Of a stretch of DNA of 64,000 nucleotides, positions 1 through 64,000 are shown one piece after another. Origin of the DNA: an uncultured Actinomycetes bacterium (GTDB lineage Bacteria; Actinomycetota; Actinomycetes; Nanopelagicales; Nanopelagicaceae); the NCBI GenBank assembly GCA_903827945.1, contig CAIKKN010000033.1:1-64000 (forward strand), given 5' to 3'. The translations under genes were made by a program, and so were the position numbers. Under the pieces are notes generated by a model. It saw only the letters and a list, made by a program, of their open reading frames with translations. It did not search any database and was not told the DNA's origin. The number at the start of each line of letters is the position of its first letter. The stretch's first letter is position 1.

Positions 1-41
1 TAAGGTACCGGTTCTGGTTAGGAGAAGGTAATTTCATACCT

Positions 42-47
42 TAGACT
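42..47 (+). promoter_or_regulatory. Possible -10 element of the tRNA-Pro gene
   Basis: TAGACT fits the actinobacterial TANNNT -10 and would place transcription start about 8 nt before the mature tRNA. No convincing -35 is visible. It partly overlaps a 6-bp inverted repeat, AAGGTA (25-30) and TACCTT (37-42), that could be an operator or chance. Confidence 0.35.
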
Positions 48-62
48 CCTGCCTTACGCCGC

Positions 63-138
63 CGGGGCGTAGCGTAGTGGCTAGCGCGCCTGCTTTGGGA
101 GCAGGAGACCGCGAGTTCGAATCTCGCCGCCCCGACCA
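63..138 (+). tRNA. tRNA-Pro (anticodon UGG)
   Basis: A full cloverleaf can be drawn. The acceptor stem CGGGGCG (63-69) pairs with CGCCCCG (128-134), followed by discriminator A and an encoded CCA (136-138). The anticodon stem CCTGC/GCAGG encloses the 7-nt loop TTTGGGA, whose positions 34-36 read TGG and so decode proline codons. The T arm has GCGAG/CTCGC around TTCGAAT. Length with CCA is 76 nt. The gene ends 49 nt before the tig start and lies on the same strand. Confidence 0.95.
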
Positions 139-187
139 GTAGTACCCAGATCCAACGTGAAATAGGGAATCCCTTTAAAGGAGTGTC

Positions 188-1480
188 GTGAAGAGCGCCG
201 TAGAAAAACTCAATGAAACCCGCGTAAAGATTTCTATTGAAGTTACATTCGACGAACTCGCACCATTCCTCGCTGATGCTTACACAACTGTAAGTTCCCG
301 AGTGAACATCCCTGGATTCCGTAAAGGAAAAGTTCCACAAGCAATGATCGACCAACGCGTCGGACGTGCTGTTGTACTTGATGAAGCTATCAACGCAGCT
401 ATTCCAACTTTCTACACGCAGGCCGCACGTGAAGCAAAGATTTCACCAATCGGCCGTCCTGAAGTTGATATTAAGGAACTCAAAGATAAGGTTTCACTTT
501 CTCTCGAGGTTGAAGTTGATATCCGTCCTGAAATTGAATTACCTGATTTTTCAAAGATCACACTCACTGTCGATGATGTAGAAGTTACAGATGCTGAAAT
601 TGATGAACAACTCACAGCACTTCGTTCTCGCTTTGGAACTCTCACTTCTGTCGAGAAGGCAGTCGAGACCGGCGATTTTGTTTCAATCGATTTGATTGCA
701 AAAGTTGATGGCGAAGAAATCGATGGCGGAACAGTGAACGATGTTTCATACGAAGTTGGTTCAAACCGTATGGTTGACGGACTCGATGATGCACTTCAAG
801 GTTTGAAAGAAGGCGAGAGCAAGCGCTTCGCTGCAGGTCTTGTGGGAATGGCTGAAGGACAGACTGGTGATATCGACGTAACTGTTAAGTCTGTAAAGCG
901 CCGCGATCTTCCAGATGCAGATGATGCATTTGCAAAGATGTCTTCTGAATTTGAAACTATTGCAGAACTCAAAGCAGACATTTCAACTCGCTTGAATCGC
1001 ATAAAGGAGATGGAGCAAGGCTCCTCTGCTCGCGATTTGCTTGTTGAAAAGTTGATGACAGAAGTCAAGGTTCCTGTCCCACAGAATTTGATCGACAACG
1101 AAGTTAATAGCCACCTCGAAGGCGAAGGCCGTCAGGAAGATGCTGTGCACCGCGCTGAAGTTATCGAATCAACAACCAAGTCATTTACCCAAGAAATCAT
1201 TTTCGACACAATTGTCGATGCTGAGCAAGTTTCAGTTAATGAAGCAGAATTAACTGAATACCTGTTCCGTGCCTCACAACGCTACGGAATGTCTCCAGAC
1301 CAATTCATCAAGGAAGTTACTGATGCTGGTCAGGTCAATACGATGATTTCAGAAGTTGCTCGCGCAAAGGCGCTTGCCGGCGTACTTAGCCGAGTCAAAG
1401 TTGTCACTAAGTCAGGAAAGGCTGTGGATCTCGAAGCTCTTCGCCCACAACCAGTAGTTCTTGACTCTGACTCCGAATAA
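188..1480 (+). CDS. tig: Trigger factor (ribosome-associated chaperone and prolyl isomerase)
   Basis: Trigger factor docks on ribosomal protein L23 at the exit tunnel and shields nascent chains. The 430-aa product has the N-terminal ribosome-binding domain with the signature GFRKGK at residues 43-48, a central FKBP-type peptidyl-prolyl isomerase domain (about 160-245), and an alpha-helical C-terminal domain. The start is GTG, placed 4 nt after AAAGGAG (177-183). It sits directly upstream of clpP1P2, the usual actinobacterial arrangement that joins folding and proteolysis. Length and domain order are normal. Confidence 0.97.
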   Translation: MKSAVEKLNETRVKISIEVTFDELAPFLADAYTTVSSRVNIPGFRKGKVPQAMIDQRVGRAVVLDEAINAAIPTFYTQAAREAKISPIGRPEVDIKELKDKVSLSLEVEVDIRPEIELPDFSKITLTVDDVEVTDAEIDEQLTALRSRFGTLTSVEKAVETGDFVSIDLIAKVDGEEIDGGTVNDVSYEVGSNRMVDGLDDALQGLKEGESKRFAAGLVGMAEGQTGDIDVTVKSVKRRDLPDADDAFAKMSSEFETIAELKADISTRLNRIKEMEQGSSARDLLVEKLMTEVKVPVPQNLIDNEVNSHLEGEGRQEDAVHRAEVIESTTKSFTQEIIFDTIVDAEQVSVNEAELTEYLFRASQRYGMSPDQFIKEVTDAGQVNTMISEVARAKALAGVLSRVKVVTKSGKAVDLEALRPQPVVLDSDSE

Positions 1481-1507
1481 CTCAGTTAAGCCAAATAGCC
1501 AACTTCT

Positions 1508-1527
1508 CTCAGGGCGAACAGCCTGAG
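1508..1527 (+). promoter_or_regulatory. Inverted repeat with GCGAAC core in the tig-clpP1 gap
   Basis: CTCAGG (1508-1513) and CCTGAG (1522-1527) form a 6-bp stem around GCGAACAG. It lies 27 nt past the tig stop with no T-run after it, so it is a poor intrinsic terminator. The loop holds GCGAAC, which resembles half of the ClgR operator known upstream of actinobacterial clp genes. Assigning it as an operator is speculative. Confidence 0.3.
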
Positions 1528-1623
1528 CCTGAATTCACCAATAATCGGGAAGCATTCGGACCTAAAGATTGTTAAGGTCAATACATAGAAATTCCGATTT
1601 AAGTAAAGCCTTCAGGAGGAACA

Positions 1624-2235
1624 GTGGAAGAGATCACCTCGCGTTCAGCGGGATCGAATATGGGCGGCTTGGATGACCAGGTCTACCAGCGACTTCTGAA
1701 AGAGCGCATCATTTTTATGACAGGCCAAGTTGAAGACAACATGGCGAATGCGATTTCAGCACAGATGTTACTTCTCGCTGCAGAAGATCCAGATAAAGAT
1801 ATTTTCCTTTACATCAATTCTCCAGGGGGATCAGTATCTGCAGGTATGGCAATTTATGACACCATGCAATACATCAAGAACGATGTTGCAACCGTAACAA
1901 TGGGTCTTGCCGCATCAATGGGTCAATTCCTTCTTACAGCTGGAGCAGCGGGAAAGCGTTATGCACTTCCAAACGCTCGCATCCTGATGCACCAACCTCT
2001 CGGTGGGATCGGCGGCACAGCAACTGAAATTCGCATTCAGGCTGAGCAAATGGCATTTACAAAACGTCGCATGGCAGAACTCATTGCGAAGCACTCGGGT
2101 CAAACAGTTGAAACAATTACTGCAGACTCTGACCGCGATCGCTGGTTTGACGCTGAAGAAGCGAAGACCTACGGTCTGGTTGACCATGTGGTTAAGTCAG
2201 CATCACAAGTAACAGGAAGCGGTGGCGCAGCATGA
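1624..2235 (+). CDS. clpP1: ATP-dependent Clp protease proteolytic subunit 1
   Basis: This is one of two ClpP serine-protease subunits. In Actinobacteria ClpP1 and ClpP2 form a mixed tetradecamer that degrades proteins fed by ClpX or ClpC. The 203-aa product shows the ClpP fold with nucleophile Ser98 in GLAASMG, His123 in LMHQP and the acidic residue near position 172. The GTG start follows AGGAGG (1614-1619) at close spacing. Its stop overlaps the clpP2 start (ATGA, 2232-2235), pointing to translational coupling and balanced subunit output. Confidence 0.96.
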
Positions 2236-2855
2236 TTAATAAAGTAAACGACATTTCTGCTCGTTACGTCCTTCCAACAATCGAAGAGAAAACCGCTTAT
2301 GGATTCAAGCGTCTTGATCCATACACAAAACTCTTTGAAGAGCGCATTATTTTCTTGGGTCAGCCAATTGATGACACTGTTGCAAACGATGTCATGGCGC
2401 AACTTTTGACTCTCGAGTCAATGGATCCAGACCGCGACATCATGATGTACATCAACTCACCTGGTGGATCCTTCACCGCACTGACAGCGATTTATGACAC
2501 CATGCAATTTGTTCGCCCAGATGTGATGACAATCTGTCTTGGACAGGCTGCATCTGCAGCAGCAATCCTTCTCGCTGGTGGAGCAAAAGGTAAGCGCTTT
2601 GCTCTCGAGCACGCCCGTATCTTGATTCATCAACCTTCTTCTGAGGGTGGCGGACAAGGTTCGGATATCGAGATCCAAGCTCGCGAAATCATGCGCATGC
2701 GCGCCTTGCTTGAAGAGATGCTCGTAAAGCACTCAACAAAGTCGGCTGAAGAAATCGCTAAAGATATTGAACGCGACAAGATCCTCACTGCAGCCGATGC
2801 TGTCGAGTACGGTCTTATCGACCAGGTTCTTGCATCTCGTAAAGCAACAAAGTAA
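2232..2855 (+). CDS. clpP2: ATP-dependent Clp protease proteolytic subunit 2
   Basis: The second ClpP subunit (207 aa) carries a longer N-terminal extension than ClpP1. Catalytic residues are Ser108 in GQAASAA and His133 in LIHQP, with INSPGGS forming the oxyanion-side strand. It is translated from an ATG that overlaps the clpP1 stop. With clpX just downstream, the three genes supply a complete ClpXP machine. No sign of truncation. Confidence 0.96.
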
Positions 2856-2888
2856 TTCTCGGCAATTCTCGCTAACTAGATTCACCTA

Positions 2889-2905
2889 TAAGCGAACACC
2901 GCTTA
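2889..2905 (+). promoter_or_regulatory. Perfect inverted repeat upstream of clpX, possible operator
   Basis: TAAGCG-AACAC-CGCTTA is a perfect 6-bp palindrome with a 5-nt spacer, 36 nt upstream of the clpX -10. It contains GCGAAC, as does the repeat in the tig-clpP1 gap. The arms read GCG...CGC, the opposite order to the published ClgR consensus (CGC...GCG), so ClgR identity is doubtful. It could bind another regulator. Confidence 0.4.
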
Positions 2906-2914
2906 GGCTCAAAT

Positions 2915-2936
2915 GCCCTGCCAGGAATGGTGGGGC
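2915..2936 (+). terminator. GGAA-tetraloop hairpin between clpP2 and clpX
   Basis: GCCCTGCCA (2915-2923) pairs over 9 positions, two of them G-T wobbles, with TGGTGGGGC (2928-2936) around a GGAA loop of the GNRA class. The following bases TTTGTAGTCTT give a weak U-tract. It may attenuate read-through from clpP1P2. The same DNA also overlaps the -35 region expected for clpX. Confidence 0.5.
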
Positions 2937-2940
2937 TTTG

Positions 2941-2946
2941 TAGTCT
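2941..2946 (+). promoter_or_regulatory. clpX -10 element, leaderless type
   Basis: TAGTCT ends exactly 6 nt before the clpX ATG, so transcription would begin at or next to the start codon. CTGCCA (2918-2923) is a 4/6 -35 match at 17-nt spacing. There is no properly spaced Shine-Dalgarno sequence for clpX, which supports leaderless initiation. Confidence 0.55.
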
Positions 2947-2952
2947 TAAGGC

Positions 2953-4254
2953 ATGAACACACGCATCGGAGAATCAGGCGATCTCTTGAAGTGTTCTTTC
3001 TGCGGAAAGACACAAAAACAAGTCAAGAAACTTATCGCTGGTCCCGGCGTTTACATTTGTGACGAATGTATTGAACTTTGTAATGAAATAATCATTGAAG
3101 AACTTTCAGAGACCAGCACTCTTGGTCTGACTGAACTTCCAAAGCCTCAAGAGATTTCCGACTTCTTAGACCAGTTTGTAATTGGGCAAGAACGCGCAAA
3201 GCGTTCACTTGCTGTCGCTGTTTATAACCATTACAAGAGAGTTCAATCTGGGGACTCAAAGCGCGAAGATTCAGTTGAACTCGCTAAGTCAAATATTTTG
3301 ATTCTTGGTCCAACTGGTTGCGGCAAGACACTCCTTGCACAAACACTGGCAAGAATGTTGAACGTTCCTTTCGCAATTGCTGATGCAACCGCTCTTACAG
3401 AAGCCGGCTATGTCGGTGAAGATGTTGAAAATATTCTTTTGAAACTCCTGCAAGCTGCTGACTTTGATGTCAAGAAAGCTGAAACAGGAATTATCTACAT
3501 CGATGAAATCGATAAAGTAGCGCGTAAATCTGAGAACCCTTCAATCACCCGTGACGTTTCAGGTGAAGGCGTTCAGCAAGCGCTTCTAAAGATTCTTGAA
3601 GGAACAACTGCCTCTGTTCCACCACAAGGTGGACGAAAGCATCCTCATCAAGAATTCATTCAGATCGATACAACTAATATTCTTTTCATTGTTGGTGGAG
3701 CATTCGCAGGACTTGAAAAGATCATTGAAAGTCGTAAAGGCAAAGCCGGCGTCGGATTTAACGCGAAACTTCAGTCAATAGATGATGTCCAGAAGACGGA
3801 TATTTTTGGCGAAGTTATGCCTGAAGATTTATTGAAGTTTGGAATGATTCCTGAATTCATCGGTCGCCTTCCTATCCTTACAAGTGTTGAAAATCTTGAT
3901 CGCCCTGCGTTAATGGAAATTCTTACGGAGCCAAAGAATGCACTCGTTAAGCAGTACCAAAAACTCTTTGAACTCGATGGTGTCGAACTTGATGTGACTC
4001 CTGAGGCTCTCGGTGTTGTTGCCGACCTCGCAATCAAACGTGGAACTGGCGCGCGCGGCCTTCGCGCAATTATGGAAGAGACTCTTCTTTCAGTTATGTA
4101 CGAAGTGCCATCTCGAAAAGATGTAGAACGAGTGATTATTTCCCCAGCAGTTGTAAATAAAGAGGAAGAGCCTCAATACGTTCCTCGTGCAATCGGTTCT
4201 AAGCGTGCTGGAAAGCCAAAGAGCGCTGATGGCGATGAGGCAGAGAGCGCTTAA
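2953..4254 (+). CDS. clpX: ClpX, ATP-dependent unfoldase of the Clp protease
   Basis: ClpX is the AAA+ hexamer that recognises, unfolds and threads substrates into ClpP. The 433-aa protein has the N-terminal zinc-binding domain with Cys14, Cys17, Cys36 and Cys39, a Walker A motif at about 119-126 (GPTGCGKT), Walker B in IIYIDEIDK, and the C-terminal small domain containing [11 protein letters not shown]. It follows clpP2 by 97 nt but seems to have its own leaderless promoter. The C-terminal tail is charged and low in complexity. Confidence 0.97.
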
Positions 4255-4263
4255 GTTTTAATC

Positions 4264-4269
4264 TAGACT
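4264..4269 (+). promoter_or_regulatory. Possible valS -10 element
   Basis: TAGACT lies 8 nt upstream of the valS ATG, and no Shine-Dalgarno sequence precedes the gene. This suggests a leaderless or nearly leaderless transcript starting between clpX and valS. Confidence 0.4.
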
Positions 4270-4277
4270 CACCTCTT

Positions 4278-6875
4278 ATGAACGAACGCCCTGAACTAGC
4301 AGCGAGCTTTACGCCTGCCGATATCGAGGGTGTCCTCTACCAAAAATGGATTGATGCCGGCTATTTCAAGGCTGATGCAAAGTCTGAGAAACCACCGTTC
4401 ACAATTGTTATCCCTCCGCCAAACGTAACTGGCAGTCTTCACATCGGTCACGCCCTTGATCACACACTTCAGGATATTTTGATTCGCATGAAGCGAATGA
4501 AGGGCTTTGAAGCTCTTTGGCTTCCTGGAATGGATCACGCAGGAATTGCAACTCAAAACGTTGTTGAAAAACAGTTGGCAGCCGATGGGTTATCTCGACA
4601 TGATCTTGGACGCGAGAAGTTTGTCGAAAAAGTTTGGGAGTGGAAAGCAGAATCAGGCGGCACCATTCTTGGACAAATGAAACGGCTTGGAGATTCTGTC
4701 GACTGGAGTCGTGAAGCATTCACAATGGATGCAAATCTTTCAGAGGCCGTTCTAGAAATTTTTAAACGTCTTTACGATGCAAAATTGATTTACAGAGCAG
4801 AGCGAATCATCAACTGGTGCCCAAGATGCCTTACTGCGCTTTCAGATATTGAAGTTGATCACAAAGAAATTGAAGGTGAATTTGTACAAATCACCTATGG
4901 CGATGAAGGCGAAAACCAAATAAGTATTGCAACAACTCGGCCTGAAACCATGTTGGGTGATGGAGCCGTTGCGGTTAATCCAAATGACGAACGTTACAAA
5001 CACATGGTTGGAAAGCTTGTAAAACTTCCATATGTAAATCGAATGATTCCAATTATTGCCGATGAATTAGTGGATCCTGAATTTGGAACTGGCGCAGTAA
5101 AAGTAACTGCAGCACATGATCCAAATGACTTTGAAATGGCGATGCGCCACGACGTTCCAATGGTAATTATCATGAATGAACACGCCGTCATGGATGGCAC
5201 GAATACTCAATTTGATGGCATGGATCGCTTTGAAGCGCGTAAAGCCGTTGTAGAGCAGCTTCGCAATGATGGTCGAATCGGGTGGGAGAAGCGCCCTTAC
5301 ATGCACTCCGTTGGTCACTGCTCTCGTTGTGAAACTGTCGTTGAACCTCGACTATCTAAGCAATGGTTTGTGAAAGTTGCACCGTTGGCAAAAGCTGCAG
5401 GAGATGCAGTTCGTGACGGTCGCGTAAAGATTGAACCCGAAGAATTATCTCCACGTTATTTCGACTGGATAGATAATATGCATGATTGGTGTATCTCTCG
5501 CCAACTATGGTGGGGTCACCGCATTCCTGTCTATTACGGACCAAATGGCGAAGTCGTTGTGTGTGGACCAAATGATCTTCCACCTGCTGGATACGAACAA
5601 GATCCTGATGTTCTCGATACTTGGTTCTCATCTGCTTTGTGGCCTTTCTCAACTTTAGGCTGGCCAAACCAGACTGAGGATTTAGAAAAGTTCTACCCAA
5701 CAAGCGTTCTTGTGACCGGCTACGACATCCTGTTCTTCTGGGTAGCCCGCATGATGATGTGGGGATTGTTCGCGATGGATGGGGTTGCACCATTCCACAC
5801 GATTGCTTTGCATGGATTGGTACGCGATAAGTTCGGCAAAAAGATGTCCAAATCAAAGGGCAATGTTGTCGATCCGATTGAGTTTATGGACAAGTACGGC
5901 TCGGACGCACTTCGTTTCACACTTGCTCGTGGTGCAAATCCTGGGGCCGATCAAGCTCTGGCGGAAGAATGGATTGCAGGTGCCCGTAACTTCGCCACCA
6001 AACTTTGGAATGCCACTCGCTTCGCGCGGATGAATGGCGCAACAACTGAGGGAAATCTTCCAGCTTTTGAATCCCTAGACGATGTAAATAAATGGATTCT
6101 TACTCGTCTGGATGAAACAGTTGCAGAAGTTGATCAGTATTTTGAAAAGTTTGAATTCGCGAAAGCCTGCGAGCTGATTTATCACTTTGCTTGGGATGAC
6201 CTTTGCGATTGGTATTTAGAACTCACCAAATCTTCATTTGCTAAAGGTGGAACAGGCGCCGCAGATACACAGCGAGTACTTGGCCATGTCCTTGATCAAT
6301 TATTGCGATTGATGCACCCTGTTATGCCATTTATTACAGAAGAACTATGGTGCAACCTAACCGGCAAAGAAACTCTCGTAACTTCTGCTTGGCCAAAGTT
6401 TGATCCTTCACAACGCGATGTAGCTTCACTTGTAGCAGTTTCGAAAGTTCAAGAAATCATTACTGAAATTCGACGCTTTAGAAATGATCAAGGAATAAAG
6501 ACCTCTGCTCGCATTATTGCTCGCTTCAATGGAATGTCTGATGTGGGCCTTGCTTCGTATGAAGATGCAATTCGTTTTATTGTTCGTTGTGACAACGAAG
6601 AAGGAAACTTTACTTCCAAGATTGATGTTGCAGGCGTAGTGATTGAATTTGATTTGTCAGGTGCGGTCGATGTTAAGGCGGAACGTTCCCGACTGACAAA
6701 AGACCTCGCTGCTGCCGAGAAGGATCGAAACACTGCGAAGATAAAAATTGATAACGAAGGCTTCATGGCCAAAGCGCCAATGGAAGTTGTTCAAGAGATT
6801 CGCCAACGCCTTGCTGATACAACCGCCGACATTGAACGCATAACGGCAGCACTAGCAGCGCTACCCGCCGAATGA
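4278..6875 (+). CDS. valS: Valyl-tRNA synthetase
   Basis: This class Ia synthetase charges tRNA-Val. The 865-aa protein has the HIGH signature in GSLHIGHAL (residues 52-60), a CP1 editing domain in the middle with zinc-type cysteines (NWCPRC, HCSRC), KMSKS near residue 522, the anticodon-binding domain, and the C-terminal coiled-coil arm rich in Lys and Ala that is typical of ValRS. Length is normal. Its stop codon overlaps the folC start (ATGA at 6872), so the two are translationally coupled. Confidence 0.97.
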   Translation: MNERPELAASFTPADIEGVLYQKWIDAGYFKADAKSEKPPFTIVIPPPNVTGSLHIGHALDHTLQDILIRMKRMKGFEALWLPGMDHAGIATQNVVEKQLAADGLSRHDLGREKFVEKVWEWKAESGGTILGQMKRLGDSVDWSREAFTMDANLSEAVLEIFKRLYDAKLIYRAERIINWCPRCLTALSDIEVDHKEIEGEFVQITYGDEGENQISIATTRPETMLGDGAVAVNPNDERYKHMVGKLVKLPYVNRMIPIIADELVDPEFGTGAVKVTAAHDPNDFEMAMRHDVPMVIIMNEHAVMDGTNTQFDGMDRFEARKAVVEQLRNDGRIGWEKRPYMHSVGHCSRCETVVEPRLSKQWFVKVAPLAKAAGDAVRDGRVKIEPEELSPRYFDWIDNMHDWCISRQLWWGHRIPVYYGPNGEVVVCGPNDLPPAGYEQDPDVLDTWFSSALWPFSTLGWPNQTEDLEKFYPTSVLVTGYDILFFWVARMMMWGLFAMDGVAPFHTIALHGLVRDKFGKKMSKSKGNVVDPIEFMDKYGSDALRFTLARGANPGADQALAEEWIAGARNFATKLWNATRFARMNGATTEGNLPAFESLDDVNKWILTRLDETVAEVDQYFEKFEFAKACELIYHFAWDDLCDWYLELTKSSFAKGGTGAADTQRVLGHVLDQLLRLMHPVMPFITEELWCNLTGKETLVTSAWPKFDPSQRDVASLVAVSKVQEIITEIRRFRNDQGIKTSARIIARFNGMSDVGLASYEDAIRFIVRCDNEEGNFTSKIDVAGVVIEFDLSGAVDVKAERSRLTKDLAAAEKDRNTAKIKIDNEGFMAKAPMEVVQEIRQRLADTTADIERITAALAALPAE

Positions 6876-8230
6876 ACATGAGTTCACCTGACGCTCTTGA
6901 AGCTGTCGAACATATTTATCAAGCGCTCCTAAAACGTTGGCCGGAAACTCGCATCGAACCATCACTGGATCGAATTGCTGCATTGTGCGATGCTTTAGGA
7001 AGCCCAGAACGAACATACCCAGTCGTACATATCGCTGGTACAAACGGTAAGACCACCACATCTCGAATGATTGATTCCATCTTCAGTGAATTGGGATATA
7101 GAACAGGTCGGTTCACAAGTCCACACCTTGAAAGTTTCCTTGAACGGATTTCGCTAAAAGGCGAACCGATTACTCCTGAAGGTGCCATTGCAACTTACAA
7201 TGACATCGCTCTATACCTCGATCTCATCGATAGTCGTCAGCCACACCCCATTTCATTTTTTGAAGCAATGACAGCCCTGGCCTTTGTGGCATTTGCTGAA
7301 TTTCCCGTGGATGTAGCTGTCATTGAAGCAGGCATGGGTGGAGCGTGGGATGCGACAAATATTGTGACAAGCCAGGTTTCAGTCATCACGCCAATAGGGC
7401 TTGATCACACGGAATATTTAGGCGAGACGCTTGAAGAGATTGCTGAAACAAAATCCGGAATAATAAAGCCAGAATCTCATGTTGTCCTTGCCGCACAGCC
7501 AGTTGAAGCAGCAAAAGTATTGACTGCAAAAATTCTTGAAAAATCTGCAATCCCTTATCGCGAGGGTCTTGAGTTTCTTGTTTCGCGCAGAGACATTGCA
7601 GTCGGCGGACAATTAATTTCGGTTTCTGGAATTCATGGTGAATATACAGACCTATTCATTCCACTTTATGGCGCGCACCAAGCGTCCAATGCAGCTGTTG
7701 CGATTGCGACAGTGGAAGCTTTTGCTGGAGTGAAATTAGATGAAGAGATTGTTCGTTCAGCTTTTGCAAAAGTAACATCGCCTGGTCGATGTGAAGTTCT
7801 GTATAGAGATCCCACCGTAATTGTCGATGCAGCACATAATCCGCACGGTGCTCACGCACTTGCAGCGACTATTTCATCAGAATTTGATTTCGAAACGGTC
7901 TTCGGAGTTTTAGCCATCTTGGGCGAAAAAGATGTTCACGGAGTGCTACTCGAACTTGAACCAGTAATCGACCGCTTGGTTGTTACGCAAAATTCTTCAG
8001 ATAGAGCGCTACCTGTCGAGGATTTGTATGAAGCAGCAATTAAAGTTTTCGGCGTTGATAGAGTATTTAAAGAAGTTGATCTCCAACGTGCAATCACAAC
8101 TTCAATCGAGCAGTGCACGCTAATAAATCAAACGAGTGAAGGAGTCTCTGCTGTTCTCATAACCGGTTCTGTCGTAACAGCTGGTGAATCACGAGCAATT
8201 CTTCGTAGGCTTGTGGATTCACGAACATGA
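6872..8230 (+). CDS. folC: Folylpolyglutamate synthase / dihydrofolate synthase
   Basis: FolC adds glutamate to dihydropteroate and to reduced folates. The 452-aa product has the Mur-ligase-type P-loop AGTNGKTT near residues 52-59, the FTSPHLE folate-binding segment, the central Mur ligase ATPase region with EAGMGGAWDATN, and the C-terminal domain containing VDAAHNPHGA. Two starts are possible, ATG at 6872 or 6878. The stop overlaps the next gene, which is the conserved actinobacterial partner of folC. Confidence 0.95.
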   Translation: MNMSSPDALEAVEHIYQALLKRWPETRIEPSLDRIAALCDALGSPERTYPVVHIAGTNGKTTTSRMIDSIFSELGYRTGRFTSPHLESFLERISLKGEPITPEGAIATYNDIALYLDLIDSRQPHPISFFEAMTALAFVAFAEFPVDVAVIEAGMGGAWDATNIVTSQVSVITPIGLDHTEYLGETLEEIAETKSGIIKPESHVVLAAQPVEAAKVLTAKILEKSAIPYREGLEFLVSRRDIAVGGQLISVSGIHGEYTDLFIPLYGAHQASNAAVAIATVEAFAGVKLDEEIVRSAFAKVTSPGRCEVLYRDPTVIVDAAHNPHGAHALAATISSEFDFETVFGVLAILGEKDVHGVLLELEPVIDRLVVTQNSSDRALPVEDLYEAAIKVFGVDRVFKEVDLQRAITTSIEQCTLINQTSEGVSAVLITGSVVTAGESRAILRRLVDSRT

Positions 8231-8568
8231 GAATTCTAGGTTCGGCAGTCATAACAATGGAATCTTTAGTGATGGGATTTGCATTGTTATTGGCAATGCA
8301 GGATCACGGCGCACTTGCACTCTCGCTCGGGGGAGCACTTGCAGTCACTTGCCTTCTCACGGCTGGCTTAATGAAGAAGAAACTTGGATGGCAGATCGGG
8401 ACAGCACTTCAAGTTGGGTTAATTGCCTACGGCGTTGTCGTTCCTATGATGTATTTCATCGGCGCGCTTTTCGCTGGTCTATGGGCAAGCGCCTACTTTC
8501 TTGGTCGAAAGGGCGAGGCCATTCGGGCTAAATTGATAGCCGAAAGGGACCAGACGAGCCCGATTTAA
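8227..8568 (+). CDS. DUF4233 family small membrane protein
   Basis: This 113-aa protein is hydrophobic, with three or four predicted transmembrane segments (about residues 5-22, 26-46, 52-74 and 76-93) and a charged cytoplasmic-looking tail. Position between folC and ndk, size and the opening MRILGSAVI pattern fit the DUF4233 family, which is restricted to Actinobacteria. Its function is unknown; conserved coupling to folC hints at a role near folate or nucleotide metabolism, but this is only context. The start overlaps the folC stop (ATGA). Confidence 0.8.
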   Translation: MRILGSAVITMESLVMGFALLLAMQDHGALALSLGGALAVTCLLTAGLMKKKLGWQIGTALQVGLIAYGVVVPMMYFIGALFAGLWASAYFLGRKGEAIRAKLIAERDQTSPI

Positions 8569-8587
8569 GGGATTCCCGACAAGCCAA

Positions 8588-8593
8588 TAGAAT
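8588..8593 (+). promoter_or_regulatory. ndk -10 element, leaderless type
   Basis: TAGAAT ends exactly 6 nt before the GTG start of ndk. Transcription would begin on the start codon. There is no Shine-Dalgarno sequence in the 31-nt gap after the DUF4233 gene. Confidence 0.55.
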
Positions 8594-8599
8594 CAACCG

Positions 8600-9046
8600 G
8601 TGACTACCCCAACGCATACTCCTCAAGAACGAACACTTGTCCTGGTTAAGCCAGACGGAGTTCGCCGTTCACTCGTCGGCGAAGTAATCGCACGTATTGA
8701 GCGAAAAGGTTACGCAATTTCAGGAGTGAAGATGATTCAACCTGATCGTGCAACGCTCGCGCTGCATTACGCAGAGCATGAAGGAAAACCTTTTTACGAA
8801 CCACTCCTTGAATTTATGTTGTCAGGGCCGGTCGTTGCAATTATCGCCGAAGGAAATCGCGTTATCGAAGGTTTTCGTAAGTTGGCTGGAACTACTGATC
8901 CAACTACCGCAGAAGCAGGAACTATTCGCGGAGATTTAGCTCGAGATCAAGGTACAAAAGTTGTGCAGAATATTGTTCACGGTTCAGATTCAGTTGAGTC
9001 TGCAAATCGCGAAATCGGTATCTGGTTCCCTGAAGTTAGGAATTAA
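8600..9046 (+). CDS. ndk: Nucleoside diphosphate kinase
   Basis: Ndk exchanges the gamma phosphate between NTPs and NDPs through a phosphohistidine. The 148-aa protein has the opening [11 protein letters not shown], the nucleotide-binding residues in AGTTDP and the active-site signature NIVHGSDS with His127. The GTG start is chosen because the upstream bases hold a -10 element at leaderless spacing and the Ndk fold begins at about residue 11. It has a slightly longer N-terminus (Thr/Pro-rich) than many Ndk proteins. Confidence 0.96.
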
Positions 9047-9069
9047 TAAAGATGAGGAAGAAGGACGAG

Positions 9070-10113
9070 ATGAGCGAGAAGAAACCATCACGCATGAACT
9101 TTATTGGGCGTGATATGGCTGTAGACCTTGGAACAGCCAATACCTTGGTTTATGTACGCGGCCGTGGAATCGTTCTAAACGAGCCTTCAGTGGTTGCCGT
9201 CAATCAAGATACCGGTGCAATTCTTGCCGTTGGAATCGAAGCAAAGCGAATGATTGGTCGCACACCTGGAAACATTGTTGCGATCCGTCCCTTGAAAGAT
9301 GGAGTTATCGCCGACTTCGATACAACTGAGCGCATGCTTCGTTACTTCATTCAAAAAGTGCACAAGCGTCGTTACCTTGCAAAACCAAGAATCGTTGTGT
9401 GTGTTCCGTCTGGAATTACAGGAGTTGAACAGCGTGCAGTGAAGGATGCAGGATATGCAGCCGGAGCTCGTAAGGTTTACATTATTGAAGAGCCAATGGC
9501 TGCTGCAATTGGTGCCGGACTTCCCATTCATGAACCAACAGGCAACATGGTTGTGGATATTGGTGGCGGAACAACAGAAGTAGCGGTTATTTCACTCGGT
9601 GGAATTGTTACAGCGCTTTCCATTCGCATCGGTGGAGATGAGCTAGATCAAGCAATTATCACGTGGGTAAAGAAGGAATATTCACTTCTTCTTGGAGAGC
9701 GCACAGCCGAAGAAATTAAGATGGCTATTGGCTCTGCTTACAAGCTTCCAAATGAGCCTGATGCTGAAATTCGTGGCCGCGACCTCGCTACCGGATTACC
9801 AAAAGTTATTCAAGTGACCGCAGAAGAGATTCGTCGCGCACTAGAAGAGCCTGTAAATCAGATTGTTAACGCAGTGAAGAGTACGCTCGACAAGACTCCA
9901 CCGGAGCTTGCAAGTGATTTGATGGATCGAGGAATTGTTCTCACTGGTGGCGGAGCGCTACTACGTGGGCTAGATGAGCGACTTCGCCAAGAAACAGGAA
10001 TGCCTGTGCACATTTGCGATCGCCCATTGAATGCAGTTGCTGAAGGTTCTGGAAAATGTATCGAAGAATTCGAAGCTCTTGAAAAGGTATTGATTTCTGA
10101 ACCTCGTCGTTAA
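9070..10113 (+). CDS. mreB: Rod shape-determining actin-like protein MreB
   Basis: MreB is the bacterial actin that guides lateral wall synthesis. Actin-fold ATPase signatures are visible: [13 protein letters not shown] (phosphate 1), [14 protein letters not shown] (phosphate 2) and [16 protein letters not shown] (adenosine). An ATG at 9070 is preferred because AAGGA lies 4 nt before it; in-frame ATGs at 9052 and 9094 are alternatives, and the last gives the most family-typical N-terminus ([12 protein letters not shown]). It heads the mreBCD-mrdA-rodA cluster. Confidence 0.95.
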
Positions 10114-10138
10114 GAAGTGATGTAGCAAGGAGATATAC

Positions 10139-11110
10139 ATGGCGCGTGGTGGGAGCAATCATTCCAGACTCCTGCTCGTGATTCTTCTAGTCTCATCACT
10201 TTTACTTATCACTCTAGATTTGCGCGGCGTTAGTTTAATTTCAGGTTCGCGCAGCGTTACCCAAACAGTGTTGTCTCCAATTCAAAAAGCAACGTCAGAT
10301 ATTTTTGCGCCGGTTGGACGCTTTATGAGCGATGTAAAGAATTTTGGTAAAACAAAAGCGGAAATTCAGGATCTTCGAACCGCAAACACAAGGCTGAAGA
10401 ATCAAGCCGTTCTCAACGCCGATATCAAAGGCCAGTTGGCAGAGCTCAAGAAAGTGCTCGACCTTGCTGGACGTGGAAGTTTCAAAGTTGTATCAGCCCG
10501 TGTGATCGGACGAGGTTCTGCATCCACATTTAGTCAGACAGTCACTTTGGACGCCGGAACGAGCAGTGGCATTCGAAAGAATATGACCGTAATTTCAGAG
10601 AACGGTCTTGTGGGCGTTGTAAAAGATGCAACTATCAATTCATCAATCGTGCTTCTTATGAGTGATCCAACATTTCGAATAGGCGTGCGAGTAGCTCGTT
10701 CGCAAAGCGTTGGCGTTTTAATGGGCGAAGGAACGAATTCTTATACAGTCGAACTTCTTGATCCATCTGGATCTTTAGAAGTAGGGGACTCATTGATTTC
10801 AATTGGCAGCGATAATAATCGCCCGTACATTCCTGGATTGCCTGTAGGTGTGGTCACTAAAGTGGATCACACAACTACCTTGTTAACGCAGAGCGCAACT
10901 GTAAAGGCGTACACGAATTTAAACGACTTAGGAATAGTTTCAGTCGTGGTTCAAGCGCCAACAGCAGCGCCTAACAAGCCAATAAATCCAACCCCAAATC
11001 CAACAGTCACCGTTTTTGTAACTCCGACTCCGGCTCCATCAGTTTCAAATACAGCTAGTCCTAGTCTTAGTCCTAGCCCCACTTCAAGTGTGAAGAAAGC
11101 CAAGAAGTGA
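10139..11110 (+). CDS. mreC: Rod shape-determining protein MreC
   Basis: MreC is a membrane-anchored scaffold of the elongation complex. The 323-aa protein has a short basic N-terminus, one transmembrane helix (about 13-32), a coiled-coil region (about 75-112), and the beta-barrel MreC core to about residue 275. The C-terminal 45 residues are Pro/Thr/Ser-rich with a lysine end and look disordered. Translation starts at ATG 10139 after AAGGAG (10127-10132). Its last bases overlap the mreD GTG start. Confidence 0.93.
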   Translation: MARGGSNHSRLLLVILLVSSLLLITLDLRGVSLISGSRSVTQTVLSPIQKATSDIFAPVGRFMSDVKNFGKTKAEIQDLRTANTRLKNQAVLNADIKGQLAELKKVLDLAGRGSFKVVSARVIGRGSASTFSQTVTLDAGTSSGIRKNMTVISENGLVGVVKDATINSSIVLLMSDPTFRIGVRVARSQSVGVLMGEGTNSYTVELLDPSGSLEVGDSLISIGSDNNRPYIPGLPVGVVTKVDHTTTLLTQSATVKAYTNLNDLGIVSVVVQAPTAAPNKPINPTPNPTVTVFVTPTPAPSVSNTASPSLSPSPTSSVKKAKK

Positions 11111-11628
11111 GTCCGACTCGGCTAAGTATCAGTTCAGCTTTTCTCTTTCTGATATTTGTTATCCAAGAATCGGTAATTTCAAGAGTTCATTTGCCCATAA
11201 CCGGATTCTCCCTTTACTTGGCTGTACTGATTTGTCTCATTGCCCTAGAAGACCGAAATGGCGCAATCGTTATGGGATTTATTGGCGGACTTGTTCTGGA
11301 TCTCTCTCCAACATCCCAAAGTCCTTTTGGGCAATGGGCTTTAATTTTCACAATTATTGGTTACCTCGTCTCTAGCAATTTGGAGAGCGTTGGTGATTTC
11401 ACTTCCCAGCCCATAACTTTTGTACTTTTCATCGCAGCAGGATCCGGTTTTGCATTGTTAACGTATTTAGTCATTGGATCAGCTCTGGGCGAAGAGAGCG
11501 GATCTCTTAATCATAATTTAGTTGTTGTACTAGGTAATTTCATTTGGACACTTCTTTTTACACCACTCTTCTTACCGCTAATTCGTCGGGTTCGTGAATT
11601 GACACTGACATCAAGGGAGCGAGTGTGA
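11107..11628 (+). CDS. mreD: Rod shape-determining membrane protein MreD
   Basis: This 173-aa polytopic membrane protein has about five hydrophobic segments, as MreD does. Identification rests on size, topology and position between mreC and the PBP2 gene, since MreD sequences diverge widely. The GTG start overlaps the mreC stop (GTGA), and the mreD stop in turn overlaps the GTG start of mrdA, so the whole cluster appears translationally coupled. Confidence 0.88.
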   Translation: MSPTRLSISSAFLFLIFVIQESVISRVHLPITGFSLYLAVLICLIALEDRNGAIVMGFIGGLVLDLSPTSQSPFGQWALIFTIIGYLVSSNLESVGDFTSQPITFVLFIAAGSGFALLTYLVIGSALGEESGSLNHNLVVVLGNFIWTLLFTPLFLPLIRRVRELTLTSRERV

Positions 11629-13724
11629 GTTCGCAACGCTCTCGTCTTAATCTTGTCATCGTTCAAACACTGATAATTTCTTTGATGCTTGCTCTCATTG
11701 GCCGACTCTTCTACCTACAAGTTGCAAATACTTCTGTTTATCAAAGCGCTGCATTATCAATTCAAAGCCGCGACATAGTCTCTCCGGCGCTACGTGGCGC
11801 AATTACTGATGATGAAGGTCTACCGCTAGCGATGGATCGTCCTGGTCTTTCGATTACAGTTGATCGCAGCATTGTTGATAAGCAACCCGATAAAGGTGTT
11901 GCCGTTCTTACTCGCGTCAGCAATCTTCTTAAGTTGCCTTATGCCGATTTATGGCAAGGAACTCGCTTATGCGGTGAGCTTGCCATTGGTAAGCGCTCAG
12001 GTTGTTGGAATGGAACTCGATTCCAAGCGATACCGATAACTAAACAAGCAACGCAAGCACAGGCGCTCGTCATCTTGGAGAATTCTGATATTTATTCGGG
12101 CGTGAACGCAGAGACTGTTCCTGTGAGAAGTTATCCGTCTTTGGCGGGGGAACTTCCAGTCCATGTCTTGGGCTATGTTGGTGGCGTTTCAGAAACGGAC
12201 TTGAGTGATCCAACAAAAGGTTTTTATCGGAATGAAAATGTAGGCAAATCTGGACTTGAATATATGTACGACAGTTACTTGCGCGGAACTCCTGGAATTA
12301 AGACGGTGATTGTTGATAGAAAAGAAGCGGTAACCCGGACATCCCAAAACACAGAGCCGATTCCTGGCGACAACCTCGTTACAAATATCAACGCAAGCTT
12401 GCAATCTGCAACCGAGAAAGCACTGAATCACGCAGTTCTTAGTTCGCGGTCAATGGGATACAGGGCAGACTCAGGGGCAGCGATAGTTTTGAATGTGAAA
12501 AATGGAGCAGTCCTCTCAATGGCATCTTGGCCGACATATGATCCAAATATGTTTCAAAAGGGTCTGACGGTGCAGCAAGCCAAAGATTTATTTAGCGAGG
12601 CAACTGGAGTTCCTGCCTTGTCCCGAGCAATTCAAGGTACTTACGCTCCCGCTTCTACTTTCAAGGCGCTGTCAGTTGTGGCGGCAAGTAAAGCCGGATA
12701 CAGCATGAACGCTTCATACAAATGTCCTTCAACTGTAAAAATTGGTAATCGCGTATTTAAAAACTTTGAAGCCAAGAACGAGGGCACCATTAATATGGAG
12801 CAAGCGATTGCTGTCTCCTGTGACACTATTTGGTATCAAATTGCGTACGATGAATGGGTCCGAGATGGAGGATTAAGTCCGAAATCGAATTTGAAAGACT
12901 ATTTCTTTCTTAATGCAGGTAATTTTGGAGTCGGAAAAAAGACTGGAATTGATCTGCCAGGGGAGTCCACTGGTCGTCTTCCGGACCGAAATTGGAAACA
13001 GAATTATTGGAAAGCCAATAAAGATTTCTTTTGTAATTATTTAGCGCGTGCATCAAAGAAAGATTTAACACCCTATTTAATTGCAATTGCGCATGAAAAC
13101 TGTATAGATGGATATATGTTGCGAGCCGGAGATGCGGTGAACTTCTCCATTGGCCAGGGAGATACCCTCGTTTCACCTTTGCAACTCGTAAGTATGTATT
13201 CAGCGATAGCGAACGGTGGAACCCTTTACAAGCCACAGGTTGCTCGCGCAATTGTGACTCCACAAGGAAAAGTTGTTAAGGAATTTAAGCCAGAAATCAA
13301 TGGAAAGATTCCAGCAACTAGTTCAGATCTGGCCTTCTTGCACCGCGCACTTCGCGCCGTTGCAACAAGAGGAACTGGCGCTGGGCTTTTCGCAAATTTC
13401 CCAGTCTCAGTCAGTGGAAAAACAGGTACCGGTCAGGTTCTGGGACGCAACACAAATGGATCAGCAAAAGATGACACTTCATGGTTTGTCTCTTATGCGC
13501 CCAGTGAGAAGCCTCAGTACGCAGTTGTCATGATGGTGAGCCAAGGTGGTTTTGGTGCAACGGCTTCAGGCGGCGGTGTAAAGGAAATCTATTCAGCACT
13601 CTTCGGCGTGAGCGGCAACAAAGTAGATCCAGCAGCGGCTATCTTTCCTGCAAGTGGACCACCATCTGGAATCCCAAAGATTGACACTAAAGGTTCCGTA
13701 GCGAAGAAAGCGGTGACGAAATGA
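11625..13724 (+). CDS. mrdA: Penicillin-binding protein 2, elongasome transpeptidase
   Basis: This class B PBP cross-links peptidoglycan during elongation together with RodA. The 699-aa protein has an N-terminal transmembrane anchor (about 9-30), a PBP dimerisation domain, and a transpeptidase domain with the SxxK motif STFK near residue 344, a second motif around SCD (near 399) and KTGT near 598. The extreme C-terminus is Pro/Ser/Lys-rich. The GTG start overlaps the mreD stop and the gene's end overlaps rodA. Confidence 0.94.
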   Translation: MSSQRSRLNLVIVQTLIISLMLALIGRLFYLQVANTSVYQSAALSIQSRDIVSPALRGAITDDEGLPLAMDRPGLSITVDRSIVDKQPDKGVAVLTRVSNLLKLPYADLWQGTRLCGELAIGKRSGCWNGTRFQAIPITKQATQAQALVILENSDIYSGVNAETVPVRSYPSLAGELPVHVLGYVGGVSETDLSDPTKGFYRNENVGKSGLEYMYDSYLRGTPGIKTVIVDRKEAVTRTSQNTEPIPGDNLVTNINASLQSATEKALNHAVLSSRSMGYRADSGAAIVLNVKNGAVLSMASWPTYDPNMFQKGLTVQQAKDLFSEATGVPALSRAIQGTYAPASTFKALSVVAASKAGYSMNASYKCPSTVKIGNRVFKNFEAKNEGTINMEQAIAVSCDTIWYQIAYDEWVRDGGLSPKSNLKDYFFLNAGNFGVGKKTGIDLPGESTGRLPDRNWKQNYWKANKDFFCNYLARASKKDLTPYLIAIAHENCIDGYMLRAGDAVNFSIGQGDTLVSPLQLVSMYSAIANGGTLYKPQVARAIVTPQGKVVKEFKPEINGKIPATSSDLAFLHRALRAVATRGTGAGLFANFPVSVSGKTGTGQVLGRNTNGSAKDDTSWFVSYAPSEKPQYAVVMMVSQGGFGATASGGGVKEIYSALFGVSGNKVDPAAAIFPASGPPSGIPKIDTKGSVAKKAVTK

Positions 13725-14884
13725 GTTCATTAAATAGCTCGTTCCGGACTCGCTCACGTACCGATTCAATAAGACGTAATCTCTCAGGCTTTGATAGATG
13801 GCTTACTGCTGCAGTTCTCTTTTTACTCGTGATTGGAACTTTGCTTGTTTGGGCAGCAACTCGATCTTGGTTTGCATCACAGGGCTTGGATCCACAGTAT
13901 TACTTGAAGAGACATGTATTAAATATTTTCATTGGCGCGATGCTTTCATACGGAACTACTCTTATTGACTATCGACTTTTACGTGCTTACACGCCCATTG
14001 TTTGGGGACTGGGAGTTCTAGGATTGATTGCAGTTCTGGTACCTGGTGTTGGCTCCACTGTTAACGGTGCACGAGCTTGGATATCTTTTCCTGGTGGCTT
14101 TCAAGTGCAACCTGCTGAACTTGCAAAGATTGCAATCATTGTTGGTATGGCCATGCTCTTGGCTGAGAAGCGAGATATCGATGCCAATCCAACCGATAAA
14201 GATGTTCTCAAAGCTTTAGCGCTCTCGGCTTTCCCAATTCTCTTGATTTTACTTCAACCCGATTTGGGAACGGTCGTCATAATTAGCGCTGCGATGGTCG
14301 CAATGATTGCGGCTTCTGGCGCGCCATCACGATGGGTAGCTGGACTTCTTTTACTTGCAGTACTCGGAGGATTTGTTGCGATTAAGGCCGGCGTTGTCAG
14401 CAACTATCAAGTAAAAAGACTTCAAGCGTTTGTCGATCCCACTGCCGATCCACAACAAAGCGGATACCAAATAAGGCAATCGCGAATAACTATCGGGTCC
14501 GGTGGATTCATAGGTAAGGGGCTATTTAACGGACCCCAAACAAATGGACGCTTTGTGCCAGAACAACAAACAGACTTCATTTTTACAGTCGCAGGTGAAG
14601 AGTTGGGTTTCCTAGGTGCGGGATTCATACTCATCTGCTTCTCCATAATATTCCTTCGAGCGTTCATGATTGCACGAAGGACGACTGATTTGTTCGGACG
14701 ACTGATGTGCGTTGGGGTAATTGCATGGTTCGCCTTTCAGACCTTTGAAAATGTAGGTATGTGTATGGGACTAGTTCCCATGACGGGAGTGCCCCTTCCC
14801 TTCCTTTCATACGGCGGCTCGAGCATGTTTGCCAACTTAATTGGCTTTGGACTACTCCAAAATGTCCACGTCCGCAGCAGATAA
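13721..14884 (+). CDS. rodA: RodA, SEDS-family peptidoglycan glycosyltransferase
   Basis: RodA polymerises lipid II glycan strands and works with PBP2. The 387-aa membrane protein has about ten transmembrane segments and SEDS landmarks: NGARAWI, the QPAELAK signature, LLQPDLGT, and the C-terminal LPFLSYGGSS segment. The ATG start overlaps the mrdA stop (ATGA). It closes the shape operon, and a longer intergenic region follows. Confidence 0.95.
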   Translation: MSSLNSSFRTRSRTDSIRRNLSGFDRWLTAAVLFLLVIGTLLVWAATRSWFASQGLDPQYYLKRHVLNIFIGAMLSYGTTLIDYRLLRAYTPIVWGLGVLGLIAVLVPGVGSTVNGARAWISFPGGFQVQPAELAKIAIIVGMAMLLAEKRDIDANPTDKDVLKALALSAFPILLILLQPDLGTVVIISAAMVAMIAASGAPSRWVAGLLLLAVLGGFVAIKAGVVSNYQVKRLQAFVDPTADPQQSGYQIRQSRITIGSGGFIGKGLFNGPQTNGRFVPEQQTDFIFTVAGEELGFLGAGFILICFSIIFLRAFMIARRTTDLFGRLMCVGVIAWFAFQTFENVGMCMGLVPMTGVPLPFLSYGGSSMFANLIGFGLLQNVHVRSR

Positions 14885-15140
14885 AGGCCTCTTCAAACAC
14901 GCGTAAATTTCTCCCAATTCTTGATTTCCCCGCCCTTCTGCAATACTTACCTCAGCGTTCGCGCATGCATGTACTTGAGTGGCCCCCTCCGGGTGCGGCC
15001 TTAATAGCTCAGATTGCATCCGATGCTAAATTTTTAAAGTTAATTCAATAAAGATTTCGCACGAATACCGCTTCACACTTGAAGGTATGAGGCCCAAACG
15101 AAGTACCAGCGGTCGGGGTACATGAAAAGGATTTGATCTT
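14885..15140 (+). other. Intergenic region between rodA and rne
   Basis: This 256-nt gap has no convincing gene. It contains a GC-rich imperfect hairpin at 14981-15000 (GGCC...GGCC with an inner CCC/GGG pairing), followed by TTAATAG rather than a run of T, so termination would be weak. It must hold the rne promoter, but I could not pick a clear -35/-10 pair. AAAAGGA (15125-15131) serves as the rne ribosome-binding site. Confidence 0.5.
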
Positions 15141-17309
15141 ATGGCTCCAGAGCCAAAAGGTGGGCGCAAGCGCGCTACCAAAAAAACAGCAGCACGTTCG
15201 GCCAGCACTTCGGAAGTATCGGAAGTTCAGGTAAAAGTTGAAGCAGTAGAAGTTATTGCTGAAGAAAAACCAAAACGTGCCACAAAGAAGGCTGCTGCTA
15301 TTCCAGTTCCTGTCTTCCAAGCCGCACCTATTACTGAAAAGCCGGCACGTGCAACAAAAAAAGCTGCGCCCGCAACAAAGAAAGCTGCTGCTCCTGCAAA
15401 GGCAAAGCCTTCTGTAGAAAGTGCTGAAGTAACCGAAGAGACTCCCGAGAGCGCTGAACGCCGCCGTCGCCGTCGTGGCGGACGTGGTCGTCGCCGTCCA
15501 GGAGATCGCGCAGAAGGTGAAGAGACAACACAAGATTTGGAAAGTTCCACCGAGGCTACAACTTCTGAAGATGGATCGGAAACAACAGGAACTCATCGTC
15601 GCCGCCGCCGCCGTGCGCGTGGTGTAGATGTTGATGGAAATGCGATCGAAGAAACTATTGATGAAGATGGCGTCAAGACTGTTGTAAAGGTACGCGAACC
15701 TCGCGAGCCTAAACAACGTGAAGACCGTCCGGACCGCAACAACCGTCGTGACCGAGGTCGAGATCGAAATGATCGCAACAACCGCCGCGATAGAGAACCA
15801 CGTGATTTCGTACGTCGCCGTGGAACCATCATCACTGAAGGTGAATTCCTAGCTCGTCGTGAAAATGTTGATCGAATCATGCTTGTTCGCCAAACTGGCG
15901 ATAGAACTCAGATTGCAGTTCTTGAAGACAAAATCATGGTTGAGCATTATGTAAATCGAAATTCAAATATTTCTTATGTTGGAAACGTTTATCTTGGCAA
16001 GGTGCAAAATGTATTGCCATCGATGGAAGCAGCATTCGTAGATATTGGAAAAGGCAGAAATGCTGTTCTTTACGCTGGTGAAGTTAACTGGGATGCAGCA
16101 GGAATGGCAGAGAGTGCCAATCGCAAGATTGAGCATGTTCTCAAGACTGGCCAATCTGTTCTTGTTCAGGTAACAAAAGATCCCATTGGTCAAAAGGGCG
16201 CACGCCTAACAAGCCAGATCTCACTACCTGGTCGATACCTTGTTTATGTTCCAAGCGGTGAAATGAGTGGAATCAGTCGTCGACTTCCAGATCAGGAACG
16301 TTCAAGACTTAAATCGATTCTTAAAGGGCTAGTTCCAGATGAAGCAGGCGTAATTGTTCGCACAGCTTCAGAAGGTGCATCTGAAGAAGAACTTTCTAGC
16401 GATGTAAAGCGCCTTCAAGAACAATGGCAGGACATCCAAGAGAAGGCTGAAAATCCAAGTACTTCAGCGCCATCTCTTTTGTATAGCGAACCAGATTTAA
16501 CTGTCCGCGTAATCCGCGATATCTTCAACGAAGATTTCCGACAGTTGCTTGTGCAAGGCGATCAAGCATGGGATGACATCAATGGTTATCTCGGTGGAAT
16601 TGCCCCAGAACTTACACAGAAGATTGAAAAGTGGGTTGGCCCTCGAGATCTTTTTGCCGAACATCGAATCGAAGAGCAACTTGCCAAAGCATTTGATCGG
16701 AAGGTTTATCTGCCTTCAGGTGGATCACTCGTTATCGATCGCACTGAAGCAATGGTTGTTATTGATGTCAATACTGGAAAATTCGTCGGTAAGGGCGGAA
16801 ACCTAGAAGAGACTGTAACAAAGAACAATCTTGAAGCAGCAGAAGAAATTGCCCGTCAACTTCGCCTTCGTGACTTGGGTGGAATTGTTGTTATCGACTT
16901 CATCGATATGGCTCTTGAATCTAACCGCGATTTGGTTCTTCGTCGCCTTGTCGAAAGTCTTGGACGAGATCGCACAAAGCACCAAGTTGCTGAAGTGACT
17001 TCTCTTGGACTTGTACAAATGACGCGTAAGCGCATCGGGCAGGGTCTGATTGAGGCTTTCTCAACAACATGCGAATCTTGTGGCGGCCGAGGAATTCATA
17101 TTCATAGCGAGCCAGTCCGCAAAGTCTCACTTGATAAGGACACAGATGTTCGCGCGAGTGAGTACATGGGGGCTTCAGTCGAGGACGAAAAGCCAGTCAT
17201 CGAAGAGGAATCAGCTCCTGAAGAGCCAAAAAGTGAGGCCAACCCAAGCCCAGCTCCCAAGCGCAAGCGCCGTAGGGCGGTCAGTACAGGCATCATCACG
17301 CCTGAATAA
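15141..17309 (+). CDS. rne: Ribonuclease E/G family endoribonuclease
   Basis: This enzyme starts mRNA decay and processes rRNA and tRNA precursors. The 722-aa protein opens with a 200-residue basic, disordered region holding repeated TKKAA blocks and clusters of Arg. An S1 RNA-binding domain follows (about 265-350), then the RNase E/G catalytic core with metal-binding Asp in VIDVNTGKF (about 537) and VVIDFIDMA (about 583), and a zinc-link-like CESCGG near 643. The tail is acidic, then basic. It precedes rplU-rpmA, as in many Actinobacteria. Confidence 0.94.
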   Translation: MAPEPKGGRKRATKKTAARSASTSEVSEVQVKVEAVEVIAEEKPKRATKKAAAIPVPVFQAAPITEKPARATKKAAPATKKAAAPAKAKPSVESAEVTEETPESAERRRRRRGGRGRRRPGDRAEGEETTQDLESSTEATTSEDGSETTGTHRRRRRRARGVDVDGNAIEETIDEDGVKTVVKVREPREPKQREDRPDRNNRRDRGRDRNDRNNRRDREPRDFVRRRGTIITEGEFLARRENVDRIMLVRQTGDRTQIAVLEDKIMVEHYVNRNSNISYVGNVYLGKVQNVLPSMEAAFVDIGKGRNAVLYAGEVNWDAAGMAESANRKIEHVLKTGQSVLVQVTKDPIGQKGARLTSQISLPGRYLVYVPSGEMSGISRRLPDQERSRLKSILKGLVPDEAGVIVRTASEGASEEELSSDVKRLQEQWQDIQEKAENPSTSAPSLLYSEPDLTVRVIRDIFNEDFRQLLVQGDQAWDDINGYLGGIAPELTQKIEKWVGPRDLFAEHRIEEQLAKAFDRKVYLPSGGSLVIDRTEAMVVIDVNTGKFVGKGGNLEETVTKNNLEAAEEIARQLRLRDLGGIVVIDFIDMALESNRDLVLRRLVESLGRDRTKHQVAEVTSLGLVQMTRKRIGQGLIEAFSTTCESCGGRGIHIHSEPVRKVSLDKDTDVRASEYMGASVEDEKPVIEEESAPEEPKSEANPSPAPKRKRRRAVSTGIITPE

Positions 17310-17325
17310 CCACCAATAACTCAGT

Positions 17326-17355
17326 TTGACCCTTTGGGGAGGTCTTCCGTACCCT
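17326..17355 (+). promoter_or_regulatory. Promoter of the rplU-rpmA operon
   Basis: TTGACC (17326-17331) and TACCCT (17350-17355) are separated by 18 nt and match the housekeeping sigma consensus well. Transcription would start near 17362, leaving a leader of about 73 nt. The leader contains CCCTCGGG-type GC pairing and a ribosome-binding site AGGGA (17425-17429). Confidence 0.6.
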
Positions 17356-17434
17356 TAGCGTCTGCCCTCGGGCCCCGTATGGGAATTCGAGCTCATCAGC
17401 AGTTTTCATTAGCTATAGAAAAGTAGGGAAAAGT

Positions 17435-17743
17435 ATGTACGCGGTTGTAAAAGCTGGCGGTCGCCAGGAGAAGGTTGCCGTAGGCGACACAATCATCGTT
17501 GATCGTATCGACGCAAAAATTGGCGCAACAGTGTCATTCCCTGCAGTTCTTTTGGTTGATGGTGCAACAGTGACATCAGATCCAAAGGTGCTTGCTTCCG
17601 TAAAGGTTGCTGGCGAAGTTCTTGAAGAGACAAAGGGTCCTAAGATCGACATCCTTCGTTACAAGAACAAGACGGGTTACCGCCGTCGTCAAGGTTTTCG
17701 TGCAAGCTTGACCAAGGTCAAGATCACCGGAATTAACAAGTAA
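17435..17743 (+). CDS. rplU: 50S ribosomal protein L21
   Basis: L21 is a 102-aa protein of the large subunit that binds 23S rRNA. The opening [18 protein letters not shown] and the closing segment with [19 protein letters not shown] are diagnostic. The ATG follows AGGGA (17425-17429) at 5-nt spacing. It shares a transcript with rpmA, 21 nt downstream, and a strong terminator follows rpmA. Confidence 0.97.
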
Positions 17744-17764
17744 CTACAAGGGGGCGAATAAAAA

Positions 17765-18022
17765 ATGGCAAGTAAAAAAGGTGTCTCGTCTACCCGTAAC
17801 GGTCGCGATTCAAATGCGCAGTATCTCGGTATCAAGCGTTTCGGCGGTCAGGTAGTTAAGAGCGGCGAGATTCTCGTTCGCCAACGCGGATCAGTTTTCC
17901 ACCCAGGAACAAATGTTGGCATCGGTAAAGATGACACACTGTTCGCTCTAGCTGCTGGTGCAGTTGAGTTCGGTCGCGCTCGCGGTCGCAAGGTTGTAAA
18001 CGTCGTTCCGGTACTCGTTTAA
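17765..18022 (+). CDS. rpmA: 50S ribosomal protein L27
   Basis: L27 (85 aa) reaches toward the peptidyl transferase centre with its flexible N-terminus. Features are the basic start, the [18 protein letters not shown] segment and IVRQRG-like core ([13 protein letters not shown]). The N-terminus [13 protein letters not shown] lacks the cleavable extension found in Firmicutes L27. AAGGGGG (17750-17756) is a good ribosome-binding site. Confidence 0.97.
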
Positions 18023-18038
18023 AAGCGGATAATTCTTT

Positions 18039-18073
18039 GCGGGTCCGCGGAATGCGGACCCGCTATTTTTTTT
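18039..18073 (+). terminator. Intrinsic terminator of rplU-rpmA
   Basis: A perfect 10-bp stem, GCGGGTCCGC (18039-18048) and GCGGACCCGC (18054-18063), with a GGAAT loop is followed by TATTTTTTTT. This is one of the strongest intrinsic terminators in the window and separates the ribosomal protein operon from obgE. Confidence 0.95.
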
Positions 18074-18112
18074 CATAAATTAAAATTGGCTAAAGGAAGT
18101 AGGGAGTGAAAA

Positions 18113-19582
18113 ATGACAACATTCGTTGATCGCGTAACTCTCCATGCTTCTGCGGGTAATGGCGGGGATGGTTGCGTTTCTATTCACCGTGAAAAATTTG
18201 TTCCCCTCGGCGGACCAGATGGAGGAAACGGCGGACGTGGTGGCGACATCATTCTTGTTGTTGACTCAGGAGAAACAACACTTCTTGATTTTCACCATTC
18301 TCCCCACCGTAAAGCACTTAGTGCTCGACCAGGCTATGGCGATTATTGCAACGGAGCCGATGGCGGAGATCTGATTCTTTCAGTACCAAATGGAACTGTT
18401 GTAAAAGATAGAGAAGGCAACATCCTCGCGGATTTAGTTGGAACAGGCACACGCTTTATTGCTGCTCAAGGCGGTAAAGGCGGATTAGGAAATGCTGGTC
18501 TTGCATCTCGCAAACGTCGTGCTCCTGGTTTTGCGCTTAAAGGTGAGCCCGGCGAAGAACGCACACTGATACTTGAACTAAAGAGCGTTGCAGATATCGG
18601 TTTAATTGGTTTTCCGAGTGCTGGAAAGTCATCTCTCGTTGCTGCAATTTCAGCAGCTCGACCAAAGATTGCAGATTATCCATTCACGACATTGGTTCCA
18701 AATCTTGGTGTAGTCCAAGCCGGTGAAACTCGCTTTACCGTTGCTGACGTCCCAGGTCTTATTCCTGGTGCATCTTCAGGTAAAGGCCTCGGTCTCGAAT
18801 TCTTACGTCACGTTGAACGATGTGCAGCACTTGTTCATGTTCTTGATTGCGGAACCTTGGAGACAGATCGTGACCCGATCAAGGACTTTGATGTTATCGA
18901 GGAAGAGCTTTCTCATTACGGTGGATTAGCTGATCGCCCAAGAATCATTGCGTTAAATAAAATCGATTTGCCAGATGGAAAGACTATGGCAGATATGGTG
19001 CAATCAACTCTAGAAGAACGCGGTTATGAGGTTTATCAAATCTCTGCAGCCGCGCGAATTGGATTGCAAGAACTTACATATTCAATGGGACGAATTATTC
19101 AGGAGTACAGAAAGAAAGAAGCGAAAGAAGAGAAAGTTCGAATCGTTCTTCGTCCAACACCTGTTAATGATGGTGGATTCACTGTCACAGCAAATGCCGA
19201 CGGTTCATTCTCTGTAACAGGCAACAAGCCTGAGCGTTTTGTTCGCCAAACTGATTTCGGTAATGCTGAAGCAATCGGATATCTCGCAGATCGCTTGGCG
19301 CAACTTGGAGTAGAGCGCGCACTCTTTAAAGCAGGTGCAAAAGCAAAGGATGAAGTCAGAATTGGCCAAGGAGATAGCGCAGTTGTCTTCGATTGGGAGC
19401 CAACGATTGAAGCTGGAGCAGAGTTGCTTGCTGGTCCACGCGGAAGTGACCTACGTATTGAATCACCGTGGGCTGGACGCTATGTGGAAGACAAAATTGA
19501 TGTCTTGAATGAAGATGAAATTGAATCGCAGTGGGAGTACAACGTCGCAGATCCCCACACACCACGAATCGATGAGAACTAG
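18113..19582 (+). CDS. obgE: Obg family GTPase (ribosome assembly, stress response)
   Basis: Obg GTPases act in late 50S assembly and stringent-type control. The 489-aa product has the glycine-rich Obg fold (about 1-158), a G domain with GFPSAGKSS (from about 165), DVPGLIPGA (from about 211) and NKIDLP, and a C-terminal OCT domain followed by an acidic tail. AGGGAG (18101-18106) lies upstream of the ATG. Position after rpmA and before proB is the standard actinobacterial order. Confidence 0.96.
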
Positions 19583-19591
19583 GTAAGTAAC

Positions 19592-20707
19592 ATGAAGCGC
19601 AATCAGATAAACAGTGCTGCTCGTGTTGTTATCAAGATTGGCTCATCCACTCTGACAGGAAAAGCCGGAGAACAGCTCGACAAAAAGAACGTAGATTCGA
19701 TTGTTGATATCGTCGCATCCCTTCGTTCTGAAGGTAAAGAGGTAGTCCTTGTTTCATCTGGCGCTATCGCCGCTGGCCTTGCCCCTCTTGGAATGACAGT
19801 TCGCCCAAAAGACCTTGCAACACAACAAGCAGCTGCTTCCGTTGGCCAAGGCTTACTAATTTCATATTACAACGAAGCATTTACTCGCCACTCGCTTCTT
19901 TCTTCCCAGGTTTTGTTGACCATCGACGATGTAGTTCGAAGAGCTCATTATCAAAATGCTCAGCGCACTCTTTTCAAGTTATTACAACTTGGTGTTGTCC
20001 CAATTATTAACGAAAACGATACGGTCGGCGTGCAAGAGATTCGCTTTGGCGATAACGATCGATTGGCTGCTCTTGTTTCACATCTCATCGGCGCGGAATT
20101 ACTGATTCTCATTACTGATATCGATGGACTTTATGATGCTCCTCCAGGGAGCCCGGGAGCAAAGAGAATTGCTGAAGTTCCTGATGTGACCAAACTTGTT
20201 GATGTCCAGATTGGTGGCGTTGGGTCCTCTGGCGTTGGAAGTGGTGGAATGATCACAAAGATTGATGCAGCGCGCATTGCAACTGGTGCTGGAGTATCAA
20301 TGCTTCTGACTTCGCTAGAGAAATTAAGTGGCGCGCTTGAAGGGCGCGATGAGGGAACTTTTTTTGAGGCGGTTAAAGATCGAAAGCCTTCTCGATTGCT
20401 GTGGCTTGCTCACGCTTCGACTCCAAGTGGAAGACTGATTGTCGACGACGGTGCAGTAAGCGCTCTTAAGGAGCACGGGGTTTCACTCTTGCCTGCCGGA
20501 GTTCGAGGCGCTGAGGGAGACTTTATTGCAGGGGATACAGTGGAGCTAGTTTCACTGCAAGGAGTTGTGTTTGCTCGCGGCTTAGTTGCATTTGATTCAC
20601 TTGAAATACCTAAGATGATTGGTAAGACAACAAAAGAATTAGCTCAAACAATGGGCCCTGAATACGAGCGTGAACTCGTACATCGGGATGACTTAGTTTT
20701 GCTTTAA
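19592..20707 (+). CDS. proB: Glutamate 5-kinase (proline synthesis, step 1)
   Basis: ProB phosphorylates glutamate to glutamyl-5-phosphate. The 371-aa protein has the amino acid kinase domain with KIGSSTL, VSSGAIAAGL, the NENDTV segment and GGMITKIDAA, plus a C-terminal PUA domain (from about 280). It follows obgE by 9 nt. Its stop codon abuts the end of the convergent beta-lactamase-family gene with no room for a terminator. proA, normally adjacent, lies 1.2 kb further on. Confidence 0.95.
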   Translation: MKRNQINSAARVVIKIGSSTLTGKAGEQLDKKNVDSIVDIVASLRSEGKEVVLVSSGAIAAGLAPLGMTVRPKDLATQQAAASVGQGLLISYYNEAFTRHSLLSSQVLLTIDDVVRRAHYQNAQRTLFKLLQLGVVPIINENDTVGVQEIRFGDNDRLAALVSHLIGAELLILITDIDGLYDAPPGSPGAKRIAEVPDVTKLVDVQIGGVGSSGVGSGGMITKIDAARIATGAGVSMLLTSLEKLSGALEGRDEGTFFEAVKDRKPSRLLWLAHASTPSGRLIVDDGAVSALKEHGVSLLPAGVRGAEGDFIAGDTVELVSLQGVVFARGLVAFDSLEIPKMIGKTTKELAQTMGPEYERELVHRDDLVLL

Positions 20708-21843
20708 TTCTTTGCTATATCCATCATCACTTGAGTTGTTGGTGCTTTGAGGTCCAAGTCAGTTGGAACATCACTTAATTTCACAATAACGGTTCGGGTT
20801 GCTCGGTCGATAAAGACATACTGACCATGTAAGCCATCCATCAAATCGATATTTGGATACGGGTGCCAGACATACGCACCATAACCAGAACCCTCTAATT
20901 GTTCGACTGAGGTGCTCATTCGCTTGATCCAATTTAGATCCAAAACACGTGTACTTCCGACCATTCCGTTATTCATTAACATCAATCCAACTTTTGCATA
21001 GTCCTCACCCGTGGCATTAAAGCAACAGAAAGTCTTTTCTATTCCTCCAACATGGTCGACATTCCACGTAGCAGGAGTGAGAGCTCCCACGGGTTGCCAA
21101 ACGTTCTTTGCAAAATAATCACTTACAGAACTGCCCGTAACTTTCTTAATTATCATTCCAATTAATTGTGGATCCACGCTTCGGTAGAGAGCTTGAGAGC
21201 CCGGCTCAAATGCCATTTTGCGATTATGTTTAACAAACCAATTCATATCTGTCGTTGCATACATTTGCGCAATTCCTACGCCCCAGCCTTGCGGCCCGGA
21301 TGGATAATTATCGCTAACGCCTACGCCACTTCGCATGTCAAGCAATTGCCCAACAGTTACGCGGTCAAAAGATGTTCCTGCTTTGTACTCAGGGAAGTAA
21401 TCAACAAATTTGTCACTTTCTTTAATCTTCCCTGCTGCCACAAGCTGACCAACCATGATTGATGTCATTGTCTTACCGACAGAATAAGAAGGAAGTCGAG
21501 TGGTAGGGGTGAATCCATCGCGGTAATACTGGTAAGTCAGAACGCCGTTTCTCAGCACTAGAAATTCATTTGTGTGGGAAGCATCGAGAAATGTTTGCCA
21601 AGGAACTTGCTTACCTTGCCAATTGACTGTTGTTGGGAGCTTCTCATGTGCAGTAGCGAGAACGATTGGATTACTCGAAGGGGCAATTGTGTGCGCTGGC
21701 ATCAAATTTGGAGTCTTTGACGCAGGAGCCAATGCCAGGTGAATCGATTGGTAGGGATTTGGATAGTGGATATATAACGTAACTCCCCACAGCGCAAAAT
21801 AAAGAAGAAAGACTGTCACGAGGATTTTACGCAGGAATTTCAT
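20704..21843 (-). CDS. Beta-lactamase-family (class C-like) serine hydrolase, membrane-anchored
   Basis: The 379-aa protein has a basic N-terminus and one hydrophobic segment (about 7-25), so it is probably exported and anchored. The serine hydrolase motif SVGK (Ser121, Lys124) and a Tyr near 219 in ALYRSVDP fit the PF00144 family, which includes class C beta-lactamases, esterases, D-aminopeptidases and 6-aminohexanoate-dimer hydrolases. Substrate cannot be told from sequence, and antibiotic resistance should not be assumed. It is one of only two reverse-strand genes here and splits the usual proB-proA pair. Confidence 0.85.
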   Translation of the reverse strand: MKFLRKILVTVFLLYFALWGVTLYIHYPNPYQSIHLALAPASKTPNLMPAHTIAPSSNPIVLATAHEKLPTTVNWQGKQVPWQTFLDASHTNEFLVLRNGVLTYQYYRDGFTPTTRLPSYSVGKTMTSIMVGQLVAAGKIKESDKFVDYFPEYKAGTSFDRVTVGQLLDMRSGVGVSDNYPSGPQGWGVGIAQMYATTDMNWFVKHNRKMAFEPGSQALYRSVDPQLIGMIIKKVTGSSVSDYFAKNVWQPVGALTPATWNVDHVGGIEKTFCCFNATGEDYAKVGLMLMNNGMVGSTRVLDLNWIKRMSTSVEQLEGSGYGAYVWHPYPNIDLMDGLHGQYVFIDRATRTVIVKLSDVPTDLDLKAPTTQVMMDIAKN

Positions 21844-21867
21844 AGTAGGGATTATTGCCCGTAGGCT
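21839..21867 (+). promoter_or_regulatory. proA promoter, leaderless and divergent from the serine hydrolase
   Basis: TTCATA (21839-21844) and TAGGCT (21862-21867) are spaced 17 nt apart, and the -10 ends exactly 6 nt before the proA ATG. On the other strand AATAAT (21856-21851) ends 7 nt before the hydrolase ATG. Only 30 bp separate the two start codons, so the promoters overlap. Confidence 0.6.
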
Positions 21868-21873
21868 TGCGTA

Positions 21874-23139
21874 ATGGAAGCAACGGCAGTCGTAAATAAT
21901 TTGGCAAGCCTTGCTCGAGCGGGCGCTCGCACTCTTATTTCTGCGACCGCTGAGGAGCGATCTGCCGTAGTTCGAGGAATAGCTGATGCGCTTGTCGCAA
22001 ACTCAGCCCGCATCCTAAAAGCCAACCAAGAAGATTTGGCCCGAGCAACTGCTTCCGGGATGCAAAGCTCAATGGTCGACCGACTCTTACTCACAGAAGA
22101 GCGCATTGCAGGAATGGCCGATGGAGCGAGACAAGTTGCAAATCTGCCAGATCCGTTGAATCGAGTAATCAGCGAAAGAACTTTAGAAAACGGTTTGCAC
22201 TTAAAACAGGTGAGCGTGCCTTTTGGAGTTGTAGGAATGGTTTACGAGGCTCGCCCCAATGTGACGATTGATGCCGCTGCAATTTTGTTGAAGTCAGGAA
22301 ACGCCTCTTTGCTGAGAGGTTCTTCGAGCGCTGCATCCAGTAACTCTGTTCTTGTCGAAATTATGAGAGAAGTACTCGCAAAAAGTTCTATCTCCCCAGA
22401 TGTAATCCAGAATCTACCTTCAGAGGATCGCTCTACTGTGGCCGCTCTTCTTCATGCCCGCGGCAAAGTTGATCTTGTTATTCCTCGCGGAAGTGCTGAA
22501 CTCATCCGTCGAGTTGTGGATGATTCTTCAGTACCAACTATTGAAACAGGGGCAGGTGTTTGCCACGTTTACGTGGATGAGTTCGCCGATCTAAATAAAG
22601 CACTTCCAATCTTGATGAATTCGAAAACTGATCGCCCAAGTGTTTGTAATGCGGCAGAAACACTTTTAGTCCATGAAGCGGTTGCCGAGAATTTCCTTCC
22701 AAGTGCATTGTCATCCCTGCGAAAAGCGGGAGTCACTCTTCATGTCGATGCCGCAACAAAGGCAATTGCGGACGCACATGGAGTTCATTCTGGATTAGCT
22801 AGTGAAGCGGATTGGTCCACGGAGTACAACGCTTTGGAAATGAATGTGGCGATAGTGCCCTCATTAATTGCTGCTGCCGATCACATTCAGATGTATGGAA
22901 CTCAACATACCGAAGCGATTGTGACTGAGAATATTGAAAAGGCTAATCAATTTATTGCGCTCTCAGATTGTGCCGCTGTGATGGTAAACGCATCCACACG
23001 CTTTACCGATGGCGAACAGATGGGATTTGGGGCAGAGATTGGAATATCAAATCAAAAGCTTCATGCCCGAGGTCCTATGGGGCTTGAGCAAATGACGACC
23101 ACTACTTGGATTGTGTGGGGCTCAGGGCAAATCCGATAA
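21874..23139 (+). CDS. proA: Glutamate-5-semialdehyde dehydrogenase (proline synthesis, step 2)
   Basis: ProA reduces glutamyl-5-phosphate to the semialdehyde using NADPH. The 421-aa protein shows the gamma-glutamyl phosphate reductase core: VPFGVVGMVYEARPNVT, LRGSSSAASSN, IPRGSAELI, and the catalytic cysteine in SVCNAAETLL. The ATG is supported by the -10 element at leaderless spacing. It is separated from proB by the reverse-strand hydrolase, so the two enzymes of one pathway use different promoters. Confidence 0.95.
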   Translation: MEATAVVNNLASLARAGARTLISATAEERSAVVRGIADALVANSARILKANQEDLARATASGMQSSMVDRLLLTEERIAGMADGARQVANLPDPLNRVISERTLENGLHLKQVSVPFGVVGMVYEARPNVTIDAAAILLKSGNASLLRGSSSAASSNSVLVEIMREVLAKSSISPDVIQNLPSEDRSTVAALLHARGKVDLVIPRGSAELIRRVVDDSSVPTIETGAGVCHVYVDEFADLNKALPILMNSKTDRPSVCNAAETLLVHEAVAENFLPSALSSLRKAGVTLHVDAATKAIADAHGVHSGLASEADWSTEYNALEMNVAIVPSLIAAADHIQMYGTQHTEAIVTENIEKANQFIALSDCAAVMVNASTRFTDGEQMGFGAEIGISNQKLHARGPMGLEQMTTTTWIVWGSGQIR

Positions 23140-23142
23140 GGT
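23137..23142 (+). promoter_or_regulatory. gatC -10 element, leaderless type
   Basis: TAAGGT ends exactly 6 nt before the gatC ATG and overlaps the proA stop region. The same hexamer occurs at identical spacing before ispG and proS. Confidence 0.5.
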
Positions 23143-23148
23143 TGGGGC

Positions 23149-23448
23149 ATGGCCGCAATCTCACGTGACGAAGTAGCTCACCTTGCGCGTCTAGCTCGCA
23201 TTGAAATGAGTTCCGATGAGCTCGACCATCTTGCATCCGAATTGGATCAGATCCTTCATGCAGTAGATCGCGTACAAGAAGCAGCAAAAGACGATGTTCC
23301 TCCAACTTCACACCCTCTTCCATTAAAGAATGTGACTCGTCCAGATGTAGTCGTTCCTTCACTAACTCCGCAAGACGCCCTATCTGGTGCTCCTGCTTCA
23401 GATGAACAACGTTTCAAGGTTCCACAGATTTTGGGTGATGCTGAGTGA
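23149..23448 (+). CDS. gatC: Asp-tRNA(Asn)/Glu-tRNA(Gln) amidotransferase subunit C
   Basis: GatC (99 aa) is the small subunit that wraps and stabilises GatA-GatB. The start [18 protein letters not shown] and the region [19 protein letters not shown] are typical. Its stop overlaps the gatA GTG start (GTGA, 23445-23448), coupling the two. It is the first gene of gatCAB. Confidence 0.95.
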
Positions 23449-24944
23449 GTTTTATATATAAAACTGCGGCAGAGATGGCCAGTGCTCTTGCGAATAAAGA
23501 TGTTAGCGCCGTAGATCTTGCTAACGAACACTTTGCTCGCATTGAATCAGTCGACGGTGATGTACATGCATTCCTTCACCTCGATAAAGAAGGCGCTCTT
23601 GCTCAAGCAAAAAGTGTTGATGAAAAGCGTGCCGCTGGAGAGAAACTTGGACCACTTGCTGGCGTACCTCTGGCCCTAAAAGATGTCATGGCGCAAAAGG
23701 GAATTCCAACTACATGCGGTTCAAAAATTCTTGAAGGCTGGCGTCCGCCTTACGATGCCACGGTTGTTACGCGACTGAAAGACGCGGGCATTGTTATTTT
23801 AGGTAAAACAAATATGGATGAATTCGCCATGGGTTCATCAACTGAAAATTCTGCATACGGTCCAACTCACAATCCATGGGACTTAACACGTATCCCTGGC
23901 GGATCAGGCGGAGGATCATCAGCTTCACTTGCCGCATTTGAAGCACCACTTGCAATTGGAACAGACACCGGTGGTTCAATTCGCCAGCCAGCAGCGGTGA
24001 CCGGAACAGTGGGCGTCAAGCCAACGTATGGAGCGGTTTCTAGGTATGGCCTTGTTGCATTCTCTTCTTCACTTGATCAAGCAGGCCCTTGCGCGCGAAC
24101 GGTTCTAGATGCAGCCCTTCTCCATGAAGTTATTGCCGGACATGACGCAAGAGATTCATCTTCTATCAATGCTCCCGTGCCTGCAGTAGTTGCCGCAGCG
24201 AAGAAGCTTGATGTCAAAGGAATGAAAATTGGTGTCATCAAAGAACTTGGCGGCGAAGGTTTCCAAAAAGGCGTAAGCGAGCGATTCAATGAAGCGCTTG
24301 AAGAACTTGTTAAAGCCGGCGCTGATATCGTTGAAGTTTCATGCCCTAATTTTGAATACGCACTTGCTGCATATTATTTAATCGCACCTTCTGAGGCCTC
24401 ATCAAATCTCGCTCGTTTTGATTCGATGCGCTACGGCCTTCGTGTAGGTGATGATGGGTCCCGTGGCGCAGAAGAAGTAATGAGCCTTACTCGCCAAGCT
24501 GGGTTTGGAAAAGAAGTAAAGCGCCGCATAATTTTAGGCACATACGCTTTATCCTCGGGTTATTACGATGCTTATTACGGATCAGCTCAAAGAGTTCGCA
24601 CGCTTATCATGCGCGATTACGAGGCAGCTTTTGCAAAGGCAGATGTACTCGTATCTCCTACAGCTCCAACAACTGCATTTAAAATAGGCGAGAAGGCGGA
24701 TGATCCCGTCGCTATGTATTTAAATGACATCGCAACAATTCCCGTAAATATGGCAGGTATCGGCGGAATGAGCCTTCCATGTGGGTTAGCTCCTGAAGAT
24801 GGCTTGCCTGTCGGTTTCCAAATTATGTCACCTGCGATGAAAGATGATCTTATGTACCAAGTCGGTGGAACTCTTGAAGCTGCACTAAATGCTAAATGGG
24901 GATCTACTCTGATTTCGCAAGCGCCAGCGTTAGGAGCAAAGTAA
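23445..24944 (+). CDS. gatA: Asp-tRNA(Asn)/Glu-tRNA(Gln) amidotransferase subunit A
   Basis: GatA is the amidase that frees ammonia from glutamine. The 499-aa amidase-signature protein carries the Ser-cisSer-Lys triad: Lys in LALKDVM (about 77), the cis-Ser in [11 protein letters not shown] (about 150), and the nucleophile in [11 protein letters not shown] (about 176). The GTG start overlaps gatC. The stop TAA overlaps the gatB ATG by one base. The complex lets cells lacking GlnRS or AsnRS form correctly charged tRNAs. Confidence 0.96.
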
Positions 24945-26440
24945 TGGCTCTTAATTATGATGGCGTAATAGAGAAGTACGAGCCAACCCTTGGTCTGGAA
25001 GTACACGTTGAACTAAATACAAATACAAAAATGTTCTGCGGGTGTGCAACTGCTTTTGGTGCAGAACCAAATACACAAACTTGCCCAGTCTGTCTTGGCC
25101 TACCTGGTTCACTTCCAGTTGTAAATGAAGTCGCTATTGAATCTGCAATCAGAATTGGGCTAGCGCTTAATTGTTCAATCGCTCCTTTTAGTCGGTTTGC
25201 TCGAAAGAATTATTTTTATCCTGACATGCCAAAAGATTTTCAAATCTCACAGTATGACGAACCAATTTGCGTCGATGGTTTCCTCGATGTAGAGATTGAC
25301 ACCGATGAGGGTGTAAAAACATTTCGAGTCGATATCGAACGCGTTCACATGGAAGAAGACACGGGCAAGTCACTCCACGTAGGTGGCTCAACTGGTCGAA
25401 TCCACGGCGCTGAATACTCCCTTCTTGATTACAACCGTGCCGGTATTCCATTGATGGAAATCGTCACAAAGATGATTCCTGGTACAGAGAAATATGCCCC
25501 TCAGGTAGCCCGCGCATATGTAACGGAACTTCGCGACATCCTTCGCTCTCTCGGAGTTTCCGACGTGAAGATGGAACAAGGTTCACTTCGTTGCGATGCA
25601 AACGTTTCACTTTCCCCACGCGGAAGCGGAAAACTTGGAACTCGAAGTGAGACCAAGAATGTGAATTCATTGCGTTCTGTTGAACGAGCAATTCATGGAG
25701 AAATGATCCGCCAAGGTAATCTCCTTGAAAACGGCGAGCGTATTATTCAAGAAACGCGTCACTTCCTCGAAGAAAGCGGAGAGACTCGTCCCGGCAGATC
25801 AAAGGAAACTGCCGAGGATTATCGCTATTTCCAGGAACCAGACCTAGTGCCGGTTGCTCCTGATGCAACATGGATTGAAGAAATTCGTGCTTCACTTCCG
25901 GAGCGCCCATCTGTTCGCAGAAAACGTTTGCAAGTTGATTGGGCTGTTCCGGATAAGGAAATGACAGCAATGATAAATGCTGAACTTCTAGATACTGTCG
26001 AAGCGACGGTAAAACTGGGAGCAGATCCAACAAAGGCTCGCACTTGGTGGCTTGGTGAAATTTCTCGAGTTGCAAATGAAAAAGAAGTTGAAGCGACATC
26101 CCTGATGACCCCTGCACAAGTCGCAGAAATAATATTGCTCGTAGCTTCTGGTGAACTCACAGACAAGCTTGCGAGAGCTGTAGTGGAAGGCGTAATCGCT
26201 GGAGAAGGTTCACCTCGAGATGTCATCGAGAAGCGTGGACTAAAGGTTGTTTCAGATGACTCTGCTTTGATGGCGGCAATTGAAGCAGCTATTGCCACCC
26301 AACCTGATACCGCACAGCGAGTGCGCGATGGAAATATTCCTGCTGCGGGTGCTTTGATAGGCGCAGTTATGAAAGCAACTGGGGGAGCGGCAGATGCTGC
26401 TCGCGTTCGAGAATTATTACTTCAGCATTTAGGTCAGTAG
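24944..26440 (+). CDS. gatB: Asp-tRNA(Asn)/Glu-tRNA(Gln) amidotransferase subunit B
   Basis: GatB binds the misacylated tRNA, phosphorylates the side chain and accepts the ammonia. The protein (498 aa from this start) has [10 protein letters not shown], the zinc site cysteines in CGCA and CPVCLGLPG, the signature [16 protein letters not shown], and the C-terminal YqeY-like helical domain. ATG 24944 is chosen over an in-frame ATG at 24896 because AGGAG (24932-24936) sits 7 nt before it and it begins at the gatA stop. Confidence 0.95.
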
Positions 26441-26451
26441 ACGAAGGGTAA

Positions 26452-26457
26452 TAGGAT
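26452..26457 (+). promoter_or_regulatory. ilvD -10 element, leaderless type (or ribosome-binding site)
   Basis: TAGGAT lies 5 nt upstream of the ilvD ATG. It fits TANNNT at leaderless spacing, but the contained AGGA could also act as a short ribosome-binding site 6 nt from the start if transcription comes from gatB. Confidence 0.45.
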
Positions 26458-26462
26458 AAAAA

Positions 26463-28136
26463 ATGTCTAATATGAAACCGCGTTCTGGTTTAGTCACCGA
26501 TGGTCTTGAGCGCTCACCAGCTCGCGGCATGTTGCGCGCGGTTGGAATGGAAGATGCTGACTTTAAGAAACCACAAATTGGAATTGCTTCGTCGTGGAAC
26601 GAAATCACTCCTTGCAATCTCTCTTTGGACCGACTCGCAAAAGCGTCACGAAAAGGCGTTATTGAAGGCGGCGGATTTCCAATGCAATTTGGAACTATTT
26701 CAGTATCCGATGGTATTTCAATGGGCCACGAGGGCATGCACTTCAGCCTCGTCTCTCGCGAGGTGATTGCCGACTCCGTTGAAACAGTTATGCAAGCAGA
26801 GCGCCTAGATGGAATGGTGATGTTTGCTGGTTGCGACAAATCACTACCCGGCATGATGATGGCGGCAGCGCGTATTGATGTGGCAGCAGTTTTTGTTTAT
26901 GCAGGATCAACACTTCCAGGAAATGTCGACGGCAAGAATGTAACAATTATCGATGCCTTTGAAGCAGTTGGTGCATGTGCGCGAGGTTTGATTTCCGAAG
27001 AAGAAGTTGATCGTATTGAACGTGCAATTTGCCCAGGTGAAGGTGCCTGCGGCGGTATGTACACAGCAAACACAATGGCTGCAGTCGGAGAAGCAATCGG
27101 TCTCTCACTTCCTGGATCTGCGTCACCTCCATCAGTTGATCATCGCCGTGATGATTATGCTGTTGCCTCTGGGGCGGCAGTTATCGAGCTCATCCGCCAA
27201 GGAATTACGACAAGAGATATCTTGACTAAGAAAGCATTTGAAAATGCAATCACGGTTGTGATGGCACTCGGTGGCTCCACAAATGCTGTACTCCATTTGT
27301 TGGCGCTGGCCAGCGAAGCCGAAGTTGAATTAACACTTGAAGATTTTCAAGTAATTAGCTCACGAGTCCCACTACTTGCTGATGTGAAGCCTTTTGGAAA
27401 ATATGTGATGACTGACGTTGACAAAGTGGGCGGAATTCCTGTTGTGCTACGCGCGCTTCTCGACGCAGGTTTATTACATGGAGATGCGCTAACGGTCACC
27501 GGTAAGACAATGGCAGAAAATCTTGCACACGTTAAACCTCTTGATCCAGACGGAGAAGTTCTGCACTCAATAAAGAGTCCACTTTCCGTTGGCGGCGGCA
27601 TCACAATTCTTAAAGGTTCACTTGCTCCCGAAGGCGCTGTTTGTAAAACCGCTGGAGTTGGAGTGGATGAATTTGAAGGACCGGCGCGAGTATTTGAACG
27701 AGAGCAAGCTGCGATGGAAGCCCTTGAAAACGGAACCATCAAAGCAGGTGACGCGATTGTCATTCGCTATGAAGGTCCTAAAGGAGGACCAGGAATGCGC
27801 GAGATGTTGATGATTACTGGCGCAATAAAAGGTGCTGGTCTTGGTAAATCCACCCTGCTTCTTACTGATGGTCGCTTCTCTGGAGGAAGTACAGGTCTCT
27901 GTGTTGGCCATGTTGCCCCTGAAGCTGTCGATGGGGGACCTATTGCATTTGTTAAGGATGGCGATCGAATTCGCATTAATACTGTGACTCGTCAACTTGA
28001 TTTACTTGTTGATGAAGAAACCATGGCCGAACGCCGTAAACACTTCACTCCTGTGCCACATAAGTACAAGCGGGGAGTCTTGGCGAAGTATTCAAAGGTC
28101 GTTGGATCGGCGTCACAAGGTGCAGTCACGTCCTAA
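26463..28136 (+). CDS. ilvD: Dihydroxy-acid dehydratase
   Basis: IlvD dehydrates dihydroxy acids to the 2-keto acids of valine and isoleucine using an iron-sulfur cluster. The 557-aa protein has cluster cysteines in [11 protein letters not shown] (about 124) and [11 protein letters not shown] (about 195), the carbamylated-Lys region, and [14 protein letters not shown] near the C-terminus. Length is normal. It opens the branched-chain block but is separated from ilvB by an attenuator-like leader, so ilvD and ilvBNC may be controlled separately. Confidence 0.96.
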
Positions 28137-28160
28137 ATAATGAGACTTACATCTCAGGGG

Positions 28161-28189
28161 TTGACTGCCTCCTGAAGGTCGGCGAGAAT
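28161..28189 (+). promoter_or_regulatory. Promoter of the ilvB leader
   Basis: TTGACT (28161-28166), a 17-nt spacer, and GAGAAT (28184-28189) form the best promoter in the window. The -10 ends exactly 6 nt before the ATG of the leader peptide, so the transcript should begin at or next to that start codon. Confidence 0.75.
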
Positions 28190-28195
28190 ACGCAC

Positions 28196-28243
28196 ATGGC
28201 ATCAGATAAGAAAGCTGTCGTGATTCGAGAGCGTGCGATCTAA
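28196..28243 (+). CDS. Putative ilvB leader peptide (15 aa)
   Basis: The frame reads MASDKKAVVIRERAI then TAA. It has Val-Val-Ile at codons 8-10 and a final Ile, the amino acids made by the downstream genes. It starts about where transcription should begin and has no Shine-Dalgarno sequence, so it would be translated as a leaderless message. A long hairpin covers its stop codon and a terminator follows 18 nt later. Leader-peptide attenuation of ilv genes is established in Corynebacterium ilvBNC and other bacteria; this peptide is inferred by analogy. Confidence 0.7.
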   Translation: MASDKKAVVIRERAI

Positions 28244-28261
28244 GCAAGACGATCGCGCGCT
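28230..28261 (+). promoter_or_regulatory. Pause-type hairpin over the leader peptide stop codon
   Basis: AGCGTGCGATC (28230-28240) pairs over 11 positions, one a T-G wobble, with GATCGCGCGCT (28251-28261) around a 10-nt loop containing the TAA stop. A ribosome finishing the leader would melt it; one stalled at Val-Val-Ile would sit at its foot. It abuts the terminator without overlapping it, so the antiterminator form is not obvious by eye. Confidence 0.6.
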
Positions 28262-28290
28262 AACCCTCAGTGGAAAAACTGAGGGTTTTC
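28262..28290 (+). terminator. Intrinsic terminator upstream of ilvB (attenuator)
   Basis: AACCCTCAGT (28262-28271) and ACTGAGGGTT (28278-28287) form a perfect 10-bp stem with loop GGAAAA, followed by further T residues (TTCTCATTT). It lies between the leader peptide and ilvB, 38 nt before the ilvB start, so unregulated it would block ilvBNC transcription from the leader promoter. Confidence 0.85.
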
Positions 28291-28327
28291 TCATTTAACA
28301 ATCTAAACGCACCGGAAGGAGATGAAC

Positions 28328-30078
28328 ATGACAAACAGCAACGCAGAATCAGTAACAGGGGCGCAGTCCCTCGTGAAATCTTTGGAGCATGCAGGCGTCG
28401 ATGTGATGTTCGGAATCCCGGGCGGTGCAATTCTTCCTGCATATGATCCAATTTTTGATTCTAAAATTCGCCACATCTTGGTTCGCCACGAACAAGGCGC
28501 AGGCCATGCAGCGACAGGTTATGCGCAAGTAACTGGACGCGTTGGAGTTTGTATTGCAACATCAGGACCAGGTGCAACAAACCTTGTGACTCCTCTTGCT
28601 GACGCTCAAATGGATTCAGTTCCTGTCGTAGCAATCACAGGTCAAGTGAATTCAACATCAATCGGCACTGATGCTTTTCAGGAAGCCGATATCCGCGGAA
28701 TAACAATGCCTGTTACTAAACATAACTTCCTAGTAACAAATCCTAAAGATATTCCTCACGCAATTGCTGCCGCATTTCATATCGCATCAACAGGTCGACC
28801 AGGGGCTGTATTGGTGGACATTGCAAAGGATGCGCTTTCCGCAAAGACCACTTTTGATTTTCCAACTTCACTAAATCTTGCTGGTTACAAACCTAAGATG
28901 GTTCCTAGTGAGAGCGATGTAAGAGATGCAGCGCGTCTAATTGCTGAATCAAAGCAACCAGTACTTTACGTAGGTGGCGGGGTAATTCGCTCTAATGCAA
29001 GTAAAGAACTTATGAAACTTGCAGAATTAACCGGCGCTCCAGTTGTTACAACCTTGATGGCACTCGGTGCTTTCCCTGACAGCCATCCACAACATTTGGG
29101 AATGCCTGGAATGCATGGAACTGTTGCGGCAGTAACAGCGCTACAAAAAGCAGATCTTCTTATTACCCTTGGCGCTCGATTTGATGATCGCGTCACAGGA
29201 AAACTTTCTTCCTTTGCTCCAAACGCCAAAGTTATTCACGCGGATATCGATCCTGCGGAAATCGGCAAATTGCGCCGAGTAGATGTGCCTTTAGTAGGAG
29301 ATCTTAAAAACACCATTGATGCCCTTATTCCGGCACTTAAAGCGGAATTCAAGAAGAGCCAACCGGATATTGGGGCTTGGATTAAGCAAGTAACAGGATG
29401 GCGCGAAACATATCCGTTGGGTTACGACCACCAGCCGACGGCGCACTTTCCCCTCAATATGTAATTGAAAGACTTGGAAAAATTGCTGGGCCTGAAGCTA
29501 TTTATGTTGCGGGCGTAGGGCAACACCAGATGTGGGCTTCTCAGTTTGTTCAGTACGAGCGCCCTCGCAGTTGGTTGAATTCAGGCGGTTTAGGAACCAT
29601 GGGTTACGCAGTTCCCGCTGCGATGGGTGCAAAAGTGGGAGCACCAGATCGCACAGTTTGGGCGATTGATGGAGATGGTTGTTTCCAGATGACAAATCAA
29701 GAACTTACAACCTGCGCACTCAATGGAATTCCAATCAAAATTGCAATCATCAATAATGAAAGCCTTGGCATGGTTCGCCAATGGCAATCACTGTTCTATA
29801 ACGAGCGCTATTCCAATACTGATTTACACTCAAAGAGAATTCCAGATTTTGCAAAACTTGGTGAAGCTATGGGCTGTGTCGGATTACGCGCAGAATCGCG
29901 AGATCAAGTAGACGCTGTTATTGAAAAAGCAATGTCAATTAACGATCAACCAGTTGTGGTGGATTTTAGTGTTCATCGAGATGCAATGGTGTGGCCGATG
30001 GTTGCTGCTGGAACATCTAATGACTCAATAACTCTCGCGAGATCTCTCGCGCCCGTCTGGGATTCACAGGAGCTCTAA
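28328..30078 (+). pseudogene. ilvB: Acetolactate synthase large subunit, frameshifted as sequenced
   Basis: AHAS joins two pyruvates, or pyruvate and 2-ketobutyrate, using TPP. The first frame (to 29464) encodes the N-terminal TPP domain with the catalytic Glu in [12 protein letters not shown] and the central domain; the second frame, open through 29398-30078, encodes the C-terminal TPP domain with [14 protein letters not shown]. Reading moves -1 near 29428: YPLGYD joins [12 protein letters not shown] if one C is restored to the CC at 29428-29429. No slippery heptamer is seen. ATG 28328 has AAGGAG 7 nt upstream, better spaced than ATG 28322. Intact neighbours favour a sequencing error or very recent mutation. 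Confidence 0.85.
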
Positions 30079-30575
30079 TGGCCACTCATACACTTTCAGT
30101 TCTCGTAGAAAACAGCCCGGGTGTACTTGCACGTATCGCCTCACTGTTTTCACGCCGCGGATACAACATTGATTCACTTGCTGTTGGACCGACTGAGGAT
30201 GCAAATATTTCTCGAATGACAATTGTGATCGATGTTGAAGATCATGCCCTAGAACAGGTTATTGCCCAATTAGATAAGTTGATAGATGTCATCAGTACTG
30301 ATCGCCTTGATCCAGTGACCTCCGTTCAACGTGAACTCTTGCTTGTAAAAGTGACAACAACGGCAGTAACAAGGTCTCAAGTACTTGAGACCGTTCAGTT
30401 ATTCCGTGCCAAAGTCGTCGACGTCGCCCAAGATGCCGTCACGATCGAAGCTACGGGTAATGCAGAGAAGATTCAGGCTCTTTTGCGAGTGCTTGAGCCA
30501 TATGGAATAAAGGAACTAGTTCAGTCAGGTCTTGTCGCAATGGAGCGCGGGCTTAAACCAGGGAAAGGCAAATAA
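30078..30575 (+). CDS. ilvN: Acetolactate synthase regulatory small subunit
   Basis: IlvN activates AHAS and confers feedback inhibition by valine. The 165-aa protein has the N-terminal ACT domain (HTLSVLVENSPGVLARIASLFSRRG) and the conserved C-terminal ALS_ss domain ending near GIKELVQSGLVAMERG. The ATG overlaps the ilvB stop by one base and has AGGAG 5 nt upstream, so it depends on ilvB transcription. It is fully intact, unlike the upstream ilvB frame. Confidence 0.96.
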   Translation: MATHTLSVLVENSPGVLARIASLFSRRGYNIDSLAVGPTEDANISRMTIVIDVEDHALEQVIAQLDKLIDVISTDRLDPVTSVQRELLLVKVTTTAVTRSQVLETVQLFRAKVVDVAQDAVTIEATGNAEKIQALLRVLEPYGIKELVQSGLVAMERGLKPGKGK

Positions 30576-33198
<2,623 letters not shown>

Positions 33199-34236
33199 AT
33201 GACCTCTTACAAATTAGCTGTAATTCCAGGGGATGGAATCGGGCCAGAGGTCGTCGCTGAAGGCTTAAAAGTTCTCGATGTTATTGCAGCAAAACATGGG
33301 CTCAACTTCGCAAAGACAGAATACGAACTTGGCGCAAAGTATTGGCACAAAACAGGTGAGACTCTTCCTGACTCAGTAATGGCAGAACTTGCAAAAGCAG
33401 ATGTCATTCTCCTTGGAGCAGTTGGTGATCCAACGGTTCCGAGCGGTGTTCTTGAGCGCGGGCTTTTATTGAAGCTTCGTTTTGCATTTGATCATTACAT
33501 AAATCTCCGACCAACTCGCCTCTATCCTGGCGTTGCCTCACCACTCGCAAATCCGGGGGAAGTTGATTTTGTCGTGGTCCGTGAAGGAACTGAAGGCCCA
33601 TACATTGGCGCAGGTGGAGTTTTAGCTTTTGGCACCGAGAATGAAATCGCGACTGAGGAAAGCATTAATACTCGCCGCGGAGCAGAACGAGCTATTCGCT
33701 ACGCATTTGAAACTGCGATGAAGCGCCCTCGCAAGAAGGTCACTCTCGTGCACAAAAACAATGTTCTCACGCGCGCTGGAAATCTCTGGACTCGCGCTTT
33801 TAATGAAGTTGCATCCGAGTATCCTGACATCACCACTGATTATCTTCACGTTGATGCGGCCGCTATGTTCTTTGTGACACAACCACACCGTTTCGATGTA
33901 GTTGTGACTGACAATCTCTTTGGAGACATAATCACCGATATTGCAGCTGCAATAAGCGGGGGAATTGGACTTGCTGCTTCTGGCAATATCAACCCCACTG
34001 GTAAATTCCCATCCATGTTTGAACCAATCCATGGTTCAGCTCCGGATATTGCTGGCAAGCAACTTGCTGACCCAACCGCAACGATTTCTTCGGTTGCCAT
34101 GATGCTTGCTCATTTAGGACATGTGGATGCTGCTGCAGAAATTGCCACAGCCGTTACAAAAGATCTCGAGAACCGCGGTTCAACAAAACGCACAACTGCT
34201 GAAGTAGGAACCGCGTTAGCGGAGGCGGTTAAGTAA
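33199..34236 (+). CDS. leuB: 3-isopropylmalate dehydrogenase
   Basis: LeuB oxidises and decarboxylates 3-isopropylmalate in leucine synthesis and, in citramalate users, 3-methylmalate in isoleucine synthesis. The 345-aa enzyme has [13 protein letters not shown], the arginine-rich substrate site LRPTRLYPG, and the metal site [20 protein letters not shown]. The ATG directly follows the serA stop. Its place beside cimA supports use in both pathways. Confidence 0.95.
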
Positions 34237-35322
34237 ATGAAGATCAACCTCAATCCAAATTCGCAGCCTGCAAGTGATTCTTCTCGCGAAGAGAAAATTG
34301 CTGCTGGAGGATTCGGTAAGTACTACACCGACAATATGGTGATTGCTGAGTGGACTGAGGCGAGCGGTTGGAGCGATGCTGAACTTAAGGCGTATGGGCC
34401 ACTTGCAATTGATCCTGCAACGTCTGTTCTTCATTACGGCCAAGAAATATTTGAAGGAATGAAGGCATATACCCAGCCAGATGGGGGAGTTAGTCTCTTT
34501 CGTCCTACTGCAAATGCCGAGCGTTTTAATAAGAGCGCCGTCCGTATGGCTCTTCCTGAAATTCCGGTTGAAGATTTTGTAGAAACTGTGCAGGCGCTTG
34601 TGAAGCAGGATATTAAGTGGGTTCCAAAAAATATTGGTGAGTCTCTTTATATTCGCCCATTCATGATTGCCACCGAAGTTGGCCTTGGAGTTCGACCATC
34701 AAATCATGCAACATATCTAGTTATCACAACTCCCGCATCTGCCTATTTTGATCCAAGCAAAGCTGTAACCGTTTGGATTTCAACAGAGTTTGTAAGGGCT
34801 GCCAAAGGTGGCACCGGCGCAGCGAAAACTGGCGGAAATTACGCAGCTTCACTCCTTGCCCAAAAACAAGCAGCAGCAGAAGGATGCGACCAAGTCGTGT
34901 GGCTAGATGCAATTGAGCACAAGTGGGTTGAAGAAATGGGCGGCATGAACCTTTACTTCGTAAAGGGCCAAGGTAAAGACGCAACAATCTTTACTCCCAA
35001 ACTTACTGGAACACTTCTTGCTGGCATAACTCGCGACTCCATTCTTACCGTCGCTAAAGATTTGGGTTACAAAGTTGAAGAAGGAATGATTTCAACAGAT
35101 GAATGGCGCGATGGCGTGGCATCAGGTGAAATCACGGAGATTTTTGCATGTGGAACCGCTGCAGTTGTTTCGCCAATCGGTATGGCAAAGAGCGCTCAAG
35201 GCGAATGGAAAACTGGAGATGGCGAGCCAGGGCAAATCACTATGGAAATTCGAAATCATTTGCTTGGCATTCAGCACGGAACAATTGAAGATAAGCATGG
35301 CTGGAACGTGCGAGTTAAATAA
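34237..35322 (+). CDS. ilvE: Branched-chain amino acid aminotransferase
   Basis: IlvE makes Leu, Ile and Val from the keto acids with glutamate as donor, using PLP. The 361-aa class IV aminotransferase has LHYGQEIFEGMKAY, IRPFMIATE, the PLP-lysine region TGGNYAASLLAQKQA, and the signature EEMGGMNLYFV. The ATG directly follows the leuB stop and the stop overlaps cimA by one base. Length is typical of the actinobacterial long form. Confidence 0.95.
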   Translation: MKINLNPNSQPASDSSREEKIAAGGFGKYYTDNMVIAEWTEASGWSDAELKAYGPLAIDPATSVLHYGQEIFEGMKAYTQPDGGVSLFRPTANAERFNKSAVRMALPEIPVEDFVETVQALVKQDIKWVPKNIGESLYIRPFMIATEVGLGVRPSNHATYLVITTPASAYFDPSKAVTVWISTEFVRAAKGGTGAAKTGGNYAASLLAQKQAAAEGCDQVVWLDAIEHKWVEEMGGMNLYFVKGQGKDATIFTPKLTGTLLAGITRDSILTVAKDLGYKVEEGMISTDEWRDGVASGEITEIFACGTAAVVSPIGMAKSAQGEWKTGDGEPGQITMEIRNHLLGIQHGTIEDKHGWNVRVK

Positions 35323-36911
35323 TGACAATCTCCGATGCTTTTCATATCTACGACACCACTCTTCGCGATGGTGCGCAGCAAGAAGGTCTCAATCTTTCGG
35401 TTCATGACAAGCTTGCAATCGCACGACACCTAGATGACCTTGGCGTTGGATTTATTGAAGGCGGATGGCCAGGAGCGAATCCCAAGGATACCGAATTTTT
35501 TAAGCGCGCCCAGAGCGAACTCAAACTTATGAACGCAACCTTTGTCGCATTCGGAGCAACGCGTCGCCCCAATGTAAAAGCAGCCGATGACGTACTGCTT
35601 CGCGCTCTTGCAGATTCAGGTGCTCCCGTAGTGACACTTGTTGCAAAGAGCCATGATCGACACGTAGATCTTGCTTTAAAGACAAATCTTGATGAGAACC
35701 TTGCAATGATTAAGGACTCAATTCAATTTCTGAAGGGAAATGGACAGCGTGTTTTCTTGGACGCAGAACATTTCTTCGATGGTTATAAATCAAATCGTAA
35801 TTATGCTCTTGAAGTCATCCGTGTGGCCATGGAAGCGGGCGCAGATGTCGCAGCTCTCTGTGATACAAATGGCGGAATGCTTCCGGATGAATTGCAGCAA
35901 GTTGTCCATGATGTATTGCAAAGCTCATCAGCTCGACTCGGTATTCATTGTCACAATGACACCGGTTGTGCGATTGCAAACTCACTTGCAGCAGTTGAAG
36001 CCGGCGTAACCCACGTTCAAGGCACTCTCAATGGTTATGGAGAGCGCACCGGAAACGCGGACTTAGTTTCGATCATTGCAAACTTAGAATTGAAGAAGAA
36101 CAAGCCGGTTCTCCCTGCTGGATCACTTCGTGAGTCTTTCCGTATCGCTCATGCTGTTGCTGAAGTAACTAATGTTTCCCCAAGTCCTCGCCAGCCATAC
36201 GTTGGAGTCTCGGCCTTCGCACATAAAGCGGGGCTACACGCATCCGCTATCAAAGTAGACCCAAATCTTTATCAACATGAAGATCCTGCAACTGTTGGAA
36301 ACGATATGCGTATGTTGGTATCTGATATGGCAGGACGGGCATCCATCGAGTTGAAGTCTCTCGAACTTGGAGTTGATCTTGGCGACGATAAAGATGTAGT
36401 CACTCGTGTCGTTGCTCGCGTAAAAGAAATGGAATCCAGGGGCTTTACTTTTGAAGCAGCCGATGCATCATTTGAACTTCTTTTGCTTGAAGAACTAAAC
36501 GGAAAGCGTCCCCAATTTTTTGAGCTTGAAGACTGGACCACAAGCGTCCACGGTGGGGATGAAGCAACCGTAACATCGAGTGCTACCGTCACGATTAAAG
36601 CTAAAGGTGAAACGATTAAAGCAGTTGGTTCTGGAAATGGCCCAGTGAACGCCATTGATATGGCCATTCGTTCCGGGTTGGAAAAGATTTATCCTGAACT
36701 TTCCAAGCTTGAACTCACAGATTACAAAGTGCGAATCCTTGAAGGACGTCTGGGAACTGGCGCAGTAACTCGCGTACTTGTTGAAACCAGCGACGGAGAA
36801 GGCGAATGGAGCACGATTGGCGTTCACGAAAACGTGATTGCAGCTTCTGCAATGGCCCTTGAAGATGCCGTCACATTCGGACTTCTTCGCCAAGGCCGTA
36901 AGCCAGAGTAA
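35322..36911 (+). CDS. cimA: (R)-citramalate synthase
   Basis: CimA condenses pyruvate and acetyl-CoA to citramalate, a threonine-independent route to 2-ketobutyrate and isoleucine. The 529-aa protein has the HMGL-like TIM barrel opening IYDTTLRDGAQQEG, the metal-binding segment GIHCHNDTGCA, AFAHKAGLHASA, and a C-terminal LeuA-type allosteric dimer domain. The pattern FIEGGWPGANPKD fits CimA better than LeuA. It ends the serA-leuB-ilvE-cimA run. Confidence 0.92.
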   Translation: MTISDAFHIYDTTLRDGAQQEGLNLSVHDKLAIARHLDDLGVGFIEGGWPGANPKDTEFFKRAQSELKLMNATFVAFGATRRPNVKAADDVLLRALADSGAPVVTLVAKSHDRHVDLALKTNLDENLAMIKDSIQFLKGNGQRVFLDAEHFFDGYKSNRNYALEVIRVAMEAGADVAALCDTNGGMLPDELQQVVHDVLQSSSARLGIHCHNDTGCAIANSLAAVEAGVTHVQGTLNGYGERTGNADLVSIIANLELKKNKPVLPAGSLRESFRIAHAVAEVTNVSPSPRQPYVGVSAFAHKAGLHASAIKVDPNLYQHEDPATVGNDMRMLVSDMAGRASIELKSLELGVDLGDDKDVVTRVVARVKEMESRGFTFEAADASFELLLLEELNGKRPQFFELEDWTTSVHGGDEATVTSSATVTIKAKGETIKAVGSGNGPVNAIDMAIRSGLEKIYPELSKLELTDYKVRILEGRLGTGAVTRVLVETSDGEGEWSTIGVHENVIAASAMALEDAVTFGLLRQGRKPE

Positions 36912-36914
36912 AGT
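36909..36914 (+). promoter_or_regulatory. xerC -10 element, leaderless type
   Basis: TAAAGT overlaps the cimA stop and ends exactly 6 nt before the xerC ATG. The intervening GGGGGA touches the ATG and is too close to act as a ribosome-binding site, which favours leaderless initiation. Confidence 0.5.
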
Positions 36915-36920
36915 GGGGGA

Positions 36921-37820
36921 ATGTCCTCACCACTGATTGCGCAATACGAGGAGCATCTAGCTCTCGTACGCAACCTAGCAGAGAACTCAATCCGCGGTTA
37001 TGTCAGTGACCTCGAATCATTTTTGAAACACTTAGAGACTTTGAAAATTGGCGAATTCAAGGATTTGGATCTATCGCATATTCGATCTTGGTTGGCACAA
37101 TTGCAAGCAAATGGCGCAACCCGTTCGACACTTGCTCGTCGAATAGTTTCAATGCGGGCATTTACATATTGGGCGGCGAGTAACGGCTGGATCAGATCTG
37201 ACTATGGAGCGTCTTTAGCGATTCCAAAGCCGCAACCACATCTACCTGAAGTTTTGGACATTGCCGACACTGAGATTGTTTTAGCATCTCTGCAACTCAA
37301 AGCAAGTGAAGATCCGACGCCAGTCAATGTTCGCAACTTGGCGATGGTCGAGGTTCTCTATGCATCGGGAATTCGTATCTCAGAGCTATGCGGCCTAGAT
37401 ATTCTTTCAATTGATACATCTCGAAACACATTGAGAGTCATCGGCAAGGGCAATAAGGAGCGAGTTGTACCAATTGGAATTCCAGCAATGGATGCGTTAC
37501 AAAATTACCTCAAGAGCGCTCGGACAGAAATGGTGAATGAGAAATCAGGAAGTGCTGTTTTTCTTGGCTCTCGCGGAAAGAGAATTGATCAACGAACTGC
37601 TCGAGACGCTGTTTACGATGCAATGCAAGCAATCGGATCATCGATGGGACCTCATGGATTGCGCCACACGGCTGCGACCCACCTTCTTGAGGGAGGAGCG
37701 GATCTGCGCACGGTTCAAGAAATATTGGGCCATTCATCTCTTGCCACCACCCAGATTTACACACATGTATCGCCAGAAAGACTCCAAAAAGCATACGAGC
37801 AAGCACATCCGCGTGCTTGA
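36921..37820 (+). CDS. xerC: Tyrosine recombinase XerC
   Basis: XerC resolves chromosome dimers at dif with XerD. The 299-aa protein has the N-terminal SAM-like core-binding domain (about 1-95) and the catalytic domain with Arg152 (SGIRISELCG), Lys176, His245 and Arg248 (HGLRHT), His271 (LGHSSLATTQIYTHV) and nucleophile Tyr280. It lies just upstream of rpsB, a common actinobacterial position. XerC rather than XerD is judged from context. No nearby phage or integron genes are present. Confidence 0.9.
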   Translation: MSSPLIAQYEEHLALVRNLAENSIRGYVSDLESFLKHLETLKIGEFKDLDLSHIRSWLAQLQANGATRSTLARRIVSMRAFTYWAASNGWIRSDYGASLAIPKPQPHLPEVLDIADTEIVLASLQLKASEDPTPVNVRNLAMVEVLYASGIRISELCGLDILSIDTSRNTLRVIGKGNKERVVPIGIPAMDALQNYLKSARTEMVNEKSGSAVFLGSRGKRIDQRTARDAVYDAMQAIGSSMGPHGLRHTAATHLLEGGADLRTVQEILGHSSLATTQIYTHVSPERLQKAYEQAHPRA

Positions 37821-37832
37821 AAGGGCTTGATT

Positions 37833-37860
37833 TTGCCCCCGCGGGAGAGCCCAATAAGAT
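37833..37860 (+). promoter_or_regulatory. Probable promoter of rpsB-tsf
   Basis: TTGCCC (37833-37838) and TAAGAT (37855-37860) are spaced 16 nt apart downstream of xerC. Transcription would start near 37867, giving a leader of about 200 nt before rpsB. Confidence 0.45.
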
Positions 37861-37866
37861 TCACCC

Positions 37867-38069
37867 AGCAGGAAAGCCAGTTTTCTGGAGGTCCTGACTT
37901 CACACGTCTTACTCATTCATTTATTTATTGAATGATTGAGAACCACTTCGGTCTCGGTGTTCGCACTGAGTCGGTGACAAGACGTTAGAGATTCAACAAA
38001 TTGTTGGGTCGTTAACCGAGTGCGTATTTCAGCTTGCCGCTGGAGTATGCAATAAAGGAGCGTGCCGCC
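37867..38069 (+). promoter_or_regulatory. Structured 5' leader of rpsB
   Basis: The leader shows CCAG-TTTT-CTGG (37878-37889), an AT-rich inverted repeat TCATTCA/TGAATGA around 37914-37936, and a 7-bp hairpin CTCGGTG-TTCG-CACTGAG at 37953-37970. Long rpsB leaders often serve as S2 autoregulatory sites. No specific known motif is recognised here. Confidence 0.4.
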
Positions 38070-38885
38070 ATGGCGGTTGTAACAATGAGAGAACTCCTCG
38101 ACAGCGGAGTCCATTTCGGACACCAGACTCGTCGTTGGAATCCAAAAATGAAGCGCTACATTTTCACAGAGCGCAATGGAATTTACATCATCGATATTCA
38201 GCAATCTCTTGCTCTTATCGACAGCGCATACGAGTTCATTAAGAACACAGTTGCAAAGGGTGGCCACGTACTATTCGTTGGAACCAAGAAGCAAGCACAT
38301 GCACCTATCAAGGAGCAGTCAGCTCGTGTGGATATGCCTTACGTAACAGAGCGTTGGCTCGGTGGAATGCTTACAAACTTCCCAACCGTCTACAAGCGTA
38401 TTCAGCGTTTGAAGGAGCTCGAGCTTCTTGAAGAAAAGAATGATCAACTTCTGACAAAGAAGGAACTTCTTGTTCTTCGTCGCGAGCGCGAAAAGCTTAC
38501 AAAGAACCTCGAAGGTATCCGTAACATGACCAAGTTGCCTTCAGCAATTTGGGTTGTCGACACAAAGAAGGAACACCTTGCTGTGGCAGAAGCTCACAAG
38601 TTGGGTATTCCAGTTGTTGCAATCTTGGATACAAACTGCGATCCAGATGAAGTTGACTTTAAGATTCCTGGTAACGATGATGCAATCCGTTCAATCGGTT
38701 TGCTAACCCGCGTTATTGCTGATGCTGCAGCTGCTGGTCTTGCTGCTCGCTCTGCAAACGCTGCATCAAACCCAGATAAGGCACCAGCAGCCGTTGCAAC
38801 AGATGCAGACAAGCTTGCAGAAGAAATTCTTGCAGCTGCTCCTGCAGATGTCGCTGCAGCTACAGCAACCGAAGTTAAGGAGTAA
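38070..38885 (+). CDS. rpsB: 30S ribosomal protein S2
   Basis: S2 (271 aa) joins late to the 30S head. Signatures are [22 protein letters not shown] and the C-terminal core with [29 protein letters not shown] split by the usual coiled-coil arm. The last 35 residues are an Ala-rich tail. ATG 38070 is chosen because AAAGGAG (38054-38060) precedes it and S2 begins with AVVTMRELL; an upstream in-frame TTG at 38034 is not needed. tsf follows after 6 nt. Confidence 0.96.
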
Positions 38886-38891
38886 TACGAA

Positions 38892-39719
38892 TTGGCTTAC
38901 ACAGCACAAGATGTAAAGAATCTGCGCGAACAAACCGCTGCAGGAATGCTTGATTGTAAGAAAGCACTCGATGAAGCTGATGGTGATTTTGCAAAGGCAG
39001 TTGAAATCATTCGCGTTAAAGGTTTGAAAGGCGTCACAAAGCGTGAAGGCCGTGCAACCTCTAATGGCTTGGTAATTGCAAAGGCTGAAGGCACTCGTGG
39101 GGTTATGCTCGAACTTAATTGCGAAACAGATTTCGTAGCTAAAGGTGAGCGTTTCCAAGAGCTTGCAAACGAGCTCTTGAACCACCTCTCGACATCCGGC
39201 ACCAGCGAACTTTCTGCTTTCTTGGCTTCAACTCTTCCAAGTGGCCAGACTGTTCAAGCGCGCGTTGATGAAGGTAATGCAACCCTCGGCGAGAAGATTG
39301 AAATTCGTCGTATTGCAGTACTTGAGGGATCACCAGTTTCTCTTTACCTTCACCGCACAAACCCAGACCTTCCACCACAACTTGGTGTTTTGGTTCAACT
39401 TACAGCCGATGCTGTTGAGGCAGGCAAGGATGTTGCACAGCACATTGCTGCATTCGCTCCTCAATTCGTTCGCCGTGAAGACATTCCTGCCGATCAAATC
39501 GAGGCAGAGCGTCGCATTGCCGAAGAGACAGCTCGCGCCGAGGGCAAGCCAGAGGCTTCTCTCACCAAGATTGTCGAAGGTCGCGTGACTGGTTTCGTCA
39601 AGGAAATCAGCCTTCTCGAGCAAGCTTTTGCTAAGGATGCGAAGAAGACAGTCCAACAAATCCTCGATGAGGCAAAGACCGCTGTGTCGGCGTTTCACCG
39701 ATTCAAGGTTGGGCAGTAA
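38892..39719 (+). CDS. tsf: Elongation factor Ts
   Basis: EF-Ts recycles EF-Tu by releasing GDP. The 275-aa protein opens AYTAQDVKNLREQTAAGMLDCKKAL and contains the core signature ELNCETDFVAKGERFQELA. It starts at TTG 38892, decided by AAGGAG (38877-38882) at the end of rpsB with 9-nt spacing and by the fact that family homology begins at the next codon. Use of TTG may lower EF-Ts output relative to S2. Confidence 0.95.
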   Translation: MAYTAQDVKNLREQTAAGMLDCKKALDEADGDFAKAVEIIRVKGLKGVTKREGRATSNGLVIAKAEGTRGVMLELNCETDFVAKGERFQELANELLNHLSTSGTSELSAFLASTLPSGQTVQARVDEGNATLGEKIEIRRIAVLEGSPVSLYLHRTNPDLPPQLGVLVQLTADAVEAGKDVAQHIAAFAPQFVRREDIPADQIEAERRIAEETARAEGKPEASLTKIVEGRVTGFVKEISLLEQAFAKDAKKTVQQILDEAKTAVSAFHRFKVGQ

Positions 39720-39774
39720 TCTCATCCAGTAGAACTAGCGATTAGTTAGAAATTAAGCGAAAGGAGCACTTCTC

Positions 39775-40497
39775 ATGGCCCGCAAAGGTTACAAGAGAGT
39801 GCTCCTTAAGCTTTCTGGAGAAGTTTTTGGTGGAGTAAAAGGCATTGGTGTTGATCCCGATGTTGTTCACGATATTGCATCACAAATCGCAGATGTCGTT
39901 CGCGGCGGAACAGAAGTAGCGATTGTTGTCGGAGGCGGAAATTATTTCCGTGGAGCAGAACTCCAACAGCGCGGAATGGATCGCGCTAGAGCCGACTATA
40001 TGGGAATGCTCGGAACCGTTATGAATTGTCTAGCGCTTCAGGACTTCCTAGAAAAAGAAAATATTGAAACACGAGTACAAACCGCGATCACAATGGGACA
40101 AGTTGCAGAGCCATACATCCCACGCCGCTCAATTCGCCATCTAGAAAAAGGCCGCGTAGTAATTTTTGGTGCAGGTGCGGGCATGCCTTTCTTCACAACC
40201 GATACTGTCGCTGCGCAGCGCGCGCTTGAAATTGGCGCCGAGTGTTTATTGCTTGCCAAGAGTGGAGTGGATGGCGTTTACACCGCTGACCCTAAGAAGG
40301 ATCCCACCGCAACAAAATATGACTCGGTGAGTTATGACGATGTGCTGTCAAAGTCACTTGCAGTTGCAGATGCCGCAGCATTTAGCCTCTGCCGTGAGAA
40401 TAACCTTCCAATCATTGTTTTCGATCTTAAGAACAAAGGAAATATCGCTCGCGCAGTAAAGGGTGATCAAATCGGAACGCTCGTTTCCGGAAATTGA
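39775..40497 (+). CDS. pyrH: Uridylate kinase
   Basis: PyrH phosphorylates UMP and belongs to the amino acid kinase fold. The 240-aa protein has [13 protein letters not shown], the [12 protein letters not shown] segment, [20 protein letters not shown] and [21 protein letters not shown] (39760-39766) precedes the ATG. It sits between tsf and frr as in most bacteria. Confidence 0.97.
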
Positions 40498-40524
40498 TAG
40501 ATTGATAAAGGGGAACTAAGCGAT

Positions 40525-41088
40525 ATGTCTGATCTAAACGCGCTATTGGCTGATGCCAATTCGAAAATGACCAAAGCAATCGAAGTTGCTAAAGATGATT
40601 TCGGTGCGATCCGAACTGGACGTGCTCACCCTTCAATGTTTGCCAAGATTATGGTCGACTACTACGGCTCTTTTACTCCACTTGCCTCATTGGCAACAAT
40701 CCAAGTTCCTGAAAACCGCATGGCGCTGGTCAGCCCATTTGATAAGGGAGCAATAGCCCTTGTTGAAAAAGCTATCCGCGAATCTGATTTAGGCGTAAAT
40801 CCTCAAACAGATGGTGGAGTAATTCGTGTTAATTTTCCTCAACTTACAGAAGAGCGCCGCAAGGATTACATTAAGGTAGCCCGAAACAAGGCCGAGGATT
40901 CACGAATCTCAATCCGAAATATCCGCCGTGCAACAAAAGAAGCGATGGAAAAGATGGAAAAAGACGGTGATGCCGGCAAGGATGACGTGGCCCGCGCAGA
41001 AAAAGACCTAGAAAAAACAACAAGTGACCATGTAGCAAAAATTGATGAACTCTTGAAGCATAAGGAAGCTGAGCTTCTCGAGGTTTAA
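40525..41088 (+). CDS. frr: Ribosome recycling factor
   Basis: RRF splits post-termination ribosomes with EF-G. The 187-aa protein has the three-helix bundle pattern and signatures FGAIRTGRAHPSMFAKIMVDYYG, IQVPENRMALVSPFDKGAI and EERRKDYIKVARNKAEDSRISIRNIRR. A ribosome-binding site AAAGGGGA (40507-40514) lies 10 nt upstream. Length is normal. Confidence 0.97.
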   Translation: MSDLNALLADANSKMTKAIEVAKDDFGAIRTGRAHPSMFAKIMVDYYGSFTPLASLATIQVPENRMALVSPFDKGAIALVEKAIRESDLGVNPQTDGGVIRVNFPQLTEERRKDYIKVARNKAEDSRISIRNIRRATKEAMEKMEKDGDAGKDDVARAEKDLEKTTSDHVAKIDELLKHKEAELLEV

Positions 41089-41103
41089 AACTCGAACAGA
41101 ATT

Positions 41104-41952
41104 ATGGATGATATACATTCGCTCAACGATGCGATCAATAAGAAGGCCGGGCGAAAACTCCTTCCTTCAATTATTGTTTCAGTCTTAATTCTTCTTGTAG
41201 TTTTTGGAACTCTTCAAATCCACCCCATACTTTTTACAGCTCTTGTACTAATAGCTGTTGTATTAGCGATGCGAGAGTTGAATCACGGCTTCAAACTTGC
41301 AGGAATTTTCATTCCAGATTATTTCCTCCAGATAGCTACAGTTGGAATTGTCGCCGCCGCATACTTTGGCAGGGTCTCGGCACTATCCGTAGCCGTCGCT
41401 ATCGCAGTTCCAAATCTTTGTATCTTTTTATTAGCTCTTTCACCTATTGATTTCATAAAGCGTGTCTCTGCCGCAAGTCTTGCCGTCTTTTATATTCCTT
41501 TCCTTGCTGGCTTTATTGTGTTGCTTGGTCATTCAGATGATGGCCCGGCCAGGATTTTGACTTTAGTAGTACTTGTCGCCTGCAACGATACATTTGCATA
41601 TATTTCTGGAGTCTTATTTGGACGCCATCCCTTGGCGCCCCACATCAGTCCAAAGAAAACGTGGGAGGGACTCATCGGTTCGCTCATTGCGACAACCGTG
41701 GCTGCTTCACTAATTTTTCACTTTGTTGCTCATAAACATTGGTGGCTTGGAGTGTTAATTGGGTTGATGGGCGTTGCCACGGCAACAGCTGGTGACCTCA
41801 TTGAATCAGCGATAAAGCGAGACCTCAACATCAAAGATATGGGTTCAATTCTTCCTGGTCACGGTGGCGTCTTGGATCGAATTGATTCTGTTCTCTTTAC
41901 TGGCCCAGCCGTCTGGTTTGTGCTTGAACTTATAAAACATTGGAAGTTATAG
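41104..41952 (+). CDS. cdsA: Phosphatidate cytidylyltransferase (CDP-diglyceride synthase)
   Basis: CdsA converts phosphatidic acid to CDP-diacylglycerol, the precursor of phospholipids. The 282-aa protein has about seven or eight transmembrane segments and the C-terminal CdsA signature: [15 protein letters not shown] and [19 protein letters not shown], then [13 protein letters not shown]. It ends 5 nt before the preferred rlmN start. The order frr-cdsA-rlmN is standard in Actinobacteria. Confidence 0.94.
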
Positions 41953-41957
41953 TCAAA

Positions 41958-43076
41958 ATGTCAGATGAACTGAAATTAGTATTTGATGAGCCAAAGCAAA
42001 AGGTAAAACCCCCAAAGCATTTTTCTGACCTCGATCCTGAGGCTAGAAAGGCACTTGCAGAGGAGATCGGCCTACCTGCTTTTAGAGCGAAGCAGATAGC
42101 AACTCATTTCTTTGTGCATTACAACGATGATCCAGAAACATGGACAGATATCCCCAAGGATTTGCGTCCTATGGTTGCCGAAAAATTTACTCCAAAGCTG
42201 ATAACTCTTGTTCGCACAGTGACTGCTGACAACGGCAAAACTCGCAAAGATTTGTGGAGATTGCATGATGGAGTACTCGTCGAAAGCGTTCTGATGCGTT
42301 ACACCGATCGCACAACAGTTTGTATTTCTTCCCAAGCTGGATGTGGAATGAATTGCCCGTTTTGCGCAACTGGCCAAGCGGGATTAACTCGAAATCTCAC
42401 CGCCGGTGAAATAACTGCGCAGGTTGTTGCGGCGGCGCGAGTTTGTGCTTCCGGAGAATTGCCTGGGGGAGAGACTCGACTTTCAAATGTTGTATTTATG
42501 GGTATGGGCGAACCGATGGCTAACTACAACGCAGTTATTCGCTCTGTACGAAATATCACCGCTCCTCAACCAGATGGTTTAGGTATTGGAGCCAGGTCAG
42601 TTACGGTTTCGACTGTTGGTCTAGTAAATGGAATTGATAAACTTCGCGACGAGGGCATTCCAGTAACGCTTGCAGTTTCTCTGCATACCCCAGATGATGA
42701 GCTTCGTGACACCTTGGTGCCAATTAACTCACGCTGGAAGGTAAAGGAAGTTTTGGATGCTGCAGATCGTTATTCTGACAAGACAGGTCGTAGATATTCA
42801 ATCGAGTACGCACTGATCAGGGATATCAATGATCAGGCCTGGCGTTCAGATTTACTTGGTCGACTTTTGAAAAATCGTAACGCCCACGTCAATCTGATTC
42901 CACTAAACCCAACTCCGGGCTCAAAGTGGACTGCTTCAAGGCATCAGGATGAGGCGGAATTCGTTCGAATTCTTGAAACTTATGGGGTCCCAGTCACAGT
43001 TCGCGATACTCGCGGCAGGGAAATCGATGGAGCCTGTGGTCAACTGGCTGCAGCCGAGATAATCTCTCCCTCATGA
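41958..43076 (+). CDS. rlmN: Dual-specificity 23S rRNA/tRNA methyltransferase RlmN (radical SAM)
   Basis: RlmN makes m2A2503 in 23S rRNA and m2A37 in some tRNAs. The 372-aa protein carries the radical SAM motif CGMNCPFC (Cys near 129, 133, 136), the SAM-binding GMGEPMANY, and the C-terminal Cys in [12 protein letters not shown] that forms the covalent intermediate. ATG 41958 is preferred over TTG 41940; TATAGT ends 4 nt before it, possibly a leaderless promoter. The stop overlaps the next gene's ATG. Confidence 0.94.
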
Positions 43077-44500
43077 AAACTCTCAATAATTTTGTTAATG
43101 GAAAGAAGCAAGCTTCTGCAAGTGGCGCAACCTCGGAGATTATTAATCCTGTAACAGGAACCGCCTACATGACTGCTCCAGTTTCAAACGCTACGGATGT
43201 AGATCAGGCAGTAAATGCAGCAGCAAACGCTTTTGAAGGCTGGCGCGATTCAACACCGTCGGAACGTCAAAGAGCACTTCTCAAAATCGCCGATGCATTT
43301 GAATCTCGCGCCGATGAACTTATTGCTATTGAATCTGAAAATACCGGAAAGCCGATTGCGCTCACAACTTCCGAAGAAGCCCCACCAATGATTGATCAAA
43401 TTCGGTTCTTTGCTGGAGCAGCTAGAAATCTAGAAGGAAGATCAGCAGGCGAGTACATGCGCGGAATGACTTCTTTCATCAGACGCGAACCTATTGGTGT
43501 TTGTGCACAAGTCACTCCTTGGAATTACCCAATGATGATGGCTGTCTGGAAGTGGGCGCCTGCGATAGCAGCTGGTAACACTGTTGTGCTAAAGCCAAGT
43601 GACACAACGCCAGCCTCAACTGTGTGGATGGCCGAAGTAATGTCTGAATTTCTTCCTGAAGGTGTATTCAATGTTGTTACCGGAGATCGCGATACTGGTC
43701 GCGCGCTCATCGAACACAAGATTCCTCAAATGGTTTCAATAACTGGTTCAGTTCGCGCTGGAATGGAAGTTGCAAAGAGCGCATCAAATGATCTGAAGAA
43801 GGTCCATTTGGAGTTAGGCGGAAAGGCACCTGTAGTTGTATTCGCTGATGCAAATCTTGAAGCAGCAGCCGAGGCTATTGCGATTGCTGGATATTTCAAT
43901 GCAGGTCAGGATTGCACCGCTGCAACAAGAGTCATGGTCGAGGCAAGTGTTTATGATGATTTCGTAGCCTTGTTAGCGAAGCAAGCAACAGAGAATATTG
44001 CGACTGGCGCCCCGACTGAAGATGTTCTATATGGTCCGGTCAATAATGCTAATCAGCTGGCGAGATTGCAAGGATTTATCGATCGCACTCCATCGCACGC
44101 AAAGATTGTGGCCGGAGGAAACAAGGTCGATCGCGCCGGTTATTTTTGGAGCCCAACAGTCGTTGCCGATCTCATGCAAGATGATGAAATGATTCAAAAT
44201 GAGATTTTCGGGCCAGTTATTACAATTCAAAAATTCACAGATGAGGCTCAGGCAATCAGTTATGCAAACGGAGTTGCCTATGGCTTAGCTTCCAGTGTCT
44301 GGACGAGTAATCACGGTAGAGCAATGCGTCTTGCCAAAGCTTTTGATTTTGGTTGCGTCTGGATTAATACACATATTCCGATTGTTGCCGAGATGCCTCA
44401 CGGAGGATTTAAGCACTCTGGATATGGCAAGGACCTCTCAAATTATGGTTTTGAAGATTACACACGCATCAAGCACGTGATGACAAACCTCAATCTTTAA
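43073..44500 (+). CDS. Aldehyde dehydrogenase, probably gamma-aminobutyraldehyde dehydrogenase
   Basis: The 475-aa NAD-dependent dehydrogenase would oxidise 4-aminobutyraldehyde to GABA. It has [22 protein letters not shown] (cofactor region), [10 protein letters not shown], catalytic Glu in HLELGGKAP (about 247) and catalytic Cys in [11 protein letters not shown] (about 282). The [11 protein letters not shown] segment and the neighbouring putrescine transporter, ureohydrolase and aminotransferase support the substrate. Related betaine-aldehyde or succinate-semialdehyde activities cannot be excluded. Its start overlaps the rlmN stop, tying the island to the core operon. Confidence 0.85.
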
Positions 44501-44586
44501 CCGAATTTTTAATCTTTTCGGTCTAGTATTCCCATCATAAGGATTAATTAACCGCCCGCTGCTCAGTCAAGAGAAAGGCTCGTAAA

Positions 44587-45783
44587 GTGTCAAAAATAAA
44601 TCGCGAAATTCCCCCAGGAGATAGCGAACTTTTAGGACAACTCGAGAGAGTGTCAAAGGCCTTTCTCTCGCGTAGAGCACTCTTAGCAGGAGCTGGCGGG
44701 GCCGCTGCCGCAACAATGATTGGATTTGAAGGATCTTCGATTGCACAAGCTGCAGGTGGAACAGTCCGTTGGGCAAACTGGGGTTTGTATTTAGATTTTG
44801 ATAATAAGACAAAGAAGTATCGAACGCTTGAAGCGTTTAAGAAAAAGACCGGGATTAAGGCTACATATCAAGAAGCAATTGATGATAACGATACCTTTAC
44901 GGCAAAAGTTTCTCCACAACTTCGACTTAAAAAAGATATTGGCTACGACGTAGTCACGATGACTGAATGGAAAGCCGCGCAGTGGCTTGCAAGTGGTTTC
45001 GTTCAAAAACTTGACGATGCTGCAGTCCCAAATAAGAAGAACATTCTTCCCTCACTTCTCAATCGTCCCTTCGATGCCGGTCGTCATTACTCACTTCCGT
45101 GGGCTGGAATTATTGCTGGTATAGCCTGGAGCAAGAGCGCCCTTCCAAAAGGTCTAAAAACTCTTGATGATTTATTTGCTCCAGCAAATAAAGGACGCAT
45201 CGAAGTTCTCTCTGAAATGCGAGACACAATTGGTTTAGTTATGTTGTGGCAAGGCGTGGATATCTCGAAGCCATTTACGGATAGGCAATTTCAGAAAGCT
45301 GTTGATTTCATCCAAAAGAAGATCAAGGACGGATATATCCGCCAGGTAAAGGGTCAAAGCTATGCTGAAGATCTGATTAGCGGAGATGCGATTGCCGTAA
45401 TTGGTTGGTCAGGGGATATCAATCAGCTTAATCTTCAAAATGGAAATCGCTTTGGATTTGCAGTTCCCGAGTCAGGTGGAACTTTTTCAACTGATAACTT
45501 GATGATTCCTTCGACTTCTCCAAACAAGGCTGCGGCTGAAGCGCTCATTAATTATTATTACGATCCGGTCGTGGCTGCGACTGTGGCTAATTACATTACT
45601 TATATCTGCCCAGTTGCTGGCGCTCAAGCCGCGATGGCAAAGGTTAATCCAAAGCAAGTAAATAACCCATTGATTTTCCCAACTGATGCGATGTGGAAAA
45701 ACCTCAAGGTATTCCGAGAGTTGAATCCGGCTGAAACATCGAAATATGCGAAGTCATTCCAGAAGGCGATTGGTAACGGTTAA
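44587..45783 (+). CDS. potD: Spermidine/putrescine ABC transporter substrate-binding protein
   Basis: This 398-aa PotD-like protein would capture polyamines outside the membrane. The N-terminus is a twin-arginine type signal: SRRALLAG at residues 28-35, a hydrophobic Ala-rich stretch and a likely cleavage after AQAA (about 57). There is no lipobox cysteine, unusual for a binding protein in a monoderm. The mature part has VRWANWGLYLD, WSKSALPKGLKTLDDLF and binding-pocket tryptophans. The GTG start has GAAAGG (44573-44578) upstream. The 86-nt gap before it holds a weak hairpin CCGAA/TTCGG. Confidence 0.88.
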   Translation: MSKINREIPPGDSELLGQLERVSKAFLSRRALLAGAGGAAAATMIGFEGSSIAQAAGGTVRWANWGLYLDFDNKTKKYRTLEAFKKKTGIKATYQEAIDDNDTFTAKVSPQLRLKKDIGYDVVTMTEWKAAQWLASGFVQKLDDAAVPNKKNILPSLLNRPFDAGRHYSLPWAGIIAGIAWSKSALPKGLKTLDDLFAPANKGRIEVLSEMRDTIGLVMLWQGVDISKPFTDRQFQKAVDFIQKKIKDGYIRQVKGQSYAEDLISGDAIAVIGWSGDINQLNLQNGNRFGFAVPESGGTFSTDNLMIPSTSPNKAAAEALINYYYDPVVAATVANYITYICPVAGAQAAMAKVNPKQVNNPLIFPTDAMWKNLKVFRELNPAETSKYAKSFQKAIGNG

Positions 45784-46922
45784 TGCCAGACGCCTCCACG
45801 TCGGCAAAAGGCGATCTAAAACTTCTCAATCTCACAAAGAGTTTTGGTGATTTTAAGGCTGTTGACGATTTAACCCTCACAATTCCTGAAGGTTCATTCT
45901 TCGCTCTTCTTGGGCCTTCGGGTTGTGGAAAGACGACAACTCTACGAATGATTGCTGGCTTGGAAGATCCAACTTCTGGAAAGATTTCAATCGGTACTAC
46001 AGACATAACTGATAAGCGGCCTTATCAGCGGCCCGTTAATACCGTATTCCAAAATTATGCACTCTTTCCACACCTTACGATTTTTGAAAACATCGCTTTT
46101 GGCTTGCGACGTCGCGGAGTCAAGGATGTTAAAGCGCAAGTGGATAAGGTTCTCAACCTCGTCGAACTTCCACATCTAGCAGATCGCAAACCAACTCAGT
46201 TGTCAGGTGGTCAACAACAACGCATAGCCGTTGCTCGCGCAATCGTTAATCGCCCAGCACTTCTGCTTTTAGATGAGCCTCTTGGCGCTCTTGACCTGAA
46301 GCTTCGTCGTCAAATGCAGATTGAATTGAAATGGATTCAAACGGAAGTTGGACTTACATTCGTTCACGTTACCCACGATCAAGAAGAAGCTATGACTATG
46401 GCTGACACGATTGCCGTAATGAATGAAGGTCGCATTGAGCAGATGGGTACTCCTGCTGAGCTTTACGACAATCCGAAGACTGCCTTTGTAGCAAACTTCC
46501 TCGGCCAGTCCAACCTCATTCAAGGAACAATCATCGATGCAGATGGAGATTTCCACGTTGTTGATCTCTACGGACAAAAGGTTAAAGTTTTAAAGGCTCG
46601 TTCACATTCAAAAAATAACTCAGTTCTTTATGCAATTCGCCCTGAGAAACTTCGCATTGATAATGATGGCCATACTCGTCCCGGCAATACCTTCAAAGGC
46701 GGACACATTGTGGACGTTTCTTACATAGGTGTTTCTACTCAATATCAAGTGGAGATGCCGTGGGGACAAGAAATTATGGTTTTTGAGCAGAACGATGATG
46801 GTGTTCCTCCGCTCGACAAGGGTGATGAAGTGACTTTGACATGGGAACCAGCGTTTTCCTTCGCTTTAGATGGCTCACAAGATGTAAATGCAGGTTCTGA
46901 AGTAAATCCCGAGGAAGAGTAG
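45783..46922 (+). CDS. potA: Spermidine/putrescine ABC transporter ATP-binding protein
   Basis: PotA powers polyamine uptake. The 379-aa ATPase has Walker A GPSGCGKTT (about 45-53), Q-loop in QNYALFPHLT, ABC signature LSGGQQQR (about 139-146), Walker B LLLLDEPLGALD, the H-loop in VTHDQEEAM, and a C-terminal TOBE regulatory domain. It overlaps potD by one base (TAATG). Length and order are typical of the Pot system. Confidence 0.94.
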   Translation: MPDASTSAKGDLKLLNLTKSFGDFKAVDDLTLTIPEGSFFALLGPSGCGKTTTLRMIAGLEDPTSGKISIGTTDITDKRPYQRPVNTVFQNYALFPHLTIFENIAFGLRRRGVKDVKAQVDKVLNLVELPHLADRKPTQLSGGQQQRIAVARAIVNRPALLLLDEPLGALDLKLRRQMQIELKWIQTEVGLTFVHVTHDQEEAMTMADTIAVMNEGRIEQMGTPAELYDNPKTAFVANFLGQSNLIQGTIIDADGDFHVVDLYGQKVKVLKARSHSKNNSVLYAIRPEKLRIDNDGHTRPGNTFKGGHIVDVSYIGVSTQYQVEMPWGQEIMVFEQNDDGVPPLDKGDEVTLTWEPAFSFALDGSQDVNAGSEVNPEEE

Positions 46923-46924
46923 CG

Positions 46925-47812
46925 ATGGCTGAAGTCGTGCGAACTTCTGGTGGTGCCACCGCTGAACTGAAGAAGAAGTCATTAATTCCCTACTTCTTAC
47001 TGGCTCCTGGATTGTTGTGGCTAGCGCTATTTTTTGTCGCTCCGATAATCACTTTAGTTGGAACCGCGACAAAGACTCAAGGTGCTGGAATTGGCGAGTT
47101 CATCCAAACTTATCGCTGGGCGAACTATTGGGACGCCCTGACTGGGGCAAGTGCACAGTTTGGACGCTCATTTCTTTATGCGTTTATTGCAACACTTTTA
47201 GCTCTTGCCATTGCATACCCACTTGCTTACGGAATCGCATTCAAATCTGGAAAATATAAGAACATTCTTCTCGTACTAGTTGTAGCGCCCTTTTTCTGCT
47301 CATTTATCCTTCGTACAATTGCTTGGAAGCAGATTCTGGGGCAGAACGGCCCAGTGTTTAGAACGCTTGTCGACCTCCACTTGATTTCAAGTACTACTCA
47401 CATTACCGCGAGTGTTCCCGCTGTGATTATCGGATTGGCTTACAACTTTCTACCATTTATGACTCTTCCACTTTATGGAAGTTTGGAACGTATTGATCCC
47501 CGTGTGCTTGAAGCATCCGGAGATCTGTATGCGAATGCGTTCACAACATTCCGCAGAGTCACTGTGCCTCTGTCGATGCCGGGTGTTGTCGCTGGAACGC
47601 TTCTCACCTTCATTCCGGCTGCAGGTGATTATGTAAATGCTGAAATTTTGGGAAATCCAAGCACAAAGATGATTGGTAACGTTATCAATGCACAATTCCT
47701 GAACACTCAAGATTACCCAACCGCCGCAGCGCTCTCCTTTATTCTCATGATTGCAATTTCAATCATGGTCATGATTTATGTTCGCAAGGCTGGCACGGAG
47801 GAGTTGGTGTGA
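46925..47812 (+). CDS. potB: Spermidine/putrescine ABC transporter permease
   Basis: PotB is one of the two membrane subunits. The 295-aa protein has six predicted transmembrane segments, and the EAA-like coupling motif appears as EASGDLYANAFTTFRRVTVPLSMPGVVAG. It starts 2 nt after the potA stop and ends overlapping the potC GTG (GTGA). Assignment to B rather than C follows gene order and size. Confidence 0.92.
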   Translation: MAEVVRTSGGATAELKKKSLIPYFLLAPGLLWLALFFVAPIITLVGTATKTQGAGIGEFIQTYRWANYWDALTGASAQFGRSFLYAFIATLLALAIAYPLAYGIAFKSGKYKNILLVLVVAPFFCSFILRTIAWKQILGQNGPVFRTLVDLHLISSTTHITASVPAVIIGLAYNFLPFMTLPLYGSLERIDPRVLEASGDLYANAFTTFRRVTVPLSMPGVVAGTLLTFIPAAGDYVNAEILGNPSTKMIGNVINAQFLNTQDYPTAAALSFILMIAISIMVMIYVRKAGTEELV

Positions 47813-48609
47813 AGGTCCTTACCCGTTGGTTCTCGCGCAATCTCATTCGTATCTACATGGTTCTTGGGTTTACTTATCTTTTTATTCCAGTTGCCTATAC
47901 ATTTGCATTTTCATTTAACGATTACATCAAATCAAATTTAGTTTGGAGAGGTTTCACCTGGAATAACTGGAAGCAGCCATGTGGAGTCTTGGATGTATGC
48001 CCTGCTTTAGGAAACTCGATAAAAATTGGGCTATTGGCAACGTTTATCGCAACTATCCTCGGAACGTTGATTGCATTTGCGCTCGGACGATACGCATTTA
48101 GAGGAAGAGCTGTAACAAATACTTTGATCTTTCTCCCAATGGCATCTCCAGAACTCGTCCTTGGAGCCTCTCTCCTCACCATCTTTTTAAATTTAGGTAT
48201 GAATCTTGGGTTCTGGACAATCGTGATTGCCCACGTGATGTTCTGTATTTCCTTCGTGGTTGTTACGGTTAAAGCGCGTATCGCCTCCCTAGACCCACGC
48301 CTCGAACAAGCCGCTATGGATCTCTATGCAAATGAACGTGAAACTTTTCGTAGGGTGACTTTTCCACTTGTTGCTCCAGGAATCGCTGGCGCTGCCCTAC
48401 TTGCGTTTAGCCTCAGCTTCGATGACTTCATCATCACAAATTTCAACTCTGGTACGACAATTACATTCCCTCTTTATGTTTATACGCATGCTGAGCGAGG
48501 ACTTCCCGCCCAGGCAAATGTGATTGGCTCGGCAATGTTCTTTCTTGCACTTATTATTGTGGTACTTGGACAAGTCGTCAGCGCTAAACGCAAGGTGGGC
48601 ACAAAATGA
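47809..48609 (+). CDS. potC: Spermidine/putrescine ABC transporter permease
   Basis: PotC is the second membrane subunit (266 aa, six predicted transmembrane helices). The coupling motif reads EQAAMDLYANERETFRRVTFPL, followed by the conserved SFDDFIITNF segment typical of PotC. Its GTG start overlaps the potB stop and its end overlaps speB (ATGA), so the transporter and ureohydrolase appear co-translated. Confidence 0.92.
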   Translation: MKVLTRWFSRNLIRIYMVLGFTYLFIPVAYTFAFSFNDYIKSNLVWRGFTWNNWKQPCGVLDVCPALGNSIKIGLLATFIATILGTLIAFALGRYAFRGRAVTNTLIFLPMASPELVLGASLLTIFLNLGMNLGFWTIVIAHVMFCISFVVVTVKARIASLDPRLEQAAMDLYANERETFRRVTFPLVAPGIAGAALLAFSLSFDDFIITNFNSGTTITFPLYVYTHAERGLPAQANVIGSAMFFLALIIVVLGQVVSAKRKVGTK

Positions 48610-49604
48610 CAAATATTGGAAATATGTATGGTCCTAGCTTTACCTTTCTAGGAATTCCATCTTGTGATTTAGATAAGCCTGAAACTTATGCTGGAGCCGA
48701 AGTAATCATTATTGGAGCGCCAATTGATAGCGGAACCTCCTACCGATCAGGTGCCAAGATGGGTCCTCAAGCAATTCGCGGAGCAGATTACCTTCCACAT
48801 GACGGAGAGCGCCCACACTTAACATTTCGCGTAGATCCACTTAAAGATTTGAAGATATTTGATGCGGGTGATTTGCTCATGAATGGCGGAGATTTAATTG
48901 CTTCTTTGAAACTTCTTGAAGATGCGACTGAAAAAATATCTCGAGCAGGCGCAATCCCTGTTGTACTTGGTGGCGATCACTCAATAGCCTCTGCTGATGT
49001 AGCAGGCATCGCTCATCATCGAGGTATGGGTAAAATTTCAATGATTCATTTTGATGCCCATGCAGATACCGGCGAGGATCAATTTGGCGCACTTGTTGGC
49101 CATGGAACGCCAATGCGGCGTTTAATAGACACTGGCGCAGTTCGTGGTGATCGTTTCCTTCAACTAGGACTTCGAGGTTATTGGCCTGACGATGCGACTC
49201 TCAAGTGGATGCGCGATAAAGGAATGCGCTCATATGAGATGACAGAAATTCATCACAGAGGGTTAGACGCTGTATTGAATGAATCTTTTGGAATATTGAC
49301 TGACGACTGCGTTGGAGTTTTCTTATCTGTAGATATTGATGTCGTTGATCCAGGAATGGCCCCAGGTACTGGTACTCCAGAGCCAGGTGGAATGACGAGT
49401 CGAGAATTGTTGGAATCTGTGCGTCGAATCTGCACAGAACTGCCAGTTGTTGGGATCGATATTGTTGAAGTTGCTCCTGCTTACGACAGCAGCGATATCA
49501 CCGCATTGCTCGCAAATCGAGTTATTTTAGAAGCGCTCAGCGCAATAACCGTTCGCAGGAATGGTGGAAGCTACCAACCAACTCGTAATTTACTAGATCG
49601 CTAA
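48606..49604 (+). CDS. speB: Agmatinase-family ureohydrolase
   Basis: Agmatinase cleaves agmatine to putrescine and urea. The 332-aa protein has the binuclear manganese ligands of the ureohydrolase family: GGDHSIASADV (about 122), HFDAHADTGED (about 148) and SVDIDVVDPGMAPGTGTPEPGG (from about 240). AAGGTGGG (48592-48599) gives a ribosome-binding site. Guanidinobutyrase or guanidinopropionase are alternatives in this family. Guanidinobutyrase would make GABA directly and would fit the neighbouring GABA aminotransferase. No urease gene is in view. Confidence 0.85.
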   Translation: MTNIGNMYGPSFTFLGIPSCDLDKPETYAGAEVIIIGAPIDSGTSYRSGAKMGPQAIRGADYLPHDGERPHLTFRVDPLKDLKIFDAGDLLMNGGDLIASLKLLEDATEKISRAGAIPVVLGGDHSIASADVAGIAHHRGMGKISMIHFDAHADTGEDQFGALVGHGTPMRRLIDTGAVRGDRFLQLGLRGYWPDDATLKWMRDKGMRSYEMTEIHHRGLDAVLNESFGILTDDCVGVFLSVDIDVVDPGMAPGTGTPEPGGMTSRELLESVRRICTELPVVGIDIVEVAPAYDSSDITALLANRVILEALSAITVRRNGGSYQPTRNLLDR

Positions 49605-49622
49605 AATAAATTATTTAAGCGA
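49598..49622. terminator. Bidirectional terminator between speB and gabT
   Basis: TCGCTAAAATAA and TTATTTAAGCGA form a near-perfect inverted repeat of 12 positions with one mismatch, flanked by A and T tracts on both sides. It overlaps the stop codons of both convergent genes, leaving only 6 nt between them. It could end transcription from either side. Confidence 0.6.
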
Positions 49623-50954
49623 AGCAAAAGCTTCTTCAAGGACATCCAACGCATCCTTCAGAAGTGCGTCAGAAATAATCAATGGTGGCAAGAAACGAAT
49701 TACATTGACATATGTTCCAGCAGTCAGAATTAGAACACCTTTGCTCGTGCAATATTTAATAACATCTTGCATTGCTTGAGTATTCGGCTCTTTTGTTCCT
49801 GCTTTAACGAGTTCAATAGCTTGCATAGCACCGCGACCTCGGACATCACCGATTATCGGATACTTACCTTGAAGCTCACGAAGTTTGTCACCAAGCACTT
49901 GTCCAATGTGGCGAGCTCGATCGTTGAGTTTATCTTCCTTCATTGATTCGATTGCGCCAAGTGCGGCTGCGCATGCGACTGGGTTGCCGCCATAAGTTCC
50001 ACCAAGTCCAGCCACGTGAACTGAATCCATGATGTCTGCGCGGCCTGTAACTCCTGCAAGTGGAAGACCGCCGGCTATTCCTTTAGCAGTAACGACCATA
50101 TCCGGAATAACGTTTTCATCATTGACTGCAAACCAATCACCGGTACGGCAGAATCCAGATTGGACTTCATCGGCAATGAAAACAATTCCATGCTTCTTAG
50201 AGAAGTCGGCAAGCGCTGGTAAGAATCCCTTTGGCGGAACAATAAATCCACCTTCACCTTGAATTGGTTCAATCAAAATGGCTGCAACATTGTGAACGCC
50301 AATTTCCTTCTCAATTCGGTGCGAAATTTCCTCAAATGAATCTTCTGCCAATGTGGCTGCATTTGTAATAGCACGATAGGGATAGGGCATAGGCATGCGA
50401 AATACTTCGCCAGCAAATGGTCCAAATCCATCTTTGTATGGCATGTTCTTTGCAGTTAATGACATAGTGAGATTTGTTCGACCGTGGTAGGCGTGTTCAA
50501 AGACAACAATTGCTGGGCGTTTTGTGAAGTGGCGCGCAATCTTTACTGCGTTCTCAACGGCTTCAGCTCCAGAGTTAACAAGCAATGATTTCTTTGCATG
50601 AGTACCTGGCATTAATTCATTAAGTAGCTCGCAAACTTCGATGTAACCCATATATGGGGCGACGGTGAAACAGGTATGCGTCATTGATTGAACTTGATCA
50701 ATCACACGCTTAACAACTCGGTCATTTGTATTTCCAACATTGTTTACGCCAATACCTGACCCAAAGTCGATGAGCGAGTTTCCATCAATGTCTTGAAGGA
50801 TTGCACCTTGAGCACGCTCTATGACTACGGGAAATGTCAGACCAAGACCACCTGATGTGGCGGCCGCTCTCCGAGCTAGGGCTTCCTGGGATTTTGGCCC
50901 TGGAATTGCAGTGACAAGGTGACGTTCTTGAGCAAGCGGAGTCTTTGAGTACAT
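49611..50954 (-). CDS. gabT: 4-aminobutyrate aminotransferase family protein
   Basis: This PLP enzyme would move the amino group of GABA to 2-oxoglutarate, giving succinate semialdehyde. The 447-aa class III aminotransferase has NSGAEAVENAVKIAR, the PLP-contact ADEVQSGFCRTG with Asp262, and the Schiff-base lysine Lys291 in VTAKGIAGG. It lies convergent to speB and divergent from dxr. The Pot-island context suggests it may accept GABA or putrescine itself. No succinate-semialdehyde dehydrogenase is visible nearby. Confidence 0.9.
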   Translation of the reverse strand: MYSKTPLAQERHLVTAIPGPKSQEALARRAAATSGGLGLTFPVVIERAQGAILQDIDGNSLIDFGSGIGVNNVGNTNDRVVKRVIDQVQSMTHTCFTVAPYMGYIEVCELLNELMPGTHAKKSLLVNSGAEAVENAVKIARHFTKRPAIVVFEHAYHGRTNLTMSLTAKNMPYKDGFGPFAGEVFRMPMPYPYRAITNAATLAEDSFEEISHRIEKEIGVHNVAAILIEPIQGEGGFIVPPKGFLPALADFSKKHGIVFIADEVQSGFCRTGDWFAVNDENVIPDMVVTAKGIAGGLPLAGVTGRADIMDSVHVAGLGGTYGGNPVACAAALGAIESMKEDKLNDRARHIGQVLGDKLRELQGKYPIIGDVRGRGAMQAIELVKAGTKEPNTQAMQDVIKYCTSKGVLILTAGTYVNVIRFLPPLIISDALLKDALDVLEEAFASLK

Positions 50955-50960
50955 GGCTTA

Positions 50961-50992
50961 AGTGTAACTACACCCGGAAAGTGCGAGAGAAT
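50961..50992. promoter_or_regulatory. Overlapping divergent leaderless promoters of gabT and dxr
   Basis: On the minus strand TACACT (50966-50961) ends exactly 6 nt before the gabT ATG. On the plus strand GAGAAT (50987-50992) ends exactly 6 nt before the dxr ATG at 50999. Only 44 bp separate the start codons, so the -35 of each promoter overlaps the -10 of the other and the two should compete. Confidence 0.5.
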
Positions 50993-50998
50993 GGTGGA

Positions 50999-52144
50999 AT
51001 GCGTGACATCGTGATTTTGGGCTCAACTGGATCAATCGGTGTCCAGGCCCTTGAAGTCGTGGCCGCCAACCCTGAACTTTTTCGAGTAATTGGTCTAAGC
51101 GCAGGCTCAGGCAACCACGCGCTCTTAGCTGAACAAGCCAAGAAGTTTCGCGTACCGGTAATCGGTACAAGCGCCAAAGAATTCACCTCAGATTCACCTG
51201 CAGGAGTTTCAGTAATTTGTGGCCGGCAGGCTTCTCCTGAAATTGCCAGTATGAGCGCTGATATTGTCTTGAACGGAATCACTGGTTCGATCGGACTTGC
51301 TTCAACGCTTGCTGCATTGGCGGCTGGAAATATTGTTGCGCTCGCAAATAAGGAATCCCTTGTTGCTGGGGGAGATTTAGTTACCAAATTCGGTCGCGAT
51401 CGACTTATTCCAGTTGATTCCGAACATTGTGCAATCTTCCAAGCGATGCTTGCTGGAAAAAGAACAGAAATATCAAAGTTGGTAATTACTGCAAGCGGTG
51501 GAGCTTTTAGAGATCGTACCGACTTGGAAAACGTAACAATTGATGATGCCCTCGCACATCCGACTTGGTCAATGGGTCCCGTTGTCACAATTAATTCAGC
51601 GACTTTAGTGAACAAAGGTCTTGAAATAATTGAAGCGCACTATCTCTTTGATATTCCTTATTCACAAATAGAAGCGGTTATCCATCCGCAATCTGTTGTA
51701 CATTCGATGGTTGAATTTGTGGATGGCTCCACAATTGCGCAAGCAAGCCCACCAAATATGAAGGGGCCTATTGCTTACGCGTTGTCCTATCCGCAGCGTA
51801 TAGCGCGCGCGAGCACACCTATAGATTGGACTGAGAGCAACACATGGGAATTTCGTCCAATTGATAACATCAGATTCCCGGCTGTTGCATTGGCGCGCAA
51901 AGTTGGAGAATTCGGGCGGGGTATGCCAGCTGTCTATAACGCAGCAAATGAAAGTGCTGTTAGCGCTTTTCTAAGCGAACGCATAGGGTTTTCTTCAATT
52001 CTTCGAGTACTTTCTAAAACTGTAGAGAAATTCGAGAGTTCATCGCTGAGCGAGATTCGCGATCTCAGTGATGTCAGTGCTCTCGAGCAAGATACGCACC
52101 AGGTCGCAGAAGAGATTATTAAGAAAGAGGAAAACGCAGCATGA
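50999..52144 (+). CDS. dxr: 1-deoxy-D-xylulose-5-phosphate reductoisomerase
   Basis: Dxr makes MEP, the second step of the non-mevalonate isoprenoid pathway. The product (381 aa) begins RDIVILGSTGSIGVQALEV, the NADPH-binding motif, and has ALANKESLV, the metal-site PVDSEHCAIFQ, ASGGAFRD, and HPQSVVHSMVEFVDGS. ATG 50999 is preferred over an in-frame upstream start at 50945, since the family starts there and a -10 hexamer sits 6 nt before it. The stop overlaps the rseP ATG. Confidence 0.95.
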   Translation: MRDIVILGSTGSIGVQALEVVAANPELFRVIGLSAGSGNHALLAEQAKKFRVPVIGTSAKEFTSDSPAGVSVICGRQASPEIASMSADIVLNGITGSIGLASTLAALAAGNIVALANKESLVAGGDLVTKFGRDRLIPVDSEHCAIFQAMLAGKRTEISKLVITASGGAFRDRTDLENVTIDDALAHPTWSMGPVVTINSATLVNKGLEIIEAHYLFDIPYSQIEAVIHPQSVVHSMVEFVDGSTIAQASPPNMKGPIAYALSYPQRIARASTPIDWTESNTWEFRPIDNIRFPAVALARKVGEFGRGMPAVYNAANESAVSAFLSERIGFSSILRVLSKTVEKFESSSLSEIRDLSDVSALEQDTHQVAEEIIKKEENAA

Positions 52145-53331
52145 TGGGTCTCATTGGAGTTCTAGCCTTCGTAGTTGCCCTCCTTACTTCAGTCATGATT
52201 CACGAAGCTGGTCACTATTTCACAGCGAAGAGTTTTGGAATGAAAGTCACCGAATTCTTTCTTGGTTTTGGAAAGAGAATCTGGTCTACCCAGCGCGGTG
52301 AGACTGAATTTGGAATTAAGGCAATTCCGGCTGGTGGATATTGCAGGATTGTTGGAATGTCTGCCAGCGAAGAGCTTTCGGAGAGTGATGCCAACAGAGC
52401 GTTCTACAAGGCGTCGGCTCCAAAACGGCTCATTGTTCTTGGCGCAGGCTCTTTTCTGCATTTCGCCATTGGTTTCTTTCTGATATTTCTCATCTTCTTC
52501 GGTGTTGGAACAGCCTCATTAACTTCTACAGTGGATCAAGTCGTGCCATGCATTAATGCAAATAATGCGGCATGTACCTCTACTTCAGTTCCTTCTCCGG
52601 CCAAAGCAGCAGGAATTATTCCCGGTGATGAATTCACAGCAATCAACGGATATCCGGTGAATGATTGGAATACCGACATAAACGTTGTCCGAAATTCTCC
52701 CGGTAAAGTAAATATTTTTTCAATCAAGCGGGGCAACGAACAATTAGATATTCCAATTGCTTCGATCCCTCACAAAGTAAATGGCAAGACAATCGGCATG
52801 CTTGGAGTACTGAATAAAATTGGTATGGCTCGAGCGCCTTTCAGCACTTCGCTATCCCACAGCTGGGAACTCTCTCGAAATCTATTTACAGGGAGCATCA
52901 CCTCTTTGACGCAATTGCCTTCAAAAGTTCCGGCGCTAGTGCGTCAAACTTTTGGCAATGAAGTACGCGATCCTGCTGGGCTTGTGGGAGTGATTGGAGT
53001 TGCGGAAGCTTCAGCTCAAACTGCTGGCAATGCTTCTTTGGGTTGGAATGAGCGTATTGGCACATTCCTTCTCATCATTGCGAGTCTCAACATTTTTGTG
53101 GGAATTTTTAACCTACTTCCGCTCTTGCCACTCGATGGAGGACATATGGCAATTGCCATCATTGATGGCTTGCGTAATGTCTGGGCACGAATCCGCCGCC
53201 GCCCGAATCCACGGCCAATCAATGTGGAATCCCTCACTCCGCTTACTTTGGTGGTCTTCGTCTTCCTAGTTGGACTCTCACTTTTGCTCCTTGCGGCTGA
53301 CATTTTCAATCCAGTCCACTTCAACTTGTAA
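52141..53331 (+). CDS. rseP: Site-2 intramembrane zinc metalloprotease
   Basis: RseP-type proteases cut transmembrane anti-sigma factors and signal peptides. The 396-aa protein has HEAGH (His21, Glu22, His25) in the first transmembrane helix, a PDZ domain (about 150-215), and the third zinc ligand in LLPLDGGH near 337. The gene order dxr-rseP-ispG is widely conserved in Actinobacteria, where this protein is also called Rip1. The start overlaps the dxr stop. Confidence 0.93.
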   Translation: MMGLIGVLAFVVALLTSVMIHEAGHYFTAKSFGMKVTEFFLGFGKRIWSTQRGETEFGIKAIPAGGYCRIVGMSASEELSESDANRAFYKASAPKRLIVLGAGSFLHFAIGFFLIFLIFFGVGTASLTSTVDQVVPCINANNAACTSTSVPSPAKAAGIIPGDEFTAINGYPVNDWNTDINVVRNSPGKVNIFSIKRGNEQLDIPIASIPHKVNGKTIGMLGVLNKIGMARAPFSTSLSHSWELSRNLFTGSITSLTQLPSKVPALVRQTFGNEVRDPAGLVGVIGVAEASAQTAGNASLGWNERIGTFLLIIASLNIFVGIFNLLPLLPLDGGHMAIAIIDGLRNVWARIRRRPNPRPINVESLTPLTLVVFVFLVGLSLLLLAADIFNPVHFNL

Positions 53332-53334
53332 GGT
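53329..53334 (+). promoter_or_regulatory. ispG -10 element, leaderless type
   Basis: TAAGGT overlaps the rseP stop codon and ends exactly 6 nt before the ispG ATG. No ribosome-binding site is present in the 9-nt gap. Confidence 0.5.
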
Positions 53335-53340
53335 ATCCCC

Positions 53341-54492
53341 ATGGTCAACCTTGGAATGCCGGCATCCCCTCCGCCAACTCTCGCGCCTCGTCGTAAGAGC
53401 AAGCAACTGAAAGTTGGAAGCGTCCTTGTTGGGGGAGATGCACCAGTAAGTGTGCAGTCAATGTGCACGACTCTCACATCGGATGTAAATGCAACACTTC
53501 AGCAGATTGCCGAATTAACAGCGTCAGGTTGCCAGATTGTGCGCGTTGCAGTTCCGAGCCAGGATGATGCCGACGCACTTGCTCAGATTGCAAAGAAATC
53601 ACAGATTCCTGTGATTGCAGATATTCACTTCCAACCAAAATATATTTTCGCAGCAATCGATGCAGGATGTGCCGCCGTTCGCGTCAATCCAGGAAACATC
53701 AAGCAATTTGATGACAAGGTAAAAGAAGTGGCTAAGGCCGCAGGAGATGCAGGTATTCCAATTCGCATAGGCGTTAATGCCGGATCACTCGATCCTCGCT
53801 TACTTGCAAAATACGGCAAAGCAACTCCAGAAGCACTCGCTGAATCGGCGCTCTGGGAAGCATCTCTCTTTGAAGAGCATGGATTCTCTGACATTAAGAT
53901 TTCAGTCAAGCACCATGACCCAGTAACAATGGTGAAGGCATACCGACTCTTGGCATCAAAATGTGATTACCCACTTCATCTTGGCGTCACAGAAGCCGGT
54001 CCAATTTTCCAAGGCACAATAAAATCAGCCACAGCATTTGGAATCTTGCTCGCCGAAGGAATCGGTGACACGATCAGAGTTTCCCTTTCAGCTCCTCCAG
54101 TTGAGGAAGTGAAGGTGGGTATTTCAATTCTTGAATCACTTAATCTTCGTCAGCGAAAGCTTGAAATTGTTTCTTGTCCATCATGCGGTCGCGCTCAAGT
54201 AGATGTCTACAAACTCGCTGAAAGTGTTCAAGCAGGTTTGCAAGGAATGACAGTTCCACTTCGCGTTGCAGTCATGGGATGCGTTGTGAATGGACCTGGC
54301 GAAGCACGCGAAGCCGATTTAGGCGTCGCTTCGGGCAATGGAAAAGGCCAAATCTTTGTGAAGGGTGAGGTGATTAAGACTGTCCCTGAATCGCAAATCG
54401 TCGAGACTCTTATTGAAGAAGCGATGCGTCTTGCGCAAGAGATGGAAGCCGCTGGAGTTTCATCGGGGGAACCAACCGTCACCGTCAAGTAA
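53341..54492 (+). CDS. ispG: 4-hydroxy-3-methylbut-2-en-1-yl diphosphate synthase
   Basis: IspG reduces the cyclic diphosphate MEcPP to HMBPP with a [4Fe-4S] cluster. The 383-aa two-domain protein has the TIM-barrel region (VPVIADIHF-like [20 protein letters not shown]) and cluster cysteines in SCPSCGRA (about 280 and 283) and [11 protein letters not shown] (about 315). Together with dxr it places the MEP pathway in this locus. The start is supported by leaderless spacing. Confidence 0.95.
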
Positions 54493-54495
54493 GGT
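54490..54495 (+). promoter_or_regulatory. proS -10 element, leaderless type
   Basis: TAAGGT overlaps the ispG stop codon and ends exactly 6 nt before the proS ATG, the same hexamer and spacing as at ispG and gatC. Confidence 0.5.
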
Positions 54496-54501
54496 ACTCA
54501 C

Positions 54502-56232
54502 ATGTTACGCATGTCCACACTCTTGCTTCGAACCCTTCGTGATGATCCAGCTGATGCTGAGGTCGCATCCCACAAACTCTTGGTTCGGGCAGGTTATGTT
54601 CGACGCATTGCAGCCGGTATTTACTCGTGGCTCCCACTTGGTTACCTCACCTTTCGCAACATTGAAAGAATTGTTCGTGACGAGATGGATTCAGCAGGTT
54701 TTCAAGAAGTTCATTTTCCTGCCCTGTTGCCGCGCGAGCCATATGAGCGAACAAAGCGTTGGGAAGAATACGGTGGCTCTCTTTTCCGTCTGAAGGACCG
54801 TCGTGGCAATGACATGCTGCTTGGCCCAACTCACGAAGAGATGTTTACTTTGATGATCAAGGGTGAGTTTGCATCCTATAAAGACCTTCCAATTTCTATC
54901 TACCAAATTCAAACAAAGTACCGTGACGAAGCACGTCCTCGCAGTGGAATCATCCGCGGGCGCGAATTTGTTATGAAGGATTCCTACTCATTCGATATTG
55001 ATGATGAAGGACTTGCAAATTCTTACGAGAAACACCGCCAAGCGTATATTTCACTTTTTGATCGCTTAGGTTTGAAATACAACATCGTCTCTGCTGTCTC
55101 AGGAGCAATGGGTGGATCGCGTTCTGAAGAATTTCTTGCCCCTTGTTCGACCGGTGAAGATACTTATGTTCTCTGCCCTAAGTGTGGTTACGCAGCAAAC
55201 GTTGAAGCCATGGTTACAAAAGTTTCTGAATATTCTGGTGAACCCGCTCCCGCTATGAAGATTTTTGATTCACCAAATACTCCAACAATCGATTCACTTG
55301 TGGAACTTCTCAATAAGGATCATGGTGAGGGATTTCAAGGAAGTGACACTCTTAAGAATGTTCTTCTGATGGCAGATGGAAAAGCGATTTCTATTTTGGT
55401 GCCAGGTGATCGCGAAGTTGATCTAAAGAGAGTCGAAGCAAACCTTCCAGGAGTTGAAGAGCTTCGCTTGTTTGATGATGAAGACTTTAAGAAATTCCCT
55501 GGACTGGTGAAGGGATACGTTGGTCCTCAAGATGCAAAACAACATGGAGTCACGGTTTATGCAGACCCTCGCATTGTTAAGGGATCGCATTGGGTAACAG
55601 GTGCGAATGCTCGCGAGAAACATGCTCTATATGTGACTCACGGACGCGACTTTGAAGTCGAAGGATTCATTGAGGCCGCCGAGGTTCGCGCAGGAGATCA
55701 ATGTCCTGAATGTGCAACGCCCGTAATTATTGATCGTGCTATTGAAATTGGGCATATCTTTCAACTTGGACGAAAGTATGCAGAAGCACTCGATCTCACA
55801 GTCTTAGATAAAGATGGAAAAGCTAGAGTCGTCACGATGGGTTCTTACGGAGTTGGAGTGTCTCGCGCGGTAGCAGCGATTGCAGAACAGAGTCACGACG
55901 AAATTGGTCTCATCTGGCCACGCGAAGTAGCTCCGGCTGATGTTCATATTGTCGCAACAGGAAAAGATGATCTGCCCTTTGATACCGCCGAGAAACTTGC
56001 ACAAGAATTGGAAGGAAAAGGTTTGCGCGTTATGTTGGATGATCGCCGAGATGCAAGTCCTGGCGTAAAGTTCAAAGACGCCGAGCTCATTGGAAACCCA
56101 TTCATTGTTATTGTCGGCAAGGCTCTTGCCGAGGGAAAAGTTGAACTTCGCAATCGCCGAAGCGGCGAAAAGGACGAAGTTGAATTGAATGGAGCAGTTG
56201 ACCAGATTTATAGTGTCGTCACCGCAAACTAA
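54502..56232 (+). CDS. proS: Prolyl-tRNA synthetase (bacterial type)
   Basis: ProS charges tRNA-Pro. The 576-aa class II synthetase has motif 1 around the N-terminus ([20 protein letters not shown]), motif 2 ([25 protein letters not shown]), an inserted editing domain (about 230-385), motif 3 ([13 protein letters not shown]) and a C-terminal anticodon-binding domain. The insertion shows it is the long bacterial form. Its stop overlaps the next gene's ATG by one base. Confidence 0.96.
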
Positions 56233-57008
56233 TGGTGCTCTCAAACTGGATCTTTCTTGCAATTGCATCTGGATTCGCTGGTTTTGTTGATGCGATGGCT
56301 GGGGGAGGCGGACTTGTTCAACTCCCTGCGCTATTGATTGGAATTTCAGATAAGCCACTTCCGATGATTCTGGGTACAAATAAAATTCCAGCTGTATTTG
56401 GTACGACCACGGCGACCTATAACTATTTCAAAAAAGTTAAACCAGATCTGCATATTGCCCTCTATATGGCCCTCCCTGCATTTATCGGATCAATGACTGG
56501 TGCGCGGTTAGCATCTTCGGTCCCAAAAGATTTCTTCCGTCCAATTATTCTCATCTTATTAATTGCCGTTGCCTTGTACACATGGTTCAAACCCGAACTT
56601 GGCATGGAAGAAAATTTGAAATTTACACCGCTGTTGCGGCACTGGATTGTTGGAAGCTGCGGTCTTTTGATTGGTTTCTACGATGGAATATTCGGGCCAG
56701 GAACTGGAACCTTTCTTCTATTTATTTTGGTCGGGGTAGTGGGCTATGCCTTTCTCAAAGCTTCGGCAACAGCAAAGCTTGTTAATTGGTCTACAAATGT
56801 CGCAGCGATAATTTCCTTCCAACTCACTGGCCATATTTGGTGGCACGTTGGACTAATTTTGGCCCTGGCAAACGTCACCGGTGCACTTCTAGGCACGCGA
56901 TTGGCAATCAAAGGCGGCTCTCCATTAGTGCGCAAGGTCTTCTTGGCAGTCACGTTTTTGCTTATTGCAAAGGTGGGTTATGATTGGGTCGTACTTATAA
57001 CTAAATAG
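56232..57008 (+). CDS. TSUP (TauE/SafE) family permease
   Basis: The 258-aa protein has about seven or eight transmembrane segments and family features: the N-terminal GFVDAMAGGGGLVQLPALL repeat and the matching second repeat LIGFYDGIFGPGTGTFLL. TSUP proteins move sulfur-containing anions such as sulfite, sulfoacetate or taurine; the substrate here is unknown. It overlaps the proS stop and precedes rimP, so it rides in a translation operon where it has no clear partner. Confidence 0.88.
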   Translation: MVLSNWIFLAIASGFAGFVDAMAGGGGLVQLPALLIGISDKPLPMILGTNKIPAVFGTTTATYNYFKKVKPDLHIALYMALPAFIGSMTGARLASSVPKDFFRPIILILLIAVALYTWFKPELGMEENLKFTPLLRHWIVGSCGLLIGFYDGIFGPGTGTFLLFILVGVVGYAFLKASATAKLVNWSTNVAAIISFQLTGHIWWHVGLILALANVTGALLGTRLAIKGGSPLVRKVFLAVTFLLIAKVGYDWVVLITK

Positions 57009-57022
57009 TGTTTGGAGTTTTT

Positions 57023-57472
57023 ATGAATGTTCGTGAACGTATTGCCGAAGCAATTACTCCCACTATTGAATCATCTCAAGCATTTTTAGAAGATGTCACC
57101 CTTGTTAAAGCAGGCAAGAAAAGCCTTTTGACAGTAATCGTTGATGGCGAATCTGGATTGAACCTTGATCAAGTGACAGAGATATCGCGCAACGTTTCAG
57201 AAATAGTAGAAGCTCTTCCCGAGATGGGGAGCACGCCATTCACTCTTGAAGTCACATCTCCCGGTATTGATCGACCACTGACAGTTCCAAGACACTGGAG
57301 AAAGAACAAAGGACGGTTAATCAAAGTCACTTTGTTAGATGGATCTGTAATTGAAGGCCGAATTGGTGAATCAACTGAAACAGCCGTTCTTGTTAATGAG
57401 GATGAAGTTATTTTTGCTGAAATTAAGAAAGCTATTGTACAAATTGAGTTCAACGCAAAAGAAGATAAATAA
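57023..57472 (+). CDS. rimP: Ribosome maturation factor RimP
   Basis: RimP helps assemble the 30S subunit. The product (149 aa) has the N-terminal alpha/beta domain and the C-terminal SH3-like domain with VTSPGIDRPLTVPRHWRKNKGR. ATG 57023 is preferred over an in-frame GTG at 57008, as GGAG (57014-57017) lies 5 nt before it and the family starts near NVRERIAEAI. It overlaps nusA by one base. Confidence 0.93.
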   Translation: MNVRERIAEAITPTIESSQAFLEDVTLVKAGKKSLLTVIVDGESGLNLDQVTEISRNVSEIVEALPEMGSTPFTLEVTSPGIDRPLTVPRHWRKNKGRLIKVTLLDGSVIEGRIGESTETAVLVNEDEVIFAEIKKAIVQIEFNAKEDK

Positions 57473-58539
57473 TGAGCGTTGACTTCCAAGGACTTGTTTT
57501 ATTGGCCGAAGATCGCAAGATTCCTATCGAGCAACTTATTAACTACATCGAAAATCGCGTTGCTGAAGCGTATGCAGAGTTTCCTGAATGCAAGCCAAAA
57601 GGGCGCTGCGTTTACAACCGCTTAACTGGTGAATTTGTGATTCATGTTCCAGTTTATGACGAAGAAGGAATTTGGCTTGAAACAGTTATTGATAATCCAG
57701 AAGGATTCGAAGCGGTTGCAGAATCGATTGCTCGAAAGTCCCTGAAGGAGCGTATGCGTGAAGAACGCGATAACGCAGTGATAGAAGAATTTGCAGCATC
57801 CATCGGGGATATTATCTCCGGAGAAGTTCAGCAAGGCAGAGATGAAACCGTAGTGTATGTCTACCTTGGCGGGCGCACTGAAGGAAAGATTCCTCTCAAC
57901 GAACAAGTTAAGGGCGAGGTATTTAAACACGGCGACAGAATTAAGGCATTCGTTGTAAAGGTTGAAAAAGGTGAACGTGGTCCAGAGATCACCTTGTCTA
58001 GAACTCATCCTCAACTCGTAAGAGCTCTTTTTGCTTTGGAAGTTCCAGAAATTAATGATCGAGTCGTTGAAGTTATGGGTGTCTCACGAGAGCCAGGTCA
58101 GCGTACAAAGATTTCAGTTCGCACACATCGAGCTGGGGTAAGTCCAAAAGGCGCACTCATTGGCCCGAGCGGAGCGCGATCAAGAGCGGTAAGTGATGAA
58201 TTATTTGGCGAAAAGATAGACATCGTGGATTGGTCAGATGATCCTGCGACATATGTTGCAAATGCATTAGCTCCGGCGCGTGTAACAAGCGCGCTCAGTG
58301 TTAACAACGACCCAAATTCAATCAAAGTCATCGTTCCTGATTTCCAGCTCTCCCTTGCAATTGGTAAAGACGGACAAAATGCCCGCCTTGCTGCAAGACT
58401 GACTGGGTGCAGAATTGATATCCATCCAGATAATCCGGTTCAAAGAATTGAAAAGCCGAAGCCAATTATTGAGGCAGAAGCAGTAGAAACTGAGTCGGAT
58501 CACGCTCACGAAGAAGCGAAATTACCGACCGAAGCCTAA
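57472..58539 (+). CDS. nusA: Transcription termination/antitermination factor NusA
   Basis: NusA binds RNA polymerase and controls pausing, termination and antitermination. The 355-aa protein has the N-terminal RNAP-binding domain, an S1 domain (about 107-175) and two KH domains with LIGPSGARSRAV and SLAIGKDGQNARLAARLTG. It lacks the C-terminal acidic repeats found in E. coli NusA, as is normal for Actinobacteria. ATG overlaps the rimP stop. Confidence 0.95.
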   Translation: MSVDFQGLVLLAEDRKIPIEQLINYIENRVAEAYAEFPECKPKGRCVYNRLTGEFVIHVPVYDEEGIWLETVIDNPEGFEAVAESIARKSLKERMREERDNAVIEEFAASIGDIISGEVQQGRDETVVYVYLGGRTEGKIPLNEQVKGEVFKHGDRIKAFVVKVEKGERGPEITLSRTHPQLVRALFALEVPEINDRVVEVMGVSREPGQRTKISVRTHRAGVSPKGALIGPSGARSRAVSDELFGEKIDIVDWSDDPATYVANALAPARVTSALSVNNDPNSIKVIVPDFQLSLAIGKDGQNARLAARLTGCRIDIHPDNPVQRIEKPKPIIEAEAVETESDHAHEEAKLPTEA

Positions 58540-58598
58540 GTGCAGGTAAGGTAGGCACCCTAGTTCGAGAATTTACGACAGATTCGAGAGGGCCCCGA

Positions 58599-58853
58599 TT
58601 GAGATTACCCATTCGGAGTTGCATCGCCTGTCGCAAGAAGGAGAATTGGACTGACTTACTTCGAATTGTCTTGGTAGGTGATCAGGTTGAACCTGATTCA
58701 CACCACAACAAGCCGGGGCGCGGTGCTTGGTTACATCCGAATTGTTTTGATGTAGCTGTGCAACGCAGGGCATTTGCTCGAGCATTTAAGAGTTCAGCAG
58801 ATATCAAAGTTAAAATATTGGAAGACTTTCTCAAGACCTTGAGAAGTTATTAA
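58599..58853 (+). CDS. ylxR: YlxR family RNA-binding protein
   Basis: This small basic protein (84 aa) has the YlxR signature RSCIACRKKENWTDLLRIV and a GRGAWLHPNCFD segment. YlxR is a nucleoid-associated or RNA-binding protein coded between nusA and infB; in Bacillus it alters transcription of many genes. The start is TTG at 58599 with AGAGGG (58586-58591) upstream; no better ATG or GTG start is available. A TAAGGT hexamer at 58547-58552 could be a local promoter. Confidence 0.87.
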   Translation: MRLPIRSCIACRKKENWTDLLRIVLVGDQVEPDSHHNKPGRGAWLHPNCFDVAVQRRAFARAFKSSADIKVKILEDFLKTLRSY

Positions 58854-58865
58854 AAGGAGCAGCAA

Positions 58866-58904
58866 ATGACCTCTGTCTTTAAAAAGGCACAGACACAATC
58901 ATGA
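58866..58904 (+). CDS. Possible 12-aa upstream peptide in the infB leader
   Basis: MTSVFKKAQTQS starts at an ATG 6 nt after a strong AAAAGGAG (58852-58859) and ends with a TGA that lies inside the next hairpin. A ribosome-binding site this good before such a short frame, followed by two hairpins, is suggestive of translation-linked control of infB. It may also be chance. Confidence 0.3.
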   Translation: MTSVFKKAQTQS

Positions 58905-58920
58905 GCACCGCGCGCTCATG
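58900..58920 (+). promoter_or_regulatory. Hairpin in the ylxR-infB gap
   Basis: CATGAGC (58900-58906) and GCTCATG (58914-58920) form a perfect 7-bp stem with loop ACCGCGC. It overlaps the stop codon of the possible short peptide. No T-run follows. Confidence 0.55.
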
Positions 58921-58936
58921 AGTAAGGCATTAATTT

Positions 58937-58966
58937 AGGCTCCTGAAAAATCCCGGAGCCTTCTAT
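58937..58966 (+). terminator. Terminator-like hairpin upstream of infB
   Basis: AGGCTCC (58937-58943) and GGAGCCT (58955-58961) form a 7-bp stem with an 11-nt loop, then TTCTAT. It stands 20 nt before the infB start and could attenuate read-through from nusA-ylxR or be a protein-binding hairpin. Confidence 0.5.
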
Positions 58967-58986
58967 AGAGAAGCAGAAAGGCTACC

Positions 58987-61716
58987 GTGGCTAAAGTTCG
59001 CGTTTATGAGTTAGCGAAAGAGTTAGGTTTAGAGAGCAAAGAGTTGCTTGCTAAGCTGCAAGAAGTGGGCGAATTTGTTCGCTCGGCTTCATCGACTGTC
59101 GAAGCACCTGTTGTGCGTAAGTTGATGGAGAAATTCCCGGATATGAAGCCGGTTGAGGATTCTCCAAAGCCAGTAGCTGCTGGATCTAAAAAGGTTAAGA
59201 AAGCAGTTGCAAAACAAACACCGACCCCAGAAGAAATTGAAGCTGCAATTGCTTCACTCGATGAGGGCACCCGATCTCAGATTGAAAAAATAACACGTGA
59301 AGTTGCAGCTCCAGCAGTAGAACTTCCAGCTGCGCCCGCAGTTCCAAATCCAACTGCCCCCGCGGCTCCAACTTCTCCAACTTCTTCAACTGCACCAGCT
59401 GCAGCAAATCCATTTTCTGCTATGCCACGCCCGCCTCGTGCAGGTAACAATCCATTCTCTTCAGCAGTTGGAGGAGCAATTCCTCGCCCACCTGCTCGTC
59501 GACCACTTCATCCAGGTGAGCGCCCTCCTCAAACAGGAGCAGCGCGACCACCAATGTCAGGTGCTCGTCCAGGTCAAACTCGTCCAGGTTTTGCGCAACG
59601 TGGTCCGTCTTCAGGACCGGGTTCCACAAGACCAGGTGGCGGCGCAGGCGCGGGTGCACCCTCACGTCCAGGTGGCGCACCAGGAAGTTCATCTCCATAT
59701 CGTCCGGGTACTCCTGGAACCGGTACCGGCGCTGCTCCAGCAGGCGGACAAACTTTTGGAAAAGGCCCAGCTCGTCATCAACGTGGTGGCGCTGCAGGTG
59801 CGTTTGGTAAGCAAACCGGAAAGAGCCGTAAAGCACACAAGAGCAAGAAGGCTTTGCGTGAAGAATTCGACAACATGGCGGCGCCAAGTCTTGGCGGAGC
59901 AGTAGTACCTCGCGGAGATGGAAAGACAGTAGTTCGTCTTCGTCGCGGAGCGTCATTAATGGATCTTGCAGAAAAAATTAATGCGGACGCGTCGGCACTT
60001 GTTTCCGCACTTTTCCACCTAGGTGAAATGGTGACAGCAACTCAATCAGTTGATGAAGATACTTTCGCGATTCTTGGTGGCGAGATGGGTTATGTCATTG
60101 AAATCGTTAGTCCAGAAGATGAGGATCGCGAACTTCTTGAAGAGTTCGATATTAACCTCGCTGCTGAACTCGAGAATGTCGATGATGCTGATCTCGTAGT
60201 GCGCTCGCCGATTGTGACTGTTATGGGTCACGTCGATCACGGTAAAACACGCCTCTTGGATAGCATCCGAAGCACTGAAGTTATTAAGTCTGAAGCAGGC
60301 GGAATTACTCAGCACATTGGTGCATATCAAATTCATCACATGCATGATGGTGTGGAACGTGCAATTACCTTTATCGATACTCCTGGTCACGAAGCATTCA
60401 CAGCAATGCGTGCTCGTGGAACAAAGGTCACAGATATTGCAGTTCTCGTTGTTGCAGCAGATGATGGCGTGATGCCACAGACAATTGAAGCGTTGAACCA
60501 TGCTCAAGCAGCTGACGTTCCAATCGTTGTTGCTGTTAACAAAATTGATAAAGAAGGCGCAAATCCAGATAAGGTGCGTCAACAATTAACCGAGTACAAC
60601 TTGATTGCCGAGGAATACGGCGGCACGACAATCTTCGTAAATGTCTCTGCAAAATCAGGTGAGGGCGTCGATGCACTTATCGATTCGATTCTTCTTACCG
60701 CAGATGCAGCTCTCGATCTTCGCGCCGTAGCTAACGATGTAGCTCGCGGTGTGGCCATTGAAGCCAACCTTGATAAGGGCCGTGGCCCTGTCGCAACGGT
60801 GCTTGTTCAACGTGGAACTCTTCACGTTGGAGATGCAATCGTTGCCGGTGGAGCTTATGGTCGCGTTCGTGCGATGTTGGATGAAAATGGAGATGCAGTA
60901 ACTGAAGCAGGTCCATCTCGCCCAGTTCAGGTTCTTGGATTCACAAGCGTTCCAGGTGCTGGAGATTCATTCATCGTCGCAGAAGACGATCGCACCGCCC
61001 GTCAAATTGCTGAGAAGCGTCAACTAGCAATGAGAAATGCAATGCTTGCTAAGACTCGCAAGAAGGTTTCACTTGAAGACTTCATGGAACAGTCAAAGGT
61101 CAGCACGCTCAATCTCATCATCAAGGGCGACGTATCTGGTTCTGTGGAAGCTTTGGAAGATGCGCTCATGCAGCTTGATGTTGGTGCTGAAGTTGATCTA
61201 CGTGTTATCCACCGTGGTGTGGGTGCAATTACGAAGAACGACGTCACACTCGCTTCTGCTTCAACAGCTGTCATCATTGGCTTCAACGTTAAGCCAGAAC
61301 CTCAGACAGCAGTATTCGCCGATCAAGAAGGTGTCGAAGTTCGTTTCTACACTGTCATCTACAAAGCAATCGAAGAAATCGAAGCATCGCTTAAGGGTCT
61401 TCTCAAGCCAGAATTTGAAGAAGTTGTCCTTGGAAATGCAGAAGTTCGCGAAATCTTCCGCTCCAGCAAATTTGGAAATATTGCTGGTTGCTTAGTTCAA
61501 GATGGAATTATCAAGCGAAACGGTAAAGCTCGCGTTATGCGCGGTGGAACTGTTGTCGGCGATAATTTGGCGATCGAATCACTTCGTCGATTTAAGGATG
61601 ATGCAACTGAAGTTCGTGACGGATATGAGTGTGGTATCGGTCTTGGATCATTCAACGACATCCAAGAAGGAGACACAATTCAGGTATTTGAAATCCGCGA
61701 AAAGAAGCGTGACTAA
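58987..61716 (+). CDS. infB: Translation initiation factor IF-2
   Basis: IF-2 is the GTPase that brings initiator tRNA to the 30S subunit. The 909-aa protein has the IF2_N helix ([20 protein letters not shown]), a long disordered Pro/Ala/Gly/Arg-rich linker (about 60-290), a second IF2_N-type segment, then the G domain with GHVDHGKT (about 413), DTPGHEAF and NKIDK, and the C-terminal beta-barrel domains. The GTG start follows GAAAGG (58976-58981). The linker, with repeated RPG units, is typical of Actinobacteria. Confidence 0.96.
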
Positions 61717-62132
61717 TGGCTTCTAATCGTGTGTTAAAAGTTGCCGATCGCATTAAGGAAGTTATTGCGCAACTTCTCGAAACCAGAGTTAAAGATCCAC
61801 GCCTTGGCTTCATCACAATAACGGATGTGCGTGTTACTGGAGACTTGCAACAGGCTTCAATTTTCTATACAGTCCTTGGTGATGACGAGGCACGTTCGTC
61901 GACAGCAGCAGCTCTAGCTTCTGCAAAAGGAATGCTCAGGGCTGAGGTCGGGCAAGCGTTAAATTTACGAATCGTCCCGACACTTGAATTTTTCGCCGAT
62001 GGACTTCAAGAAAGCGCATCAGCAATGAATGATTTGATGAGCGAAGTCCGTCGAAAAGACGAAGAACTGGCAAAGTTACGGGCAAATGCAAAACCAATTG
62101 GTGATGCCGACCCCTACAAGGTTCACGAGTAA
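61716..62132 (+). CDS. rbfA: Ribosome-binding factor A
   Basis: RbfA matures the 5' end of 16S rRNA. The 138-aa KH-type protein has RVADRIKEVIAQLLE-like start (KVADRIKEVIAQLLETRVKDPRL), FITITDVRVTGDLQQA and the ending LRIVPTLEFFADGLQES. The start overlaps the infB stop by one base. Length is normal for Actinobacteria. Confidence 0.95.
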   Translation: MASNRVLKVADRIKEVIAQLLETRVKDPRLGFITITDVRVTGDLQQASIFYTVLGDDEARSSTAAALASAKGMLRAEVGQALNLRIVPTLEFFADGLQESASAMNDLMSEVRRKDEELAKLRANAKPIGDADPYKVHE

Positions 62133-62135
62133 AAT

Positions 62136-63011
62136 ATGAACGGCTTCTTGGTTATCGATAAACCAAGTGGAATGACAAGCCACGATGTGGTCGCAAAGAT
62201 TCGAAAGCGATTTGGAACTAAACGTGTAGGTCACGCAGGAACGCTAGATCCGATGGCTACCGGCGTTCTTGTAATCGGTATTGGTAATGCAACAAAATTG
62301 ATGCAATACATAGTTGATGGTTCAAAGAGCTACCAAGCAACAATCTCATTAGGAGCAGCTACTCATACTGACGATAAAGAGGGCGATGTAATTTCAGTTG
62401 CCGACCCTGCAGTTCTCAACTCTGTAACTGAAGAAGCAATTCGCACTGAGCTAAATAAGTTTGTTGGAAATATTCAACAAAAACCAAGTTCTGTGTCAGC
62501 GATAAAAGTAGATGGTAAGACGGCTCATCAGCGAGTGCGCGATGGCGAAGTTGTTGATCTTCCGGCTCGCGAAGTCACGATTTCCAAGCTAGAGGTTCTA
62601 TCAATTGAAAAATTAGAAGAAACTATCTTGGTCAAAGTTGTGGTCGACTGCTCGGCAGGTACGTATATTCGAGCGATTGCTCGTGATCTTGGAAATTTGC
62701 TTCATGTTGGTGGTCATCTCACGGAATTGCGCAGAACGCTGGTGTCGCCTTTTTCCTTGAATGAATCCGGTGGAATTGAAGATGCGCCAATCATTGAAAC
62801 GGCAGCTGGTATTTCGCGAGTGCTCCCCACTCGTCAATTAGATTTTGAAGAACAGAGCGAAATTTCCTTCGGAAGAAGCGTGAGCGCCAACCCAGGAGAG
62901 GGGATTTATGCCGCAATCTCCAGCTCGGGTAACTTTGCAGCGCTCCTTGAAAATAAGGAATCTGGTGGAAAGGTAGCGGCAGCGCCCAAGCTTGTCGCTG
63001 TGCAAGAATAA
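62136..63011 (+). CDS. truB: tRNA pseudouridine(55) synthase
   Basis: TruB isomerises U55 in the T loop of tRNAs. The 291-aa protein has DKPSGMTSHDVV, catalytic Asp38 in GHAGTLDPMATGVL, KSYQATISLG, and the C-terminal region with CSAGTYIRAIARDLG. It starts 3 nt after the rbfA stop and ends 4 nt before ribF. Length and motifs are normal. Confidence 0.95.
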   Translation: MNGFLVIDKPSGMTSHDVVAKIRKRFGTKRVGHAGTLDPMATGVLVIGIGNATKLMQYIVDGSKSYQATISLGAATHTDDKEGDVISVADPAVLNSVTEEAIRTELNKFVGNIQQKPSSVSAIKVDGKTAHQRVRDGEVVDLPAREVTISKLEVLSIEKLEETILVKVVVDCSAGTYIRAIARDLGNLLHVGGHLTELRRTLVSPFSLNESGGIEDAPIIETAAGISRVLPTRQLDFEEQSEISFGRSVSANPGEGIYAAISSSGNFAALLENKESGGKVAAAPKLVAVQE

Positions 63012-63015
63012 TCAG

Positions 63016-63888
63016 ATGAAGACCACCTCCATCGCTATCGGAATCTTTGATGGCGTTCATGCTGGTCATCAACAAATTCTCAAAGAGGCTTCTCGTCACG
63101 GCCGAGTTGTTGCGCTAACTTTTTATCCGCACCCCACTTCCATTTTTGCTCCAGAACGAACTCCCTCGGCGATTGTAAATATCGAAGATAGAATTGCGCT
63201 TCTCGAGGAAAATGGAGCCTCGGAAGTAGTGGTTATTGAATTTACAAAAGAGTTTTCCGCTAAATCTCCCGAGGATTTCATTCAAGAAGTTCTTATAGAT
63301 CAACTTCACGCAACTCACGTCACTGTTGGAGAAAATTTCACCTTTGGCCACAAAGCTTCGGGGAGCGTTGAAACACTCAATAAATATGGAAAGAACTTTG
63401 GCCTAAGTGCCGTGCATCTAAAAGAAGATCGCGGTTCTGCAATCTCTTCAACCCGTATTCGCAATCTCATTGTTGATGGCGATATTGAGCGTGCAAATGA
63501 ATTACTCACCCGCCCTTACTATTTAAAAGGCCCAGTCGTACATGGCGAAAAACGCGGTCGCACCATTGGATACCCGACAGCAAACCTTGGTTTAGCAGAC
63601 CATGCAACAATTCCAGCCGATGGTATTTATGCAGGCTGGTTAAGTGTGGGAGATCATCGTTGGGCAGCAGCAATATCAATTGGAACGAATCCAACTTTTC
63701 CAGGCGTTCGAGGTAGGCAAGTCGAGGCGTATGCAATTGATCAAGAAGGATTGGACTTATACGACCAAACCGCATCAATTGAATTCGTTTCACGATTACG
63801 TGACACGCTGAAATTTGATGGTCTAGATCCCCTCTTGCTTCAAATGGCAGAGGATTGTGCCGAAGCGAAAAGGGTGCTGGGGCGTTAA
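63016..63888 (+). CDS. ribF: Bifunctional riboflavin kinase / FAD synthetase
   Basis: RibF phosphorylates riboflavin to FMN and adenylates FMN to FAD. The product (290 aa) has the N-terminal nucleotidyltransferase with GIFDGVHAGHQQIL and ISSTRIRNLI, and the C-terminal riboflavin kinase with HGEKRGRTIGYPTANLGL. ATG 63016 is preferred over an in-frame GTG at 62992 inside truB because the family starts here; AAGAAT ends 6 nt before the ATG. This ends the nusA-infB-type block. Confidence 0.94.
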   Translation: MKTTSIAIGIFDGVHAGHQQILKEASRHGRVVALTFYPHPTSIFAPERTPSAIVNIEDRIALLEENGASEVVVIEFTKEFSAKSPEDFIQEVLIDQLHATHVTVGENFTFGHKASGSVETLNKYGKNFGLSAVHLKEDRGSAISSTRIRNLIVDGDIERANELLTRPYYLKGPVVHGEKRGRTIGYPTANLGLADHATIPADGIYAGWLSVGDHRWAAAISIGTNPTFPGVRGRQVEAYAIDQEGLDLYDQTASIEFVSRLRDTLKFDGLDPLLLQMAEDCAEAKRVLGR

Positions 63889-64000
63889 TTCCCGCATAAA
63901 TCCTCCTCGATTTCTCTCGATTCAAGCCCGCTGGTAACCTTTGCCTGCTAGTAAAACTAGTACAAAGCGAGATAGTGCGCCTTCGTGAGTTACACCGAGG
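63889..64000 (+). other. Intergenic region at the window end
   Basis: No gene is seen in these 112 nt. There is a short inverted repeat CTAGT-AAA-ACTAG around 63948-63960 and a possible -10 TAACCT at 63935-63940. In related gene orders rpsO follows ribF, so this may be its promoter and leader, but the next gene lies outside the window. Confidence 0.4.

Follow-up and report, generated by a model that had tools for sequence, protein, structure and literature searches.

A predicted leaderless leader peptide and two abutting hairpins form a probable attenuator upstream of ilvB in a freshwater actinomycete

Organization of the Locus

The window, a stretch of 64,000 nt from the genome of an uncultured member of the Nanopelagicaceae (Actinomycetes), contains the gene cluster ilvBNC-serA-leuB-ilvE-cimA, and those of its features that are described below are on the forward strand. 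The first gene, ilvB (28328–30078), encodes the large subunit of acetolactate synthase and is preceded by the Shine-Dalgarno sequence GGAAGGAG (28314–28321). It is split into two frames (28322–29464 and 29398–30078) by a break near 29431, a single-base difference from locus L008; because most relatives have one intact ilvB frame of about 590 codons, the break is probably an assembly error. The gene cimA (35322–36911), a homologue of which is recognized as citramalate synthase by TIGR00977, has a start that overlaps the stop codon of ilvE (35322) in the family of the window.

Upstream of ilvB a −35 box (TTGACT, 28161–28166) and a −10 box (GAGAAT, 28184–28189) are separated by a spacer of 17 nt, and direct reading and a promoter scan placed 6 nt between GAGAAT and an ATG at 28196. 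Only 9 of 12 promoter positions agree with the consensus; the promoter was assigned on the basis of its conservation (see below) and not of this score. The ATG sits exactly at the predicted +1 (around 28196), and by this promoter spacing the transcript is predicted to be leaderless. The frame has a length of 15 codons (ATG GCA TCA GAT AAG AAA GCT GTC GTG ATT CGA GAG CGT GCG ATC TAA; 28196–28243, stop codon at 28241–28243), and the predicted leader peptide is MASDKKAVVIRERAI. The putative regulatory codons GTC GTG ATT (28217–28225) encode Val8, Val9, and Ile10.

The frame is followed by two hairpins. The first hairpin, H1 (arms 28230–28240 and 28251–28261), consists of 11 pairs, including one G-U, and its loop holds the leader stop codon. 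It is followed, with a gap of 0 nt, by an intrinsic terminator (T) with its T-rich tail (28262–28291), in which a stem of 10 perfect pairs (28262–28271/28278–28287) precedes TTCTC. All elements of the preliminary description, i.e., promoter, ATG, 15-codon frame, H1, and terminator, were thus recovered base for base. The transcript 28196–28293 folds with −40.3 kcal/mol (z = −4.88), and none of 200 shuffled sequences was equally stable. A search of the region 28100–28400 with 4227 Rfam models yielded no match at E-values up to 10. The sequence CTCAGGGG (28153–28160), which is similar to the 3′ arm of the terminator, was dropped because it precedes the promoter.

The −35 box is adjoined by the palindrome TGAGACTTACATCTCA (28141–28156), a candidate operator for an LtbR/NdgR-like regulator of the IclR type, and TGAGA-N6-TCTCA was found at this place in 41 of 47 distinct relatives. 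The only IclR-family gene found in the genome is divergent from leuCD, as is typical of ndgR/ltbR, and their short intergenic region contains the genome's only exact TCTCA-N5-TGAGA (L153, 4833–4847). In S. coelicolor NdgR binds before ilvB (PMC4340878); the letters of its motif, GTCCAC..GGAC, do not match the palindrome, and the agreement is limited to the 5-5-5 geometry and the gene context. The palindrome is likely an LtbR/NdgR operator, at which a bound protein would exert a second control, and the palindromes before ilvB and at IclR-leuCD suggest an LtbR/NdgR-like regulon. A second exact TGAGA-N6-TCTCA in the genome lies within a coding frame that is apparently part of dnaX; this occurrence is probably due to chance.

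Conservation and Spacing of the Leader Element

The upstream regions of ilvB were gathered from relatives and from genomes of the class; close relatives and some duplicated genomes are among the loci counted here, and the counts are therefore not independent. The frame, the promoter spacing, and the hairpins recurred in almost every close relative examined, with leaders such as MTSSVVIRERAI and MKSSVVIRERAI, and the 6-nt gap between the −10 box and the start codon was kept in nearly all of them. For a class-wide distance test the start codons were chosen without reference to the −10 box. TTGAC was located 35, 36, or 37 nt ahead of the leader start codon at 113 of 124 loci, and several of the exceptions look like misassigned starts (e.g., locus L059). 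Because this distance is fixed, the start codon is predicted to lie at +1 throughout the class, and the leaders would be leaderless.

H1 and T covaried in an alignment of 32 sequences. Twelve pairs were changed on both sides, and the number of cells changed on both sides was 35, compared with 11.2 in shuffles (0 of 500 shuffles); the covariation score was 0.240 versus 0.156. The fraction of paired cells in the two stems was 88.9%, and it dropped to 25–50% after sliding by one to three columns. A separate anchored covariation test had the same outcome for both stems. A covariance model built from this alignment had matches in 50 of the 51 relatives chosen and in 170 of the 197 genomes of the class, and it had one match in the genome of the window (1.5 Mb, 34 contigs), at 28214–28294. 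The preliminary description had proposed a Val/Ile-sensing frame with a leaderless start upstream of ilvB, and it had named loss of the frame or of the terminator in homologues, or a distant transcript start, as arguments against it. As far as sequence comparison can tell, the opposite was found: the homologues keep the Val/Ile codons, the terminator, and the promoter spacing, and their stems covary.

The two hairpins are in direct contact (gap of 0 nt) at 110 of the 124 loci, while the gap was 1 nt at 12 loci and 2–3 nt at 2 loci. When the stems were extended independently of each other at 112 distinct loci, the overlap was 0 at 81 loci, a gap of 1 nt was present at 12 loci, and an overlap of 1–5 nt at 17 loci. 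The run of codons for branched-chain amino acids (BCAA) ended 4–5 nt ahead of H1 at 103 of 124 loci. In contrast, the position of the stop codon varied, from directly after the last Ile codon (as in MFTTVVVVI) to five codons later, as in the family of the window. Because both distances are fixed while the stop codon shifts, selection appears to keep the sensor codons at a set distance from H1 and to maintain the contact between H1 and T, and the conserved feature is the stall position relative to H1. Abutment of the hairpins without overlap is thus a class-wide rule.

A Second Element Upstream of cimA

In many class genomes the covariance model had a second match, which in several of them was on the strand of ilvB and about 9–17 kb downstream of this gene. 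In all eight cases that were examined first it was situated directly before a cimA-like gene, and one of these eight proteins scored 641 bits with TIGR00977 (citramalate synthase, cutoff 450). Therefore, 96 cimA upstream regions were assembled, with a few genomes represented twice. Two successive Ile codons were present just before H1 at 60 of 68 distinct cimA loci with H1 and T, compared with 2 of 115 ilvB loci, where the counterpart is Val-Val-Ile (Fisher p 1e-36, without correction for relatedness and with the codons counted in any reading frame). Typical cimA leaders are MSSISIIGRRAG, MAQALIIG, and MLSFAMIIGSRRAGPQ. The gap between H1 and T was 0 or 1 nt at 65 of the 68 loci. A −10-like box was found 6 nt ahead of the leader start at 32 of 61 loci; the start had been picked to suit such a box, which makes this a weaker test than that of the ilvB promoter. 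Citramalate synthase feeds the isoleucine branch, and thus the sensor codons of the cimA element match the product. This natural codon swap supports amino acid sensing by a ribosome, because the codons at the equivalent place follow the gene product.

This paralogous element, the cimA twin, was found in most Actinomycetes examined outside the family of the window (e.g., L215 at 370–450). The genome of the window is devoid of it, and its cimA gene is inside the ilvB gene cluster. A leader before cimA was sought in the family of the window and none was found, as expected from the overlap of cimA with the ilvE stop codon; the Val-Val-Ile switch before ilvB could govern both genes in this family. 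A literature search confined to one paper collection yielded no report of the cimA element.

Proposed Mechanism and Alternative Explanations

The conserved frame, the terminator, the promoter spacing, and the covariation of H1 and T support the earlier proposal of an attenuator upstream of ilvB, and the element is very probably (about 85%) a leaderless, ribosome-mediated transcription attenuator of the ilvBNC-serA-leuB-ilvE-cimA cluster. The RNA would start at or within one nucleotide of 28196, as predicted from the promoter, and the ribosome would begin on the 5′-terminal AUG. If Val- or Ile-tRNA is scarce, the ribosome would stall at codons 8–10 and H1 would remain free. By closing right at the terminator base, H1 would then prevent the lower stem from being completed within the RNA exit channel or at its mouth, the terminator would stay incomplete, and RNA polymerase would proceed into ilvB and the downstream genes. 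If Val and Ile are plentiful, the ribosome would reach the stop codon, which lies in the loop of H1, and cover the 5′ arm of H1, so that the terminator would form alone and transcription would end. H1 would thus be both antiterminator and sensor of the ribosome position, and it would oppose the terminator by abutment and not by shared bases. The direction of the response, read-through upon stalling, is proposed by analogy to M. tuberculosis, where replacement of LVVI by AAAA in the ilvB1 leader abolished induction and resulted in low, non-inducible expression (PMC13236596). The S. coelicolor ilvB leader speaks against the proposed mechanism, as replacements of candidate codons in it are reported to have been without effect (PMC1262725).

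The leader was folded with a ribosome at different positions, assuming a footprint that extends 12 nt beyond the first nucleotide of the A-site codon. All 11 pairs of H1 were left when the ribosome waited at Val8, eight at Val9, five at Ile10, and none at the stop codon. The terminator, however, formed at every ribosome position in equilibrium folding. Hence, the folding check suggested in the preliminary description revealed that retention of H1 depends on the stall codon, but the terminator was unaffected and no switch based on mutually exclusive pairing was seen. When the leader in the window was searched for helices that involve the terminator arms and other leader sequences, only weak ones, short or A/U-rich, were found, which agrees with the earlier remark that the hairpins abut without overlap and that an antiterminator was not visible. 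One candidate, 28209–28216/28284–28291, was rejected as weak, with only 2 G-C among its 8 pairs. Because the terminator always folds and a base-pairing antiterminator was not found, the ON state would require a kinetic or steric step.

The same results bear on a classical attenuator with mutually exclusive base pairing, in which the antiterminator shares bases with the terminator. The fast attenuator of C. glutamicum, with its boundary overlap of 3 nt (PMC11857589), and the loci with short overlaps of independently extended stems would fit this explanation; however, a convincing base-sharing antiterminator, the hallmark of trp/his-type attenuators, was not found in the window, where the overlap is 0 as at most distinct loci, and the alternative helices are of the poor kind described above, which makes this explanation improbable. 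It is somewhat less doubtful, yet still unlikely, that the sole role of H1 is to pause RNA polymerase until ribosome loading, with antitermination brought about by something else, such as a trailing ribosome or elongation factors. Loading of a leaderless ribosome must occur within about 100 nt of transcription, and in C. glutamicum the first hairpin has been suggested to act in pausing (PMC11857589), but pausing would leave the direct contact between H1 and T unexplained. Very unlikely is a fixed terminator that is insensitive to amino acids and simply trims transcription, control being exerted at the upstream LtbR/NdgR-type operator. The conservation of the palindrome adjoining the −35 box would be in accordance with it, and so would the S. 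coelicolor codon replacements without effect (PMC1262725). An insensitive element, however, explains neither the sensor frame, nor the spacing of the codons to H1, nor the Ile-Ile swap before cimA.

Relation to Known Attenuators

The preliminary description had regarded the leaderless leader peptide as the unusual part, but this is already documented for ilvB in C. glutamicum, with a transcript start one nucleotide from the AUG (according to PMC11857589, citing Morbach 2000), in C. diphtheriae (PMC5784534), and in S. lividans (PMC8079986). The window contains the features of ilvB leader peptide attenuators, namely a BCAA-rich frame, an intrinsic terminator, and a leaderless start as judged from promoter spacing only. 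Its element is a further case of the known leaderless ilvB leader attenuators, which are thereby extended to freshwater Actinomycetes with small genomes.

The ilvBNC attenuator of C. glutamicum, or ilvB-II motif (PMC11857589, PMC10272879), which has been described only in Corynebacterium, precedes the same gene and also combines a leaderless 15-codon BCAA leader with a hairpin set against a terminator. Its antiterminator, however, has 3 nt (GCC) in common with the terminator, and a third hairpin is present, a conserved counterpart of which was not seen in the window element. The Streptomyces ilvB leader (IlvL MRTRILVLGKRVG, PMC8079986) is likewise leaderless, with a BCAA run 4–5 nt before H1 and an abutting terminator, but it has a longer H1 loop and Ile-Leu-Val-Leu instead of Val-Val-Ile. 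The M. tuberculosis ilvB1NC attenuator (PMC13236596), at which codon dependence has been shown, shares the gene, a terminator, and an LVVI uORF; by description, its antiterminator and terminator are mutually exclusive, unlike the hairpins of the window. A short leaderless ORF also senses an amino acid in the mycobacterial poly-Cys attenuators (Canestrari 2020, as cited in PMC13236596), but there it is cysteine, and PMC13236596 describes the process as translation attenuation.

Two findings go beyond this known kind, the spacing rule that holds across the class and the twin element upstream of cimA. The puzzle of the missing antiterminator is turned into a measurable rule, i.e., a zero hairpin gap and a fixed distance from the stall site to the hairpin. 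If abutment alone switches termination, this would be a mode of antitermination that is undescribed in the attenuator literature examined. We consider it an even bet that the Actinomycetes possess a reusable module in which a leaderless sensor peptide is combined with a position-sensing hairpin and, at zero distance, a terminator, and which acts by steric abutment without shared bases and has been duplicated with codons matched to the gene, Val/Leu/Ile for ilvB and Ile-Ile for cimA.

Other classes of the phylum had similar ilvB leaders at some loci and lacked them at others. Leaders with BCAA codons, a hairpin, and a terminator were found outside the class at the loci L169, L175, L178, L180, L186, and L195, and that of L175 does not appear to be leaderless. 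Within the class, but outside the family of the window, the ilvB leaders very often have CTC GTA GTN as sensor codons. High-GC genomes generally make little use of GTA for Val, and its presence among the sensor codons may allow for sharper sensing.
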